A DNA stretch of 64,000 bases from contig JAHLLQ010000004.1 in assembly GCA_020444065.1 (NCBI GenBank), positions 124,001-188,000 on the forward strand, read 5' to 3'. Position numbers and translations under genes: made by a program. Below, piece by piece: positions 1-64,000 of the stretch. Source of the stretch: a bacterium. Lineage in GTDB: Bacteria > Sumerlaeota > Sumerlaeia > SLMS01 > JAHLLQ01. Every line of letters begins with the position of its first letter. The first letter of the stretch is position 1. The notes under the pieces are model-generated. The model did no database searches. It was not told where the DNA came from and worked only from the letters and a program-made list of their open reading frames with translations.

Positions 1-1501
1 GTATTTGATTGAACAGGATCATGCTCGGAATATCGCCAGAGATAGATCCTTCGTTGTCCCGGTTGTCCTCACCAACGCTGTAGACGATGCCGACTGTGTT
101 GCCGGAGCGCTCTGAGATGCGCTTGATGTAGCGCAGTGGACGGCCCCAACTGTCGACGGGAGGCAGAGCGTCGTCCCAATACGGTCCATTGTAGTTCGGC
201 CAGTTGCCCATGTTCTCGCGCAGCACAGAGAAACCTTCCTCGGTCGTTGGTACGTGCCCCGTGTCCGCGGCGTATCGCCGGAATGCATCGGCGACAGAAT
301 CGATGTACTGTCCCAGTTTATTGCGCGAGATGTAGTAATTCGCGGCCGCCATCTGGCCCGCCCACGCGGCGTTCTGAGCAGCCGTATCGCGGATCATCCC
401 CTCCGCGACTCCACCGCCGACTCCACCGAGGCCCGCCACTGCTTCGTCAGCCCACGCGTCCCAGTTGTTGTATTCCCGGACGATCGCTTCGTTCAGAGGC
501 ATCAGGGCCGAGATCTGCCCGTTCGGAAGAACCGTCACCATTTTGCCGCCCGGGACGTTTGTCGCAATCTGGGCCTTGGTCGATGCCACTCGCACCGAGC
601 CATCGAGGACGGCCACGTTGACTCCCTGCCCCAAGTCATCGGAAACGCGGAAGATCGTACCCTGCACACCGGCGGTCACATTCGGTGTGCGCACAATGAA
701 CTGTCCTTTGCCGCCGCGATCCTCGACTTCGCACCAGATCTTACCGCGCTTCAGGTTGATCGTAACATTGTCGTCGGTCAGCGTCGCCAACTCGATGTGA
801 GAATGGCGAGGCAGACGAACGATGTCCTTATTCGTGCGGACAGTCAGGCGTGCCTGGGCATCCGCCGTCATGACCTCGGCGCCGGAGCGCAGATTGGTAT
901 CGGTCGATACGGCCTGAAAATCAGTCATGGAAGGTTCCGCTTTGACCTGAACCGCCATGTCCTCAGGAATTCCAAAGACGACCGCATCCCATCCGAACGG
1001 CACTTCTGGCGCGACCACATCGGAACGCTTGAACTCGGGGATTCCGCCGCCGGTGCCCTGCTTCGGGCTCGTCGCTGCCGCAGAGGCCACTTGCGTATCC
1101 GATGCCGGAGCAAAGGGATTGTCTCCCGCCGAATCGCCGCCCCACAGGGCACTCACGTCGTCGCCTTCTGCTCCGCCACTCGCTCCGCCGAACGGGTTAT
1201 CGCCTGCCGAACCGCCGCCGAAGGGGTTGTTGCCTCCTCCGTTATTGCCGCCGAAGCCGCCTGTGTTGCCGCCAAAGCCGCCAGCAGTTCCGGAACCGCG
1301 AATGATCTGCTTCAGGTTCATCTTCAGGAATCGCAACTCGCCATAGCGCTCGGTCTTCAGGCGAATCTCGTCCTCATTCTCGAACGTGATTTCCCCCTGC
1401 ACTGTTCGACCGTTGAGCGTGACGACGGCATCGGCAACCGCCAGAGTTGTCAGCGCCAGGAAGCAGGCGCTTGCCAGGATTGCCAGCAGTGTTCGACGCA
1501 T
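1..1501 (-). CDS. Secreted FecR-domain protein fused to a GspG-like domain (3' end cut by window)
   Basis: The first 500 residues are visible; the C-terminus runs off the left edge. Residues 1-24 form a Sec signal peptide ending Ala-Asp-Ala. Residues 25-70 are a short beta-rich segment, 71-155 a Gly/Asn/Pro/Phe-rich linker with repeats of the type NPFGG, and about 193-308 a FecR domain with the typical VRTPNVTAGVQGT strand. About 398-500 resemble the C-terminal half of type II secretion major pseudopilins (T2SSG), including an SWGRPLRYI element like the family's DPWGNPYxY and a GEDN segment where pseudopilins bind calcium. There is no prepilin cleavage site. FecR domains in such lineages are often periplasmic binding modules; the function here is unknown. 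The ATG at 1501 is chosen because the signal peptide begins there. It is last in a minus-strand run after the cyclophilin gene. Confidence 0.8.
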   Translation of the reverse strand, partial: MRRTLLAILASACFLALTTLAVADAVVTLNGRTVQGEITFENEDEIRLKTERYGELRFLKMNLKQIIRGSGTAGGFGGNTGGFGGNNGGGNNPFGGGSAGDNPFGGASGGAEGDDVSALWGGDSAGDNPFAPASDTQVASAAATSPKQGTGGGIPEFKRSDVVAPEVPFGWDAVVFGIPEDMAVQVKAEPSMTDFQAVSTDTNLRSGAEVMTADAQARLTVRTNKDIVRLPRHSHIELATLTDDNVTINLKRGKIWCEVEDRGGKGQFIVRTPNVTAGVQGTIFRVSDDLGQGVNVAVLDGSVRVASTKAQIATNVPGGKMVTVLPNGQISALMPLNEAIVREYNNWDAWADEAVAGLGGVGGGVAEGMIRDTAAQNAAWAGQMAAANYYISRNKLGQYIDSVADAFRRYAADTGHVPTTEEGFSVLRENMGNWPNYNGPYWDDALPPVDSWGRPLRYIKRISERSGNTVGIVYSVGEDNRDNEGSISGDIPSMILFNQI

Positions 1502-1616
1502 TCTCACAAGTGTTCTCCCGAACCTTCCCGGTTCTTGATTCTTTTACCAAATCTTCGCACCACGGCACCGATTCGTCAAGTGCATCAGCCCCGCGATCCG
1601 TCGGCGACTCTCACTT

Positions 1617-2483
1617 CTAGGACCCGGAGCCCGGGGCCTTGAAGGGCTTGATCTTCCGCTGCAGCGAGGGGACGGGTCTGGTTGCTTCCCTCGTCTGCCT
1701 CTCGTCGAGTTGCCTGCCTTCGAATTTCTTCACCGGCTTTTCCTTTTCCGTGGCCCCAAAAACACGCCTTTTCTTTCCTGGAGGAGGCGTGTCCTCAACA
1801 ACGTATTGCCATGGGCGTCCGGCAAAGTCCTGTCCCGCCGGGATTCGGATGATCTGCACAAACTCGATCACGACGGGTTCGATGGGCCGGTCCATTTCAT
1901 TGCGCGAAACCTTGGCGATTGCGCTGACGACATCGAATCCTTCGACAACCCGGCCGAAAATTGTGTTCCGACCGTTCAAATGCGTCGGTGTGCTTTGCTT
2001 GTCGGTGATGAAGAACTGCGATCCACTGGTCCCGGGGCCTTCGTTGTACATCGCGACCATGAAATCCTTGTCGAAAGTCAGATCCGGATCGATCTCGTCC
2101 TCGATGGCGTATCCTGGTCCGCCGCTTCCAGTCCCCAGCGGATCTCCCCCCTGGATCAGGAATCCTGGAATCACCCGGTGGAAAGTTAGTCCATCGTAGA
2201 AACGTTCCCGAACCGCCTTGCCAGTGTTCGGATCTCGCCAGGGCTTGGAACCTTCCGCCAGATTGACGAAGTTCCGCACGGCGATTGGTGTCTTGTCCGT
2301 GAACAGGTGGATAATGATCTGGCCCTTCGTCGTGTTCAGGACGGCGAAGTAGTCCTTGTCCTTCATCAACTGCGGTCCATTCAGCTCGGCATCCTCAGCT
2401 TGCGCGAACGCCATGAACGGGATCGCCAGAAGCATAAACAACAGGAGTCCTCCCCCTCCCAGGAGTGAAATCCTCTTCAACAT
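1617..2483 (-). CDS. Secreted cyclophilin-type peptidyl-prolyl cis-trans isomerase
   Basis: This 288-residue protein catalyses cis-trans isomerisation of prolyl bonds, most likely in the periplasm. A signal peptide occupies residues 1-27 (hydrophobic core, then AFAQA). The cyclophilin domain follows (about 43-215) and shows the family blocks FHRVIPGFLIQGGDP, GPGTSGSQFFIT and LNGRNTIFGRVVEG. The FHR arginine and the SQFF phenylalanine are the usual active-site residues. A charged, Lys/Arg-rich tail of about 70 residues with PPPGKKRR follows the domain and is not part of the fold. It lies 105 bases downstream of the ABC-2 permease gene on the same strand. Confidence 0.93.
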   Translation of the reverse strand: MLKRISLLGGGGLLLFMLLAIPFMAFAQAEDAELNGPQLMKDKDYFAVLNTTKGQIIIHLFTDKTPIAVRNFVNLAEGSKPWRDPNTGKAVRERFYDGLTFHRVIPGFLIQGGDPLGTGSGGPGYAIEDEIDPDLTFDKDFMVAMYNEGPGTSGSQFFITDKQSTPTHLNGRNTIFGRVVEGFDVVSAIAKVSRNEMDRPIEPVVIEFVQIIRIPAGQDFAGRPWQYVVEDTPPPGKKRRVFGATEKEKPVKKFEGRQLDERQTREATRPVPSLQRKIKPFKAPGSGS

Positions 2484-2588
2484 ATACCATCTACCTCATT
2501 CACGAAGTTGGGGGCTCTCGGTCATTGGACATCAGGTGGGTGGAATCTGTTCCCGCGGGCAAGAAGCCGTCAAGCTGCAAGCGCCCAA

Positions 2589-3374
2589 TCACAGCTCGTC
2601 CAGAATATCGGACCGGTGCCGTCGGAGAAAAGATAGCCCGATCAGGATCGCCGCAAAAGGCAGAACCACGATGACAATGTAGCTGTCGTTCTGGAAAGCA
2701 GGATCGGGAGACCCGAAGAGCCGCTGGATCAGCGAGACGTAGCTCATTGCTGGATTCAACCGAGGCAGAATCCGCAGTCGTTCCGGCAAGATCGACACGA
2801 AGTAAACAATCGGCGTCAGCCAGAACAGGAACTGCAGTGCCACCGTGACGAGTTGGCCGACATCCCGCATCGCCAGGTGCATTACACTCAGCAGCATCCC
2901 GACGCCCATCGCCAGGGCTCCCAGGCCGTACATTACTGGAAATGCGTAGATTACCTCCGGCCCCGGTGAATTGCCGGTGACGATCAGGAGTGCGATCAGC
3001 GCCGACATGCTGATCGTGTGAATGATGACGGAATTCACCAGAATGCTGACATGCAGGACTTCTTCCGGAATCGCCATCTTCTTCAGGAAGCCCGCGTTAT
3101 CGACCAGTGTCGTCGTGCAGCGTCCGAGCACCTCGGAGAAAAGAAACCACGGTATAATCCCCGAGGTCAGGTGAATGGCGTAGCCCAGCTTGCTGCCGCC
3201 CTCGATGCCGTGTCGCATGATGTTGGAGAAGACAATGATGTAGATCGCGATCATCACAATCGGATGAATCACGTTCCACAGGATTCCGAGGGTCGAGCCC
3301 GCGTAGCGCGTCTGGAACTCGCGCCGGACGAGCAGCCACAGAATCGATCGGGCCTTCAGGAAATTCCGAAGCAC
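2589..3374 (-). CDS. ABC-2 type transporter permease (polysaccharide/polyol-phosphate export type)
   Basis: A 261-residue integral membrane protein with about six hydrophobic segments. The N-terminal pattern (a basic cytoplasmic stretch, then LVRREFQTRYAGSTLGILWNVIHP) is characteristic of Wzm/TagG/KpsM-type permeases that export surface polysaccharides across the inner membrane. Start: GTG at 3374, three bases after the stop of the dGTPase gene, with a GAGGTGG stretch upstream as a possible ribosome site, so translation is probably coupled. The matching Wzt/TagH-type ATPase is not next to it; the neighbours are dGTPase and cyclophilin. The exported substrate cannot be told from sequence. Confidence 0.88.
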   Translation of the reverse strand: MLRNFLKARSILWLLVRREFQTRYAGSTLGILWNVIHPIVMIAIYIIVFSNIMRHGIEGGSKLGYAIHLTSGIIPWFLFSEVLGRCTTTLVDNAGFLKKMAIPEEVLHVSILVNSVIIHTISMSALIALLIVTGNSPGPEVIYAFPVMYGLGALAMGVGMLLSVMHLAMRDVGQLVTVALQFLFWLTPIVYFVSILPERLRILPRLNPAMSYVSLIQRLFGSPDPAFQNDSYIVIVVLPFAAILIGLSFLRRHRSDILDEL

Positions 3375-3377
3375 GGG

Positions 3378-4550
3378 TCAGCGCACCACCTCGGGCATGA
3401 AGGACGCCCGGTATTGCTCCATCAGGTAGCGATCCGTCATCCCCGCAATGTAGTCGCAGATCACCTGGTGGGCGCCCTCCTCCGGGATGCGCCGCTGGAA
3501 CTTCAGCGGCATCTGCCGCGGATTCTCCAGGTAGTTCTCGAACAGGGCCAGCACGAAGCGCCGAGCCTTGTTCGTCGCCACCAGAATCCGCGGGTGGAAG
3601 TACACCCGCTCCATCAGGAAAGTCTTCAGGGCTCTTACTTTGGCCTGGAACTCCGGCGAGAAGCTCACCAGCCGCCCGGAGTGATTGTAGACGTCCTCCA
3701 GCGACTGGACGCCGCTCTCTTCGATCAGCTTGGCGGACGTATCGAGCGCGTCATGGACGTGCGCATCATACAATTTCGACAAGGCGCGGAACTTGACGAA
3801 TTTATCCCGAATATCGCTCGCGCCCTTCGAGCGCGCCGCCTCGAAGAACTCCCACACCCAATCGACCTTCTGCAGGTCCTTCTCCACAATCAGGCCCATC
3901 TTCAGCGCGTCGTCCAGGTCAGCATTATTATATGCGATTTCATCGGCCAGGTCGCAGACTTGACTCTCAAGAGAGGCCGGCTTGCCCGGCTTGTAACCCG
4001 GGTGCGGATCGGGGGTGTCGTAGTCGGTGTCGTGCTTAATGATGCCTTCGCGAACTTCGTAGGTCAGGTTGAGGCCGGGGAAATTGGGGTAACGCTCCTC
4101 GAGTAGCTCCACCACGCGCAAGCCCTGGGCGTTGTGCTCGAAACCGCCATGGTCCTTCATGCATTCGCTCATGGCTTCTTCGCCGGCATGTCCAAAGGGT
4201 GTGTGCCCCAGATCGTGGCCGAGCCCGATGGCTTCTGCGAGATCCGTGTTCAGCCCCAGCGCACCACAAACAGTGCGGGCAATCTGGGCGACCTCGAGGG
4301 AGTGCGTCAGCCGCGTGCGGTGATAGTCGCCGCCGGCGTGTGCCACAAAAACCTGTGTTTTGAACTCGAGCTTCCGGAATGCGCTGGAGTGAATGATCCG
4401 ATCGCGATCACGCTGGAAATCCGTCCGCAAGGGATCCGGATTCACTGCATGGATGCGGCCCTCGCTGGCGCGGGATCTCGCGGCGTACGGCGCCAGATGG
4501 CGCTCCTCCTGCTCCAGCATTTGTTCACGACGTCGCATCATGGTCGCCAC
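3378..4550 (-). CDS. dGTPase-like deoxynucleoside triphosphate triphosphohydrolase (HD domain)
   Basis: This 390-residue protein belongs to the dGTP triphosphohydrolase-like HD family, which hydrolyses dNTPs to deoxynucleoside and triphosphate. The metal-binding HD residues are His83 in RLTHSLEVAQ and His112-Asp113 in GLGHDLGHTPFGHAGE; the family's NPDPLRTDFQRDRDRIIHSSAFRKL block is at 37-61. A later Asp in CDLADEIAYN completes the metal site. The length fits the shorter class of these proteins. It lies 78 bases downstream of purA, so a link to purine nucleotide balance is plausible but inferred. The first Met is used; two further Met codons follow within five residues. Confidence 0.93.
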   Translation of the reverse strand: MATMMRRREQMLEQEERHLAPYAARSRASEGRIHAVNPDPLRTDFQRDRDRIIHSSAFRKLEFKTQVFVAHAGGDYHRTRLTHSLEVAQIARTVCGALGLNTDLAEAIGLGHDLGHTPFGHAGEEAMSECMKDHGGFEHNAQGLRVVELLEERYPNFPGLNLTYEVREGIIKHDTDYDTPDPHPGYKPGKPASLESQVCDLADEIAYNNADLDDALKMGLIVEKDLQKVDWVWEFFEAARSKGASDIRDKFVKFRALSKLYDAHVHDALDTSAKLIEESGVQSLEDVYNHSGRLVSFSPEFQAKVRALKTFLMERVYFHPRILVATNKARRFVLALFENYLENPRQMPLKFQRRIPEEGAHQVICDYIAGMTDRYLMEQYRASFMPEVVR

Positions 4551-4628
4551 TCGGCCTCCTGTCTCGAAATCCCCGCATCGTGAGAGTCAGGGACGCCCCG
4601 TTGCAACCTCAATGGATTGGAAGGCGAC

Positions 4629-5918
4629 TCAGAACAGTGTTTCGTTCATTGCGACCGTCGCTGTGCGGTCCGGCCCGGTGCTGACCATCGTGATCGGGGG
4701 GCCAAGCGCGCGCTCGATCCAGCGAATGTACTCAATCGCCTGCTTCGGCAACGCATCCGGCGTGGAGGCGCCTTCGGTCGGGGCATCCCAACCGGGCAGG
4801 TTCTTGTAAATCGGCGTAGAGTCCTGCAGATCGCTCGAATCGCAAGGGGTCGCCTGAGTCTGGCCGTCGGCGGATTCGTAGTGCGTGCAAACAGGAATCT
4901 CGTCGAATCCATCGAGAACGTCCAACTTTGTGACAATGATTTCCGTCAGGCCGGCGAGCTGTATCGCGCGCCGCATGACAGGCAGATCGAGCCAACCGCA
5001 GCGCCGCGGGCGACCCGTCGTTGCGCCGAACTCGTGTCCCGCTTCGCGTAGCTTCTCGCCGTCGGCGTTCAGTTGTTCCGTCGGGAAGGGGCCTTCCCCA
5101 ACGCGCGTCGTGTAGGCCTTCATGATTCCGATGACGCGGCGGATTTGGCTCGGCGGAATGCCAAGTCCGACGCATGCTCCGCCGGGCGTTGGGCTCGAGG
5201 ACGTCACATAGGGGTACGTCCCGTGATCGATGTCCAGCATGATGCCCTGGGCGCCTTCGCAGAGGACGTTCTTGCGGGCGCTCAGCTCGGCAGCCAGGTA
5301 CCCGACGGAATCGCCAATCATTGGGCGGATGCGTTTCGCTGCGGCCAGCAATTCCTCCAGTGTCGATTCTGTATCGGGCGGTTCCACCTGGAAGATTTTC
5401 GTCAGGATTTCTGCGTGATAGGCGGCCAACTCGCGGTACTTCGCAGCAAATCGATCCGGGTTCCGCAGATCGCACGCACGCAGGCCGACACGCCGGGCCT
5501 TGTCCGTGTAGGCAAATCCGATTCCGCGAAGCGTCGTCCCGATCTTGGCCGCGCCGCTGGCCTTCTCGACCGCCGCATCGAGTGCCTTGTGTTGCGGCAG
5601 GATCAGGTGGGCGTGTCCGCTGATCAGGAGGCGGCCTTCGACCTGAAGTCCGGACGATTCGACCTCGTCCAGTTCCTCCACAAGAGACAGGAGATCAACG
5701 ACCACACCATTGCCGATGACGTTGTGGACCTGGGGGCGCAGTACACCCGACGGCAGCGTGTGCAGCACATACTTCTTCCCATCGAAAATAACGGTGTGAC
5801 CGGCGTTGTTTCCGCCCTGATAGCGGGCGACGACATCAAACGATTCGGACAGAACGTCGACGAATTTCCCTTTTCCTTCATCCCCCCACTGGCATCCGAC
5901 AAGAACGGTCGCTGGCAC
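4629..5918 (-). CDS. purA: Adenylosuccinate synthetase
   Basis: PurA converts IMP, aspartate and GTP to adenylosuccinate, the first committed step to AMP. The 429-residue protein has the family length and the hallmark blocks: GCQWGDEGKGK near the N-terminus (GTP site, with Asp and His from the GNNAGHT block as catalytic residues), the ANLIL-like HAHLILPQH region, GTTLRGIGFAYTDK, LCEGAQGIMLDIDHGTYPYVTSS, and TTGRPRRCGWLDLP near residue 300. The ATG at 5918 is a few residues before the invariant block, as in the family. The gene is followed by the dGTPase-like gene and preceded by a strong terminator that separates it from the upstream lipoprotein gene. Confidence 0.98.
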   Translation of the reverse strand: MPATVLVGCQWGDEGKGKFVDVLSESFDVVARYQGGNNAGHTVIFDGKKYVLHTLPSGVLRPQVHNVIGNGVVVDLLSLVEELDEVESSGLQVEGRLLISGHAHLILPQHKALDAAVEKASGAAKIGTTLRGIGFAYTDKARRVGLRACDLRNPDRFAAKYRELAAYHAEILTKIFQVEPPDTESTLEELLAAAKRIRPMIGDSVGYLAAELSARKNVLCEGAQGIMLDIDHGTYPYVTSSSPTPGGACVGLGIPPSQIRRVIGIMKAYTTRVGEGPFPTEQLNADGEKLREAGHEFGATTGRPRRCGWLDLPVMRRAIQLAGLTEIIVTKLDVLDGFDEIPVCTHYESADGQTQATPCDSSDLQDSTPIYKNLPGWDAPTEGASTPDALPKQAIEYIRWIERALGPPITMVSTGPDRTATVAMNETLF

Positions 5919-5972
5919 GATCGGTCTCCCTTAGGTGGCGTGTTGGCCGTTGTGCTGAAGCCAGACAAGAAA

Positions 5973-6000
5973 ATCGCCCCGGACAGCGGCCCGGGGCGAT
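5973..6000 (-). terminator. Rho-independent terminator downstream of the coiled-coil lipoprotein gene
   Basis: A perfect 10-bp GC-rich inverted repeat (ATCGCCCCGG and its complement) with an 8-base loop. Read on the minus strand, the stem is followed by TTTTCTTG. It lies 45 bases after the stop of the 6045-6584 gene and 54 bases upstream of purA. A T-rich run also follows on the plus strand (CTTTTCTTTG), so it could work both ways. Confidence 0.85.
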
Positions 6001-6044
6001 GCTTTTCTTTGTGTTTGCCTTCCGATGGAAGGACGAACTCTGTC

Positions 6045-6584
6045 TTACTTCTTGTCTTCGTCTTCTTCTTCGAGACCTTCGTCGCCGAAGTCCTCTTCAT
6101 CCTCGAAGCCGAAATCATCGTCGAATGTCGAGAAATCTTCGTCGTCTTCATCCTCGATCGGCGACGGACGCAGGACGCGATAGAGCAGGTAGATGATGAT
6201 GATCACCACGATCACAATCACCAGGAATCCGAGGATGTTCATGTCGTTGCCCTCGGAACTCGATGCTGCACGCTCCTTCTGGATGGCCGTCGCGGCACCA
6301 GTGACAGACTCGCGAAGGCTGTTCACTTCACTGGTCATATCTTCGAGGGATTTTTCCTGCAGAATGATCTGCGTTTGCAGATTCTGAATCTGGGTCCGCA
6401 AACGATCGTTTTCGGCCTGCAGACTCTGGGCCTGAGCGGAGAGCCTCTCTGTGGAGCGACTGACCGCGGAGACCAGGGCCTCACGATCCATCTGCGCCTT
6501 TTCAACGCGTTGTGTATCTTCACATCCGACCATGAACAGAGCCAGGATGGACACCAGCACTAGCAGTCGACCGTAAAACTTCAC
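6045..6584 (-). CDS. Coiled-coil lipoprotein with C-terminal transmembrane helix and acidic tail
   Basis: No family is recognised. The start is GTG at 6584, because AGGAGG lies 8 bases upstream; an in-frame ATG at 6602 sits on top of that ribosome site. The 179-residue product opens with a lipoprotein signal peptide ending LFMVGC, so Cys21 is the predicted lipidation site. A heptad-rich coiled coil follows (about 30-100, many Gln/Leu/Glu), then a short linker, a strong transmembrane helix (about 116-135, rich in Ile/Val), a basic stop RVLRP, and a tail made almost only of Asp, Glu and Phe. If both signals work, the tail is cytoplasmic and the coiled coil periplasmic. The gene is followed by a strong terminator. 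Confidence 0.75.
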   Translation of the reverse strand: MKFYGRLLVLVSILALFMVGCEDTQRVEKAQMDREALVSAVSRSTERLSAQAQSLQAENDRLRTQIQNLQTQIILQEKSLEDMTSEVNSLRESVTGAATAIQKERAASSSEGNDMNILGFLVIVIVVIIIIYLLYRVLRPSPIEDEDDEDFSTFDDDFGFEDEEDFGDEGLEEEDEDKK

Positions 6585-6798
6585 GCGGAATTCCTCCTGC
6601 ATCGATTGATTATCAACAACTTCGTCCAGTTGAGCATTCCAGACTAGGCAAGGTGGACAGGCCTGACGTGTCAAGGGCTTTGTCCCGCCTGCCCAACGCC
6701 CCAAAGGCCCCCATTGACGGCCCTTGCGGTCCATTTACTCAACCCGCATTCCACCACGACACCATCCGAGGCACAAGCCTCAATCGCGGACTTTTTCG

Positions 6799-9600
6799 CT
6801 ACTCCACAACCACGGTTTCAGTCCGGCTCTCGTCGGCTTCGACGCGCACGCGCTTTTCGAAGTTCACGCCCGCGCCGGGGCCCGGTACGATGCGGTACTC
6901 GCCAACGGGGAGGTTATCCCAGTTCCACTCGCCGACACCATCGGTCACCGGATCCATGGGCTGGATCATCGACAGCAACCAGTCGGCATCCTCGCCGGCG
7001 TCATCGAGGATCCGAATCGGCAGGTTTGCGAACGGCAAGCCCTGCGGCGACTGCACGACAACGGTCAGGTTGCCGCCTGGTTCGGCGACCGGATTGTAGA
7101 TGGTGGCTTCGCCGGCCTGCACGGTGAGCGGCGGGCTGAGCATGGGCGTGAAGATCCGGCCGTCCATGTTTCGCCAGAAGCCGTAGAAGCAGAGCGTGTA
7201 CTCGCCCGGTTCGAGGCCCGGTGTTTCGTACTCGCCCTCGTCGTTCGCCCACGCTTCACAGGCAACACGCTCTCCGGAATCGTTGTCGATAATGAACGGA
7301 ATCCGCAGGCGCGCCGGACGCCCTTGCTGATCGCGAATCGTTCCGGAAACCGTGCCGCCCTTGCGCGTGAGGCGAACCTCCATCGGCGAATCGAAATCGG
7401 ATTCGGCCAACCGGTCGATCTCGTAGATGTCGTAGTCATTCGCCTGCACGATCATTCCGAAGTTTCGATGGGCGAGTTCATTAAATCTGAACACGCCGCT
7501 CTCATTAACGCGATCCATTGGCTGCGGAACTTGCTCGGCCACTTCCATGTCGACCCAGTCCGTCTTCGACACATCGTTGAGGGTCACTCGCGCACCTCGC
7601 ACTGGTTCTTCCGTCGTGTCATCGATCACGACGCCTTCGAGCGAGTAGTCCCCGACAACGGCCTCGATCTCGATCGGCTCTTCGCCGCTGACTGGCACTT
7701 CGAAATCGCGCACGAACGATGGCGTTCTCCAGCGGCCTTCGCCGCCCTGCAGATACAGTGCGTAGCGGCCTGGTGCCAACGAATCGGTCGCCTGGCCATT
7801 TGCGTCAGTCTGGATATTGCCGCCGCGGAACATCGATCCGCTCGCGAGCGGACTGTAGCGCAGATCGACCTCCTCGAGCGGTTCGCCCACTTCGCTCGTC
7901 ACGATGAAGAGACACTCTCGCGAAGTCGGGATGGTCAGCGTCACTTCCGTCGGTGCATCGCCGCCGAATTGCACCATGGTCTGACGCAGTTCTTCGCCTT
8001 CGGTATCTTCGACCGAAATCATATGTGGACCGGCCCTGGCTTCCAACTCTGCTTCGCCATCGACGATCTCGGCTCTCGCCTCGGCACGACGCCAGTTGCC
8101 GGCCGTGATCTGGCCGGCCTCCAGTGGTCCGCCCGTATCCCAGTTGATCGTGAAGTGCACCGTGACCATCGCAAACGGATCTTCGAAAAGGACCTCGCGC
8201 TCCTCGCCTTGCGCCAGTGCCACTTCACGAAGTGTCCCGTCCCATGGGCGGTCGCTCTCGGGGTTGCGCAGCCAGACGCGATAGCTCCCCTCCTGCAGAC
8301 CCAGGAACATCGCGACGCCCTGCTCGTTCGTTTGCTCGGTCTGCCCGAACATCGATGTCTGGGTGTTCTGCTCGTTGTAGAAGATGATATGCGGCATGTT
8401 GGCGGAGTTCCGCGTCTGGATCGAAACCGTCACACTTTGCTCCGGCACGGGTTCGCCTTCGGACAGAACAATGGCCTTGATCGAGCCCGCTTCCTTGGTT
8501 TCGACCAGTCGCTTCACCGTCTCGCCGGAGTGAAGCAGAAACGGCTCTGTCAACCCGAGGCGCCCCGACGTCGTGCGCAGCTCGCCGATGTACTGACCGG
8601 GCGGGATACCCGTCATTCGGGCGCCCAGGTCGAAGAACTCCACTTCCTGATTCTGCGGATTATGCAGGATATCGCTTTGCGCGTAATAGGCCTCGGCCTG
8701 GCCTTCCTCCTGCTCGATCTGCAGAGCCGCAACGGATTCGCTGGCCGACGCCAGCCGGAGTCCGGACGAGAGGATCTTCTCGCCCTCCTCAAGACTCCCC
8801 TTCAGCTCGAGTTCGACTGTGCCAAACCCGATGCCTTCCAGGCTCACGAAGGCCGTGCCTTCCATGTAAGTCTTGCCTGATCCGTCGGTCATTTCACATA
8901 CCGCGACCGTTTGCTGAAGGCCGCCACGGCCTCGTCCACCCCAGTTCCAATTGCCTCCGGGACGCCTGCCACGCCTCCCCATATCTTCCGGCTGGTCCAG
9001 GCGCACCTCCCGAGTCGCCACATCGCACGGGGCGTCGCCCGGGCTCGGACGCAAAGTCAGCGACGCAAACTGGTAGCCGTCTGCGAAGGCCTCGACCAGG
9101 ACTTGAGACGGCAGGCTCTGCAGCACGATGGTTGTCGACGTTTCCTTTGTTTCGATGGCCGCCTCGGCTTCCATCGGCTGGCGAGGATCGCCGCCGCCGC
9201 GCCGGTCAAAGCCGCGGCCGCCTCGCATCGGCGTCAGCTTGTAGGTGATGTCGCGTGGCGCGTCGCCATGAAACACCGTTGCCTCGAGACCGACGTGAAG
9301 AATCACCTCGCCCTCCGGCATCTCGGGCGGACGGCGGCGTTCGCCCTCGCGAGGAGGCGGCGCATCCGGGCGACGCTCCGGCGTTGGTTCCGGCGTGGCT
9401 GCCGGCTGCGGGCGAGATTCGCGTCGTGGGGCTTCCGCCGGTTGGCTGAATTCCCTCGGTTCAGGCTTCTTCTCCTCCTTCTGAACCGCCGCGACAGGCG
9501 TCGCCGGGGCGGGAGCCGGCTTGCTCCGGAGAAAATACACGGCAACGACAAGTACAGCGACCCCAATGATCGCTGCGATCAAGAAACGAACGTTCTTCAT
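6799..9600 (-). CDS. Large membrane-anchored protein with carboxypeptidase-regulatory/Ig-like modules
   Basis: A 933-residue exported protein of unknown function. Residues 1-25 are an uncleaved signal anchor with a long Ala/Val/Ile core; 30-95 is a Pro/Glu/Arg-rich stalk; the rest is a chain of beta-sandwich modules resembling carboxypeptidase regulatory-like or SdrD B-like domains. Examples are the recurring pattern GxxxxxLxPGxYxLxxxG (PPGQYIGELRT, APGRYALYLQGG, EPGEYTLCFYG, PVGEYRIVPG) and YSLEGVVIDDTTEEPVRGARVTLND. There are Gly/Arg-rich loops near residues 125 and 220. Start: ATG at 9600 with GGGGGG about 8 bases upstream; an in-frame GTG at 9624 is less likely. It probably sits on the periplasmic face of the inner membrane. 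Confidence 0.78.
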   Translation of the reverse strand: MKNVRFLIAAIIGVAVLVVAVYFLRSKPAPAPATPVAAVQKEEKKPEPREFSQPAEAPRRESRPQPAATPEPTPERRPDAPPPREGERRRPPEMPEGEVILHVGLEATVFHGDAPRDITYKLTPMRGGRGFDRRGGGDPRQPMEAEAAIETKETSTTIVLQSLPSQVLVEAFADGYQFASLTLRPSPGDAPCDVATREVRLDQPEDMGRRGRRPGGNWNWGGRGRGGLQQTVAVCEMTDGSGKTYMEGTAFVSLEGIGFGTVELELKGSLEEGEKILSSGLRLASASESVAALQIEQEEGQAEAYYAQSDILHNPQNQEVEFFDLGARMTGIPPGQYIGELRTTSGRLGLTEPFLLHSGETVKRLVETKEAGSIKAIVLSEGEPVPEQSVTVSIQTRNSANMPHIIFYNEQNTQTSMFGQTEQTNEQGVAMFLGLQEGSYRVWLRNPESDRPWDGTLREVALAQGEEREVLFEDPFAMVTVHFTINWDTGGPLEAGQITAGNWRRAEARAEIVDGEAELEARAGPHMISVEDTEGEELRQTMVQFGGDAPTEVTLTIPTSRECLFIVTSEVGEPLEEVDLRYSPLASGSMFRGGNIQTDANGQATDSLAPGRYALYLQGGEGRWRTPSFVRDFEVPVSGEEPIEIEAVVGDYSLEGVVIDDTTEEPVRGARVTLNDVSKTDWVDMEVAEQVPQPMDRVNESGVFRFNELAHRNFGMIVQANDYDIYEIDRLAESDFDSPMEVRLTRKGGTVSGTIRDQQGRPARLRIPFIIDNDSGERVACEAWANDEGEYETPGLEPGEYTLCFYGFWRNMDGRIFTPMLSPPLTVQAGEATIYNPVAEPGGNLTVVVQSPQGLPFANLPIRILDDAGEDADWLLSMIQPMDPVTDGVGEWNWDNLPVGEYRIVPGPGAGVNFEKRVRVEADESRTETVVVE

Positions 9601-10089
9601 GGTTTGTCCCCCCAATCCCTTCACAGTCTGGTGGGATCGATAACTCTATTGGGCAAGCTGGAAAAGCGGAATCTTGCAGGCGGACCCGCTCCAAACTCAG
9701 TCGACCTCGTGGCGATTCAGCGTGCACATCGTCGAATCGATTTGAAAGACACGTGTCTTTGTTTCGGTCGAAAGGGCCCTCGCGGGCAAAAAAAACGGCT
9801 GCGGCTCAAGGTCTTCTTGCCCCGCCCAGCGGGAAAAATGACTCTTGACGTGACAGTGCGCCGGGAGCGCACTATAGCAATGTATTAAGGAATATCGGTC
9901 CAACCAGGAGGAGTGCGCCCCCCGCAGGGGGACTATCGCTCTTTTTTGGGGTTGGAGCGATCTGTACAAGAGGACAACTCACTACGGGTGTGCGGTGCCG
10001 CTCCCGCTCTGATTTAGTGCGGCAAACTCGCTCACCTCAATTCTATAGGAAACAGCAGAACCTTCTTGCTGCTGGAAAGCGAGTCAGTG
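9601..10089. other. 489-base intergenic region between divergent genes
   Basis: No gene is supported here. It carries a sigma70-like promoter for the downstream repeat protein (9850-9878), implying a leader of about 200 bases. The leader contains a CCCCC/GGGGG hairpin near 9919-9931 and a 7-bp hairpin with arms ATCGCTC and GAGCGAT (9935-9941 and 9955-9961) around a T/G-rich loop. No known riboswitch class was recognised. The part from 9601 to about 9780 would hold the promoter of the minus-strand gene, but no clear boxes stand out. Confidence 0.6.
9850..9878 (+). promoter_or_regulatory. Predicted sigma70 promoter with palindromic spacer
   Basis: GTGACA (five of six matches to the -35 consensus), a 17-base spacer and TATAGC (four of six matches to the -10). 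The spacer contains AGTGCGC-CGGGA-GCGCACT, a perfect 7-bp inverted repeat between 9855 and 9873, placed like a repressor operator. The next gene in this direction is the repeat protein at 10090. Confidence 0.5.
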
Positions 10090-13000
10090 ATGCGCAGCCT
10101 TCGGAGCAATCTGGCGATTCTCGGCAAGCGGACAGCCGGTGCCGCCGCCGCAGGACTTGTGGCCGCTCTACTTCTGAGTGTGCCCCAGAATGCCTCAGCC
10201 GTCCCCCAGGACATCAGCTATCAGGCTTATTTGACCGACTCGGCGGGGAACCCGATTACCTCGTCGAGCGTCCAGGTCACCGTCGATATCTACGACGCCT
10301 CCGTGGGCGGCACTGTGCTGCAGACGAACGTCTACACGGTCGACCTCTCCGCCTCTCGCGGATTCATCAATGTCGTCGTTCCGAACGCCAGTACGTTCGA
10401 CAACTATGACGACACCTGGGTCCAGGTCACCGTCGAGGACCTGATCGCGGCGACGCCGCCGGAGATCTTGTTGCCTCGCCAGAAGTTGATCAGCGCTCCG
10501 TATGCGATCAACGCGGGCCTTCTCGAGGGCCTGGCCTCGGCCGACTTTGTTACCTCAACGGCGTTGACGACACATGCGGCCCTGACCGGCAACGGCGCGC
10601 ACGTTCCAGCCGGCGGCATCACGGACGCGGAAGTCAGCGGCATCACGGCAAGCTCCGTCACCGACTTCGACACTGAGGTCTCGAACAACGCCGACGTGAC
10701 GGCCAACACGGCGGCCCGCCACGTCGCGAACTCGGACAACCAGAATCTCTTTGAAACTTTCACTGCCGACGCCGGCTCGACCTCTGCCAACATCCAGGCC
10801 GATACGCTGTCCATCGTTGGCGGCACAAACGCCAGCACATCGATCACCGGCGACATCCTGACGATCAACGTGCTCGGAGCCGGCCTCGATGCGGATACGC
10901 TCGACGGTTTGGATTCGACCGATTTCGCAACGACTGACTCGCTTGCGACTCACGCAGCCCTGACAGGCAACAGCGCGCACATTCCCGCCGGTGGTATTAC
11001 CGACGCGGAGGTCAGCGGCATTACCGCCAGCTCCGTGACCGACTTCGATACCGAGGTTTCCAACAACGCAGACGTCACCGCCAACACGGCAGCGCGTCAC
11101 GCTTCCGGTTCCGACAACCAGAACCTGTTCGAGACGGTCGCCGGCGATTTGGGCAGCACCTCGGCTAATATTCAGACCGATACGCTGTCGATTCTTGGCG
11201 GAGCGAATGTCAGCACCAGCGTCTCTGGCGATACAGTGACCATCGATGTGCTCGGCACCGGGCTCGACGCCGATACGCTCGATGGCTTGGATTCGACCGA
11301 CTTCGCGACGACTGACTCACTTGCGACTCACGCTGCCTTGACCGGCAACAGCGCGCACATTCCCGCCGGTGGTATCACCGACGCCGAAGTCAGCGGCATC
11401 ACCGCCAGCTCCGTGACCGACTTCGATACCGAAGTTTCGAATAACCCCGATGTGACGGCCAACACCGGCGCACGCCACGCCTCCGGTTCCGATAATCAGA
11501 ATCTCTATGCCACTGTCTCCGCAGACGGCGGCACGCCGACGACGGCGGATGTGCAGGCTGACACGCTTGCAGTTGTTGGTGGAGCGAATATCACAACTAC
11601 AGCTTCCTCCGATCAGATCAGCATCGCGGTCGACACGACCGGCCTGGATGCCGACACGCTCGACGGTAATGATTCGACTGCCTTTGCGACGGCCGCTGCT
11701 TTGACGGCGCATGCCGGCACGTACGGCAATGGCGCCCACATCCCGGTCGCCGGCATCAGCGATTCGGAAGTCGACGACCTGACCAGCGCCTCGATGTCGA
11801 ACTTCGTGGTCGACGTCAGTGCCGTTCCCGACGTCGCTGCCAACACGGCCGATCGTCACGCTTCCGGCTCCGACAACCAGAATCTCTACGCAACAATCTC
11901 CGGTGACGGCGGCACGCCGACGACTGCCGATCTGCAGGCCGATTCGCTTGCCATCGTCGGCGGCGCGAACATCACGACAACCGCTTCGTCCGACCAGATC
12001 AGCATCGCGGTCAACACATCCGGTCTGGATGCGGATACGCTCGATGCGATCGACAGCACATCGTTCCTGCGCAGCGATGCGGCCGACAGCTCGACTGGCG
12101 AGATCGACTTCCAGGCGGGTATCGAAGTTGAGACCATCCAGAATCTGGCCGGTACGAACGCACTCACGATCAATGCTGGCACAGCGGACGTGACGGTGCC
12201 GAATTCGCTGACCATCAGTGGCGCCGGCAACTCCGCCGGCGACGGCACGAATGCCACTCAGTTGACAATTTCCGGCGTTGCCACCGGAGCCGCAGCGAAC
12301 GCCACCACCGATCGCGAACTGATCGTTGTCGGCGACGCGCGCATTGACGGCGACCTGAAGATGGGCGTTGGCTCCCTTCACATGGGCGTCAGCGGAGGCA
12401 ATGCCTACCTCAACACGACCTCGGGCGAAGACATCAACATCGCTCCGGACACGGGCCTGATGAACGTGACCGGCCGTGTGAACGTCAGCGATACAACCGC
12501 TCCGAATGCGGGCGATCTGATTTCTCGCAGCTACTTCGAGGCGAATGTCGCGAGCGCTGTCCTCGACGTGAACGGACATCTGCCGGACGATTCGGTCACC
12601 TCCGCCACCGTCGTCGACGAGAGCCTTGTCGGCGCTGACATTGAGGATGGATCGCTCACCAATGCCGACATGATCGATCGCACGCGGACGGTCTTCATTC
12701 CGTCTGGTGCGTTCTTCCTTCGTGAGGCCTCGATCACCGGAACGCCGAACTACACCACTGGTGTTGAGAATCAGATAACGCTGGCTGAAATGCCGAACGG
12801 CGCTGACTGCGCCCTTTCCAGCAATTTCCAACTGCCGATGGACTTTGCCGGTACGACCATGAATGACTTCACGGTCACGATGCACTTGTACTGCCTCGAT
12901 GTCGACCGCGCGAATCTGAACATTCGCTTCGATCGCCTGCAGGATCTGGCCGGCACCGGCGATCCGCTGACTTGGCGTTACACCGTGCATGGATCTGCGC

Positions 13001-13224
13001 CGACCGTTTCCGGCGACTCGTTCGATCTTTGTCCATACTTCAATGCGAACCAGTCCGCACAGGTTACCGTCCCGGTTTCGGGCGACACTTGGAATGGCAA
13101 TGCAGCAGCCGCAGCCGGCGATGTCTTCTACATCACCCTGCGTCGTAACAATGCCGCCGACGATCCCAACAACAGTTCGATCTACCTCGTCGGGCTGACG
13201 ATCAACTACCTCGCCGATATGTAA
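10090..13224 (+). CDS. Secreted repeat protein (ADTLDG-type repeats), possible surface fibre or adhesin
   Basis: A 1044-residue exported protein. Residues 1-37 are a signal peptide with a basic start and Ala/Leu core ending NASA. Residues 38-142 form a first domain containing LPRQKLISAPYAINA, common before such repeats. From residue 143 come four units of 122-127 residues, each with a DADTLDGxDST element followed by HAALTGN, AHIPAGGITDAEVSGI and SGSDNQNL blocks. Residues from about 645 carry single copies of related motifs. The last 180 residues look like a beta-sandwich head with paired cysteines (CALSS, YCLDV, DLCPYF). The composition (Ala, Thr, Asp, Ser; very little Lys) suits a cell-surface or extracellular fibre. 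Start: ATG at 10090 rather than TTG at 10066, because the signal peptide begins there. Function is inferred from architecture only. Confidence 0.75.
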   Translation: MRSLRSNLAILGKRTAGAAAAGLVAALLLSVPQNASAVPQDISYQAYLTDSAGNPITSSSVQVTVDIYDASVGGTVLQTNVYTVDLSASRGFINVVVPNASTFDNYDDTWVQVTVEDLIAATPPEILLPRQKLISAPYAINAGLLEGLASADFVTSTALTTHAALTGNGAHVPAGGITDAEVSGITASSVTDFDTEVSNNADVTANTAARHVANSDNQNLFETFTADAGSTSANIQADTLSIVGGTNASTSITGDILTINVLGAGLDADTLDGLDSTDFATTDSLATHAALTGNSAHIPAGGITDAEVSGITASSVTDFDTEVSNNADVTANTAARHASGSDNQNLFETVAGDLGSTSANIQTDTLSILGGANVSTSVSGDTVTIDVLGTGLDADTLDGLDSTDFATTDSLATHAALTGNSAHIPAGGITDAEVSGITASSVTDFDTEVSNNPDVTANTGARHASGSDNQNLYATVSADGGTPTTADVQADTLAVVGGANITTTASSDQISIAVDTTGLDADTLDGNDSTAFATAAALTAHAGTYGNGAHIPVAGISDSEVDDLTSASMSNFVVDVSAVPDVAANTADRHASGSDNQNLYATISGDGGTPTTADLQADSLAIVGGANITTTASSDQISIAVNTSGLDADTLDAIDSTSFLRSDAADSSTGEIDFQAGIEVETIQNLAGTNALTINAGTADVTVPNSLTISGAGNSAGDGTNATQLTISGVATGAAANATTDRELIVVGDARIDGDLKMGVGSLHMGVSGGNAYLNTTSGEDINIAPDTGLMNVTGRVNVSDTTAPNAGDLISRSYFEANVASAVLDVNGHLPDDSVTSATVVDESLVGADIEDGSLTNADMIDRTRTVFIPSGAFFLREASITGTPNYTTGVENQITLAEMPNGADCALSSNFQLPMDFAGTTMNDFTVTMHLYCLDVDRANLNIRFDRLQDLAGTGDPLTWRYTVHGSAPTVSGDSFDLCPYFNANQSAQVTVPVSGDTWNGNAAAAAGDVFYITLRRNNAADDPNNSSIYLVGLTINYLADM
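10516..12021 (+). repeat. Tandem in-frame coding repeats of about 378-381 bases
   Basis: Four consecutive units start at 10516, 10882, 11260 and 11641, with lengths 366, 378, 381 and 381 bases; a related motif begins again at 12022. The units at 10882 and 11260 are the most alike at the DNA level. All are in frame with the repeat protein and encode the DADTLDG modules. Confidence 0.85.
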
Positions 13225-13248
13225 TCACGGGGACAAACCTGAAACGCC

Positions 13249-13278
13249 AATCGGCCCCGGAGAAGTCCGGGGCCGATT
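13249..13278 (+). terminator. Rho-independent terminator of the repeat protein gene
   Basis: A perfect 13-bp inverted repeat, AATCGGCCCCGGA and its complement around a GAAG loop, followed by CTATTCTTCC. It begins 25 bases after the stop codon. Confidence 0.85.
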
Positions 13279-13295
13279 CTATTCTTCCTGTGAGC

Positions 13296-13315
13296 GCCGG
13301 CATCTTGCCGGCAAG
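13296..13315. repeat. Short intergenic palindrome
   Basis: GCCGGC-ATCTT-GCCGGC, overlapping a perfect 12-bp palindrome CTTGCCGGCAAG (13304-13315), in the small gap between the repeat-protein terminator and the end of carB. It has no T run and may be a dispersed intergenic palindrome of this genome. Confidence 0.4.
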
Positions 13316-13320
13316 GTCTC

Positions 13321-16623
<3,303 letters not shown>

Positions 16624-16828
16624 GGATGGGGAGGCAGCCTTTCGAAAGATTGGCCAATCGCCAGGGATTTGGGGGCCAGCACCGGGCGTTGGCAAGGGCT
16701 GTCGGGAAATATGACGGGATTGACCTGGAAGCGCCGGAATCCTCACGCTCCAACAATTCCCATTGCCCGGCGCGAAGTTTGCCTCCAAAGCATCGACAGC
16801 AGGCTAAGCCGCGAGATCGGCCCCACAG

Positions 16829-17641
16829 ATGACTCAAAAAGAACCGACATTCCCCATGCCCTCCACCGTCTATGGTCCGGTGCCGTCCTGGCGCTTTGGC
16901 CAGTCGCTGGGCATCGATCTGATCGTCGAAGACTCGATCTGCTCCTTCAACTGTGTCTATTGCCAGCTTGGACATATTCACCAAGTGACCATGGAGCAGC
17001 GCCTCTTCGTCCCGACCGGGCGCGTCGTCGAGGACCTGCGCGCCGTCGATTGGGACAATGTCGACATCGTCACCCTCAGCGGCAGCGGCGAGCCGACCCT
17101 GGCGCTCAACATCGGCGAGGTCATCGATCACATCGCCGAAACCTACAACAAGCCGACCCTTGTTCTGACGAATTCGACCTGGCTGCACGATGCGGCTACG
17201 CGGCGGCGCCTTCGCAATGCGACGACCGTGGCCTGCAAGCTGGATGCTGCGACCGAGGAGATTTTCCAGGCTTACAATCGTCCCGCGCCGGGCGTGACTC
17301 TGGCCCGCAGTGTCGAGGGCATCAAGGCCCTGCGCAACGATCCCGAATTCCGCGGCCGTATTGTGATCCAGAGCATGTTCATGCCGCGCAACGCCGGCGA
17401 AGCCGAAGCCCTGGCGGAAATGGTGAATGAGATTCAGCCGGAAGAGGTGCAACTCAACACCCCGCGGCGTCCTTATCCGCGGGCGTGGTACCTGGGTTCG
17501 CGTGGGAACCACGGGGGCGTTGCGCCCGTCGATACGGTGGATCTGAAGACGATTACCCTCGAGGATGCGGAGGAGATCGAACGTCTTCTGCGCGAGAAGA
17601 CTTCCGTTCCGATCCGTTCGATTTACCGCCGGGACCAATAG
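16829..17641 (+). CDS. Radical SAM protein
   Basis: A 270-residue radical SAM enzyme of the small family that opens with VYGPVPSWRFGQSLGIDLI. The [4Fe-4S]/SAM motif is CSFNCVYC near residues 38-45, of the form CxxxCxxC. The SAM-binding GSGEPTL (GGE-like) block is near residue 87. Related proteins are usually annotated only as radical SAM; the substrate is unknown. There is no SPASM or B12 domain and no room for one. It stands alone, divergent from carB and convergent with the GNAT-like gene, whose stop codon is 12 bases away. Confidence 0.88.
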   Translation: MTQKEPTFPMPSTVYGPVPSWRFGQSLGIDLIVEDSICSFNCVYCQLGHIHQVTMEQRLFVPTGRVVEDLRAVDWDNVDIVTLSGSGEPTLALNIGEVIDHIAETYNKPTLVLTNSTWLHDAATRRRLRNATTVACKLDAATEEIFQAYNRPAPGVTLARSVEGIKALRNDPEFRGRIVIQSMFMPRNAGEAEALAEMVNEIQPEEVQLNTPRRPYPRAWYLGSRGNHGGVAPVDTVDLKTITLEDAEEIERLLREKTSVPIRSIYRRDQ

Positions 17642-17653
17642 GGGAGCGGCGCG

Positions 17654-18793
17654 TTACTCGGCCAGTTTTTTCTCGTAGATCCGATACGTGCGATAGACAT
17701 TGGCGCCCATCGCCTTCAGGGCTCGATTCATCGAGCGATTCCGTTCCAGAATCCACGACAATTCGCCCTCGAAGATGCCGTGTTCGATGCAACTCGCGGC
17801 GAAGTCCCGATACATCAGCAGGTCCAGCCCGCGATTCCGGTATTCGGGCAACGTCCCCAGCATCAGGAGACGGATCGCCTTGATGTTGGACTTCAGCATC
17901 AGGAACAGCGCGAGTTGCTTCGGCCCGAGCTTCCCTTCCAGATGCTTCAGCACCACGTTATAATCCAGCAGCGCCAACGTGAATCCGACAGGCTCGTCAT
18001 CGAGGTAGATGAAGAAGATGAATCGTTCGTCCGCCAGCGGCTTCAGCTCTTTCGCGATGAACGCGAACTCCGCGTCCGTCATCGGAACGAAGCCCCAGTT
18101 CTGCTCCCAGCCCTGGTTGTAGAGCTTGCGCACCAGGGCGACTTCCCGGGCCCAGTTTGACTTGTCCAGCGGACGCACGCTGACCGTGTGCCCTGCGTCG
18201 CGCAGACGCTTCTGCACGCGATCGGCCATGCGCGGAATGCGCTCGGTGAACGTATCGCGCGTCAGCCAGTAGCAGAGCAGATCTTCTGCCTTCTCGTATC
18301 CGGCCGCTTCGACGTGATCCACGTAGAACGGAGGATTGTGCGGCGTCATCACGGACGGTTCTGTATGAAAGGAATCGATTAGCAGCCCGCATTCTTCGTT
18401 TGTGCTGAAGCTGCACGGCCCCCGCAGAGCCGTCAGGTTGCGTCGCGTTGCCCAAACCTCTGCTGCATGCAGCAGACGGCGGAATACCTCCGGATCGTCC
18501 ACGGCATCCAGAAAGCCGAAAAAACCGACCCGCTCGCCGTGTGCTTCGTTGTGTGCGTAGTTCTCGATCGCGGCGATTCGCCCGATCGTCTCGCCCCCCT
18601 GGCGCGCCACAAAGTACTCCACTTGGGCGTGCTCGTGGAACGGGTGCTTCATCCGGTCGAGCAGAATCTTCTGATCGCGGCGCAGAGGCGGTACCCAATG
18701 GGGATCGCGCCCGCGCAGGCGGTACACAAGTTCGCAGAATTCCGCTTCCGCCGCCTTCGATCGAGCGCGCGCAATCCGAAGCTGGTTGGCCAT
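17654..18793 (-). CDS. GNAT-like N-acetyltransferase family protein (YghO type)
   Basis: A 379-residue protein of the YghO-like group of putative acetyltransferases, found in many phyla without a known substrate. The N-terminal RDPHWVPPLRRDQKILLDRMKHPF block and the RGPCSFSTNEECGLLID block are typical. The C-terminal half carries a GNAT-like fold with LGTLPEYRNRGLDLLMYRDF, matching the acetyl-CoA pyrophosphate loop (Q/RxxGxG/A) in a relaxed form. Its ATG overlaps the stop of the TPR lipoprotein gene by one base (TGATG), so the two are translationally coupled. Confidence 0.78.
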   Translation of the reverse strand: MANQLRIARARSKAAEAEFCELVYRLRGRDPHWVPPLRRDQKILLDRMKHPFHEHAQVEYFVARQGGETIGRIAAIENYAHNEAHGERVGFFGFLDAVDDPEVFRRLLHAAEVWATRRNLTALRGPCSFSTNEECGLLIDSFHTEPSVMTPHNPPFYVDHVEAAGYEKAEDLLCYWLTRDTFTERIPRMADRVQKRLRDAGHTVSVRPLDKSNWAREVALVRKLYNQGWEQNWGFVPMTDAEFAFIAKELKPLADERFIFFIYLDDEPVGFTLALLDYNVVLKHLEGKLGPKQLALFLMLKSNIKAIRLLMLGTLPEYRNRGLDLLMYRDFAASCIEHGIFEGELSWILERNRSMNRALKAMGANVYRTYRIYEKKLAE

Positions 18794-19941
18794 CAGGAGC
18801 CCGCCCCAGGCATTGGAACTTCCGGAGTTTCTTCCAGCGGAGCCGGATTTGCCAGCGCCTCCAGTTGCCTCTGGATGCCCTGAATCAGTCCATCCGCTTG
18901 CTCTGAAATCTGCGACTCTGGATTCTCCTCCTTGATCTGCTCCAGAATCTCGAGTGCGCGGTCCGTGTTGCCCGCCCGAGCATACATCATGGCGATGTCG
19001 AACTGCGTATCGATGGCCATCTTCGTCATGGGCACCTTGCCCATCAGCTCTTTCTTCACGGCCTCTGCATTCTCCAGGTCGCCCATCGCCTCGTAGTAGC
19101 GCGCAACATCCTGCAGCATCTGCAACTGGGTCTGCTGATCCAATTCGCTCTCGGCCGCTTCGCGCATCGAGGCGATTCTTGGATCGAATAACTCGTGAGC
19201 CTTCTCTTCTTCGCCGGCCTTCATCAGGTTGACCGCCATGGCCAGTTCCAGGTGATCGCGAACCTTGTCGTCCGGATACTTCGCCAGGTACTTCTCATAA
19301 ACCTCGTTACTCTTCGCAAACTCCCCGCGAGAGCGATAATAATCGGCAAGCTGCTCGCGGGCCTGGCCGCGGGCCTGGGCATCCTCACTGTTCAGCATCA
19401 GGTCGTTCAGGATCTCGAGAGCCTTGGCGGTGGCTTCCGGATTGGGCTCTTCTGTCATTCTGACGGACTGCAGCAGAACCGCCGCTTTGTCCAGCAGCCA
19501 GTCGCTCTTCTGATCGTCCGGCGCTTGCTCGATTGCCTTGTCGAGTTGGGCCAATGCCCCCTCGATATCGCCAATCTGGAGACGAATCGAAAGCACTCCG
19601 TTCAAAGCGAACTCGGCATTCGGATCGGACAGCGGATACGCGTCGACGACCTCCTGAAGCTGCTCGAGCGCCTTCTGCGCGTTGCCTTCCTGAGTGTAGT
19701 AGCGGGCGAGCAGGAGTCGTCCCGTCGCCGCTGCCGGATCGTCGCTGTTGTCGCGGATCAGTTCCTTCAGCTTGATTACACCCCGAGCCGTCTGGCGCTC
19801 GCTCAGAAGCTGCTGGGCCTCGGCCAGTTGCTCGTCGGGGGTCTGCTTGCCGCAAGCCACGGCAAACACTGCCACGAAGAGAATCGGAATCGCCACTCGC
19901 AAAACCCGGCGAATTGATAGGCTTGTCATCGTTGAACGCAT
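18793..19941 (-). CDS. Tetratricopeptide-repeat lipoprotein
   Basis: A 382-residue lipoprotein. Residues 1-30 form a lipoprotein signal peptide ending AVFAVAC with Cys30 as the lipidation site. The mature part is a TPR superhelix with several 34-residue units (for example AATGRLLLARYYTQEGNAQKALEQL, MMYARAGNTDRALEILEQI). The C-terminus is Pro/Glu-rich. Start: ATG at 19941, preceded by AAAGGAG about 9 bases upstream; longer in-frame starts would mask the signal peptide. TPR lipoproteins of this type act as scaffolds in envelope complexes; its partner is unknown. The next gene, the GNAT-like protein, overlaps by one base. Confidence 0.85.
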   Translation of the reverse strand: MRSTMTSLSIRRVLRVAIPILFVAVFAVACGKQTPDEQLAEAQQLLSERQTARGVIKLKELIRDNSDDPAAATGRLLLARYYTQEGNAQKALEQLQEVVDAYPLSDPNAEFALNGVLSIRLQIGDIEGALAQLDKAIEQAPDDQKSDWLLDKAAVLLQSVRMTEEPNPEATAKALEILNDLMLNSEDAQARGQAREQLADYYRSRGEFAKSNEVYEKYLAKYPDDKVRDHLELAMAVNLMKAGEEEKAHELFDPRIASMREAAESELDQQTQLQMLQDVARYYEAMGDLENAEAVKKELMGKVPMTKMAIDTQFDIAMMYARAGNTDRALEILEQIKEENPESQISEQADGLIQGIQRQLEALANPAPLEETPEVPMPGAGS

Positions 19942-20027
19942 CAGAAGGGCTCCTTTATCATTCCAAAAACGCCCAGCACGGTGGGCAATCTCCCCCCGGG
20001 CAGGCAAGCGTTTTTGGGGAATCCGGC

Positions 20028-20810
20028 TTACTCAGCCAATCGAATCTCGGCCACTTGCACCGCCTGTCCACCCAATTGGACCCGGTCGCCGGAGACGCGC
20101 ACTCGGACGATTCCGCCCCGGCGCGACGCCTGGTAACCGACAACCGTTTCCTTGCCCAGGCGGACCGCCCAATACGGGCCCAGCGCGCAGTGCGTCGATC
20201 CGGTGACGGGATCTTCGTCGATCCCCACGTTTGGCGCGAAGAAACGCGACACGAAGTCGCACTCGTTCCCGTCGGCGACGGCCGTTGCGACGATCCCCTC
20301 CGCCGCAAGCGATTTCATTCGTCCGAAGTCCGGCGACAGGTTGCGCACGGCCTGCTCGTCGGCAAATTCCGCGAGGTAGGCAAAGCGGAGCCTGCCGACA
20401 CGCACCGGCGTCGCGCCAAGGCTCTCGACCAGACCCGCGGGGGGGGCGACTTCCTCCACGGGCAACGCCGGGAAGTCTAACTCGATCCAGTCGCCCGCGC
20501 GCCGAGCCTGTAGCTCGCCACTGCGCGTCTTGAAACGCAGCGTTTCCTGCGTGCAACCTGTCTGCCACAATGTAAATGCACTTGCCAGCGTCGCATGCCC
20601 GCAGAGGTCCACCTCCTTCGCTGGCGTGAACCAGCGCAGGCGATAGGCGCCATTCTCTGGCAGCAGAAAGGCCGTCTCCGACAGGTTCATCTCCATCGCC
20701 ACGTTCTGCATCCACGCGTCCGGTCGGGCTTCTTCAAGAACGCAAACGGCCGCCGGGTTGCCTGCGAAAACTCGATCCGTGAAGGCATCCACCTGGTACA
20801 GCGTCGTCAT
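20028..20810 (-). CDS. PhzF family isomerase/epimerase
   Basis: A 260-residue member of the PhzF family (diaminopimelate epimerase fold). Visible blocks are YQVDAFTDRVFAGNPAAVC at the N-terminus, MNLSETAFL with the catalytic Glu, RWFTPAKEVDLCGHATLA, and IDEDPVTGSTHCALGPYW. True phenazine enzymes need phzA, B, D, E and G partners, which are absent, so this is one of the many PhzF-like proteins of unknown substrate. The ATG overlaps the stop of mutY by four bases (ATGA). It ends the pabB-mutY-phzF run; 86 bases separate it from the TPR lipoprotein. Confidence 0.92.
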   Translation of the reverse strand: MTTLYQVDAFTDRVFAGNPAAVCVLEEARPDAWMQNVAMEMNLSETAFLLPENGAYRLRWFTPAKEVDLCGHATLASAFTLWQTGCTQETLRFKTRSGELQARRAGDWIELDFPALPVEEVAPPAGLVESLGATPVRVGRLRFAYLAEFADEQAVRNLSPDFGRMKSLAAEGIVATAVADGNECDFVSRFFAPNVGIDEDPVTGSTHCALGPYWAVRLGKETVVGYQASRRGGIVRVRVSGDRVQLGGQAVQVAEIRLAE

Positions 20811-21958
20811 GTTGATTCTCCAGATTCGTCGAAGAGTTCCGGCTGGTCGCTGGCGATTTTGGGCTTCGGCGCCTGGCGGCGCGGAACCTTGCCTTCGGCA
20901 AGAAACTGCGCGATGTCCTTCTGCGTTGTCGAGATCGGACGCTTCATCCACTCGCTCGGCGAGATCCACTCGTGGGCGACATGGAATTTCCGCCGGACGC
21001 GCCCGCCCGGATGTTCCGTCGTGAAGACGTGCAACTGAATCCGGCTGCGCATCACGACGTGCTGCAGTCGCAGGACTGGCCCTCGTGGCCTTGCCTGCAA
21101 CGATGTTAGTTCTTGCAATACTCGCGCCGCAGCGGACTTCGCCCCTTCGCCCTTCGCGACCTCGCTGCGGGGGATTTCCCACATGTCGGCGAACGATCCT
21201 TCCGGCGGCCGCTTCATCACCAGAATTTTGCCTTCCTTCTGCACGATGATCGCTGCCTCGCGAACGTCTTTCATCGGGGTCTTTGGGCGCAGGACAGGAA
21301 AGTCTTCGGGGCGTCCCGTTTTTCGAGCGGCGCAGTGATCCGCCACCGGGCAAACGCTGCACTGTGGAGCCCGCGCCAGGCAAACCAACGCACCCAGTTC
21401 CATCATTGCTTCGTTCCAGATGCCAGGGCGTGCCGGATCGAGCAGTTCTCGCGCGCGCTGTTCGACTTTCTGCCTCCCGCGAGACGATCGGGCATCTTCC
21501 TCCATTGCATCGAGCCGCGCAACAACGCGCTCGACATTTGCATCCACCGCCGCGATCGCTTCTCCGAACGCGATCGAGGCCACCGCCGCCGCCGTGTAAC
21601 GTCCCATCCCCGGCAGTGCCAGCAGCAGTTCGAAACGTTCCGGCAGTCGACCGCCGAAGTCTCGAATCGTCATCTTCGCAGCCGCATGCAGGTGACGAGC
21701 ACGCGCGTAGTATCCTAGCCCAGACCACTCTGCGAGTACGTCGTCCACGCTCGCATCGGCGAGAGCTTTGACGGATGGGAAGCGCTCAAGGAACCGGCGC
21801 CAGCGCGGCTCGACAGCGCGCACCGTTGTTTGTTGCAGCATGATTTCCGACAGCCAGATGGCGTACGGATCCTTCGTTTCCCGCCACGGCAACGGTCGCC
21901 GCTGTTCGGAAAACCAATCGAGCAAATCACGTCGAATTCGATCAGTCAGGGGACTCAC
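20807..21958 (-). CDS. mutY: A/G-specific adenine DNA glycosylase
   Basis: MutY removes adenine mispaired with 8-oxoguanine or guanine. The 383-residue protein has the catalytic Glu38 in WLSEIMLQQT, the helix-hairpin-helix LPGMGRYTA, the catalytic Asp in AAVDANVERV, a [4Fe-4S] cluster with spacing C-x6-C-x2-C-x5-C (CLARAPQCSVCPVADHC), and a NUDIX-like C-terminal domain that recognises 8-oxoG. Start: GTG at 21958, overlapping the stop of pabB by four bases (GTGA). An in-frame extension upstream lies wholly inside pabB and is not MutY-like. Confidence 0.96.
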   Translation of the reverse strand: MSPLTDRIRRDLLDWFSEQRRPLPWRETKDPYAIWLSEIMLQQTTVRAVEPRWRRFLERFPSVKALADASVDDVLAEWSGLGYYARARHLHAAAKMTIRDFGGRLPERFELLLALPGMGRYTAAAVASIAFGEAIAAVDANVERVVARLDAMEEDARSSRGRQKVEQRARELLDPARPGIWNEAMMELGALVCLARAPQCSVCPVADHCAARKTGRPEDFPVLRPKTPMKDVREAAIIVQKEGKILVMKRPPEGSFADMWEIPRSEVAKGEGAKSAAARVLQELTSLQARPRGPVLRLQHVVMRSRIQLHVFTTEHPGGRVRRKFHVAHEWISPSEWMKRPISTTQKDIAQFLAEGKVPRRQAPKPKIASDQPELFDESGEST

Positions 21959-23391
21959 TTCATCTCGGCCAAGCGGATCGCATCGCACAGGAACTTCAGC
22001 TTTGCCTGCATCTCTTCCCATTCTTCCGCGGGATCGGAATCGGCGACAATGCCGCCGCCGGCGTGCAGGTGAACTCGCCCGTCGTCGAATCGGACTGCTG
22101 TGCGAATGGGCAGATTGAGCTCCACATCGCCGCGCGCATCCACCCATCCCAACGCGCCGCAGTAGATTCCGCGCGGTCGATTCTCCAACTGCCCAATGAT
22201 TTCCAGCGCACGCCGTTTGGGCGCTCCGGAAATCGATCCTCCGGGAAACAACGCGCCAAACAAATCCGAAAGCCGAGCCGATGACCGTGCACGTCCGGTG
22301 ATGGTCGATTCCAGATGGAGGATCGATGGGTGGGAGGTCAACTCCATCAACTTCTCGACACGTACCGTTCCGTAATCGCAGATTCGTCCCAGATCGTTGC
22401 GTTCCAGATCCACGATCATGATGTGCTCGGCACGGTCTTTCTCAGAATCCAGCAACTCAAATCCAAGCGCCGCATCGCTCGATTCCTGTCCGGTACGTCG
22501 ACGCGTACCCTTGATCGGGCGAGTCATGACCTGCGGACCCCACTTCCGGATGAACAACTCGGGCGAGAACGAGATCGCAGACCAGGACGGGCCGCGCAAG
22601 TTCGCCGCAAAGCGATTGCCGCCCTGCGACAATCCCATGGCGAAGATCGAATCTGCATCTGCGGATGTCTGCGATTCGAAGCGACTCGTCAGGTTGGCCT
22701 GATAGATATCGCCTGCAGTAAGATGATCGTGAATGCACTCGACCGCCGCCGCGTGAGCGTCGCGATCAAGGCAGGGAATGGGATCGGAGAATCGGTCTGT
22801 TTCGGGAGGCGGCGTGTCTTCCAATAACCCCATGATCGCCGGCGGCATCCCGGGTGGAGCGGGCCACTCAAGGTCTGCCCGCTGAGGCCGCCAGTCCTTC
22901 CACCGTGTGTGGCGTCCCAACGGCCGGCCGACAAGGCGCCACCGTTCATCCGACCAAACGAATCCGCTCGTGTGGAATGCCGCAAAGAATTCGGGAACCT
23001 CCAATTTCTCTGCATGGGGAAAACAGTGTTCGTACGGATTGATCGTGCGCCCGTACTCATACGATACGGAAAGCGCAGCCATCGGCAGAATCGGTCGCAG
23101 GATCGGGCGGCGTTCCGTACCCTGGCAGGAGTCGGCCAGCACGCTCAAGATCTCATCGGTCCAGCGAAACGGCATCAGCGCCCGGTCGGTATTCGATGCG
23201 ACTACCTGGCCTTCCGGCGTTTCCACGCGCGTGCCGCCCCCATCCACGTACATCACCAGTACGGGACGCGGTAGGCAGATCGGCGGATGCTTCCAGCCGG
23301 ACTCATCGTTCGGCCAAAATAAGGCAGAGCCCGTCACACGGCCGAGTTTCGGCGGTCGTGTCGGTGCAAACTTCCGGGCAGAGTCCGACAT
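21955..23391 (-). CDS. pabB: Aminodeoxychorismate synthase component I
   Basis: A 478-residue chorismate-utilising enzyme. With a PabA glutaminase it makes 4-amino-4-deoxychorismate for folate. The C-terminal catalytic domain shows GDIYQANLTSRF, the PIKGT motif whose Lys is a hallmark of PabB, DLERNDLGR, and GSISGAPKRRALEII with the Mg-binding region. The PIKGT rather than PxAGT motif argues for PabB over anthranilate synthase (TrpE). Start: ATG at 23391 with AAAGGAG 7 bases upstream. No pabA or pabC is adjacent. It is 28 bases downstream of the kinase-FGE gene and overlaps mutY. Confidence 0.93.
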   Translation of the reverse strand: MSDSARKFAPTRPPKLGRVTGSALFWPNDESGWKHPPICLPRPVLVMYVDGGGTRVETPEGQVVASNTDRALMPFRWTDEILSVLADSCQGTERRPILRPILPMAALSVSYEYGRTINPYEHCFPHAEKLEVPEFFAAFHTSGFVWSDERWRLVGRPLGRHTRWKDWRPQRADLEWPAPPGMPPAIMGLLEDTPPPETDRFSDPIPCLDRDAHAAAVECIHDHLTAGDIYQANLTSRFESQTSADADSIFAMGLSQGGNRFAANLRGPSWSAISFSPELFIRKWGPQVMTRPIKGTRRRTGQESSDAALGFELLDSEKDRAEHIMIVDLERNDLGRICDYGTVRVEKLMELTSHPSILHLESTITGRARSSARLSDLFGALFPGGSISGAPKRRALEIIGQLENRPRGIYCGALGWVDARGDVELNLPIRTAVRFDDGRVHLHAGGGIVADSDPAEEWEEMQAKLKFLCDAIRLAEMK

Positions 23392-23419
23392 TCGCTTCTC
23401 CTTTGGATATCGTCGAGCC

Positions 23420-25999
23420 TTAGAGCTCCACAACCACGCGGAATCCCACATCCGCTTCTTGCTGATCCGGCTGAATCTGCATTCGCGATGCACAACGGCA
23501 GGCTGCAGCGGAAGACTTGTATCCGCCGCCACGGATCACACGATAGCTGCCGCTCGGCGGTCCCGTCCAATCCTCCAGGTTACCGCCCGGAAGTCTGGGC
23601 GCATAGTAATCGCGCGTCAGCTCCCAGACGTTTCCATGAATGTCGTACAATCCCCAGGCATTCGGCGGGAAGCTCTTCACCGGCACTGTTATGCCTCGGT
23701 ACGTCGAACTTGCGGCGCCGGGGTACGATTTCGTTCCATCGAAATTGACGACCTCACTGGAGATGATGGGTCCGTAAGTGAAGGGCGACTGGCGGCCCGC
23801 GCGGCAGACATATTCCCACTGTGCCTCCGTGGGCAGACGGAACGTGATTCCTGTTTCACGCGATAGGATTCCACAGAATTGCTGCGCTTCGTTCCACGAG
23901 ACGCCGGTAACGGGATGGTCCAGATTGGGTTCATCGCCCAATCCACCGCCCATAACATGGCGCCATTCGGCCAGCGTGATCTCCGACTCACTGACGTAGA
24001 ACGGTTGCGTCAGATTCACCGCGGTCAGCGGACCTTCATCATCCCCGCGACCTTTTTCGGAAAGCTGCGATCCCATCAAGACTTTGCCGGCGGGAATCTC
24101 AACCATGTTCAGGACCAACTTATCTGACAGCGGGACCTTGAAGACATTGTATGTCGGCGCCAATGTCGGCGTCGGCTCGAGCGGCAGCGGGGTCGGCGGC
24201 GGCGTTGGCGTCGGAGTCGGCCGCGCGGGCTCTGGAGTCGGCGTTGGTTGCGGTCCGGGCAACTGGGTGGAGTTCCCCTGAGCGATCTCTTCTCCGGATG
24301 AATCGCCATCTTGGTTATTCGTCAGCGTCATCACCGACACAACCGTCGCAGTGACCAAGAAGGCGATCACGACAACGGCGACAATGATGAGATACCGCAT
24401 CACGCGGTTGTCTTCTTTTTCTGCCGCCCGCATCTCCGTCGGGAAGATCGCTTCGGGCATCGACGACGAGAACGGCGCACTCGTGGAACTGCTTCCTGAA
24501 GAAGAACCACTTCCCGAACCCGGCATGCTAAGCGTCGGGAAGCCATCCAGCCCATTGCTTTCTTCCGCCTCCGCTGCCATCTCTTCCAGCGCGCGACGGC
24601 GCTTCGCCGCATTGCGGAATGCCGAGTCTTCTGCAGAACCGTACCCCGAGTCCGAATCTGCATCGCCGCTTGTTGGGAAATCCGTCACGCCCGAGGAAAC
24701 ACTGCCTGTCATGACAGCCGAAGACGAGGACGAGTATCCTGCCACCGAGTCTGCGAGCGTCTCCTTCGGTTCTGATTCCGGCTCCGATTCGGGGGACGGC
24801 ACTGGTGTCTTTGGCGTCTCCTCCGACTCGGGCTCTTTTTCTTCCTCGTCGGTCGGTATCAGGTTCCGCTTAAAGATGGGATCCAGACCGTCATCCGATT
24901 TGTCTGTTCGTTCTTCCGCCTTCTCTTCTGGCTTCTCTTCCGCCGGTTCCTCTTCAGGAATCGTCGCGGGCCGGTCGGATGCCGACCAGTGGAACTCCAC
25001 CTCGGGGATCGGTTCGATCTCGGGCGCTGAATCATCTTCGGGCTCAGGCGTGTCTTCTTCGGGCACCGGAGTCGGCAATCCCGCCTGCATGATCTTGCCC
25101 GACGGCAGCAGCACGAGATCTGCGTCCCCGGCGCGCTGAATCGTCGATAGCGCCTCGGCCAGTTCGCCGGCCGATGCAAATCGATCGCCGGGCTTCTTGG
25201 CCAGGCAGCGCATGATGACTTCGCCGAGAGGACGATGAAGTCCTGGATTCAACTCGTAAGGCGACTCCGCCTTCTCGTTCACGTGCTTCATGCACACCGT
25301 GATGTCGTTCGGATCGCTGAAGGGCGGTTGTCCTGTCGCCATGTGATACAACGTGCAGCCCAATGCGTACAGATCCGTTCGTCCGTCCAGTTCGCGGTTC
25401 AGAATCTGTTCCGGCGACATGTAGGCCACTGTTCCAAACACAGTGCCTGTCGCTGTTCTGCCGGTGGCGGATTCGGACTTCGCGATCGAGAAATCGAGCA
25501 GCTTAACGTGGCGATCTTGTGTGACGAAGATGTTGGCCGGCTTGATATCGCGATGCAGGATGCCGCGCGAGTGTCCATACTCCAGCGCGCGGGCTACGGC
25601 CGCCCCGATTTCGCAGATCCACTCGCTCTTAATTGTGCGCCCGTGAATTGTCTCCACGACGTCGGTCAGGGCGCCGAGCTTCTGCTTCGGCACTTTCTGG
25701 CTGAGCAAGCGCGAAAGCGGCTGCCCCTCCAGCAGTTCCATAATTAGATAGATTGCAATGTCGTCGCGATAGACGTCGAAGAGGGTAACAATGTTCGGGT
25801 GACTGAGACGCGCGATGGTCAGCGCCTCGTCCTCAAGGCGCCCCGGGTCGATGCCCTGTTCTTCCGATTCGGCGAGGTTACAGGTCTTGACGGCGACGAA
25901 CCGCTGGAGCTTCGGCTGCCACGCCTTATAGACACGACCCATCGCTCCTCGGCCAATGACCGAGTCCGCCGTGAGGCCTGGTGGCATTTGAACATCCAT
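23420..25999 (-). CDS. Transmembrane Ser/Thr protein kinase fused to a formylglycine-generating-enzyme-like domain
   Basis: An 859-residue fusion. Residues 14-285 form a Hanks-type kinase: Gly loop IGRGAMGRVY, Lys38 in VAVK, HRDIKPAN at 149-156 and YMSPEQI. The Mg-binding DFG triplet reads DFS (169-171), keeping the Asp. A disordered Pro/Glu/Ser stretch spans 300-530, one transmembrane helix is at about 534-556, a Pro/Thr stalk follows (to about 612), and a C-terminal FGE/SUMF1-like domain covers about 628-859 (RLPTEAQWEY, HGNVWELTRDYY, RVIRGGGY). The kinase is cytoplasmic and the FGE-like domain outside. No Cys pair like that of active aerobic FGE is obvious, so it may be a binding module. 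Start: ATG at 25999 or 26032; neither has a clear ribosome site. First gene of a minus-strand run through pabB. Confidence 0.88.
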   Translation of the reverse strand: MDVQMPPGLTADSVIGRGAMGRVYKAWQPKLQRFVAVKTCNLAESEEQGIDPGRLEDEALTIARLSHPNIVTLFDVYRDDIAIYLIMELLEGQPLSRLLSQKVPKQKLGALTDVVETIHGRTIKSEWICEIGAAVARALEYGHSRGILHRDIKPANIFVTQDRHVKLLDFSIAKSESATGRTATGTVFGTVAYMSPEQILNRELDGRTDLYALGCTLYHMATGQPPFSDPNDITVCMKHVNEKAESPYELNPGLHRPLGEVIMRCLAKKPGDRFASAGELAEALSTIQRAGDADLVLLPSGKIMQAGLPTPVPEEDTPEPEDDSAPEIEPIPEVEFHWSASDRPATIPEEEPAEEKPEEKAEERTDKSDDGLDPIFKRNLIPTDEEEKEPESEETPKTPVPSPESEPESEPKETLADSVAGYSSSSSAVMTGSVSSGVTDFPTSGDADSDSGYGSAEDSAFRNAAKRRRALEEMAAEAEESNGLDGFPTLSMPGSGSGSSSGSSSTSAPFSSSMPEAIFPTEMRAAEKEDNRVMRYLIIVAVVVIAFLVTATVVSVMTLTNNQDGDSSGEEIAQGNSTQLPGPQPTPTPEPARPTPTPTPPPTPLPLEPTPTLAPTYNVFKVPLSDKLVLNMVEIPAGKVLMGSQLSEKGRGDDEGPLTAVNLTQPFYVSESEITLAEWRHVMGGGLGDEPNLDHPVTGVSWNEAQQFCGILSRETGITFRLPTEAQWEYVCRAGRQSPFTYGPIISSEVVNFDGTKSYPGAASSTYRGITVPVKSFPPNAWGLYDIHGNVWELTRDYYAPRLPGGNLEDWTGPPSGSYRVIRGGGYKSSAAACRCASRMQIQPDQQEADVGFRVVVEL

Positions 26000-26260
26000 A
26001 AATCGCCCAGAAGCCCGCGCCCAGTTTCGCATCTGGCCGGCGCTTTTTATTCTCTCTAGTCATCTTGCGGTGTCAGCAAGAAACGAGCAAGGCAATACCG
26101 CGCCGCAAGCAGGATTCTGCATTTGCCAGACCACCGGGCACCTGGACCGCGTCAAAACACCCGCTCACAGGCGACGACGGACTTGACGCACCTGACAAGG
26201 TAGAGAACACTCTCTTTACCGAAATCGAACTGCTCTTCTTCCAACAATTGGAGGCTCAGA

Positions 26261-26689
26261 ATGATTGGCAAAAAGCTCGACGCACGTTCGTATACGATAT
26301 TGCTGCTCGCAGCCATGGTTGTCCTGCTGGCTCTGAACCTGTTTGCTCAGCGCGGAACGCTGGACGTGGGGACGCTGCCTGCCGGCGATCGGACCGACCT
26401 TTCCGACTCGGCCGCTATCCAGCAAGTTGCCGCGGCAACGCGCGAGGTTGCGGACTCCAACCGCGAGATCGCCAGGGCGATTGACAACCTGGCTCGAGCC
26501 GTCGGCGGTCTTGAAATGAGCGTCACGGTGAATAACAGTGACGACAAAGACTCCTCCAGCAACGCTTCTCGCGTGACCCCGCAGGTTGGCGCAGACGGCC
26601 GTACCACCATGGTCCCCGTGACTGATAGCGGCGCCGATATTCCCCCCGACACTGAATTCGAGTACGAGGGCACGCTGAACATTCGGTAA
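26261..26689 (+). CDS. Small membrane-anchored coiled-coil protein of unknown function
   Basis: A 142-residue protein with no recognised family. Residues 12-29 are a hydrophobic signal anchor. About 52-85 form a short amphipathic or coiled-coil segment (AAATREVADSNREIARAIDN), and the rest is polar, ending EYEGTLNIR. The ribosome site TTGGAGG lies 8 bases before the ATG. It is 10 bases upstream of the next plus-strand gene and probably in operon with it. Confidence 0.6.
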   Translation: MIGKKLDARSYTILLLAAMVVLLALNLFAQRGTLDVGTLPAGDRTDLSDSAAIQQVAAATREVADSNREIARAIDNLARAVGGLEMSVTVNNSDDKDSSSNASRVTPQVGADGRTTMVPVTDSGADIPPDTEFEYEGTLNIR

Positions 26690-26699
26690 CCACGCGCTG

Positions 26700-27851
26700 G
26701 TGACGAATCGAGTGATCATGCTGCTCCCGGGATCGTCCTCCGTACGACTTGGGAACGGCTCGAAATCTGTGGCGATCCTCCTTTGGGGGATCGCCTTCTT
26801 CTTTTTGGCCAGCATGTCATCGGCCGTTGAGCCGCCCACTCCTGAGGGCCTCGAATGGCGCCTGGAGAGCCTTGATTCAGGCGAGATTCTATGGACCGGG
26901 CAACTTCCGCCCGCAGAACCACGCTCGCTCGTCCCCTGGCAGGCCGAGGCCGTCTGGACATCCGCATCCGACCCTGCGACGACGCGTCTGCTGGCTCGAA
27001 CTGGTCGGATTCTGACGGAATTCAGAGTGAACCATACCCTTCCGCTCAGCACCCTCGGTCCGCCGCCCGGACCCGGGACCGTTGCTCTACGCTTCGAGCG
27101 ACTCCATGACCTGGAACTCACTGCCTGGGCGTTCACGGCCGATCCCATGGAAGATGATCGATCGGGGGAGGAACTCCTTGGGGAATTGGAAGAAGACTGG
27201 AATGTCGCCGCCAACTACGGAGTTCGGCGGCCCGAGACCAGGGCGCTAATCGCGATTGGGTCCATCTATGTTCCCCTGGCGAAGCAACACCGCCAATCCC
27301 GCGATCGCTGGCTCGGCTGGTTCGCCGCGATGGCGCAGTCGGAGTCGGAGGTTCTCGCCCAGGCGCGGTTCCAGTCAGCGTTTTGGACAGGAATCCCGGA
27401 TCCGCCGACGCAGAGATTGCGCTGGCAAGGCGGCCGTTTGGAAAGTGCCATCCACTCGCCCGGGGGCATTCGCTGGCGGCCCGTTATTCTGGTGGGCCTA
27501 TCCGGCCGGATTGGCCCCACAGATCTCGATCTGATCAAGGCGATGGGCTTCAACATGATCGCGCCTGAGGAAACAACCGATGCTCTCCGGCACGCCGCAG
27601 AGCGACTCAACATCGTGCTGCTGGAAGACTTGCCTGCGGGCGTTCCGATCCGGCAACTGGCGGTAGGGGAGTCCTTCCAGGCCGGCCACCCTGTGCAGAT
27701 TCTGACCGGCTGGGAGCCCTATGACCCCGAGATCGAGCAACCCCTGGCCGATCATCCCGATCGGCTGTGGCGTGCGGCGCTGGACGCGCTGCGCATCCGC
27801 CGTGGCGAGCAACCCGTTTCCTTGCCGCCGGGTCCGCAGTTGGAGTTCTGA
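26700..27851 (+). CDS. Exported protein of unknown function
   Basis: A 383-residue protein that matches no family I know. An N-terminal hydrophobic segment (about 23-41, ending SMSSA) is a signal peptide. The mature part begins with a beta-rich region that may be an Ig-like fold (LEWRLESLDSGEILWTG), then mixed alpha/beta with WLGWFAAMAQSESEVL and a C-terminal segment (VILVGLSGRIGPTDLDLIKAMGFNMIAP) that reads like a Rossmann or TIM-barrel strand-helix pair. Start: GTG at 26700 or ATG at 26718. It is followed by a strong terminator 9 bases after its stop. Confidence 0.6.
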   Translation: MTNRVIMLLPGSSSVRLGNGSKSVAILLWGIAFFFLASMSSAVEPPTPEGLEWRLESLDSGEILWTGQLPPAEPRSLVPWQAEAVWTSASDPATTRLLARTGRILTEFRVNHTLPLSTLGPPPGPGTVALRFERLHDLELTAWAFTADPMEDDRSGEELLGELEEDWNVAANYGVRRPETRALIAIGSIYVPLAKQHRQSRDRWLGWFAAMAQSESEVLAQARFQSAFWTGIPDPPTQRLRWQGGRLESAIHSPGGIRWRPVILVGLSGRIGPTDLDLIKAMGFNMIAPEETTDALRHAAERLNIVLLEDLPAGVPIRQLAVGESFQAGHPVQILTGWEPYDPEIEQPLADHPDRLWRAALDALRIRRGEQPVSLPPGPQLEF

Positions 27852-27860
27852 GAGAGAAAA

Positions 27861-27886
27861 CGCCCCGAGACCAAAGTCTCGGGGCG
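27861..27886. terminator. Bidirectional Rho-independent terminator
   Basis: A perfect 10-bp stem, CGCCCCGAGA and its complement around CCAAAG. It is followed by GTTGTTTTCG on the plus strand and TTTTCTCTCT on the minus strand. It serves the convergent pair formed by the unknown gene ending at 27851 and rny ending at 27918. Confidence 0.88.
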
Positions 27887-27917
27887 GTTGTTTTCGAGTC
27901 TGGATGAGGCGTTGTGT

Positions 27918-29483
27918 CTAGCGGGCGAACTCGGTCTTTCGCGTTTCTCGGACCACGACGACCTTGATTTGTCCCGGATACTGCAACTCCTCTTCGATGC
28001 GTTTTGTCACGTTTCGCGCCAGCAGACTGCATTCGTTGTCATTGAGCTTATCGGGCTCGACGATAATGCGAATCTCGCGGCCTGCCTGAATCGCGAAGGA
28101 TTTGTCCACTCCGTCAAACGAGGAGGCGATTTCCTCCAGGTTTTCCAGTCTCTTGATGTAGCTTTCCAGGGTTTCTCTTCGAGCCCCTGGCCGGGCGGCG
28201 GAAATGGCATCTGCCGCCTGGGTGATTACTGCGGTCAAGGTTCTTGGCTTGACCTCGAAGTGGTGCGCTTCGATTGCGTGAACCACTTCGGGACGTTCAC
28301 GGTACTTCTTGGCGAGTTCCGCACCGATCGCGGCGTGCGGTCCTTCCATTTCATGAGACACGGCCTTGCCCAGGTCATGCAGCAGGGTCGCTCGCTTCGC
28401 CAGCTTGGCGTCCAGCCCCAGCTCGGAGGCCAGGATTTCGGCGATATGCGCGCATTCGACACTGTGCTTCAAGACATTCTGCCCGTAACTGGTCCGGTAC
28501 CTCAGCCGCCCAAGCAGCTTGATCAGTTCCGGGTGCATGTCGTGAATTCCCAGTTCGATGCAGGCACCTTCGCCTGCTTCCCGCGCCTGTTCCAGAACCT
28601 GGCGCTCGGTCTTCTCGACCACCTCCTCGATTCGGGCCGGATGAATCCGCCCATCGGCAACGAGTTTCTCCAACACTAACCGGGCAATTTCCCGTCGCAT
28701 AGGATCGAAACAGGACAACACCACGGCCTCCGGCGTATCGTCGACGATGATGTTAACTCCCGTCGCCTGCTCCAGAGCCCGGATGTTGCGTCCTTCCCTG
28801 CCGATGATACGGCCCTTCATTTCATCACTCGGCAGATGAACCACCGAGACCGTCGTTTCACTCACCTGGTCCGTCGCGCATCGCTGCACGGCGAGGGTGA
28901 GAATCTGGCGGGATTTCTTCTCGGCGATGTCCTGCGTTTCCGTTTCCACTCGCCGGACCAGCGCGGCCGCCTCCTGGCGGACTTCGCTTTCCAGTGACTC
29001 GAGCAGAAGCTTCTTCGCTTCCTCTGCGGTCAAACCCGAGATTTCCTCGGTCTTGCGGATCAGTTCCGCCTTGTGTTCTTCCGCTTCAGCCAATGCCACC
29101 TCGACCGATTGGGTCCTCGCATCGAGGTTGCGTTCCTTATCGCCGACGGATTGTTCCCGCCGCCCGAGCTGCTCTTCACGTTTGTCGAGCTGCTCTTCCC
29201 GTTTGCGCAGCCGGCTCTCGTCGCGATCAATCTCCGAGCGCCGCTTGCCCAGGTCCTTCTCCAGCTTCCTTGTCCGCTCTTCGACTTTCTTCTGGGCTTC
29301 GATCTCCGCCTTCTCGAGGCGAATCTCGACGTCCTTCTGAGCGGTTTCTAGAATCCGGGAGGCTTCCTCCTGCGCCCTACTCAGGGTGTTCTCGCCTTTA
29401 GTCCGTGAATAGAATCCTCGACCTACGTATCCCAGTACGGCCCCGAGAAAGAGCCCCACCAGGGCATAGGGGATGTATTCCAT
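27918..29483 (-). CDS. rny: Ribonuclease Y
   Basis: RNase Y is a membrane-anchored endoribonuclease that starts mRNA decay. The 521-residue protein has the usual order: N-terminal transmembrane helix (about 5-22), a long charged coiled coil (30-200), a KH domain with [13 protein letters not shown] at 226-238, and an HD domain with His340 and the metal-binding His369-Asp370 in LLHDLGKA. The length matches the family (about 520). The ATG at 29483 is preceded by AAGGAGGT about 11 bases upstream. It is divergent from the VIT/VWA gene and ends at the bidirectional terminator. Confidence 0.98.
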
Positions 29484-29715
29484 TCGGCTAAGGTACCTCC
29501 TTCTGATGTTATGCTACGGTGCTTATATCTAACTATCCCCCCGCCCGGCCACTCATAGGCGCAAAACGGGGAACGATACGTCAGAATCCAAGCTAGAAAA
29601 CGCTCTAAACCCTGGGGTTGTCAACGCGGAATCATTCAAGATTGTCGGGAACAATCGGTGTCTATCTCTTGTCACACCTCGCAGCAAACGACCCCGAGGA
29701 AGCGAGGACTGAACG

Positions 29716-32049
29716 ATGAAGATCACCCGCCTGCTGATGATTCTGGCGCTTACACTGACATGGCCGGTCGCGGCGTCCGCAGTCTCCGTCCTGATGCCGA
29801 CGGACAATCAATATCCTCCCCTGTCAATCAAGAGCAATCTGGTCGATGTCCGCGTTGATGGCCCCGTGGCGCGCACCCATATTTATCAGGTGTTTCACAA
29901 CCCCCATCCTCGCGATCTGGAAGGCACCTTCGTCATCTCGCTGCCGAAGGACGCTCAGGTCACCGATTTCGTGATGACGATCAATGGCGAGGAGGTTCAC
30001 GCGCAGGCCCTCGAGAGCGGCGAGGCTCGGGAGATCTACACCAGCATCGTCCGCCGGATGAAGGACCCCGGCCTGCTGGAGTTCGTCGATCACCAGACCT
30101 TCCGCGTTCGCGTTTTCCCGATTCCCGGAGATGGCGACATGCCGATCGAACTCAGCTATGCCCAGCCGCTTCGCCGCGAGGGCGACATGTACGCGCTCGA
30201 TTTCGGGAGCGAAATGGCCGCCGGCGCTCGCCAGGTCGACGAATCGGCCTTCTCTGCGACGATCAACTGGGATAGCAGATTGGGTACGATCTACTCACCG
30301 ACCCACCAGATCGACATCGAGCGCTCTGAGACCGGCCACCGGGCTGACGTGGATGTGCTCGATTTCCACCCCGAGGAGGGGCGCGACCTGACGATCCTGT
30401 TCGCGCCGGAGGAAGAGGGCGTGGGCATCCACGTGGTGACGAACCGCCCCGATGAGGACGAGCCGGGGACCTTTCTGCTGATGATTCACCCGCCGACAGT
30501 CGGTGCCCTGGCCCAGCCGGTGCCGAAGCTGGTGACCTTCGTTCTCGATGTCAGCGGCTCCATGAACCAGCAGGGCAAGATTGATAAAGCCAAGGCAGCG
30601 CTCATCCAGTGTCTTGGGGCGCTCGGGCCGGAGGACAAGTTCCGAATCCTGACGTTCGAATCCGGTGTCGATTCCTATCCCCGGCACCCTGCCGCGGCGA
30701 CGCGCGAAAACATCGATGACGCGGTCGACTACATCGACAAGATCCGCGCCTCCGGCGGGACGAACTTCCACCAGGCCATGATGGACGCCCTGGGCGAGAA
30801 AGACGTCGACGGCCTGCACCAGATCGTCGTCCTGACCGATGGCCTCCCGACCGTCGGCGTGACGACTCCCGATCAGATCATGCGAGCAATCAAGTCCCAT
30901 AATTCCAATGGTTTGCGTATCTTCACGCTCGGCGTCGGCTACGATGTGAATACGCACCTGCTGGACCGCGTGGCGGAGGAAACCCGCGCTCTCTCGACCT
31001 ACGTGAAGCCGAAGGAAGACCTCGAGGTCAAGGTCTCGACCTTCTTTGATTCGGTCGCTTATCCGGTTCTCACGAACCTGCAACTGACGATCGACCATGT
31101 GGGGGCCTACGACGTTTATCCGCTGGAACTGCCCGATCTGTTCAAGGGGCAGGACTTGACGGTATTTGGCCGTTATCGCGAAGGCGATAAGGCGCGGATC
31201 CAACTGACCGGCATGGCGGGTGACAATGGATACGAGATCGAGCGCAAGACTGAATTCCCCGACGAGACCGGCGACGAGACGGCCTACATCGAAGACCTCT
31301 GGGCGAACCGCAAGGTCGGTTACCTGCTGGACCAGATTCGCCTCCATGGCGAAAACCCGGAACTGAAGGAAGCCGTGATCGAACTGGCCAAAGAACACAA
31401 TCTTGTCACGCCATACACAAGCTTCCTGGTGGCTGATGATTCCGAGTTCGCAGAACGCCCTCCCGCGCTCGTCATGCAACATAGGATTTCAGGCATGGCG
31501 CCCGCCCGGAGAACTCTCCCCGCAGCCCCTGCAGGATCCCCGGCACAAGGCGGACGTGGGGGCGGTCCCTTGGTCGCCGACCATCCCACTGTATTTATGA
31601 CCGACAAGATGACCAACGATACGTTCGAGTTCAGCACGGATACGACAACTAACCTCTTCCGTTTTTCCGATGCATTCGTATTGGATTCGTACGTGAGCGG
31701 CGAAGGAGCCGTGGAACTCTCGGAGATGCTGAACGAGAAGAAGCAGGCAGAGAGCCTGGGGCAGGTCGCAGCAGCGGACAAGAAGGCCACGGTCCGCCAG
31801 ATCGCCGGCAAGACCTTCGTCTTCAACGGCAAGCAGTGGATTCAGCAGGACATCCCGGAAGACGCGAAGGAACTGAAAGTCGAGTACCTGAGCGACGCAT
31901 ACTTCGAACTGCTGAAGAAGTTCCCCAAGATGAAAGCCGCACTGGTTCTCGGCGAGCAGGTGACACTTCACCTTGGCGGCCGCAAGGTGGTGATCGGCGA
32001 AGCAGGCATCAGCAAGGTGGATGACTTGCCGAAGGAACTGAAGCGGTAG
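29716..32049 (+). CDS. Secreted VIT and von Willebrand factor A domain protein
   Basis: A 777-residue exported protein resembling inter-alpha-trypsin-inhibitor heavy chains. Residues 1-22 are a signal peptide ending ASA. About 25-160 form a VIT domain (VARTHIYQVFHNPHPRDLEGTFVISLP, ALESGEAREIYTSIV). About 270-445 form a VWA domain with a complete MIDAS: DVSGSMN, the Thr in SGGTNFHQA and the Asp in LTDGLPT. The C-terminal third has PYTSFLVADDSEF, typical of this class, and a Gly/Pro-rich linker. Such proteins bind ligands through a divalent metal; the partner is unknown. The ATG has GAGG about 10 bases upstream. It is followed by a strong terminator. Confidence 0.93.
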   Translation: MKITRLLMILALTLTWPVAASAVSVLMPTDNQYPPLSIKSNLVDVRVDGPVARTHIYQVFHNPHPRDLEGTFVISLPKDAQVTDFVMTINGEEVHAQALESGEAREIYTSIVRRMKDPGLLEFVDHQTFRVRVFPIPGDGDMPIELSYAQPLRREGDMYALDFGSEMAAGARQVDESAFSATINWDSRLGTIYSPTHQIDIERSETGHRADVDVLDFHPEEGRDLTILFAPEEEGVGIHVVTNRPDEDEPGTFLLMIHPPTVGALAQPVPKLVTFVLDVSGSMNQQGKIDKAKAALIQCLGALGPEDKFRILTFESGVDSYPRHPAAATRENIDDAVDYIDKIRASGGTNFHQAMMDALGEKDVDGLHQIVVLTDGLPTVGVTTPDQIMRAIKSHNSNGLRIFTLGVGYDVNTHLLDRVAEETRALSTYVKPKEDLEVKVSTFFDSVAYPVLTNLQLTIDHVGAYDVYPLELPDLFKGQDLTVFGRYREGDKARIQLTGMAGDNGYEIERKTEFPDETGDETAYIEDLWANRKVGYLLDQIRLHGENPELKEAVIELAKEHNLVTPYTSFLVADDSEFAERPPALVMQHRISGMAPARRTLPAAPAGSPAQGGRGGGPLVADHPTVFMTDKMTNDTFEFSTDTTTNLFRFSDAFVLDSYVSGEGAVELSEMLNEKKQAESLGQVAAADKKATVRQIAGKTFVFNGKQWIQQDIPEDAKELKVEYLSDAYFELLKKFPKMKAALVLGEQVTLHLGGRKVVIGEAGISKVDDLPKELKR

Positions 32050-32074
32050 CAGAAATCGAGTACCAGGCAAAGGA

Positions 32075-32108
32075 AACGGCCCGAACCGGATGATTGGTTC
32101 GGGCCGTT
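32075..32108. terminator. Bidirectional Rho-independent terminator
   Basis: A perfect 13-bp stem, AACGGCCCGAACC and its complement with an 8-base loop, between the convergent VIT/VWA and panC genes. The flanking T runs are short. Confidence 0.8.
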
Positions 32109-32134
32109 CGACTAACCATAATGTTGGGCTCCGA

Positions 32135-32986
32135 TCAGAGCCGCGTATTGTCGATCAGTCGCACGCCACCCACGCGAGCGGCGACGAGAACGAGCGTGTT
32201 GCCACTCTCGATGAGGTCGATCTCCTCGAGCGTCGTGCGCGATACAATATTCGCATAATCGAGCTCTATCTGATCGCCGGCACTGTTGATGTGGCTACGT
32301 ACGGCCTGCAGCAACTCGCCGCGATGGAGGATGCCTTGCTTCGAGACGAGGAAATGCACGCGTTTCAATGCTCGGTGCAGACAGAGCGCCTGCTTGCGCT
32401 GCTCATCCGACAGCAACACATTGCGGCTGCTTAGCGCCAGCCCATCCTTGTCGCGGACCGTCGGGATTGCCTCGATGTTCACATCGATGCACAGGTCGCG
32501 GACCATGTGTTTCAGGATGACAAGCTGCTGGGCATCCTTGTGTCCGAAGATCGCGTAGTCGGGCTGCGTGATGTGGATGAGCTTCAAAACCACCGTGCAG
32601 ACCCCACGGAAGTGCCCCTGGCGCGATTCACCCTCCAGCTTTGTCGACAAGTAGGACACGTTGGCGGTCGTCAGGAATCCCGGGGGGAACATGTCCTCGC
32701 CGGAGGGCGCGAAGAAGTACTCCACCCCCAGGTCCTTGCAGAGCTTCTTGTCTTCCTTCGGCGTTCGTGGATAGTCCGCGAGGTCCTTTTCCTCGGTGAA
32801 CTGCAGCGGATTGACGAAGGAGCTGACGATCGTGATGTCTGCCAGGGATTTGGCCTTCTCGATCAGGCGGGCATGGCCGGCATGGAGCGCCCCCATTGTG
32901 GGCACAAGGGCGACGGTGATTTCGTCGTCGCGACGCCAGGCGGCGCCCAATTCGCACATTTTCTGGACAGATTCGATGACTTCCAT
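32135..32986 (-). CDS. panC: Pantothenate synthetase
   Basis: PanC joins pantoate and beta-alanine with ATP to make pantothenate for coenzyme A. The 283-residue protein has the HIGH-like motif HAGH in VPTMGALHAGHARLIEKA, the FVNPLQFTEEKDLADYPRT block, GHKDAQQLVILKHMV, and the KMSKS-like DGLALSSRNVLLS. The length equals the family norm. Start: ATG at 32986, giving the usual MEVIESVQKM opening; longer in-frame starts add residues unlike the family. No panB or panD is nearby. It is divergent from the TolC-like gene. Confidence 0.97.
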   Translation of the reverse strand: MEVIESVQKMCELGAAWRRDDEITVALVPTMGALHAGHARLIEKAKSLADITIVSSFVNPLQFTEEKDLADYPRTPKEDKKLCKDLGVEYFFAPSGEDMFPPGFLTTANVSYLSTKLEGESRQGHFRGVCTVVLKLIHITQPDYAIFGHKDAQQLVILKHMVRDLCIDVNIEAIPTVRDKDGLALSSRNVLLSDEQRKQALCLHRALKRVHFLVSKQGILHRGELLQAVRSHINSAGDQIELDYANIVSRTTLEEIDLIESGNTLVLVAARVGGVRLIDNTRL

Positions 32987-33221
32987 CGGTCTCGATCCCC
33001 GGGGTAGAGTCCAGCGGCCGGTAAGCCCGGGCCGTGGCTGCATGAACACTCCACAGAAATCCCATCGGCGAAATGAAGGGCAAGGAGACTTTCGCGTAGA
33101 ATGCGCAGAGAAGGCCGGTTACCCGATGAGACGGGGCGGAAACCGCACATCGAGGGAGCGACTGCGAGAATTTCCTGGCGCCTCCCCCCGGCTCACCGGC
33201 CAAGATGCCACTCTGTCTCCG

Positions 33222-33252
33222 GCGTGCCCTGGATCCCCTTTCCGGGGCACGC
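33222..33252 (+). other. Leader hairpin upstream of the TolC-family gene
   Basis: GCGTGCCC and its exact complement GGGCACGC enclose a 15-base loop, followed by TTTCTGG, ending 29 bases before the ATG at 33282. It could be an attenuator or just a stable leader structure. The rest of the 295-base gap (32987-33281) shows no gene and no clear promoter boxes. Confidence 0.3.
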
Positions 33253-33281
33253 TTTCTGGAATTTCCACCCGAGAGGCTCCC

Positions 33282-34970
33282 ATGAAAGGCACCGGCAGTT
33301 GGCGAGTTGGATTTCTATCTGCTGCGATCTTCCTGACAACAGCGACGGCGGCCGTTTCCCCGCTGCAAGCGCAGGAATCCGAGGAGGATGAGGTCGTCAG
33401 CAGGCTGGAAGCGATTGTTCGCGACGAGAAGATCCCCAGCTACGAGGATCTGCGGTTGCCTGCGGACACGGCCCGCGAGGCCCGCGAGCGCTTCCTGCTG
33501 ACCGTGCCTTTGCTAGAGGGCGATGTGGCGACCAGCCAGGTCGTCTTCAGCGATGTCCCCGCCGATGGACCCTACGCACTTCTGACGTTGCCCGACCTTG
33601 TCGAAATCGCCCTGAACAATAACTTCGATCTGATCAACGACCGACGAGACATCGAAATCTCACGCAGCAACACACGCAGCGCCGAGGCAGAGTTCATTCC
33701 CTTCGTCGACTTCGTCAGCAGTGGGCGGATCACTTACAACCGTAACGAAGATGCTGTCGGGGCGAATGGCAAGGATGCCACCGTGACGACCGTGACGGAC
33801 ACGGAGAGCGCGGGCCTTGATGCGGGCGTGAACCTGCCGAGCGGCGGCAGCGTGACCTTTGACGTGGAGGAATCGCACACGCGGACGCGCACCCGTTCCG
33901 GAGCCGCCAATACGAAAAACTCCCCCTGGGGAACGGACGCCGAAGTCCGTTTCCTGCAGCCTCTTCTGCGCGGCGGTGGATTTGACGTCGGAACCGCAGA
34001 CCTGCGCTCGGCCCGTCTTTCGGAGATGGATCGGATTCTGGGCAGCCAGCTTTCTCATCGCGATACGGTCCTGCAGGTCGTTCGGCAGTACTTCGACATT
34101 CTCTCCGTCAAGCAGCAGTTGATGGTCAGCCGGGACGCCATTACAGAGCGTTACCGCTTCCTGGATGAAACGCGCGTGAAGTTCGATGTCGGTCGTGTCG
34201 CGGAGTCCGAAATTCTGCGTGCCCAGATTCAGTTCCTGCAGGAAGTCGAAACGGCCATCAATCGCCAGGAGTCATTGGACAACGCCCGCGAGAGTCTTCT
34301 CATCCTGCTGGGCCTGCCACTCGACACGCCGATCTCATTGATCGACATCACGCAAGAGCTTCGCGATCGCGGTCGCATCGAGATTCCGAAGGTCGACCGG
34401 GCCGTGGCCGTCGCGATGAACAATCGCTACGAACTGATGCGGTCGGACATTTCGATCTCCCAGGCCGAGATTAATCAGCGCGTTTCGCGCAACGATCTCT
34501 TGCCGCAGTTGGATTTCGACGCCGGATATCGTCGTTACGATTCGGAGACGACGCTGAGGGGCGCGAACGAATGGGACAATTCGACTCTGGATGCGGGGCT
34601 GACGCTGCGGATTCCGCTGCAGAACATCCAGCGCCGCGAGGCTCACAAGCGCGCCGTGCTTCGCGTCGAACAGGCAGAGACGGATCGCCTTTCGCTGGAG
34701 CGCTCTCTGATGCAGGAGGTCTACTCGACCCATCGCTCGGTGCTGTCGACCGAGGCGAATCTGACCATTCTTCGGAAGACCGTCGAACAGGCCCGCCGTA
34801 ACCTGGAACTGATCAACGGCAGCTTCGAAGTCGGCTTCTCGACCATCACGGAAGTTCGACTCGCCCAGGATGACTTGTTCGCGGCGGAAACGCGCTACAA
34901 TAACGCCATCCTGAATTATCAGGTGGCCATCGCGCGCCTGTATGTGGCATTAGGGTTGCCGTTGTACTGA
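33282..34970 (+). CDS. TolC family outer-membrane efflux protein
   Basis: A 562-residue outer-membrane channel. Residues 1-30 are a signal peptide ending LQAQ. Two related OEP halves follow: LPDLVEIALNNNFDLINDRRDIEISRSNTR in the first, and VDRAVAVAMNNRYELMRSDISISQAEINQRVSRNDLLPQLDFDAGY in the second. Both have the long amphipathic helices that form the periplasmic tunnel and beta segments for the membrane barrel. The ATG at 33282 has GAGAGG 7 bases upstream. It is 67 bases upstream of the HlyD-type adaptor gene and should form the outer exit of that system. Confidence 0.93.
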   Translation: MKGTGSWRVGFLSAAIFLTTATAAVSPLQAQESEEDEVVSRLEAIVRDEKIPSYEDLRLPADTAREARERFLLTVPLLEGDVATSQVVFSDVPADGPYALLTLPDLVEIALNNNFDLINDRRDIEISRSNTRSAEAEFIPFVDFVSSGRITYNRNEDAVGANGKDATVTTVTDTESAGLDAGVNLPSGGSVTFDVEESHTRTRTRSGAANTKNSPWGTDAEVRFLQPLLRGGGFDVGTADLRSARLSEMDRILGSQLSHRDTVLQVVRQYFDILSVKQQLMVSRDAITERYRFLDETRVKFDVGRVAESEILRAQIQFLQEVETAINRQESLDNARESLLILLGLPLDTPISLIDITQELRDRGRIEIPKVDRAVAVAMNNRYELMRSDISISQAEINQRVSRNDLLPQLDFDAGYRRYDSETTLRGANEWDNSTLDAGLTLRIPLQNIQRREAHKRAVLRVEQAETDRLSLERSLMQEVYSTHRSVLSTEANLTILRKTVEQARRNLELINGSFEVGFSTITEVRLAQDDLFAAETRYNNAILNYQVAIARLYVALGLPLY

Positions 34971-35037
34971 CGACTCGGGCGGTCGGTCAAACTTCGCCGC
35001 CACGGATCGAGTCGCGTCAACAGGGGGATGTGCCAGC

Positions 35038-36441
35038 ATGAAGCGCCTTGTCATTGCATTCATTTTCATTCTGATCGCTGCCGGAGCAGTTGCCGCCTGG
35101 ATGTCCAGGGGCAAACTGAGCCTCCTGGACCAGGAGGTCGCCAATGCGCCGACCTATGATGTCCAGCGCGGCCCCTTCGAGGTCACACTCTCAAGCATTG
35201 GCGTTCTGCAGGCCTCAAAATCCGCTGCCCTTGGCGCCCCCTTTGAGGGCAAGGTGGTCAAGCTGATCCCGGAAGGCACGCGCGTCGAGGAAGGCGATCC
35301 GGTCGTGTGGTTCGAAACCACCGACTACGAAGAGAGCCTGAAGGACGAGAAGGCAGAACTGGCCCTTTCCGAGACGGATCTCGAGCAGGCGAAGAGAGAT
35401 TACGAGCTTGAGGAGAAGAAGAATGAGCTGACCCTTGAGTCGGAGAAGACCAAGGTTGAAATCGCCCGCCACGACTATGACGACGCCAAGCAGAAGTACG
35501 AAGCGGAACTGGTCCTCTACAATCGCGACATTTCGCCGCAAACGAAGGTCGAGGAAGCGCGGTTGTCGCTGCTGCAGAAAGAGCTGAATCTGAGAAATGC
35601 GCAGATCAATCTTGCGAAGGTGCGGGAGAATCTCGCTGCGAATCTTCGCGTAAAGCAAACATCCATCGATCAGGCGAGATTGCGCCTCGAGGATCGCCAG
35701 CGGCGCGTTGACGAAGCGCAGGAGCGAATCGATTCCGCCATCCTGCGGGCGCCGAGCCCCGGCGACATTTCTTACCTCAATATCTGGAAGAGCGGAACGG
35801 TCGGCAAGATCGCCGAAGGTGACGAAGTCCACCGCCGCAACACGATCGCAGAGGTTCCGGACACGAGTCAGATGCTTGCCATCGTGCCGATCAACGAAAT
35901 CGACATCTCGCGCGTTGAAAAGGGCCAGCCGGCGGAAGTGACCCTTGAAGCCTTGCCCGGACAGACATTCCCCGGAGTGGTCGACACGAAGTCCATCGTT
36001 CCGATCAGCGATTCCGCGACACGTCCATGGATGGGCGGAAACGAGTCCACTGGCGTGCGAGAGTTCGAGGTGCGCATTCGTCTCGAGGATTCCAATGAGT
36101 TGTTCCGGCAGGGCATGACTGCTTCCGCAAAGATCATCGTCCAGCACTCCGACGATGTCTTGCGCATCCCCTTGGATGGGCTGTTCATGAAGGACGGACA
36201 GCGCGGCGTGTACATCCGCAATGGCGATGGTGGGGCGCACTTCGTTCCGCTGAGTGTCAAGATGACGAATGACAACTTTGCGGCCGTCGAAGGCAAAATA
36301 TCCGTCGGCGACAAGGTTCTGCTGCGCGATCCGCAGGAGATGGATGGCGCTGAGGCTCCGCAGGTTGCCGCCGAACCCCCACACAACGGCCCATCCGAGG
36401 GCCGAATGCCTCATGGTCCTCGGGGCGGCGGCGAATCATGA
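35038..36441 (+). CDS. HlyD/MacA-type periplasmic adaptor of an efflux system
   Basis: A 467-residue membrane-fusion protein linking an inner-membrane pump to TolC. Residues 1-22 are an N-terminal membrane anchor. A barrel-sandwich/lipoyl half ([39 protein letters not shown]) precedes a long coiled-coil hairpin (about 100-235) and the second lipoyl half ([15 protein letters not shown]). Beta-barrel and membrane-proximal domains follow ([51 protein letters not shown]). The C-terminal tail is Pro/Gly-rich. The stop overlaps the start of the ATPase gene by four bases (ATGA). Confidence 0.93.
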
Positions 36442-37142
36442 TCATCCGCCTGTCAGGACTCGAGAAAACCTACAGCATGGGCACCGTCCAAGTGCATGCG
36501 TTGCGCGGCGTGGACCTGGAAGTCCCAGAGGGCGATTACATTGCCATCATGGGACCTTCGGGCTCGGGCAAATCGACGCTGATGCACATTATCGGCTGCC
36601 TGGATCGTCCATCGAAAGGCACCTACGAACTGCGCGGACGGCGCGTCGATTCGCTCGACGATCAGCAGCTTTCGCACACGCGCAATCGCGAGATCGGCTT
36701 CGTGTTCCAATCCTTCAACCTGCTTCCCCAGATGAACGTGCAGCAGAATGTTGAATTGCCGATGATTTACGCCGGAATGTCGCGTCACGAGCGCCAGGAG
36801 AAGGCCTCGATTGCGATTGAGCGCGTTGGCCTGCAGGACCGTGCGAAGCACCTGCCGAACGAGCTCAGCGGTGGCCAGCGCCAACGCGTCGCAATTGCGC
36901 GCGCTCTCGTGAACGATCCGGCGATTCTGCTCGCCGATGAACCGACAGGGAACCTGGATACGAAGACCGGCGAAGAAATCATGCGGCTCTTCGACGAAGT
37001 GCATGCCGCCGGAAACACGCTGATCCTTGTGACTCACGAGCCGGAAATCGGAGAGCACGCCCACCGCATCGTTCACATCCGCGACGGGCTGGTTAACAAA
37101 ATCGCGGTTACGGAAAAAGCAAAGGCAGCGGCTGCGCGATAA
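36438..37142 (+). CDS. ABC transporter ATP-binding protein, MacB/LolD type
   Basis: A 234-residue ATPase subunit. Walker A is GPSGSGKST (39-47), the Q-loop follows, the signature is [15 protein letters not shown], and Walker B is [12 protein letters not shown], the last element typical of the MacB/LolD/FtsE branch. The full MacB protein has a fused permease, but this product ends after the nucleotide-binding domain, as in split systems. No permease gene follows: the next gene (lptB) is on the opposite strand and ends 4 bases away. It overlaps the adaptor gene by four bases, so it belongs to the same transcript. Confidence 0.93.
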
Positions 37143-37145
37143 CGC

Positions 37146-37934
37146 CTACTCGTCTTTGGCCGCTTCTTTTTCTCTGCGCGTGCGGAGTTCCTTGTCCGAT
37201 TCCAGATCGCGGACCAGGCGCTCGGTGATGTATTTTGCGCGCACCTGCGGATCGGCAGAGACTTCATCCACCGTACCGGATGCCGTGACGATTCCATCGA
37301 GCAGCATGTAGGACCGATCGGTCACATGGAGCGTCTCGCGCACGTTGTGGTCAGTGATCAGGATCCCCAGGCCGCGGTTGCGCAACTGGCTGATGATCAT
37401 CTGAATATCCTCGATTGTCGGCGGGTCGATGCCGGCGAAGGGCTCGTCGAGGAAGATGAACTTTGGGTCAGTCGTCAGGGCGCGAGCGATCTCCACACGC
37501 CGCTTCTCGCCACCGGAGAGGGAATCCGCGATCCGGCGCCTCAGGTGTCCGATGCCGAGCTCGTCTTCGAGCTGGTCGATGCGTTCGCGGATGGCGGCGC
37601 GAGGATGGCCGTGAGCTTCCAGGATGGCCTTCAGGTTGTCGCGCACGGTCATTTTGCGAAAGACGCTGGTTTCCTGGGCCAGATAGCTGATGCCTTTGCG
37701 GGCGCGCAGGTGGATGGGCAGACCGGTGATGTCCTCGTTTTGGAAGTAGACCCTGCCGGACGTCGGCGGCGTGAAGCCGACCATCATTTTGAAGGTCGTC
37801 GTCTTGCCGGCACCATTCGGTCCCAGCAGCCCCACGATTTCGCCCGTGGAAACCTCCAGGCTCACCTGGTTCACGACACGGTTCTTGCCGTAGTCCTTGA
37901 CCAGTTTCTTTGTGCGGATTGTCACCTTCTGCAT
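37146..37934 (-). CDS. lptB: LPS export ABC transporter ATP-binding protein
   Basis: LptB powers extraction of lipopolysaccharide from the inner membrane together with LptFG. The 262-residue product has Walker A GPNGAGKTT (38-46), MVGFTPPTSGRVYFQNEDITGLPIHLRARKGI-like LptB blocks, YLAQETSVFRKMTV, the signature LSGGEKRRVEIARAL, Walker B FIFLDEPFAGIDP and the LptB-type ITDHNVRETL. Start: ATG at 37934; an in-frame extension upstream is not LptB-like. A charged C-terminal tail of about 20 residues (SDKELRTRREKEAAKDE) exceeds the usual end. No lptA, lptC or lptFG gene is next to it. Confidence 0.95.
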   Translation of the reverse strand: MQKVTIRTKKLVKDYGKNRVVNQVSLEVSTGEIVGLLGPNGAGKTTTFKMMVGFTPPTSGRVYFQNEDITGLPIHLRARKGISYLAQETSVFRKMTVRDNLKAILEAHGHPRAAIRERIDQLEDELGIGHLRRRIADSLSGGEKRRVEIARALTTDPKFIFLDEPFAGIDPPTIEDIQMIISQLRNRGLGILITDHNVRETLHVTDRSYMLLDGIVTASGTVDEVSADPQVRAKYITERLVRDLESDKELRTRREKEAAKDE

Positions 37935-38161
37935 GGGCGCCACCAAGCCTCCGAGAGAAAGAACCACCAGTCCCGGAGCGACCCCGGTCCAGCGTGGCGG
38001 CATGGTTGGTCACGGCAGCCGCCGGGGACAAGGGGAGTTTGCTGGAGCGGAGCGCGTATCCGTCGCGGGGATTTCAGGGTTGACGGGCATCGGCTTTGTG
38101 TGCCGCATTACCCGCGCGCCGGGAAGGCCTTTCGCGGCGCCGCCGTCAAATTCGGCACTGT

Positions 38162-38237
38162 GGGCGTATAGCTCAGTCGGTAGAGCAGTGGCCTTTTAAG
38201 CCATTGGTCCTAGGTTCGAGTCCTAGTGCGCCCACCA
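38162..38237 (+). tRNA. tRNA-Lys (anticodon UUU)
   Basis: A 76-base cloverleaf with encoded CCA. The acceptor pairs GGGCGTA with TGCGCCC, the D arm is GCTC/GAGC, the anticodon stem GTGGC/GCCAT encloses CTTTTAA, and the T arm contains GGTTCGAGTCC. The anticodon TTT is at 38195-38197. The end of the short-chain dehydrogenase gene on the other strand is only two bases away. Confidence 0.98.
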
Positions 38238-38239
38238 TC

Positions 38240-39034
38240 TTATTCTCCTCCAAACTCACGCAATTCCGGCAGGCTCTCCTCCAACGGAGGCACGTTCGTT
38301 CGATCGTCCAGCATGCGCTGATCGTAGACGAAGTCGTTGTTGGCTTCGATCGGCCACTGCTTGCCGTGGCGCTTGTTCAGAGCTTGCACGATCTGGTGGA
38401 AGTTCCATTCGCGATTCTGATTTACCAGGTACGTGCCGGGAGGCATGGAGGCGACTCGCACGAGTGCCCGGGCGGATTCCTCGAGGAAACTGCAGGCCGG
38501 CATCCAAAGGCGACTGGCCTGAATGGCGCCCCCGGCGGCTCGATCGTGCAGGAACGCGATCATGTTGTTCGAATCCGGCGTCGTTCCAATCTGCCAGCCC
38601 AGGCGTGCGACACGGGTCTCATCGTTTGCATCCCGCGCACGGGCCTCGGCGGCGATCTTCTCGGGGCCAAAGCCCTCGGTCGCGTTTGCCGGGGAATCGG
38701 GTGTATATGGGCCATTTGTCTTCTCGGAGTACACCATCACGCTGCTCGTGAAGACGAACACGGCGCCGGCGGCTCTCGCAACACGCGCAAGCGTCTCCGT
38801 CCAGACCTGGCTGACGATGTAGCCTTCGTTCTCGAGTCCCGTCGGGCGCGTTGCCGTGGCCAGGTGAAAGATCACGTCCGGCGCGGTCTCGCGCACGAAG
38901 GATTCGATCGCGCCAGAATCCGTCACGCCGAGTTTTTCGCGATCGTAGCGGACGACCTCGTGGCCTTGGGTGATGAGTTCTGAACAGAGCGCCGTACCGA
39001 CCGTGCCGGAGGCGCCGGTGACAATTGCTTTCAT
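38240..39034 (-). CDS. NAD(P)-dependent SDR-family epimerase/reductase
   Basis: A 264-residue extended short-chain dehydrogenase. The N-terminal dinucleotide motif is VTGASGTVGTAL (TGxxGxxG). FHLATATRPTG corresponds to the usual HxAA region, FTSSVMVYSEK provides the Ser, and a Tyr-x3-Lys is less clear than in most members (YSEKTNGPYTPD). It resembles dTDP-4-dehydrorhamnose reductase-like proteins, but without other rhamnose genes beside it the substrate stays open. It follows the small lipoprotein gene by 12 bases on the same strand. Confidence 0.82.
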   Translation of the reverse strand: MKAIVTGASGTVGTALCSELITQGHEVVRYDREKLGVTDSGAIESFVRETAPDVIFHLATATRPTGLENEGYIVSQVWTETLARVARAAGAVFVFTSSVMVYSEKTNGPYTPDSPANATEGFGPEKIAAEARARDANDETRVARLGWQIGTTPDSNNMIAFLHDRAAGGAIQASRLWMPACSFLEESARALVRVASMPPGTYLVNQNREWNFHQIVQALNKRHGKQWPIEANNDFVYDQRMLDDRTNVPPLEESLPELREFGGE

Positions 39035-39046
39035 GGATGAGGACTC

Positions 39047-39928
39047 CTACCGATTGCTCGCAGTCTGGACGTCCCTCTCCTCATCCGTCGTGCTGGTACT
39101 TGAATATGGTCGAATCTGGCCGAAGGGCCAGTTGATCGCCTCTTCGACAGTGATCATGACAACCGTCGTTCCGCCGTCAACCTCGGCGATTCTCAGCGGA
39201 TGCTTCGTAATCATCTCGTGCAACTGGCTGGGTTCGCGCAGCGATGGGTGTGCGGCACCGAAAGTCTGCGAGCGTTCCCAGAAGATCCTCTGAAGCGCCT
39301 GCGAAACCTCTCTGCGCACCGACTCATCGCCATCCGCGAGATAAATGTAGCCCCGCAGATCCTGAAGCGTCCTCTCCGTATCTCGCCGCATCAGTTCTTT
39401 GTATAACTCGGGATAGCGCAGTTCCTGGGCGCGATCTCCATCGGGAACCGGCGAATGAGCCAGCATCCGCTGCCCGCTGTTCTTTGGCGGCGGCCCCAAC
39501 ATGCGGTGTGCCTGCGCAAGGAGTTCCTCTGCCTTTTCATGCCCGGGGACATCCCTCGACTGGCGCCACATCTTGGTAATGTTGACTTCCAGGTTCCGGC
39601 CATTGTCCGGGTTCTCAATGTGCAGGAGATCGTCGGAGGACACCCAGTAGCGATAGCCATCGTCGTGGATGTGCAGTTCATCCACGACCCATCCCAAATA
39701 GCCTTCCCGAGTGCTGTCGTGGGCTTGCAGCCATTCGCGATCGGCCGGCGCCAGTCGCGCATATACTTGCTCCGGATCGGCCTCGTGCTCATGCGCGTCC
39801 TGCTCGCAGCCCGCAAGCAGGCAAACGCCGAGCACGATGGGTGCGATCTGCCAGAAGCCGAATCTGCCGAATCCCCTGAGCACTTCCTTTGCATTCCCCC
39901 CTTGGCGGTGCGACTGGATGCAAGACAA
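39047..39928 (-). CDS. Putative lipoprotein of unknown function
   Basis: A protein of up to 293 residues with no recognised family. The lipobox LLAGC places the lipidated Cys at residue 41 from the ATG at 39928, or at 26 from an in-frame GTG at 39883. The GTG gives a more normal signal length and has GGGGGG about 13 bases upstream, so either may be right. The mature part is mostly helical and charged, with His-rich EQDAHEHEADPEQ after the Cys, and a beta-rich C-terminus (IAEVDGGTTVVMITVEEAINWPFGQIRPY). It lies just upstream of the SDR gene. Confidence 0.65.
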   Translation of the reverse strand: MSCIQSHRQGGNAKEVLRGFGRFGFWQIAPIVLGVCLLAGCEQDAHEHEADPEQVYARLAPADREWLQAHDSTREGYLGWVVDELHIHDDGYRYWVSSDDLLHIENPDNGRNLEVNITKMWRQSRDVPGHEKAEELLAQAHRMLGPPPKNSGQRMLAHSPVPDGDRAQELRYPELYKELMRRDTERTLQDLRGYIYLADGDESVRREVSQALQRIFWERSQTFGAAHPSLREPSQLHEMITKHPLRIAEVDGGTTVVMITVEEAINWPFGQIRPYSSTSTTDEERDVQTASNR

Positions 39929-40139
39929 CGATTGGACTCTGAATGTTCCCAGGTTGTTTGCGCTTTTCCAGTTTCAGTCCCTGTACGATCAGTATGCCTT
40001 GCGTATTCAAGTTCGGACAAGTGGAAACGCCTCTGATGACGGTTTGGAACGCGCGGGCCTGCCCAATTTGCGCGAACAATCATCTTGCACGGCCATCTGC
40101 CCAGCGTGAAATCTGATTGGCCAAATCTTGAGCAGGCTA

Positions 40140-40168
40140 TTGACACCCATACACAGGTGTCCCATACT
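40140..40168 (+). promoter_or_regulatory. Predicted sigma70 promoter of queF with inverted repeat
   Basis: TTGACA (perfect -35), a 17-base spacer and CATACT (four of six matches to the -10), 24 bases upstream of the queF ATG. The inverted repeat GACACC-N8-GGTGTC (40142-40161) overlaps the -35 box and the spacer, where a repressor could block RNA polymerase. No preQ1 riboswitch is seen between promoter and gene; there is no room for one. Confidence 0.6.
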
Positions 40169-40192
40169 TCTCCAGACCAGGGGGAACTACAG

Positions 40193-40603
40193 ATGGCAGG
40201 CAATGAGAAGATCTCCGATACCACCGGGATCACGGTTCTGGGGGACCCTACCCAGGGGGCTCCGGCGAGGAAGCTTGAAGCATTTCCGTTTCACCACAAG
40301 CAACCCACCCGTGTGACATTCCACTGCCAGGAGTTCTCCTGCTACTGCCCGGTGACGGGCCAGCCGGACTACGCCACGATCGACATCGAGTACGAGCCGG
40401 ACGCGAAGGCGCTCGAAAGCAAGTCGCTGCGCAACTACTTGTGGTCTTTCCGCGATACCCGCGGATTCCACGAGGACGTTGTGCATCGTATCCTGGATGA
40501 TCTTTCATCGTTCCTGAGTCCCAAATGGATGCGTGTGACCGGGCACTTCAACATCCGCGGCGGAATCGCGATCGATGTCGTGGCAGAGAGCGAGAAGGCT
40601 TAG
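40193..40603 (+). CDS. queF: NADPH-dependent 7-cyano-7-deazaguanine reductase
   Basis: QueF reduces preQ0 to preQ1 in queuosine synthesis, using NADPH. The 136-residue protein is the short unimodular type. Catalytic Cys52 and Asp59 lie in CPVTGQPD, followed by ESKSLRNYLWSFRD, the QueF substrate and cofactor block. Start: ATG at 40193 with AGGGGG 9 bases upstream; longer in-frame starts run into the promoter. It begins the plus-strand run with the LRR protein 33 bases downstream, though the two functions seem unrelated. Confidence 0.96.
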   Translation: MAGNEKISDTTGITVLGDPTQGAPARKLEAFPFHHKQPTRVTFHCQEFSCYCPVTGQPDYATIDIEYEPDAKALESKSLRNYLWSFRDTRGFHEDVVHRILDDLSSFLSPKWMRVTGHFNIRGGIAIDVVAESEKA

Positions 40604-40636
40604 AATCCGAGCTAGTCACGGCGAAGGAGACAGACC

Positions 40637-42463
40637 ATGAGGCGATGCAGTCTGGAGTGGTGGGGGAGCATTGTACTCTTGATGGTGTTGCTGGTCGGCG
40701 GCGCCCACGCACAGAGTGCGGATGAACTGACAACCAGGACGCTTCTCTTGCCGAGCGATCGGACGATTGGTCTGCTGCTGACTGCGGAATACCACGTCGG
40801 TGAGACGATCAGATGGGTCGATCGCGGCGATGCGCGTGGTAATATCGACATTCCCGCCGGGTGGGCTGCGAAGCTCATTGTGAACACGCAGGGAGCCGAG
40901 GACCTGATGCCACTGGCGGCGTTGGGTGCGAATGATCTCCAGTCGCTCGACCTTTCCGGAACGCAAATCTCCGATCTGGACCTGGCGAACCTGCGAAGTC
41001 TCGCCGGCTTGTGGGAACTCGACCTCAGTTCCACCGATCTGCACGAAGGTGGGCTTCAGTTCCTCTCGGATCTCAAGAATCTTCGCCGCCTGAATCTCAT
41101 CCTGTCGCATGTGCCGGATCGCGACCTGAAAGCCTTAGTTCAGTTACAGAATCTGGAGGAGCTTGCCCTACCGCGTACCATTACCAGCGTTGGCGTGCGG
41201 CACCTTGTTGCATTGCGGAATCTGCGTCGGCTCGATCTTTCGCAGACGCGAGTCGACGACGAGGGCATTCAGTTGATCTCCTCGTTGAACCGCCTGGAGG
41301 AACTGCACCTTCCACTCGACGTGACCAATGAATCGATGCCCGTGATCGGGCGCTTCCTTGCACTGAAGAAACTCAACATGAAGTCCACGCGCGTGACGGA
41401 TGCGGGCCTTGAATCGCTCAAGAGCCACCCCCGGCTGGAGGACCTCGCGCTGCCCACGCAGGTCACGGACGAAGGGTTGGTTTACTGCAAGGATATGGTC
41501 GCGCTGAGATCGCTGGACTTGTCGCTGACGCGTGTGTCTGGAACGGGTCTGATTCACTTGGGACGTCTGCCGCGATTGCAGTCACTCGATCTGAGCAACT
41601 CGCGATTGCGTGAACCCGACGGGGCGGCGATCTCCTTCGTAACATCGCTGAAGTCGCTCGATGTTTCCGACACGAGAATCGGCGACAATTTCGTCGAGCA
41701 CCTGACATCTCTGCCGCGGCTTGAGACAATTAACCTGTATTCCACCTATGTCAGCGATGACGGCGCCGAGAGCCTCGGGAAGATCACAACGTTGCGTTGG
41801 ATCAATCTCTCACATACGCCCATGGGTGTGCAATCCGCTCCTCATCTCGCGCAATTGCCCAACCTGGAAGCACTCATCCTGGACGATACGAACTACACGG
41901 ATGTTGGATTGAAGCCCCTGACACAGCTTCCTCGCCTGCGCATTCTCCGTCTTGGGCACACCCTCGTCAGCAATCACGGAGTCTCCAGTCTGGTACAGAT
42001 GCCAGGACTGATGGAACTGAGTATGGCGCACACACGACTAAACGACGAGGGGCTTGCACAGTTGGCGGTACTGACGGGACTTCGATCGCTCGACCTCGGG
42101 TACACCGACATTCGCCCGGATGGATTGGAACCTTTGGCGCAATTGCCGCATTTGAAGCGCCTCGACCTGTCCGGTGTCGAAATGAACGACGTCGGAATGC
42201 GGATGCTATCGCAATTCCCAGCGCTGGAGGAGCTGACGCTCTACGGAAACGACATCTCGGCGGATGGGATCGGTGAGCTTGTAAGCCTCAAGAACCTGCG
42301 CGAGTTGAGCCTGTTCGACACGCCCATTAACCATCGCGTTCAGGTGCAACTTCGCAAATTCAAGTCGCTCCGCCGGCTCATTGTCACGTCGCGACATGCG
42401 AGCATGGCGCGCATCTTCGAACTCCGCGAAGCCATGCCGAACTGCAAGGTGGACTCCCGCTGA
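40637..42463 (+). CDS. Secreted leucine-rich repeat protein
   Basis: A 608-residue protein. Residues 1-26 are a signal peptide ending AHAQ. After about 75 residues of N-terminal domain, the rest is a solenoid of about 20 leucine-rich repeats of about 24 residues, of the pattern LxxLxxLxLxxTxVxDxGLxxL (for example LQSLDLSGTQISDLDLANLRSL, LRSLDLSLTRVSGTGLIHLGRL). These repeats are of the bacterial planctomycete-like type with a Thr/Asp turn. The protein is exported, so it may bind a surface or environmental ligand; no enzyme domain is present. AAGGAG lies 9 bases before the ATG. Confidence 0.88.
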   Translation: MRRCSLEWWGSIVLLMVLLVGGAHAQSADELTTRTLLLPSDRTIGLLLTAEYHVGETIRWVDRGDARGNIDIPAGWAAKLIVNTQGAEDLMPLAALGANDLQSLDLSGTQISDLDLANLRSLAGLWELDLSSTDLHEGGLQFLSDLKNLRRLNLILSHVPDRDLKALVQLQNLEELALPRTITSVGVRHLVALRNLRRLDLSQTRVDDEGIQLISSLNRLEELHLPLDVTNESMPVIGRFLALKKLNMKSTRVTDAGLESLKSHPRLEDLALPTQVTDEGLVYCKDMVALRSLDLSLTRVSGTGLIHLGRLPRLQSLDLSNSRLREPDGAAISFVTSLKSLDVSDTRIGDNFVEHLTSLPRLETINLYSTYVSDDGAESLGKITTLRWINLSHTPMGVQSAPHLAQLPNLEALILDDTNYTDVGLKPLTQLPRLRILRLGHTLVSNHGVSSLVQMPGLMELSMAHTRLNDEGLAQLAVLTGLRSLDLGYTDIRPDGLEPLAQLPHLKRLDLSGVEMNDVGMRMLSQFPALEELTLYGNDISADGIGELVSLKNLRELSLFDTPINHRVQVQLRKFKSLRRLIVTSRHASMARIFELREAMPNCKVDSR

Positions 42464-42597
42464 CCCGAGACGGCAAGCATTTCGATTTGGCGAGACGGCC
42501 GGGATGGGCTACACTTCTCAGGTTGGGTTACGGAGTAATCCGGCGGGATTTGGCACGCCTTGCAGAGGCGTGGAGTTTCACTCGGTTGGAGAGAGTC

Positions 42598-43464
42598 ATG
42601 AACATTCGTCGAGCCTTTGCTGTATCAATGATTGCTGGCGTGTGCGGTGCTGCCGCGGCCGAAAGCGCGAACGAAGTCGCAGCGCGCGACGAGATGAACA
42701 CCATGGCGCAGCAGATGGTCCTTGTCTCTGTCGACACGACCTACTTCACAACGCTCGAGAACCTGAACGACCTGTCCATTGAGCCCGGCGATCCGGACGA
42801 TCATTTCGATTGGATCAACGACAAAGGCGGGGCGCTCGTGATCGACATGGCGGAGGGGCGTTTCGAGGCCAGTCGCGTCGATCTCGTGAATCGCCCTTCG
42901 TCTTTGCAATGGCAGGGACCATACATCACCTATCAACAGGGTCGAGTGGATGGAGTGATGAGCGATTACGATGAAGGCACGCCGCTCGATCCGTGGGGAA
43001 CACCATACTACTTCTATTCGCCGGTCGGGTTGATTGCCCCCAAGCAGAGCGCTGTTGTGCTGCAGGACTATCAGGACGATTTCGACATGTACACGATCGT
43101 CAGCTTCGGTGCCGACGGCATCATGAGCGGGGACGATCTGTTCCATCAGTTCTACGGCAGCGTCGCGTCGCCCACGATCTCGAGCGTGCGCATCGGGCCG
43201 GCGACCACGCGTGCCGCGAACTACGTGGCCAGCATCAAGGGCTACTACTTCGGCGCCTCGCAGGGAAGCGGTTCGGTGCTGATCGACGGCGCACCTCCCT
43301 TTGCGGTCGCGAGCTGGAGTTCTTCGCTCATCGAAGTGGAACTGGAATCACTGCCTGCAACCGGCGCGACCTTCGGCGTGCAGACCGACGGTGGCGCAAG
43401 TCTCTCGTTCACCGGCTATTTGAACGAGGGCGCCACATCCGTGCGAGATTGGGAGCTTTACTGA
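42598..43464 (+). CDS. Sec-exported GspG-like pseudopilin-domain protein with TIG/IPT-like module
   Basis: A 288-residue exported protein. The signal peptide (1-22, ending AAAA) is of Sec type, not a prepilin leader. About 30-180 resemble the soluble part of type II secretion major pseudopilin GspG: LDPWGTPYYFYSP near residue 133, then YTIVSFGADGIMSGDD, where true pseudopilins bind calcium. About 183-280 look like an IPT/TIG beta-sandwich. No secretion gene is nearby. Start: ATG at 42598 with TTGGAGAG 7 bases upstream; a longer in-frame start would lack the signal peptide. The glycosylase gene follows 3 bases after the stop. Confidence 0.78.
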   Translation: MNIRRAFAVSMIAGVCGAAAAESANEVAARDEMNTMAQQMVLVSVDTTYFTTLENLNDLSIEPGDPDDHFDWINDKGGALVIDMAEGRFEASRVDLVNRPSSLQWQGPYITYQQGRVDGVMSDYDEGTPLDPWGTPYYFYSPVGLIAPKQSAVVLQDYQDDFDMYTIVSFGADGIMSGDDLFHQFYGSVASPTISSVRIGPATTRAANYVASIKGYYFGASQGSGSVLIDGAPPFAVASWSSSLIEVELESLPATGATFGVQTDGGASLSFTGYLNEGATSVRDWELY

Positions 43465-43467
43465 AGG

Positions 43468-44058
43468 ATGGCAGCCGGCAACGGGAAAGGGCGGCTCACG
43501 CTCCGCGAGATCGCACTGCCCGCGATCGAAGCCGCGCCGTCGCTGCTCGGGGCATTGCTCGTGCGCCAGACGCCCGTCGGAAAACGCGTCGCGCGCATTA
43601 TCGAGACAGAAGCCTACGATGAAGACGATCCTGCTTCCCACTCCTTTGGAAGACAGACCCCGCGTAACAAGATCATGTTCGGGCCGCCTGGCCGTCTGTA
43701 TGTCTACCTGTCCTATGGAATGCACCACTGCATGAATATCGTCTGCGGTCCGGATGGCCGCGGCGAGGCGGTGCTGATTCGCGCTCTCGAAGCAATCGAG
43801 GGAACGGAACTGATGATTGCCTCGCGGAACTGGCAGGGCAAACCCGCCGCGCAGATGCTGAATGGGCCTGGCAAGATCTGCCAGGCCCTCGAAGTCGATC
43901 TGTCTCTGAATGGCGCAGACGCGATCCGTGGCGATGCGATCTACTTGATGCGCGGATCACTCCACGATTCAGAAACCGTCATCACAACGCCGCGAATCGG
44001 CATTACAAAGGCCGCCGATTGGCCGCGCCGATATGTGCTGACTACGCGCTCTGGCTAG
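43468..44058 (+). CDS. 3-methyladenine DNA glycosylase (MPG/AAG family)
   Basis: A 196-residue enzyme that removes alkylated purines from DNA. It matches the MPG family in length and in the blocks LLGALLVR, ARIIETEAYDEDDPASHSFG with the catalytic Glu, RNKIMFGPPGRLYVYLSYGMHHCMNIV, and NGPGKICQAL. The ATG follows the previous stop by three bases, so translation is likely coupled. It is the last plus-strand gene of the queF run and is convergent with the DinB-like gene. Confidence 0.95.
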   Translation: MAAGNGKGRLTLREIALPAIEAAPSLLGALLVRQTPVGKRVARIIETEAYDEDDPASHSFGRQTPRNKIMFGPPGRLYVYLSYGMHHCMNIVCGPDGRGEAVLIRALEAIEGTELMIASRNWQGKPAAQMLNGPGKICQALEVDLSLNGADAIRGDAIYLMRGSLHDSETVITTPRIGITKAADWPRRYVLTTRSG

Positions 44059-44064
44059 TCAGTC

Positions 44065-44598
44065 TCAGCAGGGTTCGCCGCCCCAAAGATCGCCGGTATT
44101 CACCGGCACGCCTTGCAGCTTCAAATAGTAGAACAACTGGCTCTTGTGCGACTGCTGGTGCTGAATCATCTGCATGACCCGCATGCCGAGGGGCAGCGGA
44201 CGCGGATCCCATGGCGCCGGGGCGGGCTGCGAATTCAACTTCTCCTCGCCGGCATCGTTGATCGCCTTCAGCGCCATTTCCTTGTCTGCGGCCAGTTTCT
44301 CCAGCGCTTCGGCCACGCTGCCGACGGCGGGGAATTTCTCTGCCGGCGGCATCATTTCCTCCATCGACATTTCGCTCATGTCCGCGCCATCGGGCATGCT
44401 CCAGTCATTCGTGACGAAGCACTTCGCCGGCTCTCCACAAGCCGTCGCGAGGTGAAGTAGTAACTGCCCCATCGTCATCCAATTGTTCCCCGTCGCCGGT
44501 TTCCAATCCAGCGACAACCCCTCCACCTTCGCCATCAGTGCCTTGGTTCCGCCAAAGCCGTCGTTGACCTCTGAGGTCAAGAGTTCAGTCCAGTTCAT
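44065..44598 (-). CDS. DinB-like four-helix metal-binding protein
   Basis: A 177-residue member of the DinB/YfiT superfamily, a four-helix bundle that usually holds a metal with three His. Candidate ligands are the His in QLLLHLATA and the pair in QHQQSHKSQL. This family is unrelated to DNA polymerase IV despite the name; members are thiol transferases or of unknown function. The ATG has AAGGAG 6 bases upstream. It is 99 bases downstream of the CPBP gene. Confidence 0.8.
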   Translation of the reverse strand: MNWTELLTSEVNDGFGGTKALMAKVEGLSLDWKPATGNNWMTMGQLLLHLATACGEPAKCFVTNDWSMPDGADMSEMSMEEMMPPAEKFPAVGSVAEALEKLAADKEMALKAINDAGEEKLNSQPAPAPWDPRPLPLGMRVMQMIQHQQSHKSQLFYYLKLQGVPVNTGDLWGGEPC

Positions 44599-44697
44599 CG
44601 CATTCTCCTTGTGAAGCGAGGTGGAATATGTGTTTGTTGCCAGTGGCGAAATAAAAGCGAAAGCCGTCCGGCGGAGTCAAGGAGAATCAACGATCAT

Positions 44698-45720
44698 TCA
44701 GAGTTGGGAGGATTCCGGCCGTTCTGGCTCTTCGGACTCATCGAGTTCCTCGGGAATCTCTGCCAGTACCTCCGCCTGAGCGGCGAGGAACAGCTTCTGG
44801 CGCCGGCGTTCCCGCCAATGCGTCCACCAGACGGGAAGGATGTGCACGCGGCCCCGGCGCCATGCGACAGACAGGAGGATTATACTAAGTAGCGTCCCCA
44901 GGATGAACGCTGGGAGGCCGGCCTCGGGACCGAAGGAACCGCCAGTCCACAAATCCGGGCCGGACGTTTCGGAGACCAGGAGCTTGGGAAGATGACTGAG
45001 CCCCGAAACCGGTGAACCGTAGAGGCTGCCGAGGCAGAAGTTCCAAGCCAGGTGCGTTCCGATCACCATCCACAGTCGTCCCGTGACCATGTACATCGCG
45101 CCGAGCATCACGCCCGCTTCGATCGCGATGAGCACCGACGACCAGACGGTTGCACCTGGATTGTGATAATGCACGAAGCCGAAAAGAAGTCCGCTGATCA
45201 GCAGCGCCACTGGAGAGCCGAACATCTCCTCGATCAGCCGAAAGAGGACGCCGCGAAAAAGGAGTTCCTCGAAGAACGCAACCAGCACGAACAGCAGGAA
45301 GGTGGCGAGTAACCCGTAAGGCATCACATTGCTGTCGCCAAAGTTCGTCCCCACTACCCTGTACCAGCCGGCGGCCATCTCGAACAGGATGATTGTCGTG
45401 ATGAACCCAAAACCGATGCCGATTCCAAGGAACGTCTCCGACGTGGCCGTGTCGGGATTGAACTCGTCTAACTCGCGCCGCGCGGCGAATCGCGCGACAA
45501 GCCAGACAGCGCCCAACAGGGCCAGCAGCATGACGCATTCTTGAACGATCCCGGCGCCGAGTTCGGGAAACGGCCCGCCCCCCGGGGCGAAGCGGATCCC
45601 GAGCGTGGAGTGGAGGAAGCCCAGAATAAGGCCGAGCAGCCATCCAAAGACCGCCGCCCAAAACAGAATGAGAATCAATCGGACAGGTGGAAACCCAAGA
45701 ATTCTCTGGTGCAATTTCAT
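44698..45720 (-). CDS. CPBP family intramembrane glutamic endopeptidase
   Basis: A 340-residue membrane protein of the CAAX protease and bacteriocin-processing (Rce1/CPBP) family. The motifs are EELLFRG with paired Glu, FGFVHYHN with His, and THLAWNF with His and Asn, the usual metal-independent glutamic protease site. There are about seven to eight transmembrane helices and a cytoplasmic basic then acidic tail. Start: ATG at 45720, 7 bases after GGAG; an upstream GTG is less well placed. It lies 15 bases after the FAD/Fe-S dehydrogenase. Confidence 0.9.
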   Translation of the reverse strand: MKLHQRILGFPPVRLILILFWAAVFGWLLGLILGFLHSTLGIRFAPGGGPFPELGAGIVQECVMLLALLGAVWLVARFAARRELDEFNPDTATSETFLGIGIGFGFITTIILFEMAAGWYRVVGTNFGDSNVMPYGLLATFLLFVLVAFFEELLFRGVLFRLIEEMFGSPVALLISGLLFGFVHYHNPGATVWSSVLIAIEAGVMLGAMYMVTGRLWMVIGTHLAWNFCLGSLYGSPVSGLSHLPKLLVSETSGPDLWTGGSFGPEAGLPAFILGTLLSIILLSVAWRRGRVHILPVWWTHWRERRRQKLFLAAQAEVLAEIPEELDESEEPERPESSQL

Positions 45721-45735
45721 TCGCACACTCCGTCC

Positions 45736-48639
45736 TTAACGATGCCAGCGGCCGAAGACAGTGCGCCCGAAAGCTTCGACGACATGCATGGCGTAGCGAC
45801 CCGTGCCGTCGGCGATCTGGTGACGGCAACTGAAACCGTTCGCAACAATGATTGTCCGATCGTTTGCCTCGCGAACAGCGGGCAGGAGCCGACGCTCTCC
45901 GATCGCGTTTGAAATCTCGTAGTGTTCCGCCTCGTAACCGAACGAGCCTGCCATGCCGCAACACCCGGAATCGACTTCTCGGATCACGGGGGGCTTGCCC
46001 GGCGAGGTGAGTTCCAACAGCCGTCGTGTCGCGTTCGTCGTCTCAAGCGCCTTCTGATGGCAATGCCCGTGAATGAGAAACTCCGGCAGGATGGGCTGAA
46101 ACCGGGGACGGAGTCGGCTTGCTTCCAGTGTGCGCACCAGAAAGTCGTCTGCGCCGAACGCATTGCGCGCCACCTGTTGCGCCGTCATGCGATTCGGAAC
46201 CAGGTCCGGCAAGTCATCCTTCAAAGCGGACAGGCAACTCGGTTCGAGCACAAGCACCGGCACGCCCTCCTCCGCGTACGGCGCCAAGGTCTCGACCGTG
46301 CGCGCGCCGTCGCGCCGGGCGGCATCCAGGAAACCCTTCGAGATGCGGGTGCGCTGGCAGCACGCCCCGGAAATCAACTCCACGCGATAGCCCAACACGG
46401 CGAGTACACGCACGAGCAGACGCGCTGGGCCAGTTTCGTGATAGCTCGCCCAGCAATCGCCGAACAATGCAACGCGCGGTGCGTCGGAGGAAAGATGTTC
46501 GCGCCGGCGCATGAACCAATCGCGCAAGGGCTGGCGCGCGAACTTCGGCAACGTGCGTTCCGTTGCGATGCCCAGGCGATCGAGAACCTGCCGCCGGATG
46601 ATGGAACTCTTCAACGCGGCATTCGCGAACGGGGCCAGCCCGCCGCTGAACAGGGCCCCTGAGCGTGGAGCTTCGGCGAATAGTCGCTCACGCAACGTCT
46701 TTCCGTACTTCGCGTGCCAGTGCGCGAGGAACTCGCTCTTCAGTCGCGCCATGTCGACATTGCTGGGGCACTCTGTCTTGCACGCCTTGCATTCAAGGCA
46801 AAGGTCGAGCACCTCGTGCAAGCGCTTATCGCCGAGTCCCTTCGGGCCAAGTTGGCCAGAGATCGCTAGCCGTAGTGCATTCGCACGACCACGCGTCGTG
46901 TGTTCTTCGTCGCGCGTTGCCATGTAGGACGGACACATCGTTCCCTCGCCCGTCTTACGGCAGGCTCCAACGCCGTTGCACATTTCAATGGCGCCCGCAA
47001 AGCCGCGCATCTCGGAGAAACGGAAGAACGTCTCGGGCAACCGCACGTTGTAATGCGGACCGAAGCGCTGATTCTCTCCGATTGCCGGTGTATCGAAGAT
47101 TCGGCCGGGATTCATCAAACCATCCGGATCGAAAACGCGCTTCGTTTCGCGAAACGCCTCAATCATTTCAGGGCCCCAGAACTCCTCGTTCAACGCACCG
47201 CGCGAGATTCCATCGCCGTGCTCGCCGCTCCACGAGCCGCCGAACTCCTTCACCATCTGCATCGTCTCGCGCGCAATTGGCTCGAGCATTTCGCGATGGT
47301 CGGTGCGCTTCATGTTCATCACCGGGCGCACATGCACGACGCCGACGCTGGCGTGTCCATAGAGCAGCGTCCGGATGCCGCGCTGCGCACAGATCTGGAC
47401 AACACGAGGCAGATACTCCGCAAGCCGCTCCGGGGGAACGCACGCATCCTCGATAAAGGGCACGGGCTTTTCGTCGCCGGGCATGGCCAGCATCACGCCG
47501 AGGCTCTTGCGACGTAGTTCGGTCAGTCGGGCGCGCGCCACTGCATCCACAATCACCGGGTTCGCATAGCCGATCGCGTTACCGCTCAGGTCTCGTGTCA
47601 GGCGACTCGTCACCGCCTTCAGCGCCTCGTCTGACTCCGCGCTCAGTTCGACGACCAGCATCGCCTCCGGCCGGCCTTCGATGAATCCGCAGAGATCGCG
47701 CGTGCTCGGATTGTTTTGAGAGAGGCGAATCAACTCGCCATCCATCAACTCGACCGAGAGAGGATCGTGCGCGAGCAACTGAGGTACGGCGCGCAGCGCT
47801 TCGTCCATCGAAACAAAATGAATTGCCACTGCGGCGACGTGCTCGGGTGGCTCGGAGATCGCAACGGTGGCTTCCAGCATCACCGCCAGCGTTCCCTCGG
47901 CGCCGCAGATCAGCTTGGCAAGATTCCACGGTTGGCCGAGCGCAAACTCGTCCAGGCTGTACCCTCCGACGCGTCGCATGACCTTCGGGAAACGCGCTTC
48001 GATCAACTCCCGATGGCGATCCAGCACCGTTCCAATACCGCGCAAGAGACGGCCTTCTATGGAATCTCCCGCGATTAAGTCGGCAACTTCCTGCGGCGAT
48101 CGCTGGCGCAATTCGACGAACTCGCCCGATGCCAGCATAACGCGACACGCAATGACGTGTTCCGACGTGCGCCCATACTGGATGCTTCGCATACCGCTGG
48201 AGTTGTTGCCGATCATGCCGCCGATATTCGCGCGATTGCTCGTCGAAGTTTCCGGCGCGAACTCGAGACCATGAGGCTTCAGTTGCGCGTTCAACTCGTC
48301 GCGTACAACGCCGGGCTGCACGCGCGCCCAACGTTCCGACGGATTGATCTCAAGGACGCGGTTCATGTGCTTCGAAACATCCAGCACAATCCCGCTGTTC
48401 GTCGCCTGCCCGGCCAGGCTTGTCCCGCCGCCGCGTGGAAGAACGGCTATGCGGTGGCGTCGGGCGATCTCCAGGGCGATCGCGATGTCTGCTTCCGAGC
48501 GCGGCGTTACAACGGCGATCGGCTCGAACTGATACAGGCTCGCATCCGTGGCATAGATTCCACGTCGGACACGATCGACCAGGACTTCTGAAGGAAGCCG
48601 ACGCCTGAGCTCATCGCGAACCTGATCGTACAGCAACAT
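45736..48639 (-). CDS. FAD-linked oxidase with Fe-S and CCG domains (D-2-hydroxyacid dehydrogenase type)
   Basis: A 967-residue fusion of the GlcD/YdiJ type. Residues 1-250 hold a PCMH-type FAD-binding domain (VLPRGGGTSLAGQATNSGIVLDVSK, ANIGGMIGNNSSGMRSIQYGRT). A FAD-linked oxidase C-terminal domain follows, ending SWSGEHGDGISRG. Then come Fe-S clusters (CNGVGACRKTGEGTMCPSY and CLECKACKTECPSNVDM) and two CCG-type domains (ISGACCQRT, EVDSGCCGMAGSFGYE), as in GlpC/HdrB. Such proteins oxidise D-lactate, D-2-hydroxyglutarate or glycolate and pass electrons to quinone; the substrate is not fixed by sequence. It is 9 bases downstream of the DUF1028 gene. Confidence 0.93.
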   Translation of the reverse strand: MLLYDQVRDELRRRLPSEVLVDRVRRGIYATDASLYQFEPIAVVTPRSEADIAIALEIARRHRIAVLPRGGGTSLAGQATNSGIVLDVSKHMNRVLEINPSERWARVQPGVVRDELNAQLKPHGLEFAPETSTSNRANIGGMIGNNSSGMRSIQYGRTSEHVIACRVMLASGEFVELRQRSPQEVADLIAGDSIEGRLLRGIGTVLDRHRELIEARFPKVMRRVGGYSLDEFALGQPWNLAKLICGAEGTLAVMLEATVAISEPPEHVAAVAIHFVSMDEALRAVPQLLAHDPLSVELMDGELIRLSQNNPSTRDLCGFIEGRPEAMLVVELSAESDEALKAVTSRLTRDLSGNAIGYANPVIVDAVARARLTELRRKSLGVMLAMPGDEKPVPFIEDACVPPERLAEYLPRVVQICAQRGIRTLLYGHASVGVVHVRPVMNMKRTDHREMLEPIARETMQMVKEFGGSWSGEHGDGISRGALNEEFWGPEMIEAFRETKRVFDPDGLMNPGRIFDTPAIGENQRFGPHYNVRLPETFFRFSEMRGFAGAIEMCNGVGACRKTGEGTMCPSYMATRDEEHTTRGRANALRLAISGQLGPKGLGDKRLHEVLDLCLECKACKTECPSNVDMARLKSEFLAHWHAKYGKTLRERLFAEAPRSGALFSGGLAPFANAALKSSIIRRQVLDRLGIATERTLPKFARQPLRDWFMRRREHLSSDAPRVALFGDCWASYHETGPARLLVRVLAVLGYRVELISGACCQRTRISKGFLDAARRDGARTVETLAPYAEEGVPVLVLEPSCLSALKDDLPDLVPNRMTAQQVARNAFGADDFLVRTLEASRLRPRFQPILPEFLIHGHCHQKALETTNATRRLLELTSPGKPPVIREVDSGCCGMAGSFGYEAEHYEISNAIGERRLLPAVREANDRTIIVANGFSCRHQIADGTGRYAMHVVEAFGRTVFGRWHR

Positions 48640-48648
48640 GCCTCTTGC

Positions 48649-49638
48649 TCACTCCGTCCCCACTAATTTCTTGAATTCGGGGTCATTGTACAGCCACTCG
48701 TAATCTGGATCCTGTGCGGCGCGCGGACCATAGCGCTCATCCAGGGCAATGGCCTTGCCCAGCAATTCCAGCGCACCGGACTTCTTGCCTGCCTTCGACA
48801 GGAAGCACCCGTAGTGGTAATAGCCTTCCGGATTCTTCGGCTGCAGAGCGATCATCTCGTCGCCCATATCGAAAGCGCGATCGAATTCCTTCTCATCCGC
48901 GAGGCGATAGCCTTCCATGATGAGCGCGTTGTACTTCCAGATGTGAAAGATGCGGCGCAGTTCTTTGATCGGCTCTTCGTGATCGTCCACGCGCAGATCG
49001 CAATACACATCGTTGTAGCCGCCGTAGCCCGCGCCCTTCTTGACGATATAGATCGCGGCGGATTGCATGCCGCGCGAGTCGCCGCCGGCTGCCTGTCCCG
49101 CTTCAATCGCGCGCAGCAGGCGTTCGCCGAGAAGTTCACCCTTGGAATCGAGATAGGCCTTCTCCATTGCGACGACGACCTCTTCGCCCGTCAGGATGTT
49201 GCCTTGCACGGCGTAATTCTTCCCCGCACGGCCGCCTGCCCATTCCATGCACTCCTTGCCCGTGTACGTGGCTGAGTGCCCTTCCGCATCGACGATTCCG
49301 ACCTGGCGATGTTCGCGTTGCTGGTCGCTGGCCAGCAGAAGGTCGAGCGTCTCATGCACAGACATACCTTCCTTCAGCAGACGCAAGCCGCGCGGCCCGA
49401 AGGTCGTGTTGCCGAATGCCTGGCTCGCGATCGCACCGACTTCCGCTTCGGCAAACGGCACGACGGATCCGACGGCGAAGAACTTCGACTGCACGGCTAC
49501 GCCGAGTTCTCCGGTTTCCGGATCGTAGGCGACGATCGAAAACGTGGAGATGTTCTCTGTTGGTTGTTCGGCCCTGGCGACCGTGAAAAGACCCGCGAGA
49601 AGCAACAGGGCGAGGAATGTGACTTTGAATCGGACCAT
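48649..49638 (-). CDS. Secreted DUF1028 domain protein
   Basis: A 329-residue exported protein. Residues 1-23 are a signal peptide ending ARA. The DUF1028 domain (about 30-240) has the blocks TFSIVAYDPETGELGVAVQSKFFAVGSVVPFAEA and YAVQGNILTGEEVV, with DSRGMQSAAIYIVKKGAGYGG, and is thought to have an Ntn-hydrolase-like fold of unknown substrate. The last 80 residues form TPR-like helices (NPEGYYHYGCFLSKAGKKSGALELL). The ATG has AGGAGG 8 bases upstream. It sits between the surface protein at 49663 and the FAD dehydrogenase with short gaps, which suggests one transcript. Confidence 0.9.
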   Translation of the reverse strand: MVRFKVTFLALLLLAGLFTVARAEQPTENISTFSIVAYDPETGELGVAVQSKFFAVGSVVPFAEAEVGAIASQAFGNTTFGPRGLRLLKEGMSVHETLDLLLASDQQREHRQVGIVDAEGHSATYTGKECMEWAGGRAGKNYAVQGNILTGEEVVVAMEKAYLDSKGELLGERLLRAIEAGQAAGGDSRGMQSAAIYIVKKGAGYGGYNDVYCDLRVDDHEEPIKELRRIFHIWKYNALIMEGYRLADEKEFDRAFDMGDEMIALQPKNPEGYYHYGCFLSKAGKKSGALELLGKAIALDERYGPRAAQDPDYEWLYNDPEFKKLVGTE

Positions 49639-49662
49639 GATCGAACCTCCTGAGGAAGTGCG

Positions 49663-50982
49663 TTATTGTTCGGCACAGCGTACTTGAGCGGCAATCGTTT
49701 CTCCATCAATTACCCAAGTCGTTTCCGGTTCCGCCACCAGGCGATCCGTGCGCACCAGCACAAGGACTTCACCCGAGGGCAGATTCTTCAAGTCTACATG
49801 CGATGTCGAGGCGGCCAATTTCTGCGTGGCGATGATCTGCGATGGCCGTGGGGCGTTGGCATCTGCGGCCGCCTCAACGACAGCAAGTTCAAAAGGTACA
49901 TCCGGCGGATTAACGATGCTGATGGAAAGAGTGCCGCCGCCATCCAGCGCCACTCGCCCCTCCCAGTTGTAGTCCGTTGTCCCCGAGATTTCGATGTCTG
50001 TCGCGATTGTGCGCTTCCACGCCGGAGACATCGTGGCCTCCTGGAGTTCCAGCATATATGTGCCATACGTCAGCGGCGAAACCGTCAGGCAATCGCCTTC
50101 CGGCGCAAGCAGGCGGTAGTAGTCTTGAGAGATCGGATCATCCTGCAGCGACAGGCGAAACCACGCATCCGTCGGTTCCGCAGTGAAGCAGATGCCGAAG
50201 CCCGCAGCTTCCTCGAAGTGAAACTCCTGGATGACGTCGTCGCGAACATCGAGCACGAGCCGATCCGGCAAACACGCCAGCGCATCTGTGGTCGGAACAT
50301 CCGATCGGCCGGCAACAACCAGTTCGTAAATCGACGGTTCGACGTTCGCGAACAGGATACTGCCCGAGGGGCTCGACTTCATTCGACGCGCAACGAGCTC
50401 CGGCTCATTGATCTCGACAAGATACACAATGCCATTCTGCAGGGGGGCGTCTCCAAAGGTGATCTCTCCCCCGACTTCCGGCAGCTTGTCGCCTCCCATT
50501 TCGACAATCAGATCCTGGCTCTGCGAGAGGCGGAACTCGCGGCGTGCCACGAAGCCCGAATCCGTACGAACCAGCAGTTGATAGATATCTTCGTCCAATC
50601 CTGGAAAGCGGAATCCCTCCGCCGATTGCTCTCTAACCGTTTGCCACGCATGATCCTGCCACCTTTGCAGAACAGCGCGCTGCGCATCAGGATAAGTTGT
50701 GAAGTTCACGCGGCCGGCCACTGATCCGAGAGCAGGTGTCGGAGAAGGCGTCGGCTCCGGGGTTGGCGTCGGTGTCAAGGGAGGCGATTGTGTGGGCGTT
50801 GCCGCTGGCTTGATTCCCTGTACCGCTTCCGGCCCGCCTGCGAGCGTGATCGCGGAGGCCCGCTCTGAAGCTTCACGATTCTGCCGGGCGAGCGACGTGA
50901 GTTGAATCCAGACAAGACCCACGACGGTCAGAAGCACGACCGCTGCGACGACCGCCAGTATCTTGTCGGGCTTCTTCCACAT
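49663..50982 (-). CDS. Membrane-anchored surface protein with Thr/Pro stalk and beta-sandwich modules
   Basis: A 439-residue protein of unknown function. Residues 9-29 are an uncleaved signal anchor. A Thr/Pro stalk (PTPTPEPTPSPTP near 70-85) follows. The remainder is beta-rich modules with repeats of the carboxypeptidase-regulatory type (GSVAGRVNFTTYPDAQ, VGGEITFGDAPLQNGIVYLVE, LTYGTYMLELQEA). Three separate Cys (CLPDR, GICF, GDCL) may form disulfides. The design matches the protein at 6799-9600 and the kinase-FGE fusion. It starts a minus-strand run with DUF1028, dehydrogenase and CPBP genes. Confidence 0.7.
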   Translation of the reverse strand: MWKKPDKILAVVAAVVLLTVVGLVWIQLTSLARQNREASERASAITLAGGPEAVQGIKPAATPTQSPPLTPTPTPEPTPSPTPALGSVAGRVNFTTYPDAQRAVLQRWQDHAWQTVREQSAEGFRFPGLDEDIYQLLVRTDSGFVARREFRLSQSQDLIVEMGGDKLPEVGGEITFGDAPLQNGIVYLVEINEPELVARRMKSSPSGSILFANVEPSIYELVVAGRSDVPTTDALACLPDRLVLDVRDDVIQEFHFEEAAGFGICFTAEPTDAWFRLSLQDDPISQDYYRLLAPEGDCLTVSPLTYGTYMLELQEATMSPAWKRTIATDIEISGTTDYNWEGRVALDGGGTLSISIVNPPDVPFELAVVEAAADANAPRPSQIIATQKLAASTSHVDLKNLPSGEVLVLVRTDRLVAEPETTWVIDGETIAAQVRCAEQ

Positions 50983-51070
50983 GGCAGGCCTCTCCGCGCG
51001 TTCTCAACGCCGGGAGCAGTCTGCAGACTCGCGCGGGTGGGCGGAAATCGAAAAGACTCGGGAAGAGGGA

Positions 51071-53002
51071 CTATGCGGGTTGCGGAATCGGTTGGGGGGC
51101 GCCGTGCGTGCCACTGGGCAGCTTCTGTTCGGTCCGCAGGAGGAGCCGAAGGCTGTTCAGAACGACCAGCACCGTGCCGCCTTCGTGCCCGAACACGCCG
51201 AGCGACAACGGCAGTCCACCGACGATTGCAAACCCGACCAGAATCGCCGCCGCGCCGATTGCGACGACCAGGTTCTGGCGAACAATCCGCCGCGCCGCAC
51301 GGCCAAGATCGAGCGCCTCGACAAGGTCCGGCAGACGATCCTTGACGAGCACGATGTCCGCCTGCGCGAGCGTTGCGGCGCTGCCGCGCATACCCATGGC
51401 AACGCCGACTTCCGCGGCGGCCAGCGCCGGCGCATCGTTCACGCCATCGCCGACCATCATGACCTGACCGCCGCTGCTCCCGTCCGCCGCCTTTGCAACG
51501 GCTTCCCATTTCTGCTCCGGGCGCAAATCGCCGAAGGCTTCCTCGATGCCCAACTGGCCCGCCAGGCGATTGACTGCGTTGGTCAGGTCTCCGCTGAGAA
51601 GCAGAACGCGCACACCGCGTTGCTTCAATGCCGCGACGGTTTCCGCTGCCTGCTCGCGAAGCGTCTCGCTCAAATGGAAACACATCCGCGGCTGGCCATC
51701 GGCAGACAGAACGACGCGTGCATTCTGCGCCGCTGCACACTCCTCGCCGTCGCGATGCTTAACCGGGCAACGCCCCAGCATCACCTTACCGCCATCATGC
51801 AGCGCATGCACGCCTTCCCCCGCGACCTCGGCGATGTCACTGAGATCGTGTCGGCACTCATCAGAATCTTCGGAAATGTGGCGCAGCACGGCGCCCGCCG
51901 CGGGATGCGTTGACGACCCGGCCAGACGGCGCGCCAGAGAAAGCTGATGATCACGATCTTCGGAATACGGCGTAACGCTGCTGACGCTCGGCTCGCCGGT
52001 CGTCAGCGTACCCGTTTTGTCCAGCGCAACCGTTCGTACGCCTGCTGCGGCGAGCAAACCGCGGCCACCGTGGAAGAGAATTCCGCGGCGTGCTCCAGCC
52101 GCGATGCCCGCCAGGACGGCACTCGGAATCGACAACACCAGTGCGCACGGCGACCCCGCAACAAGTAGAACCATGGCGCGATAACCCGCGACCTTGAACG
52201 GCAGGCCCAACGCCAACCACCAGATCAGAAATCCCGCAATCGATGCGAACAGAATCGCCGCCGTGAAGTACCGCCCGACGCGATCGCTCAGGACTTGCGC
52301 CTGAGAACGATGGCTGGGTGCGGACTCGACCAACTGGATGATCTTCTGGTAGGCGCTTTCTCGTGCGAGATGAATGACCTGGACGCGGACAAGCCCCCCG
52401 CCGTTCAACGCGCCCGAGGGAATCTCCGCACCCGGTTCCGGCGTCAACGGTTCGGACTCGCCGGTGATCGCCGACATGTCGATCGTCGTCTTTCCCTGCG
52501 CCAGGATGCAATCGACGGGGAACTTTTCGCCGGGGCGAACTTGCAGCAGATCGCCGGCCTTGATTTGATCGAGCGGAATCTCCTCGACGTCATCGTCGCT
52601 TCCCACGCGATGCGCCGTGTCCGGCATTTCCGTCGTCAGCGCTTCGATGGCCGACCGCGTACGACGACGCGCGTAGGCCTCCATGGAACGGCTTGCTCCG
52701 AAGAGCACGAGCAATGTTGCGCCCTCCGCCGGATGCCCGAGCGCCCATGCTCCCAACGCAACCAGCAGCATCAGGAAATCGACATCGAACGTTCCCTCGG
52801 CGATTTCCTCGGCGGCCTCGACCAATGGATACCGCATCCCGGCCGCAAAACTGATCAGGTAGAACACCGAGGCAAGCGGCAACCACAGATGCTCGGCCGT
52901 CATCGCGAGCAATAACGCCACCAGGCAAATCACCGTCGCAACGATCTGCGGCTGCCAGTCGGCGGATTCTTCTTCGTGGTTGTGGTTGGCCTGATCACTC
53001 AT
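51071..53002 (-). CDS. P1B-type heavy-metal ATPase, SPC (P1B-4-like) class
   Basis: A 643-residue metal-exporting P-type ATPase. It has TGES (180-183, actuator), SPC in the sixth helix (284-286), the phosphorylation site DKTGT (328-332), an HP locus with STHP, and MVGDGVNDAPAL. The SPC motif in place of CPC and the HEGGT block near the C-terminus mark the P1B-4 group, known to export Co(II), Zn(II) or Fe(II). There is no N-terminal Cys-rich metal-binding domain; a short His-containing HNHEEE stretch takes its place. Start: ATG at 53002. No metal regulator gene is adjacent. Confidence 0.94.
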   Translation of the reverse strand: MSDQANHNHEEESADWQPQIVATVICLVALLLAMTAEHLWLPLASVFYLISFAAGMRYPLVEAAEEIAEGTFDVDFLMLLVALGAWALGHPAEGATLLVLFGASRSMEAYARRRTRSAIEALTTEMPDTAHRVGSDDDVEEIPLDQIKAGDLLQVRPGEKFPVDCILAQGKTTIDMSAITGESEPLTPEPGAEIPSGALNGGGLVRVQVIHLARESAYQKIIQLVESAPSHRSQAQVLSDRVGRYFTAAILFASIAGFLIWWLALGLPFKVAGYRAMVLLVAGSPCALVLSIPSAVLAGIAAGARRGILFHGGRGLLAAAGVRTVALDKTGTLTTGEPSVSSVTPYSEDRDHQLSLARRLAGSSTHPAAGAVLRHISEDSDECRHDLSDIAEVAGEGVHALHDGGKVMLGRCPVKHRDGEECAAAQNARVVLSADGQPRMCFHLSETLREQAAETVAALKQRGVRVLLLSGDLTNAVNRLAGQLGIEEAFGDLRPEQKWEAVAKAADGSSGGQVMMVGDGVNDAPALAAAEVGVAMGMRGSAATLAQADIVLVKDRLPDLVEALDLGRAARRIVRQNLVVAIGAAAILVGFAIVGGLPLSLGVFGHEGGTVLVVLNSLRLLLRTEQKLPSGTHGAPQPIPQPA

Positions 53003-53115
53003 AGTGCATTGATCGTAGGCACGGTCCGTTCCCACGGCAAACTCTTAATTTCGTCGGGAAGTGGGGGAGAGGTTTGAGTATGCCAAGACCCGTTTGGAGT
53101 GCATCGCCTGGTGGT

Positions 53116-53132
53116 GGCAAGCATGGCTTGCC
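53116..53132. repeat. Short intergenic palindrome downstream of the TIR-kinase gene
   Basis: GGCAAGC-ATG-GCTTGCC, a perfect 7-bp stem with no T run on either strand, in the gap between the end of the TIR-kinase gene and the start of the metal ATPase. It resembles the GCCGGC palindrome at 13296 in kind, not in exact sequence. Confidence 0.35.
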
Positions 53133-53170
53133 CTGAACGAACGTTGAAGCGCGACTTCAGCAGTCGAGGC

Positions 53171-54529
53171 CTAATCCCCTTCTGCGTCCAGTGCATTCTC
53201 GATGAAGTTGGCCAATGCCATCAAAGATTCGTCGGAGTGTTTGAACATCTGATACTGACGCAGGGAGCGTGGTAGATCTCTGGGCTCCATCCCGTCGATA
53301 TAGGAGAATACGTGGCCCGCCGGTTTCAGACCACTCCGAATATCATTGATGAAGCCGCTCCACTCGGACTCAACCCACCTCGATTCCAGGTGCTCTCTCG
53401 AGGTTCCGACGGCAACGACTACCATGGCGGCATCAAGCGCGCGATCAATGGCTTGCTGATACGCCGAGGCGCCCATCTTCTCGAGCGAGACGCTGCTCAG
53501 AAATACCTTGAAGCCCCTGGCGGTAAGGTAGTCGTAGAGCGTACGGGCCAGTTGGCTGTCTCTGGTCTGCCGTCCATTCGCATCGAGATTCTTGAAGGAA
53601 ATGAAGACTTGATGGTCGGAATCTGAAGTTCGGGTGCTGGCACGAGTCTTCTCTTCGAGAGGTCGCGTGCCCGGCGCGGGGGATTCGGACTGGAACGTTC
53701 CCAGCAGGCTTTCTATCTCATCCATACAGGCCGATGCGGATGGGAAGCGGGCGTCGGGATTCTTCGCCAGAAGCTTATCGATCAGGTATTGGCACTGTCT
53801 GTGTCGGGATGGCAGGGAGGGAACAGGTTCTCTGATGTGCATCTTAAGCACTTCGATCGGAGTCTTGTCGTCGAAAGGCTTCGTTCCAGTCAGCATCTCG
53901 TAGATTGTAATTCCCAGATTGTAGAGATCGCTGCGCCCATCGATGTCCGACCCTCCACGGATCTGTTCCGGACTCATATAGTGTTCGGTGCCCGCGTACC
54001 AACCGGTGATGCGGTCCAAATCACTCGTCACGACTTCACGGGTATAGCCGCTGAGCATTGTGCTTCTCGTAGCATCAAACCAGACGTTGCTCGGTTTGAC
54101 ATCCCGATGAACCAGACCCCTGCCGTGGATGTACTCCAACGCGCGACAGATATCTTTGGCGACTTCAAGGGTCTGGGGAACTGCAATGCTCCCTTGATCG
54201 AGTCCTTGCGAGAGCGTCCCTCCGTATGGATAGGCAGCAATATAGAAAGGGGTCCCATCATACTCGCCGACGTCATAGACTGGAACGATGTTTGGGTGAT
54301 TGAATCCTGCAGCAGTGTCCCCTTCATTTTTGAATCGCTCCTCCTCGTCTCTGAACGCCCCCTGGCGGCTCTTCTCAGGGGGGCGAAAAGCGTGAATTCG
54401 CGAAATCTTCAAGACCACTCGTCTGTCGTAGCGCTCATCGATCGCCTCGTAGGCCTCGTGCAATCCTTCGGTCGCCATGTGCGACCCGATGCGATAGTGG
54501 CCCAGTCTGGTGTCCTTTGGGATCGTCAT
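53171..54529 (-). CDS. Degenerate Ser/Thr kinase fused to a C-terminal TIR-like domain
   Basis: A 452-residue fusion. Residues 9-275 follow the Hanks kinase fold: Lys41 in VVLKIS, HRDVKPSN at 141-148, YMSPEQI at 184-190 and DGRSDLYNLGITIYEMLTG. The Gly loop is lost (MATEGLHEAY where LGEGGMGEVY is expected), and the Mg-binding DFG aligns with Ser-Gly-Tyr (160-162). It is therefore probably a pseudokinase or an atypical kinase. A polar linker (280-304) leads to a TIR-like domain (about 306-440): VFISFKNLD, LARTLYDYLTARGFKVFLSS, and WVESEW, where a Glu could be the NADase catalytic residue. No signal peptide or membrane helix is visible, so it is cytoplasmic. It stands alone in an AT-richer stretch. 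Its role in signalling or phage defence is inference. Confidence 0.85.
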   Translation of the reverse strand: MTIPKDTRLGHYRIGSHMATEGLHEAYEAIDERYDRRVVLKISRIHAFRPPEKSRQGAFRDEEERFKNEGDTAAGFNHPNIVPVYDVGEYDGTPFYIAAYPYGGTLSQGLDQGSIAVPQTLEVAKDICRALEYIHGRGLVHRDVKPSNVWFDATRSTMLSGYTREVVTSDLDRITGWYAGTEHYMSPEQIRGGSDIDGRSDLYNLGITIYEMLTGTKPFDDKTPIEVLKMHIREPVPSLPSRHRQCQYLIDKLLAKNPDARFPSASACMDEIESLLGTFQSESPAPGTRPLEEKTRASTRTSDSDHQVFISFKNLDANGRQTRDSQLARTLYDYLTARGFKVFLSSVSLEKMGASAYQQAIDRALDAAMVVVAVGTSREHLESRWVESEWSGFINDIRSGLKPAGHVFSYIDGMEPRDLPRSLRQYQMFKHSDESLMALANFIENALDAEGD

Positions 54530-54828
54530 GACGATGTTGCTGCCTTTCTGTGCAGGAGGTTCCGCAACTCATAGACGCAGGAAGTGGGTTCGGTACCCAT
54601 TTCGGATTGCCACATCTCCGCCGGACACGTGGCGAAATACCGTTTCTTCAACTGACGATTGAAAGACCTCGACACCCTCACTCGCTGCCGCGGCTACTAC
54701 TCCGATCATCCAGGTTCTCCTGCGAGGCGCAATACGCAATGATACTGTTCGAGATTGTGATTCGCGAGGTCGGTGAGAATCCTTTACCGCGGCTCTGCGC
54801 CATCCCGGGGCGGAGCGCAAAAAGGAGA
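54530..54828. other. 299-base intergenic gap without a supported gene
   Basis: This lies between the start of the TIR-kinase gene and the terminator of the E2 gene. An 83-codon open frame exists on the minus strand (54569-54820), but it has Arg-rich, non-family content and no convincing ribosome site, so it is not called. The promoter of the TIR-kinase gene should lie here; no strong boxes were found. Confidence 0.5.
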
Positions 54829-54852
54829 GGGCCCTGCCGGTTGGCAGGGCCC
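54829..54852 (-). terminator. Rho-independent terminator of the E1-E2 operon
   Basis: A perfect 10-bp stem, GGGCCCTGCC and its complement around GGTT, followed on the minus strand by TCTCCTTTTTGCGC. It begins 31 bases after the E2 stop codon. Confidence 0.85.
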
Positions 54853-54883
54853 AGTTGGGAAGGTAGTGAGGGGAAATCGACTA

Positions 54884-56332
54884 CTAGTCCAGTACGTGGA
54901 AGTCGGCCTTCTCGATGCGTTCTTTGATGGTGGACATGAAGGAGTCTGCGACCCAGCCGTCGATGGCGCGGTGATCGATGCCGAGTGTCAGGATCACGCG
55001 GTCACGAATCGCGATCATGTCGCTGCCGTCGGGGCCTTCGATCACCGAAGGGCGCTTGTGAATGGCGCCGACGTGCATGATGGCGACCTGCGGCTGGGCG
55101 ATGATTGGAGTGCCAAACAGCGCGCCCTTCTGGCCGGGGCTTGTGATCGTAAACGTGCCGCCTTCCACGTCCGCCGCGTTCAGCTTCTTCATGCGCGCAC
55201 GATGCGCGATGTCCGCCAGACCGCGTGCAATGCCCACCATGCTCTTCTCTTCAAGATTCCGAACGACCGGAACAATCAGGCCATCTTCCAGCGCCACCGC
55301 GACGCCCATGTTCACGTGACGGTGATAGACGATGTTGTCGTTTTCGATGCTGCTGTTGAGGATCGGGAAATGCACCAACGCATCGGCCGCGGCGCGCATG
55401 ATGAACGCGAGCGGAGTCAGCTTCACGCCGTAGCGCGCTTCAAACTCCTTGCGCGATTCGTTGCGCAGACGCGTTGTCGCGGTCATGTCGATTTCGAACA
55501 CGGTGTAGGCGTGGGGGCTGATCCGACGGCTTTCGACCATGTGCTGCGCGATCATCTTGCGCATCGTCGACATCGGCTCGACGCGTTTCAGTTCACCTTC
55601 CTCAAACCCGATGGGGCGTGCGCCTTCCGGAGCGCGCATCTCGGCCGTTGCACCATTCGGCGATTTCGGTGTCGGCGCCTTCGCGCGTCCCGGCGTGTGG
55701 GGACGGAAGTCATCCTTTGCCTGCTCCACCATGCGCTGCTGCTCCAGGAACGCCATGACATCGGCCTTTGTGACACGGCCGCGCGTGCCCGTGCCCTTGA
55801 TCTGCTCGATGTCCAGACCGAGTTCCTTGGCGATGTTCCGAACAAGCGGCGTGCTCTTGCGGCGCAGCAACTTCTCGCGCTCCATCTCGACGGCCGAATG
55901 CTCCGTGCTCATTTCGCGTGGCGCTGCCGGCGGTGGGGGAGCGGCTGCACCGCCGACCGTCTCCTGCGCCAGGGCTTTCGCTTTCTGGCCGGAGCGCGCC
56001 TGCGCTTCCTTGCTCATCGCGTGCGGTTCTTCGTCGCGCTTCTTCTGCTCGACCGCTTTTTCGATTTCGCCCAGCTTTGTCCCGACAGGAGCCAGCCGCG
56101 CGATCACCGTATCCACATCCACCGTTTCGCCTTCGCTGTGAACGATCTCGGCAAGCACGCCATCGTCCGGCGCGGGGATTTCGGCCTCCACCTTTGCGGT
56201 GGAGATTTCCAGCAATGTTTCATCTTCGCGAACCGTGTCGCCCACCCGCTTGTGCCACTTCACGATCGTGGCTTCCGTGATGCTCTCGCCCATCTGGGGC
56301 ATTTGAATGTCCATGTAGTTCGTGGTCGGCAT
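54884..56332 (-). CDS. 2-oxo acid dehydrogenase E2 component (dihydrolipoamide acyltransferase)
   Basis: A 482-residue acyltransferase core of a 2-oxo acid dehydrogenase complex. Residues 5-80 form a lipoyl domain with the modified Lys47 in EISTAKVEAEI. A Pro/Ala linker, a peripheral subunit-binding domain (STPLVRNIAKELGLDIEQIKGTG) and the catalytic domain follow, ending with DHRAIDG (HRxxDG His). The Asp/Glu-Ala pattern around the lipoyl site is like branched-chain or pyruvate E2; sequence alone does not decide. It is 22 bases after the fused E1 gene. No E3 (lipoamide dehydrogenase) gene is in the cluster. Confidence 0.95.
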   Translation of the reverse strand: MPTTNYMDIQMPQMGESITEATIVKWHKRVGDTVREDETLLEISTAKVEAEIPAPDDGVLAEIVHSEGETVDVDTVIARLAPVGTKLGEIEKAVEQKKRDEEPHAMSKEAQARSGQKAKALAQETVGGAAAPPPPAAPREMSTEHSAVEMEREKLLRRKSTPLVRNIAKELGLDIEQIKGTGTRGRVTKADVMAFLEQQRMVEQAKDDFRPHTPGRAKAPTPKSPNGATAEMRAPEGARPIGFEEGELKRVEPMSTMRKMIAQHMVESRRISPHAYTVFEIDMTATTRLRNESRKEFEARYGVKLTPLAFIMRAAADALVHFPILNSSIENDNIVYHRHVNMGVAVALEDGLIVPVVRNLEEKSMVGIARGLADIAHRARMKKLNAADVEGGTFTITSPGQKGALFGTPIIAQPQVAIMHVGAIHKRPSVIEGPDGSDMIAIRDRVILTLGIDHRAIDGWVADSFMSTIKERIEKADFHVLD

Positions 56333-56354
56333 GGAAGGGTAACTCTCTTTGGAA

Positions 56355-58520
56355 TTAGTAGGTCGAAATCTCGCGGATGGTTTTCAGGATGTCATCGGAA
56401 TTCGGTAGGATAGCCTCTTCCAGAATCGGTGAGTAGGCCACCCAGGTGTGCAACGATCCGACGCGACGCACCGGCGCGTCCAGCCACTCGAAGCAGTTCT
56501 CGCCGATCAGCGAGGCGATCTCGCCGCCAAAGCCGCCGGTCGTTGCTTCCTCGCTGACGATCACAGCACGGTGCGTCTTGCGGACGCTGGCGAAGATCGT
56601 CTCCTCATCCAACGGGTTCAGCGTGCGAATGTCGATTACTTCAGCCTCGTAGCCATCTTCGTTCGCCAGGCGACTCGCCGCATCCAGACTGCGCTGCACG
56701 GCCGCGCCCCACGTGATGATCGTCAGATCGCTGCCTTCGCGCTTCGTTGCTGCCTGGCCGAAGGGAATCGTGTAGTCTTCGCCCGGGTACACGTCGCGGT
56801 TGTAGCCCTGATAGTAGAGGTGCTTGTGTTCGAGGAACAGCACCGGGTCGTCGCAACGAATTGCGGTGCGGAGCAACCCCGCGGCGTCCGCCGCAGAGGA
56901 CGGGTAGACGACACGCAGCCCGGGGCACTGGACGAAGATGCACTCGCCCGTCTGGCTGTGGTAAATGCCGCCGCCGCGCAAGTAGCCACCCGTCGGGACA
57001 CGGACAACCACGGGACAAGTCCACTCGCCGCCGGAACGGTATCGCATCGTCGCCAGCTCGTCGCGAATCTGCTGCATCGCCGTCCAGATGTAATCGAAGA
57101 ACTGCACTTCGCAAACCGGGCGCAAGCCGCGGCTCGCCATACCGATTGCGCGGCCGACGATGTTCGCTTCTGCCAGCGGCCCGTTGAAGCACCGCGCCTT
57201 GCCGAACTTGCGCTGCAGACCGTGCGTGATCTTGAAAACGCCGCCCTTGCCCTTGCACTCCGACAAGGCTGTCTCGTTCGAGCAATCCGCCACGTCCTGG
57301 CCAAACACGAGGATGCGTTCGTCAGCTTCCATCTCGTCCATCAGCGTCCGGTTGATTGCCTGGCCCATCGGAATGGCATCCTTGGCCGGCCCGCGAACGG
57401 GCGTCGGGCAGGAGAAGAGATCGCGGTCCAGCGGGCTGTTCTCAACCGTGTAAAGATGATCCACCGCCATGTCCGGCGTCGGCTTCTCCGCGTCGAGGGC
57501 GCCGTGGACGGCTGCACGCAGAACCTTCTCGACCTCTTCCCGCAGATCTTCGATCTCCTTCTCCGTGAAGTGATCGTTTTCCAGCAGGAAGCGCTCGAAT
57601 TGGGTAATCGGGTCGCGGTTCTTCTCGTCTTCCAATTCTTCCTTCGTGCGATAGTAGACGTGATCGTCGGACAGCGAATGCGAATACGGCCGCGTGACCG
57701 TCGCATTGATCAGAACCGGGCCGATCTCGCCCGACCGCATCCGGTCCGTCAAATCCTGCAGGATGGAGATCGTACCCATCAGATCGGTTCCATCCATCGA
57801 GACGGTCGTCAGGTTCGGATAGCTCGCGCAGGCCTTGGCAATGTCGCCGCCGGGGATATTCTCTGTGCTCGGGACCGAAATCGCGTAGCCATTGTTTTCC
57901 ACCACAAACAGCACCCGCAGATTCCTGATACAGGCGGTGTGCAGCGACTCGTGAAATTCTCCCTGGTGCGACGTTCCGTCACCCAGGCTGACGTACACGA
58001 TTTCATCCTTGTTCGCGGGCAGATCCAGATCGAAATGCCGGATCGTCTCCTCGGACTCGCTGCAACCGACAGCCTGGTTACATTGGCTTCCGGTCGGGCT
58101 GGACTGGCTGACAATATTCAGTCCCCGATGTCCGAAGTGACTCGGCATCTGGCGGCCGTGAGAGGACGGGTCATCCTTCGCGCCCGTGGCCTGCATCAGC
58201 ATCTCCAAAGGCGTCACGCCTAACTGCAGCACGAGCGCGCGGTCGCGGTAGTACGGGTAAAACCAATCGTAGGAGGGCTTCAGGACAAAGCCCGCGGCGG
58301 TACAGAGCGCTTCGTGGCCGGCGCCGCTGATTTGGAAATACGCCTGATTGCGCTTCCGCATGGCGATCTCCGCATCGTCGATACGGCGAGACATCACCAT
58401 GTTCTTGAACAAGGCGGCCATCTGTTCGCGGGACAGGTTCGGGAGCTTCGGCTGGGGCGTGGAGTGTTTCTGACCCCTCGTGGGGGTTTTACCTACCGCC
58501 GGGGCTTCAGTGGTCGTCAT
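56355..58520 (-). CDS. Fused 2-oxo acid dehydrogenase E1 alpha-beta
   Basis: A 721-residue protein that joins the alpha and beta subunits of thiamine-diphosphate-dependent 2-oxoisovalerate/pyruvate dehydrogenase. The alpha half (about 25-360) has the TPP motif GDGTSHQGEFHESLHTACIRN and VENNGYAIS. The beta half (about 380-721) has GMASRGLRPVCEVQFFDYIW, RVPTGGYLRGGG, HSQTGE and EATTGGFGGEIASLI. Start: ATG at 58520, with GGAG 9 bases upstream; a TTG at 58529 abuts the ribosome site. It oxidatively decarboxylates a 2-oxo acid and passes the acyl group to E2, encoded next. Confidence 0.95.
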   Translation of the reverse strand: MTTTEAPAVGKTPTRGQKHSTPQPKLPNLSREQMAALFKNMVMSRRIDDAEIAMRKRNQAYFQISGAGHEALCTAAGFVLKPSYDWFYPYYRDRALVLQLGVTPLEMLMQATGAKDDPSSHGRQMPSHFGHRGLNIVSQSSPTGSQCNQAVGCSESEETIRHFDLDLPANKDEIVYVSLGDGTSHQGEFHESLHTACIRNLRVLFVVENNGYAISVPSTENIPGGDIAKACASYPNLTTVSMDGTDLMGTISILQDLTDRMRSGEIGPVLINATVTRPYSHSLSDDHVYYRTKEELEDEKNRDPITQFERFLLENDHFTEKEIEDLREEVEKVLRAAVHGALDAEKPTPDMAVDHLYTVENSPLDRDLFSCPTPVRGPAKDAIPMGQAINRTLMDEMEADERILVFGQDVADCSNETALSECKGKGGVFKITHGLQRKFGKARCFNGPLAEANIVGRAIGMASRGLRPVCEVQFFDYIWTAMQQIRDELATMRYRSGGEWTCPVVVRVPTGGYLRGGGIYHSQTGECIFVQCPGLRVVYPSSAADAAGLLRTAIRCDDPVLFLEHKHLYYQGYNRDVYPGEDYTIPFGQAATKREGSDLTIITWGAAVQRSLDAASRLANEDGYEAEVIDIRTLNPLDEETIFASVRKTHRAVIVSEEATTGGFGGEIASLIGENCFEWLDAPVRRVGSLHTWVAYSPILEEAILPNSDDILKTIREISTY

Positions 58521-59055
58521 CGATGGCAACTCCAGGAAAGAAATTCCGCGTCAAATACCGGGCAGATTCTCATGCCCACTTCTCCAAGCAAGATCCCGGC
58601 TCGCTCCATCCGGTGAAGCCACAGCAGCCTTCTGATGCCGAAAGGACGGCGCTTCGCCGGTTCCATTCGCCTTGGGATTTGCCCGATGCAGCAGGGAAAT
58701 CGCGTATCTTCGTGCCCTTTCGGGCCAGCGGCGAATTGATGTGTCATAGGATGCAAGTCCGGTTCCAGTTCCAAGTGCGAGTCCATGAAAGCCGACGCGA
58801 CAGAACCCTGCAAGGGGAACGTTTACTTACAATTGACCGCCGATGGGAGCCTTTTATTCAATCCACGGTCCAAATTCGTCGCCCGGGTGAAGGATACCCA
58901 CCTTCAGCTCTCGCTCCATCGAATAATTCTGGATATTTGAGGGTATGAATATCTAAAATCTCTGTTTTCTTGATTTCGATCAAGGAATCCCTGAAGCCAT
59001 CTCGCTAGCTTCCCAATCAGCAGGAGCAAATACCAGCCAGCGAGGAACGGAAATC
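58521..59055. other. 535-base intergenic region between divergent E1 and hcp genes
   Basis: No gene is supported; open frames here have unbiased composition and no family likeness. The region must hold the promoter of the E1-E2 operon (minus strand) and that of hcp (plus strand). The only clear site is the FNR-type box at 58970-58983. The stretch 58900-58980 is AT-rich. Confidence 0.6.
58970..58983 (+). promoter_or_regulatory. FNR/CRP-family anaerobox upstream of hcp
   Basis: TTGAT-TTCG-ATCAA, a perfect match to the FNR/DNR consensus, 72 bases before the hcp start. If it acts at -41.5, the start of transcription would be near 59018, with a weak TAGCTT -10 at 59006-59011. FNR- or HcpR-type control of hcp by anaerobiosis or NO is well known in other bacteria. 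Confidence 0.7.
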
Positions 59056-60354
59056 ATGAGCATGTTCTGCAATCAGTGCGAGCAAGCCGCTAATGGCATA
59101 GGCTGCAGCGTTGTGGGCGTTTGCGGGAAAGACCCGGACATGGAGTCCCTTCAACAACTTCTTCTCTACGGCCTGAAGGGCATGGCCGCATACAAGCACC
59201 ACGCCCGGCGCCTCGGCCAGGACGACCCCGAGGTCAACGAGTTCATCGAGCGCGCTCTGTTTGCGACGATGACCAACGTGAACTTCGACATCGACAGTCT
59301 CTTCGCCCTTTGCATGGAGTGCGGTGAAAAGAACATCCGCGTCATGCAGATGCTGAACGACGGACACGTTGAAGTGCTCGGCAAGCCATCTCCGACTGTC
59401 GTGAAGCGCGGCCTGAAGAAGGCCCCCGGTATCCTGATCACCGGACACGATCTGGCCGATATGCTCCACCTGCTGGAAGCAACCAAAGACACGGGCATCA
59501 TGGTCTACACGCACGGCGAGATGCTGCCCGGCCACATGTATCCGAGGCTCCGTGAGTATCCCCACCTGGCCGGCCACTACGGCGGCGCCTGGCAGAAGCA
59601 GAAGCGTGAGTTCGAGGAGTTCGGTGGGCCGATCGTCGTCACGACCAACTGCGTGCTGCAACCGCGCGAGAGCTACGCCGACCGGATCTTCCTGACGAAT
59701 GCCACGGGCGTTTCCGGCGGCCAGTACATCCAGGACGACGACTTCAGCGTCGTGATCGCGAAGGCGAAGGAAATCGGCGATCTGGCCGAGGTCGAAGATG
59801 GAGAAATCGAGCTGGGCTATCACTGGACCGTGCTGCTGGACAACGCGCAGGCTGTGGTCGACGCGTTCAAGTCCGGCGCCCTGCGTCACGTTTACCTGAT
59901 CGGCGGATGCGACGGCGCCGAACTGGGCCGCAACTACTTCAGCGAATTCGCCCAGAAGACGCCGGATGACTCGCTGATCTTGACGCTCGGCTGCGGAAAG
60001 TACCGCATCATGGACCACGATTACGGTCGGTTTGGTCCCTTCCCACGCCTGCTCGACATGGGCCAGTGCAACGATGCCTACGGTGCCGTGCAGGTCGCTC
60101 TTGCGCTGGCCGAGGCATTCGAGTGCGGCGTCAACGATCTGCCGCTGTCGCTGGTGATTTCCTGGTTCGAGCAGAAGGCCGTGGCCGTGCTGCTGTCGCT
60201 GCTGCACCTGGGCGTGAAGGGCATCCGCATCGGGCCCAAGCCGCCTGCCTTCATCACCCCGAACATCATGGCGGTCCTGCAGGAGAAGTTCGATCTGAAG
60301 CTGACCGGCGAAGCGACCGCCGACCTGGCGGCGACCCTGGCAACCAGCGCCTGA
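59056..60354 (+). CDS. hcp: Hybrid-cluster protein (class III, hydroxylamine/NO reductase type)
   Basis: Hcp reduces hydroxylamine in vitro and is thought to reduce NO to N2O in cells under nitrosative stress. The 432-residue product is the short class III form, without the helical insertion of class I and II (about 550 residues). The N-terminal Fe-S cluster has Cys5, Cys8, Cys17 and Cys23, giving C-x2-C-x8-C-x5-C. Ligands of the hybrid Fe-S-O cluster appear in THGEMLPGHMYP, TNCVLQP, GGCDGAE and LGCGKYR. The ATG has AGGAACGG upstream. It is transcribed from an FNR-type promoter and ends at a strong terminator. No hcr reductase gene follows. Confidence 0.96.
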   Translation: MSMFCNQCEQAANGIGCSVVGVCGKDPDMESLQQLLLYGLKGMAAYKHHARRLGQDDPEVNEFIERALFATMTNVNFDIDSLFALCMECGEKNIRVMQMLNDGHVEVLGKPSPTVVKRGLKKAPGILITGHDLADMLHLLEATKDTGIMVYTHGEMLPGHMYPRLREYPHLAGHYGGAWQKQKREFEEFGGPIVVTTNCVLQPRESYADRIFLTNATGVSGGQYIQDDDFSVVIAKAKEIGDLAEVEDGEIELGYHWTVLLDNAQAVVDAFKSGALRHVYLIGGCDGAELGRNYFSEFAQKTPDDSLILTLGCGKYRIMDHDYGRFGPFPRLLDMGQCNDAYGAVQVALALAEAFECGVNDLPLSLVISWFEQKAVAVLLSLLHLGVKGIRIGPKPPAFITPNIMAVLQEKFDLKLTGEATADLAATLATSA

Positions 60355-60385
60355 CGAAGTAAGCAAAACCCCTCCCCTCCTCGCT

Positions 60386-60428
60386 CCTCGGGGCGGTGCT
60401 TCCCAGCCCGCCCCGAGGTGCTGTTTTT
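60386..60428 (+). terminator. Rho-independent terminator of hcp
   Basis: An 11-bp perfect stem, CCTCGGGGCGG and its complement (60386-60396 and 60408-60418), followed by TGCTGTTTTTA. It lies 32 bases after the hcp stop. Confidence 0.88.
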
Positions 60429-60504
60429 AGTCCTGGGGCCGTTACCCCATTTCCATTGCCCTTCGGCGGCGCATTCGCCTAATCTTCGCCCATGTAATTA
60501 CCGG

Positions 60505-61704
60505 ATGCTGGCCGTGAGCGAACCCACACCACTCATCTTTCACGTCGATATGGACTCGTTCTACGTTTCCGTAGAACGCCTGAAGGATCCGTCCCTGATC
60601 GGCAAGCCGGTGATCGTCGGCGGCACGCCGGGCGGGCGGGGGGTCGTGGCGTCGGCGAGTTATGAGGCACGCGCGTTCGGCGTGCATTCGGCCATGCCTT
60701 GCAGCCAGGCCATCAAGCTCTGTCCGAAGGCGATCTTCGTGCGCGGGCACTACCACGAGTACGGCGACTACTCGCGCCGGATTCGCGAGGTGATGGAGGA
60801 GTTCACCCCGATCGTTCGAATGGCGAGCCAGGACGAGGCGTACCTGGACATGACCGGGACGGAGCGCCTGTGGGGCGCGCCGATGAAGTCCGCGCATCGC
60901 ATCCGCCAGCGCATCCTGGAAGAGACGCAGTTGCCCTGCTCGCTTGGGCTCGGATCGACCCGCACGATTGCGAAGATCGCGTCGGCGCTCTGCAAGCCTC
61001 GAGGCATCCTGTGGGTGCCGGCGGGTAGTGAGCGCGAGTTCCTTTCACCGCTTCCAATTGCGAAGATGCCCGGCATTGGGCCGAAGAGCGAGAAGCGCCT
61101 GAACGAGACGGGGCTGAAGTACCTCGGCGATGTGATTCGGCTGGGTCGTGATGAGATGGAGCGCCTGTTCGGTGCACATGGCGCCGAGTTCCACGATCGC
61201 GCTTGCGGCATCGGCGGTTCGTTTCTTGGCGAACCGGAGGACGTGAAGTCTGTCAGTCACGAAGTGACATTCGAGCGCGACACGGCGGACCGAGAATTTC
61301 TGGCGGGAGTGCTGAGCGAACTGACCGAAAAGGTTGCATCGCGGCTGCGAAAGGCCGGCGCCCGGGCCGCGACGGTCTCGATCAAGTACCGCTACACTGG
61401 CTTTGAAACACACACGGCGGCGATCACGATTCCGTCGCCAACCGCGGATGAGCGCGTGTTGCTTGAAACGGCCGTGAAGCTCCTCGAAGACAACGCCGAT
61501 CCATCACGTCCGTTGCGGCTGATCGGCATCGCCGGATGCAACCTGATCTGGGGCGAATCGCAGATGGATTTCTTCTCCGATTCGGAAGAGACTGAGCGCC
61601 GCACACGCTTGCTGGAAGCGATCGATTCGTTGCGCGAGAAGCATGGTTTCTCGGCTATTCGGCGCGCAAAATCACGCGATGAAAGCCGCGGTCAGTGGGG
61701 GTGA
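60505..61704 (+). CDS. dinB: DNA polymerase IV (Y family)
   Basis: A 399-residue translesion polymerase. The catalytic carboxylates lie in HVDMDSFYVSVE near the N-terminus and SQDEAYLD at about 100. The helix-hairpin-helix is MPGIGPKSEKRL, and the little finger domain follows (VSHEVTFERD). QMDFF near residue 355 fits the beta-clamp-binding pattern. Start: ATG at 60505 or GTG at 60514; neither has a strong ribosome site. It follows the hcp terminator and is convergent with the nitroreductase gene, 10 bases away. Confidence 0.96.
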   Translation: MLAVSEPTPLIFHVDMDSFYVSVERLKDPSLIGKPVIVGGTPGGRGVVASASYEARAFGVHSAMPCSQAIKLCPKAIFVRGHYHEYGDYSRRIREVMEEFTPIVRMASQDEAYLDMTGTERLWGAPMKSAHRIRQRILEETQLPCSLGLGSTRTIAKIASALCKPRGILWVPAGSEREFLSPLPIAKMPGIGPKSEKRLNETGLKYLGDVIRLGRDEMERLFGAHGAEFHDRACGIGGSFLGEPEDVKSVSHEVTFERDTADREFLAGVLSELTEKVASRLRKAGARAATVSIKYRYTGFETHTAAITIPSPTADERVLLETAVKLLEDNADPSRPLRLIGIAGCNLIWGESQMDFFSDSEETERRTRLLEAIDSLREKHGFSAIRRAKSRDESRGQWG

Positions 61705-61714
61705 CTGTTGCCCC

Positions 61715-62614
61715 TCAGGATTCCTTCCCAATCCATGTGACGTTCTTGAGTTCCCGTCGGATGCCGCGGCGGTATTTGTACTTCGGATAACCGACGACAA
61801 GCGCGGCCAGCACTTCATTCTGCGGCGGGATCTGCAGGGTTTGCCGAAGCGATTTGTTTCGTTGCACAACCGGCGGAACGAGCCCGATTGCCGTTGCGCC
61901 CAGACCCAGCGAGTGCGCAGCCAGCAGCGCGTACGTCAGCGCAATCCCCGCGTCTTCCGTGTGGCACTCCGACGCTGCATCCGCGTGCAACACGAGCATC
62001 GTCGGTGCGCCGCGCAGAATGTAGTCGGCCTCGCCATTTTCCATTTCAGGCAAAGCCTGTCGCATCATCGGAACAATGTGATTCGCGAGCACATTGTACG
62101 TTTCCAATCCCGCCGTCACGCGCAGGAACATCCGCATCAGCGGATTCCGCATTCCGTTCACCAGCCCACGGTAGGCTTCGATGAACTGCGGGAGGATTTC
62201 GCGCATAGTATCGGGATCTTGAACGGCGGAAATCTCCATCTTGTGCGGAGGAAATCCCATCGGCGCCAGCGCCACCGCCTCGATGATCTTCTCCAGCATC
62301 TCGCGCGGAACCGGTTTGTCGCGGAAAACGCGAACGGAGCGACGCGTCGCAAGCAGATCGTGCAGGTCTTCGAATGCAGTCTGGCGGCTCGGGAGTTCAA
62401 AGAAATCGCGATCGGAATCCAAGCCCTCGATCACAATCGACTCGGTCGGGCAGACGGCCATGCACTGGCCGCAGGCGATGCAAAGGCCTTCGCGATCTGC
62501 ATTCGCCGAAACGGCCCCCTCCGCGTCGAATTCCAGGATCCCACTGGGGCAGACTTCCAGGCACGTGCCGCACCGTTTGCACGTAGCCGTGTCGATTGAC
62601 TGCAAAACGGACAT
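61715..62614 (-). CDS. Ferredoxin-nitroreductase fusion
   Basis: A 299-residue flavoprotein. Residues 8-65 hold two [4Fe-4S] clusters (CKRCGTCLEVCP and CIACGQCMAVCP). The rest is an FMN-binding nitroreductase domain (ATRRSVRVFRDKPVPREMLEKII, GADYILRGAP-like PTMLVLH, YALLAAHSLGLGATAIGL). This two-part design is found in anaerobes, where the clusters feed electrons to the flavin. Start: ATG at 62614 with GGAGGGG 4 bases upstream. The substrate is unknown. Confidence 0.93.
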   Translation of the reverse strand: MSVLQSIDTATCKRCGTCLEVCPSGILEFDAEGAVSANADREGLCIACGQCMAVCPTESIVIEGLDSDRDFFELPSRQTAFEDLHDLLATRRSVRVFRDKPVPREMLEKIIEAVALAPMGFPPHKMEISAVQDPDTMREILPQFIEAYRGLVNGMRNPLMRMFLRVTAGLETYNVLANHIVPMMRQALPEMENGEADYILRGAPTMLVLHADAASECHTEDAGIALTYALLAAHSLGLGATAIGLVPPVVQRNKSLRQTLQIPPQNEVLAALVVGYPKYKYRRGIRRELKNVTWIGKES

Positions 62615-62788
62615 TTTCCCCTCCACCACAGCTTGAATCGATGATTCTCACTCTCTACACCGGGGTTGGACCAGCCTTCAATCGGAACGGCCAGAGATTC
62701 TACTCGCCCCAGGCACCCACCGAGCGTTGAAATGGATCGTCAGTGGTGCCGCGGCACCGGATCTCGAGTACAGAAGGGAGCAAGACCG

Positions 62789-63298
62789 ATGAACAGACTG
62801 CCACTCGTCATGCTTCTCTGGATCATTGGACTCCTCGTGGCCTGCGCAGGCAGCCCGCCCCCGCCCCCCGCCATCATGGAACCAACGCCGATTCTGGATC
62901 AGACCGAGGCCATCGGAGAGAGCCCGGAGTTGGGCGTGGAATTGCTCATGGAATTGGAATCGACCACGATCGGTTCCGTCGGCGAGGAACTGCGCGTGCG
63001 ACTGGAAGCCCGCAACGTTTCGGATGTCCCCGTGACCTTGCACCTCAACAACGGCCAGACCTTTGACTTGATCGTGAGCAATGCCCGAGGCGAGGAGGTC
63101 ACCCGCTGGAGCAATGGTCGGATCTTCACGATGGCATTGCAGGCGCTGCCGCTTCGCCCCGGTGAATCCATCGTGCAGAATCTGTTGCTCCCCGTACCCG
63201 AGCAGCCGGGCATCTACCGGGTTGTTGGAACACTTATGACCGCGCCGATGGTCCGCACCGAACCGTTGGCATTTGAATACAGGCCGGAGGCCGATTGA
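62789..63298 (+). CDS. BsuPI-like lipoprotein
   Basis: A 169-residue lipoprotein. The lipobox LLVAC gives Cys19. A Pro-rich segment (PPPPPAIMEPTP) leads to a beta-sandwich like the BsuPI proteinase-inhibitor domain: LRVRLEARNVSDVPVTLHL, QTFDLIVSNARGEEVTRWS and LRPGESIVQNLLLPVPEQPGIYRV. Inhibitor activity is not shown by sequence. Start: ATG at 62789 with AAGGGAG 8 bases upstream. Its stop overlaps the start of the epimerase by one base (TGATG). Confidence 0.8.
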   Translation: MNRLPLVMLLWIIGLLVACAGSPPPPPAIMEPTPILDQTEAIGESPELGVELLMELESTTIGSVGEELRVRLEARNVSDVPVTLHLNNGQTFDLIVSNARGEEVTRWSNGRIFTMALQALPLRPGESIVQNLLLPVPEQPGIYRVVGTLMTAPMVRTEPLAFEYRPEAD

Positions 63299-64000
63299 TG
63301 GGCAAGTTCAAGCGCGTTCTCGTGACAGGTGGAGCAGGATTCATCGGTTCCCACATGGTGGATCTATTGTTGGAGAAGGGGTATAACGTTCGAGTCTTCG
63401 ACAGCCTCGAACCCCAGGTTCATGGCGGGCGCGAGACGCCCCCGGACTACCTGAGTCGCGACATCGAATTCGTTCGTGGCGACGTGCGAGATCGCGACGC
63501 GGTTGTGCGCGCTCTCGATGGCATCGATGCCGTCATTCACGACGCAGCCCAGGTCGGCGTCGGCCAGTCGCAATATCAGATTGCGCGCTACACGGACGAC
63601 AACGTGACCGGCACGGCGGTTGTGCTGGATGCGATTGTCAACGACTGCAAACACGTCGAACGTTTTCTCGTTGCAAGCTCGATGAGCATCTACGGCGAAG
63701 GTCAATACCGCCGGCCAAGTGATGGCGCGTTGGTCGCTCCGCAACTCCGGCCCGATGAGCAACTTGAGACGCACGATTTCGAAATGCGAGACGCCACCGG
63801 CGAAGCGCTCGAGCCCGTTCCGACGTCGGAAACGAAACCGCTGCATTGCACATCGATCTATGCGCTCGGCAAGAAGGCGCAGGAGGAATGGACGCTCCTC
63901 ACCGGCCACACACACGGCCTTTCCACCGTAGCGTGTCGGTTCTTCAACGTCTACGGCCCGCGCCAATCGCTCTCCAATCCGTACACCGGCGCCGCGGCGA
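63298..64000 (+). CDS. NAD-dependent sugar-nucleotide epimerase/dehydratase (3' end cut by window)
   Basis: The first 234 residues are visible. The Rossmann motif is GGAGFIGSH (11-19). A central insertion with APQLRPDEQLETHDFEMRD and ALEPVPTSETKPL matches dTDP-L-rhamnose 4-epimerase-like proteins, in which this loop often has a Cys pair; the Cys are absent here. The catalytic Tyr-x3-Lys is YALGK, preceded by SSMSIYGEG. NVYGPRQSLSNPYTG near the break is typical of UDP/dTDP-sugar epimerases. It is translationally coupled to the BsuPI-like lipoprotein. Confidence 0.9.
   Translation, partial: MGKFKRVLVTGGAGFIGSHMVDLLLEKGYNVRVFDSLEPQVHGGRETPPDYLSRDIEFVRGDVRDRDAVVRALDGIDAVIHDAAQVGVGQSQYQIARYTDDNVTGTAVVLDAIVNDCKHVERFLVASSMSIYGEGQYRRPSDGALVAPQLRPDEQLETHDFEMRDATGEALEPVPTSETKPLHCTSIYALGKKAQEEWTLLTGHTHGLSTVACRFFNVYGPRQSLSNPYTGAAA

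Follow-up and report, generated by a model that had tools for sequence, protein, structure and literature searches.

A predicted pseudokinase-TIR fusion protein encoded among housekeeping genes of a Sumerlaeota bacterium

Introduction

TIR enzymes are common to bacterial, plant and animal immunity, and it is the sensor that differs. In SARM1, RUN1 and several bacterial NADase TIR proteins, the sensors are ARM/SAM repeats, NLR, STING or Argonaute. To our knowledge, none of the NADase TIRs SARM1, RUN1, AbTIR, SpbK, TIR-STING and SPARTA uses a kinase fold.

Antiphage TIR and TIR-like NADases have been established in bacteria (PMC12847820, PMC13174449), and inactive kinase domains have been reported in bacterial conflict systems (PMC7159879). 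The vWA-MoxR conflict systems resemble the protein described here in that they contain kinase domains with disrupted catalytic residues and also deploy TIRs (PMC7159879). In those systems, however, the kinase is the effector and vWA and MoxR genes are present, whereas neither gene was found beside the gene of this study. No pseudokinase-TIR or kinase-TIR protein was found described in the literature searched, which covered few of the subscription journals, and a TIR protein with a predicted pseudokinase partner domain may be a variant without description in that literature.

Results

The DNA analysed is a stretch of 64,000 nucleotides, called the window below. At 53171..54529 on the minus strand it carries a gene with an ATG start that encodes a protein of 452 aa, composed of an N-terminal kinase domain and a C-terminal TIR domain. 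Pfam places Pkinase on aa 27-267 (E 2.3e-31) and TIR_2, which passes the curated cut-off, on aa 308-429 (E 7.9e-9), and because of these E-values the two are not chance matches. Together with the sequence search, the structure model and Foldseek, the Pfam result delimits a Hanks-type (PknB-like) domain of about aa 7-275 (53705..54511, minus strand). The TIR domain, delimited by TIR_2, the model and Foldseek, covers aa 306-452 (53174..53614, minus strand). Between them lies a linker rich in Pro, Ser and Arg (aa 276-305; 53615..53704, minus strand), around which model confidence was low; no hydrophobic stretch of membrane-helix length was seen in it by eye. The GC content of the gene is 0.554, the lowest among the window genes measured (mean of the others 0.607, sd 0.015), which fits acquisition from elsewhere.

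The kinase and TIR parts were modelled separately with AlphaFold. For the kinase part (pLDDT 78.7, pTM 0.82), the best Foldseek matches were PknB and PknA, and the closest solved structure by sequence was mycobacterial PknB (E 2.9e-41). The Hanks kinase fold proposed in the initial annotation thus finds agreement among the Pfam, sequence, model and Foldseek results. The changed motifs were located in an HMM alignment that also contained 34 kinase domains from elsewhere in this genome and the five TIR-kinases described below. The Gly loop, roughly LGxGGxGxVY in the other kinases of the genome, is MATEGLHEAY here (aa 18-27; 54449..54478, minus strand). Set against the canonical LGxGGxG, M18-A19-T20-E21-G22-L23-H24 has Ala19, Glu21 and His24 in place of the three canonical glycines. 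The loop had been annotated as having lost its glycines; that holds for the canonical positions, but one non-canonical glycine, Gly22, remains. The model places a beta hairpin (E12-21/E24-31) at this degenerate loop.

The DFG Asp is present in all 34 of the other aligned kinases of the genome, as DFG, DWG, DMG or DFS, whereas the window protein has Gly161-Tyr162-Thr163 at this site (54041..54049, minus strand). The initial annotation had been right that the Asp is lost, but its alignment of DFG with Ser160-Gly161-Tyr162 lay one column too early. The rest of the protein showed no other candidate for a DFG motif or a Gly loop. The parts that had been listed as kept are indeed retained in the alignment: the beta-3 Lys41 (54407..54409, minus strand), His141-Arg142-Asp143, Pro187-Glu188 and Asp201. 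Glu69, Lys145, Asn148 and Arg261 are retained as well, and the catalytic loop HRDVKPSN (aa 141-148; 54086..54109, minus strand) is intact. Pseudokinases are defined by loss of the beta-3 Lys, the HRD Asp or the DFG Asp (PMC12599244). Since the DFG Asp is replaced by Gly161 in a domain that has the kinase fold, the window kinase domain is, by sequence, a pseudokinase. Only the Gly loop and DFG have suffered losses, a pattern suggestive of a retained regulatory fold rather than of a dying gene.

The TIR part was modelled confidently as a TIR-like fold (pLDDT 87.5, pTM 0.85), so that both the model and the TIR_2 match bear out the second domain. Its best Foldseek matches were SARM1 TIR structures (E 2.8e-7), with TIR-STING, SPARTA and RPP1 lower. 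The WVESEW segment, which had been pointed out as a possible site of a catalytic Glu, lies at aa 385-390 (53360..53377, minus strand), and the TIR alignment and a profile search identify its second Glu, Glu389 (53363-53365), as the predicted catalytic residue. Glu389 is invariant across 49 aligned TIRs. Used as a profile, this 49-TIR alignment matched PDB structures of TIRs including RUN1 and AbTIR. In the match to RUN1, its Glu column coincides with the Glu of SRWCLDEL (WCLDEL), which, by counting along the construct, would be the NADase residue Glu100. The TIR fold and the catalytic Glu column are common to the window TIR and those of SARM1, RUN1, AbTIR, SpbK, TIR-STING and SPARTA TIR-APAZ. 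With the TIR fold, the TIR profile and a Glu at the WxxxE position all present, the window protein may cleave NAD+ via Glu389.

Upstream of the fusion gene lies a gene pair for a 2-oxoacid dehydrogenase complex, the acyltransferase gene adjoining the fusion gene. A P-type ATPase gene lies downstream, and metabolic and housekeeping genes are found farther out on both sides. A genome of the same family (G002) retains this dehydrogenase pair, but neither the fusion gene nor the ATPase gene comes after it. Among the neighbours we recognised no partner gene of Thoeris, SPARTA or CBASS-TIR (ThsA, Argonaute, CD-NTase). PADLOC gave no match for nine window proteins, mostly close neighbours of the fusion gene. 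The pseudokinase matched the PADLOC model of PD-T4-6, a single-kinase phage defence system, with E 9e-58, but an ordinary kinase encoded elsewhere in the window scored better (5.5e-80). The match therefore indicates a kinase only, and membership in PD-T4-6 was not accepted. This control kinase (23420-26032) is an ordinary PknB-type kinase with DFS for DFG, its Asp being kept, and by eye has a formylglycine-enzyme-like C-terminal domain. The defence setting suggested in the initial annotation was not borne out; with housekeeping neighbours and neither a defence island nor a partner gene, a defence role is unproven.

Relatives of the window TIR were found neither in the 39 other genomes of the same phylum that were searched nor in the plasmids, phages and viral contigs searched. 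A Streptomyces plasmid match that seemed to extend into the TIR was only a kinase by Pfam, with no TIR. A scan of genome contigs, for which two artificial consensus rows served as bait and the matches of which were confirmed by tblastn with the window TIR, gave 54 TIR loci in Planctomycetota, many Clostridia and Bacilli, Burkholderiales, Verrucomicrobiota and others. Three candidates (L019, L021, L022) were rejected as weak matches in or across unrelated genes. The fusion partners in this TIR clade are methyltransferase, WGR, HD-CE and Ser/Thr kinase domains. Inspection by eye added GNAT-like domains and repeats of BspA type. The closest TIR domains are those of L027 and L028 of Planctomycetota (61% and 58% identity to the window TIR). 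Unlike the window protein, these two proteins have no kinase; their TIR is joined to a second TIR-like domain (two TIR_2 stretches in each protein), in L028 after a putative membrane region.

The clade was found in three of the 392 Planctomycetota genomes surveyed, and one of these genomes (G476) encodes a kinase-TIR protein of 609 aa, L123. L123 is the only relative found with the same domain order, kinase at the N-terminus and TIR at the C-terminus, and its alignment with the window protein covers both domains (30% identity, E 1e-59). Its TIR belongs to the same clade and has WVEAEW. It differs from the window protein in that DFG, HRD and Lys are intact, the Gly loop is only partly changed (IAMGGRG), an extra N-terminal region is present, and the two TIRs are not joined in the tree. 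No close homologue of the window protein was found that could show whether the pseudokinase state is conserved.

Five proteins of Clostridia (L067, L069, L070, L072, L075) combine TIRs of this clade with PknB-like kinases, as the window protein does, but in the reverse order, with the TIR at the N-terminus. Kinase motifs are intact in four of the five. The fifth, L067, is by sequence likewise a pseudokinase and a more degenerate one, with the Gly loop IKHDGMS, HRD changed to QRF and DFG to SYD. A survey of 391 genomes of the class to which the L075 genome belongs added nothing to the TIR-kinase sub-clade. A tree built from 53 TIRs unites the window TIR with the kinase-free L027 and L028 (support 96/94). 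The clostridial TIR-kinases occupy two other positions, and L123 forms a long branch of its own, the placement of the long branches (L123, L069) being unsure. Because the TIR-kinases are scattered over the tree, TIR and kinase domains were probably joined several times independently.

Genes around three of the clostridial proteins were also inspected. Downstream of the TIR-pseudokinase gene of L067 (7989-12138) are genes for a vWA protein, a PP2C phosphatase and a kinase. This set is similar to the kinase-PP2C-vWA gene sets reported beside GTPase conflict systems (PMC7159879). L075 (165-5547) is a row of three genes encoding a protein with a C-terminal TIR, a TIR-FHA protein and the TIR-kinase, which suggests a TIR system read via phosphothreonine binding. 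In L070 (943-9998), the TIR-kinase gene lies a few genes from those of a Card1-like endonuclease, an AAA ATPase and conjugation (T4SS coupling).

Discussion

The kinase domain lacks the residues that would bind the phosphates of ATP and a catalytic metal, and thus it probably does not carry out ordinary phosphorylation. What then does it do beside a TIR domain with a candidate catalytic Glu? We infer, at slightly under even confidence, that the protein is a soluble one-protein switch in which the pseudokinase, as sensor or scaffold, controls a TIR NADase, possibly via the active kinases of the cell. The kinase fold would act in sensing or as a scaffold for docking, and would keep the C-terminal TIR switched off. 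The trigger may be a nucleotide, a signal of stress or of an invader, or one of the many Ser/Thr kinases active in the cell. Its binding would cause a shape change or dimerisation, by which TIR domains would be brought together, and the assembled TIRs would cleave NAD+ via Glu389. The outcome might be killing or arrest of the cell, or an ADP-ribose signal.

The sensing could also reside in another protein. The pseudokinase would then be the substrate or adaptor of an active kinase and receive phosphate on its activation segment or linker, so that the partner senses and the TIR acts downstream as the enzyme. We consider this somewhat unlikely, although the genome, with 43 kinase-like matches including the window gene, has roughly 40 kinases available for such a role, and the activation segment (TGWYAGTEHYMSPE) and the Ser/Thr-containing linker are kept in the window protein. 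L067, moreover, adjoins kinase, PP2C phosphatase and vWA genes. These neighbours and the TIR, TIR-FHA and TIR-kinase row of L075 point to phospho-signalling, and such contexts keep the partner-kinase reading alive. Against it, no kinase or phosphatase gene was found beside the window gene, and the nearest recognised kinase in the window is about 27 kb off.

Since Lys41 and the HRD Asp are retained, residual or unusual catalysis is conceivable, and the domain might be an atypical active enzyme that transfers phosphate or another group despite Gly161, with the TIR as a regulatory or docking domain. CASK transfers phosphate with GFG, and the kinase folds of SelO and SidJ transfer other groups. 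Retention of Glu69, Lys145 and Asn148 together with Lys41 and Asp143, the intact DFG of the same-order relative L123, and the bacterial pseudokinases with altered chemistry that have been reviewed (PMC12599244) are in its favour. Yet the losses affect both the DFG Asp and the canonical glycines of the Gly loop, and a pure docking domain would not need the invariant Glu that the TIR retains; this explanation is unlikely. The same Glu bears on the idea of a signalling scaffold, in which TIR-TIR assembly alone, with no NAD+ cleavage, would serve ordinary non-defence signalling. Many TIR domains are adaptors, and the housekeeping surroundings of the gene would suit such a role, but Glu389 is invariant throughout a clade of several phyla and the best structural matches are the SARM1 NADase TIRs, which makes a scaffold quite improbable. 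It is also conceivable that a recently acquired kinase-TIR gene is heading for loss. Its low GC content and the fact that no other genome searched in the phylum has it would agree with decay; the open frame is full-length, however, the TIR with its Glu and the fold core are intact, and the loss is limited to two functional motifs, so that we give this very little credence.

If the pseudokinase does control the TIR, a kinase-derived sensor would be a new way to switch TIR enzymes, and the Ser/Thr kinase networks of bacteria, which are large in such genomes, would be connected with death or signalling based on NAD. TIR and kinase domains have been paired repeatedly, apparently independently, and in two cases the kinase looks dead. 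A broader proposal, that a kinase fold without ordinary catalysis gates a TIR enzyme in at least two independent cases, the window gene and the clostridial L067, as a bacterial counterpart of pseudokinase-controlled cell death, is tentative and on balance doubtful.

Other TIR proteins were seen in the course of this work. The genome that carries the fusion gene has three more TIR_2 matches (G000:C2:482-841, G000:C6:27813-28151 and G000:C1:768040-768423), two of which pass the curated cut-off; the search with the window TIR recovered none of the three. The related C-terminal TIRs of L017 (370-1878), L121 and L124 are preceded by an N-terminal Nudix-box-like stretch (GWNIANGG...IERELREEL), which in L017 had no Pfam match. 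At many loci among L033-L061, N-terminal TIRs carry a SAM methyltransferase as fusion partner and others carry a GNAT-like domain, and these arrangements are common in the contigs of Clostridia and Bacilli.
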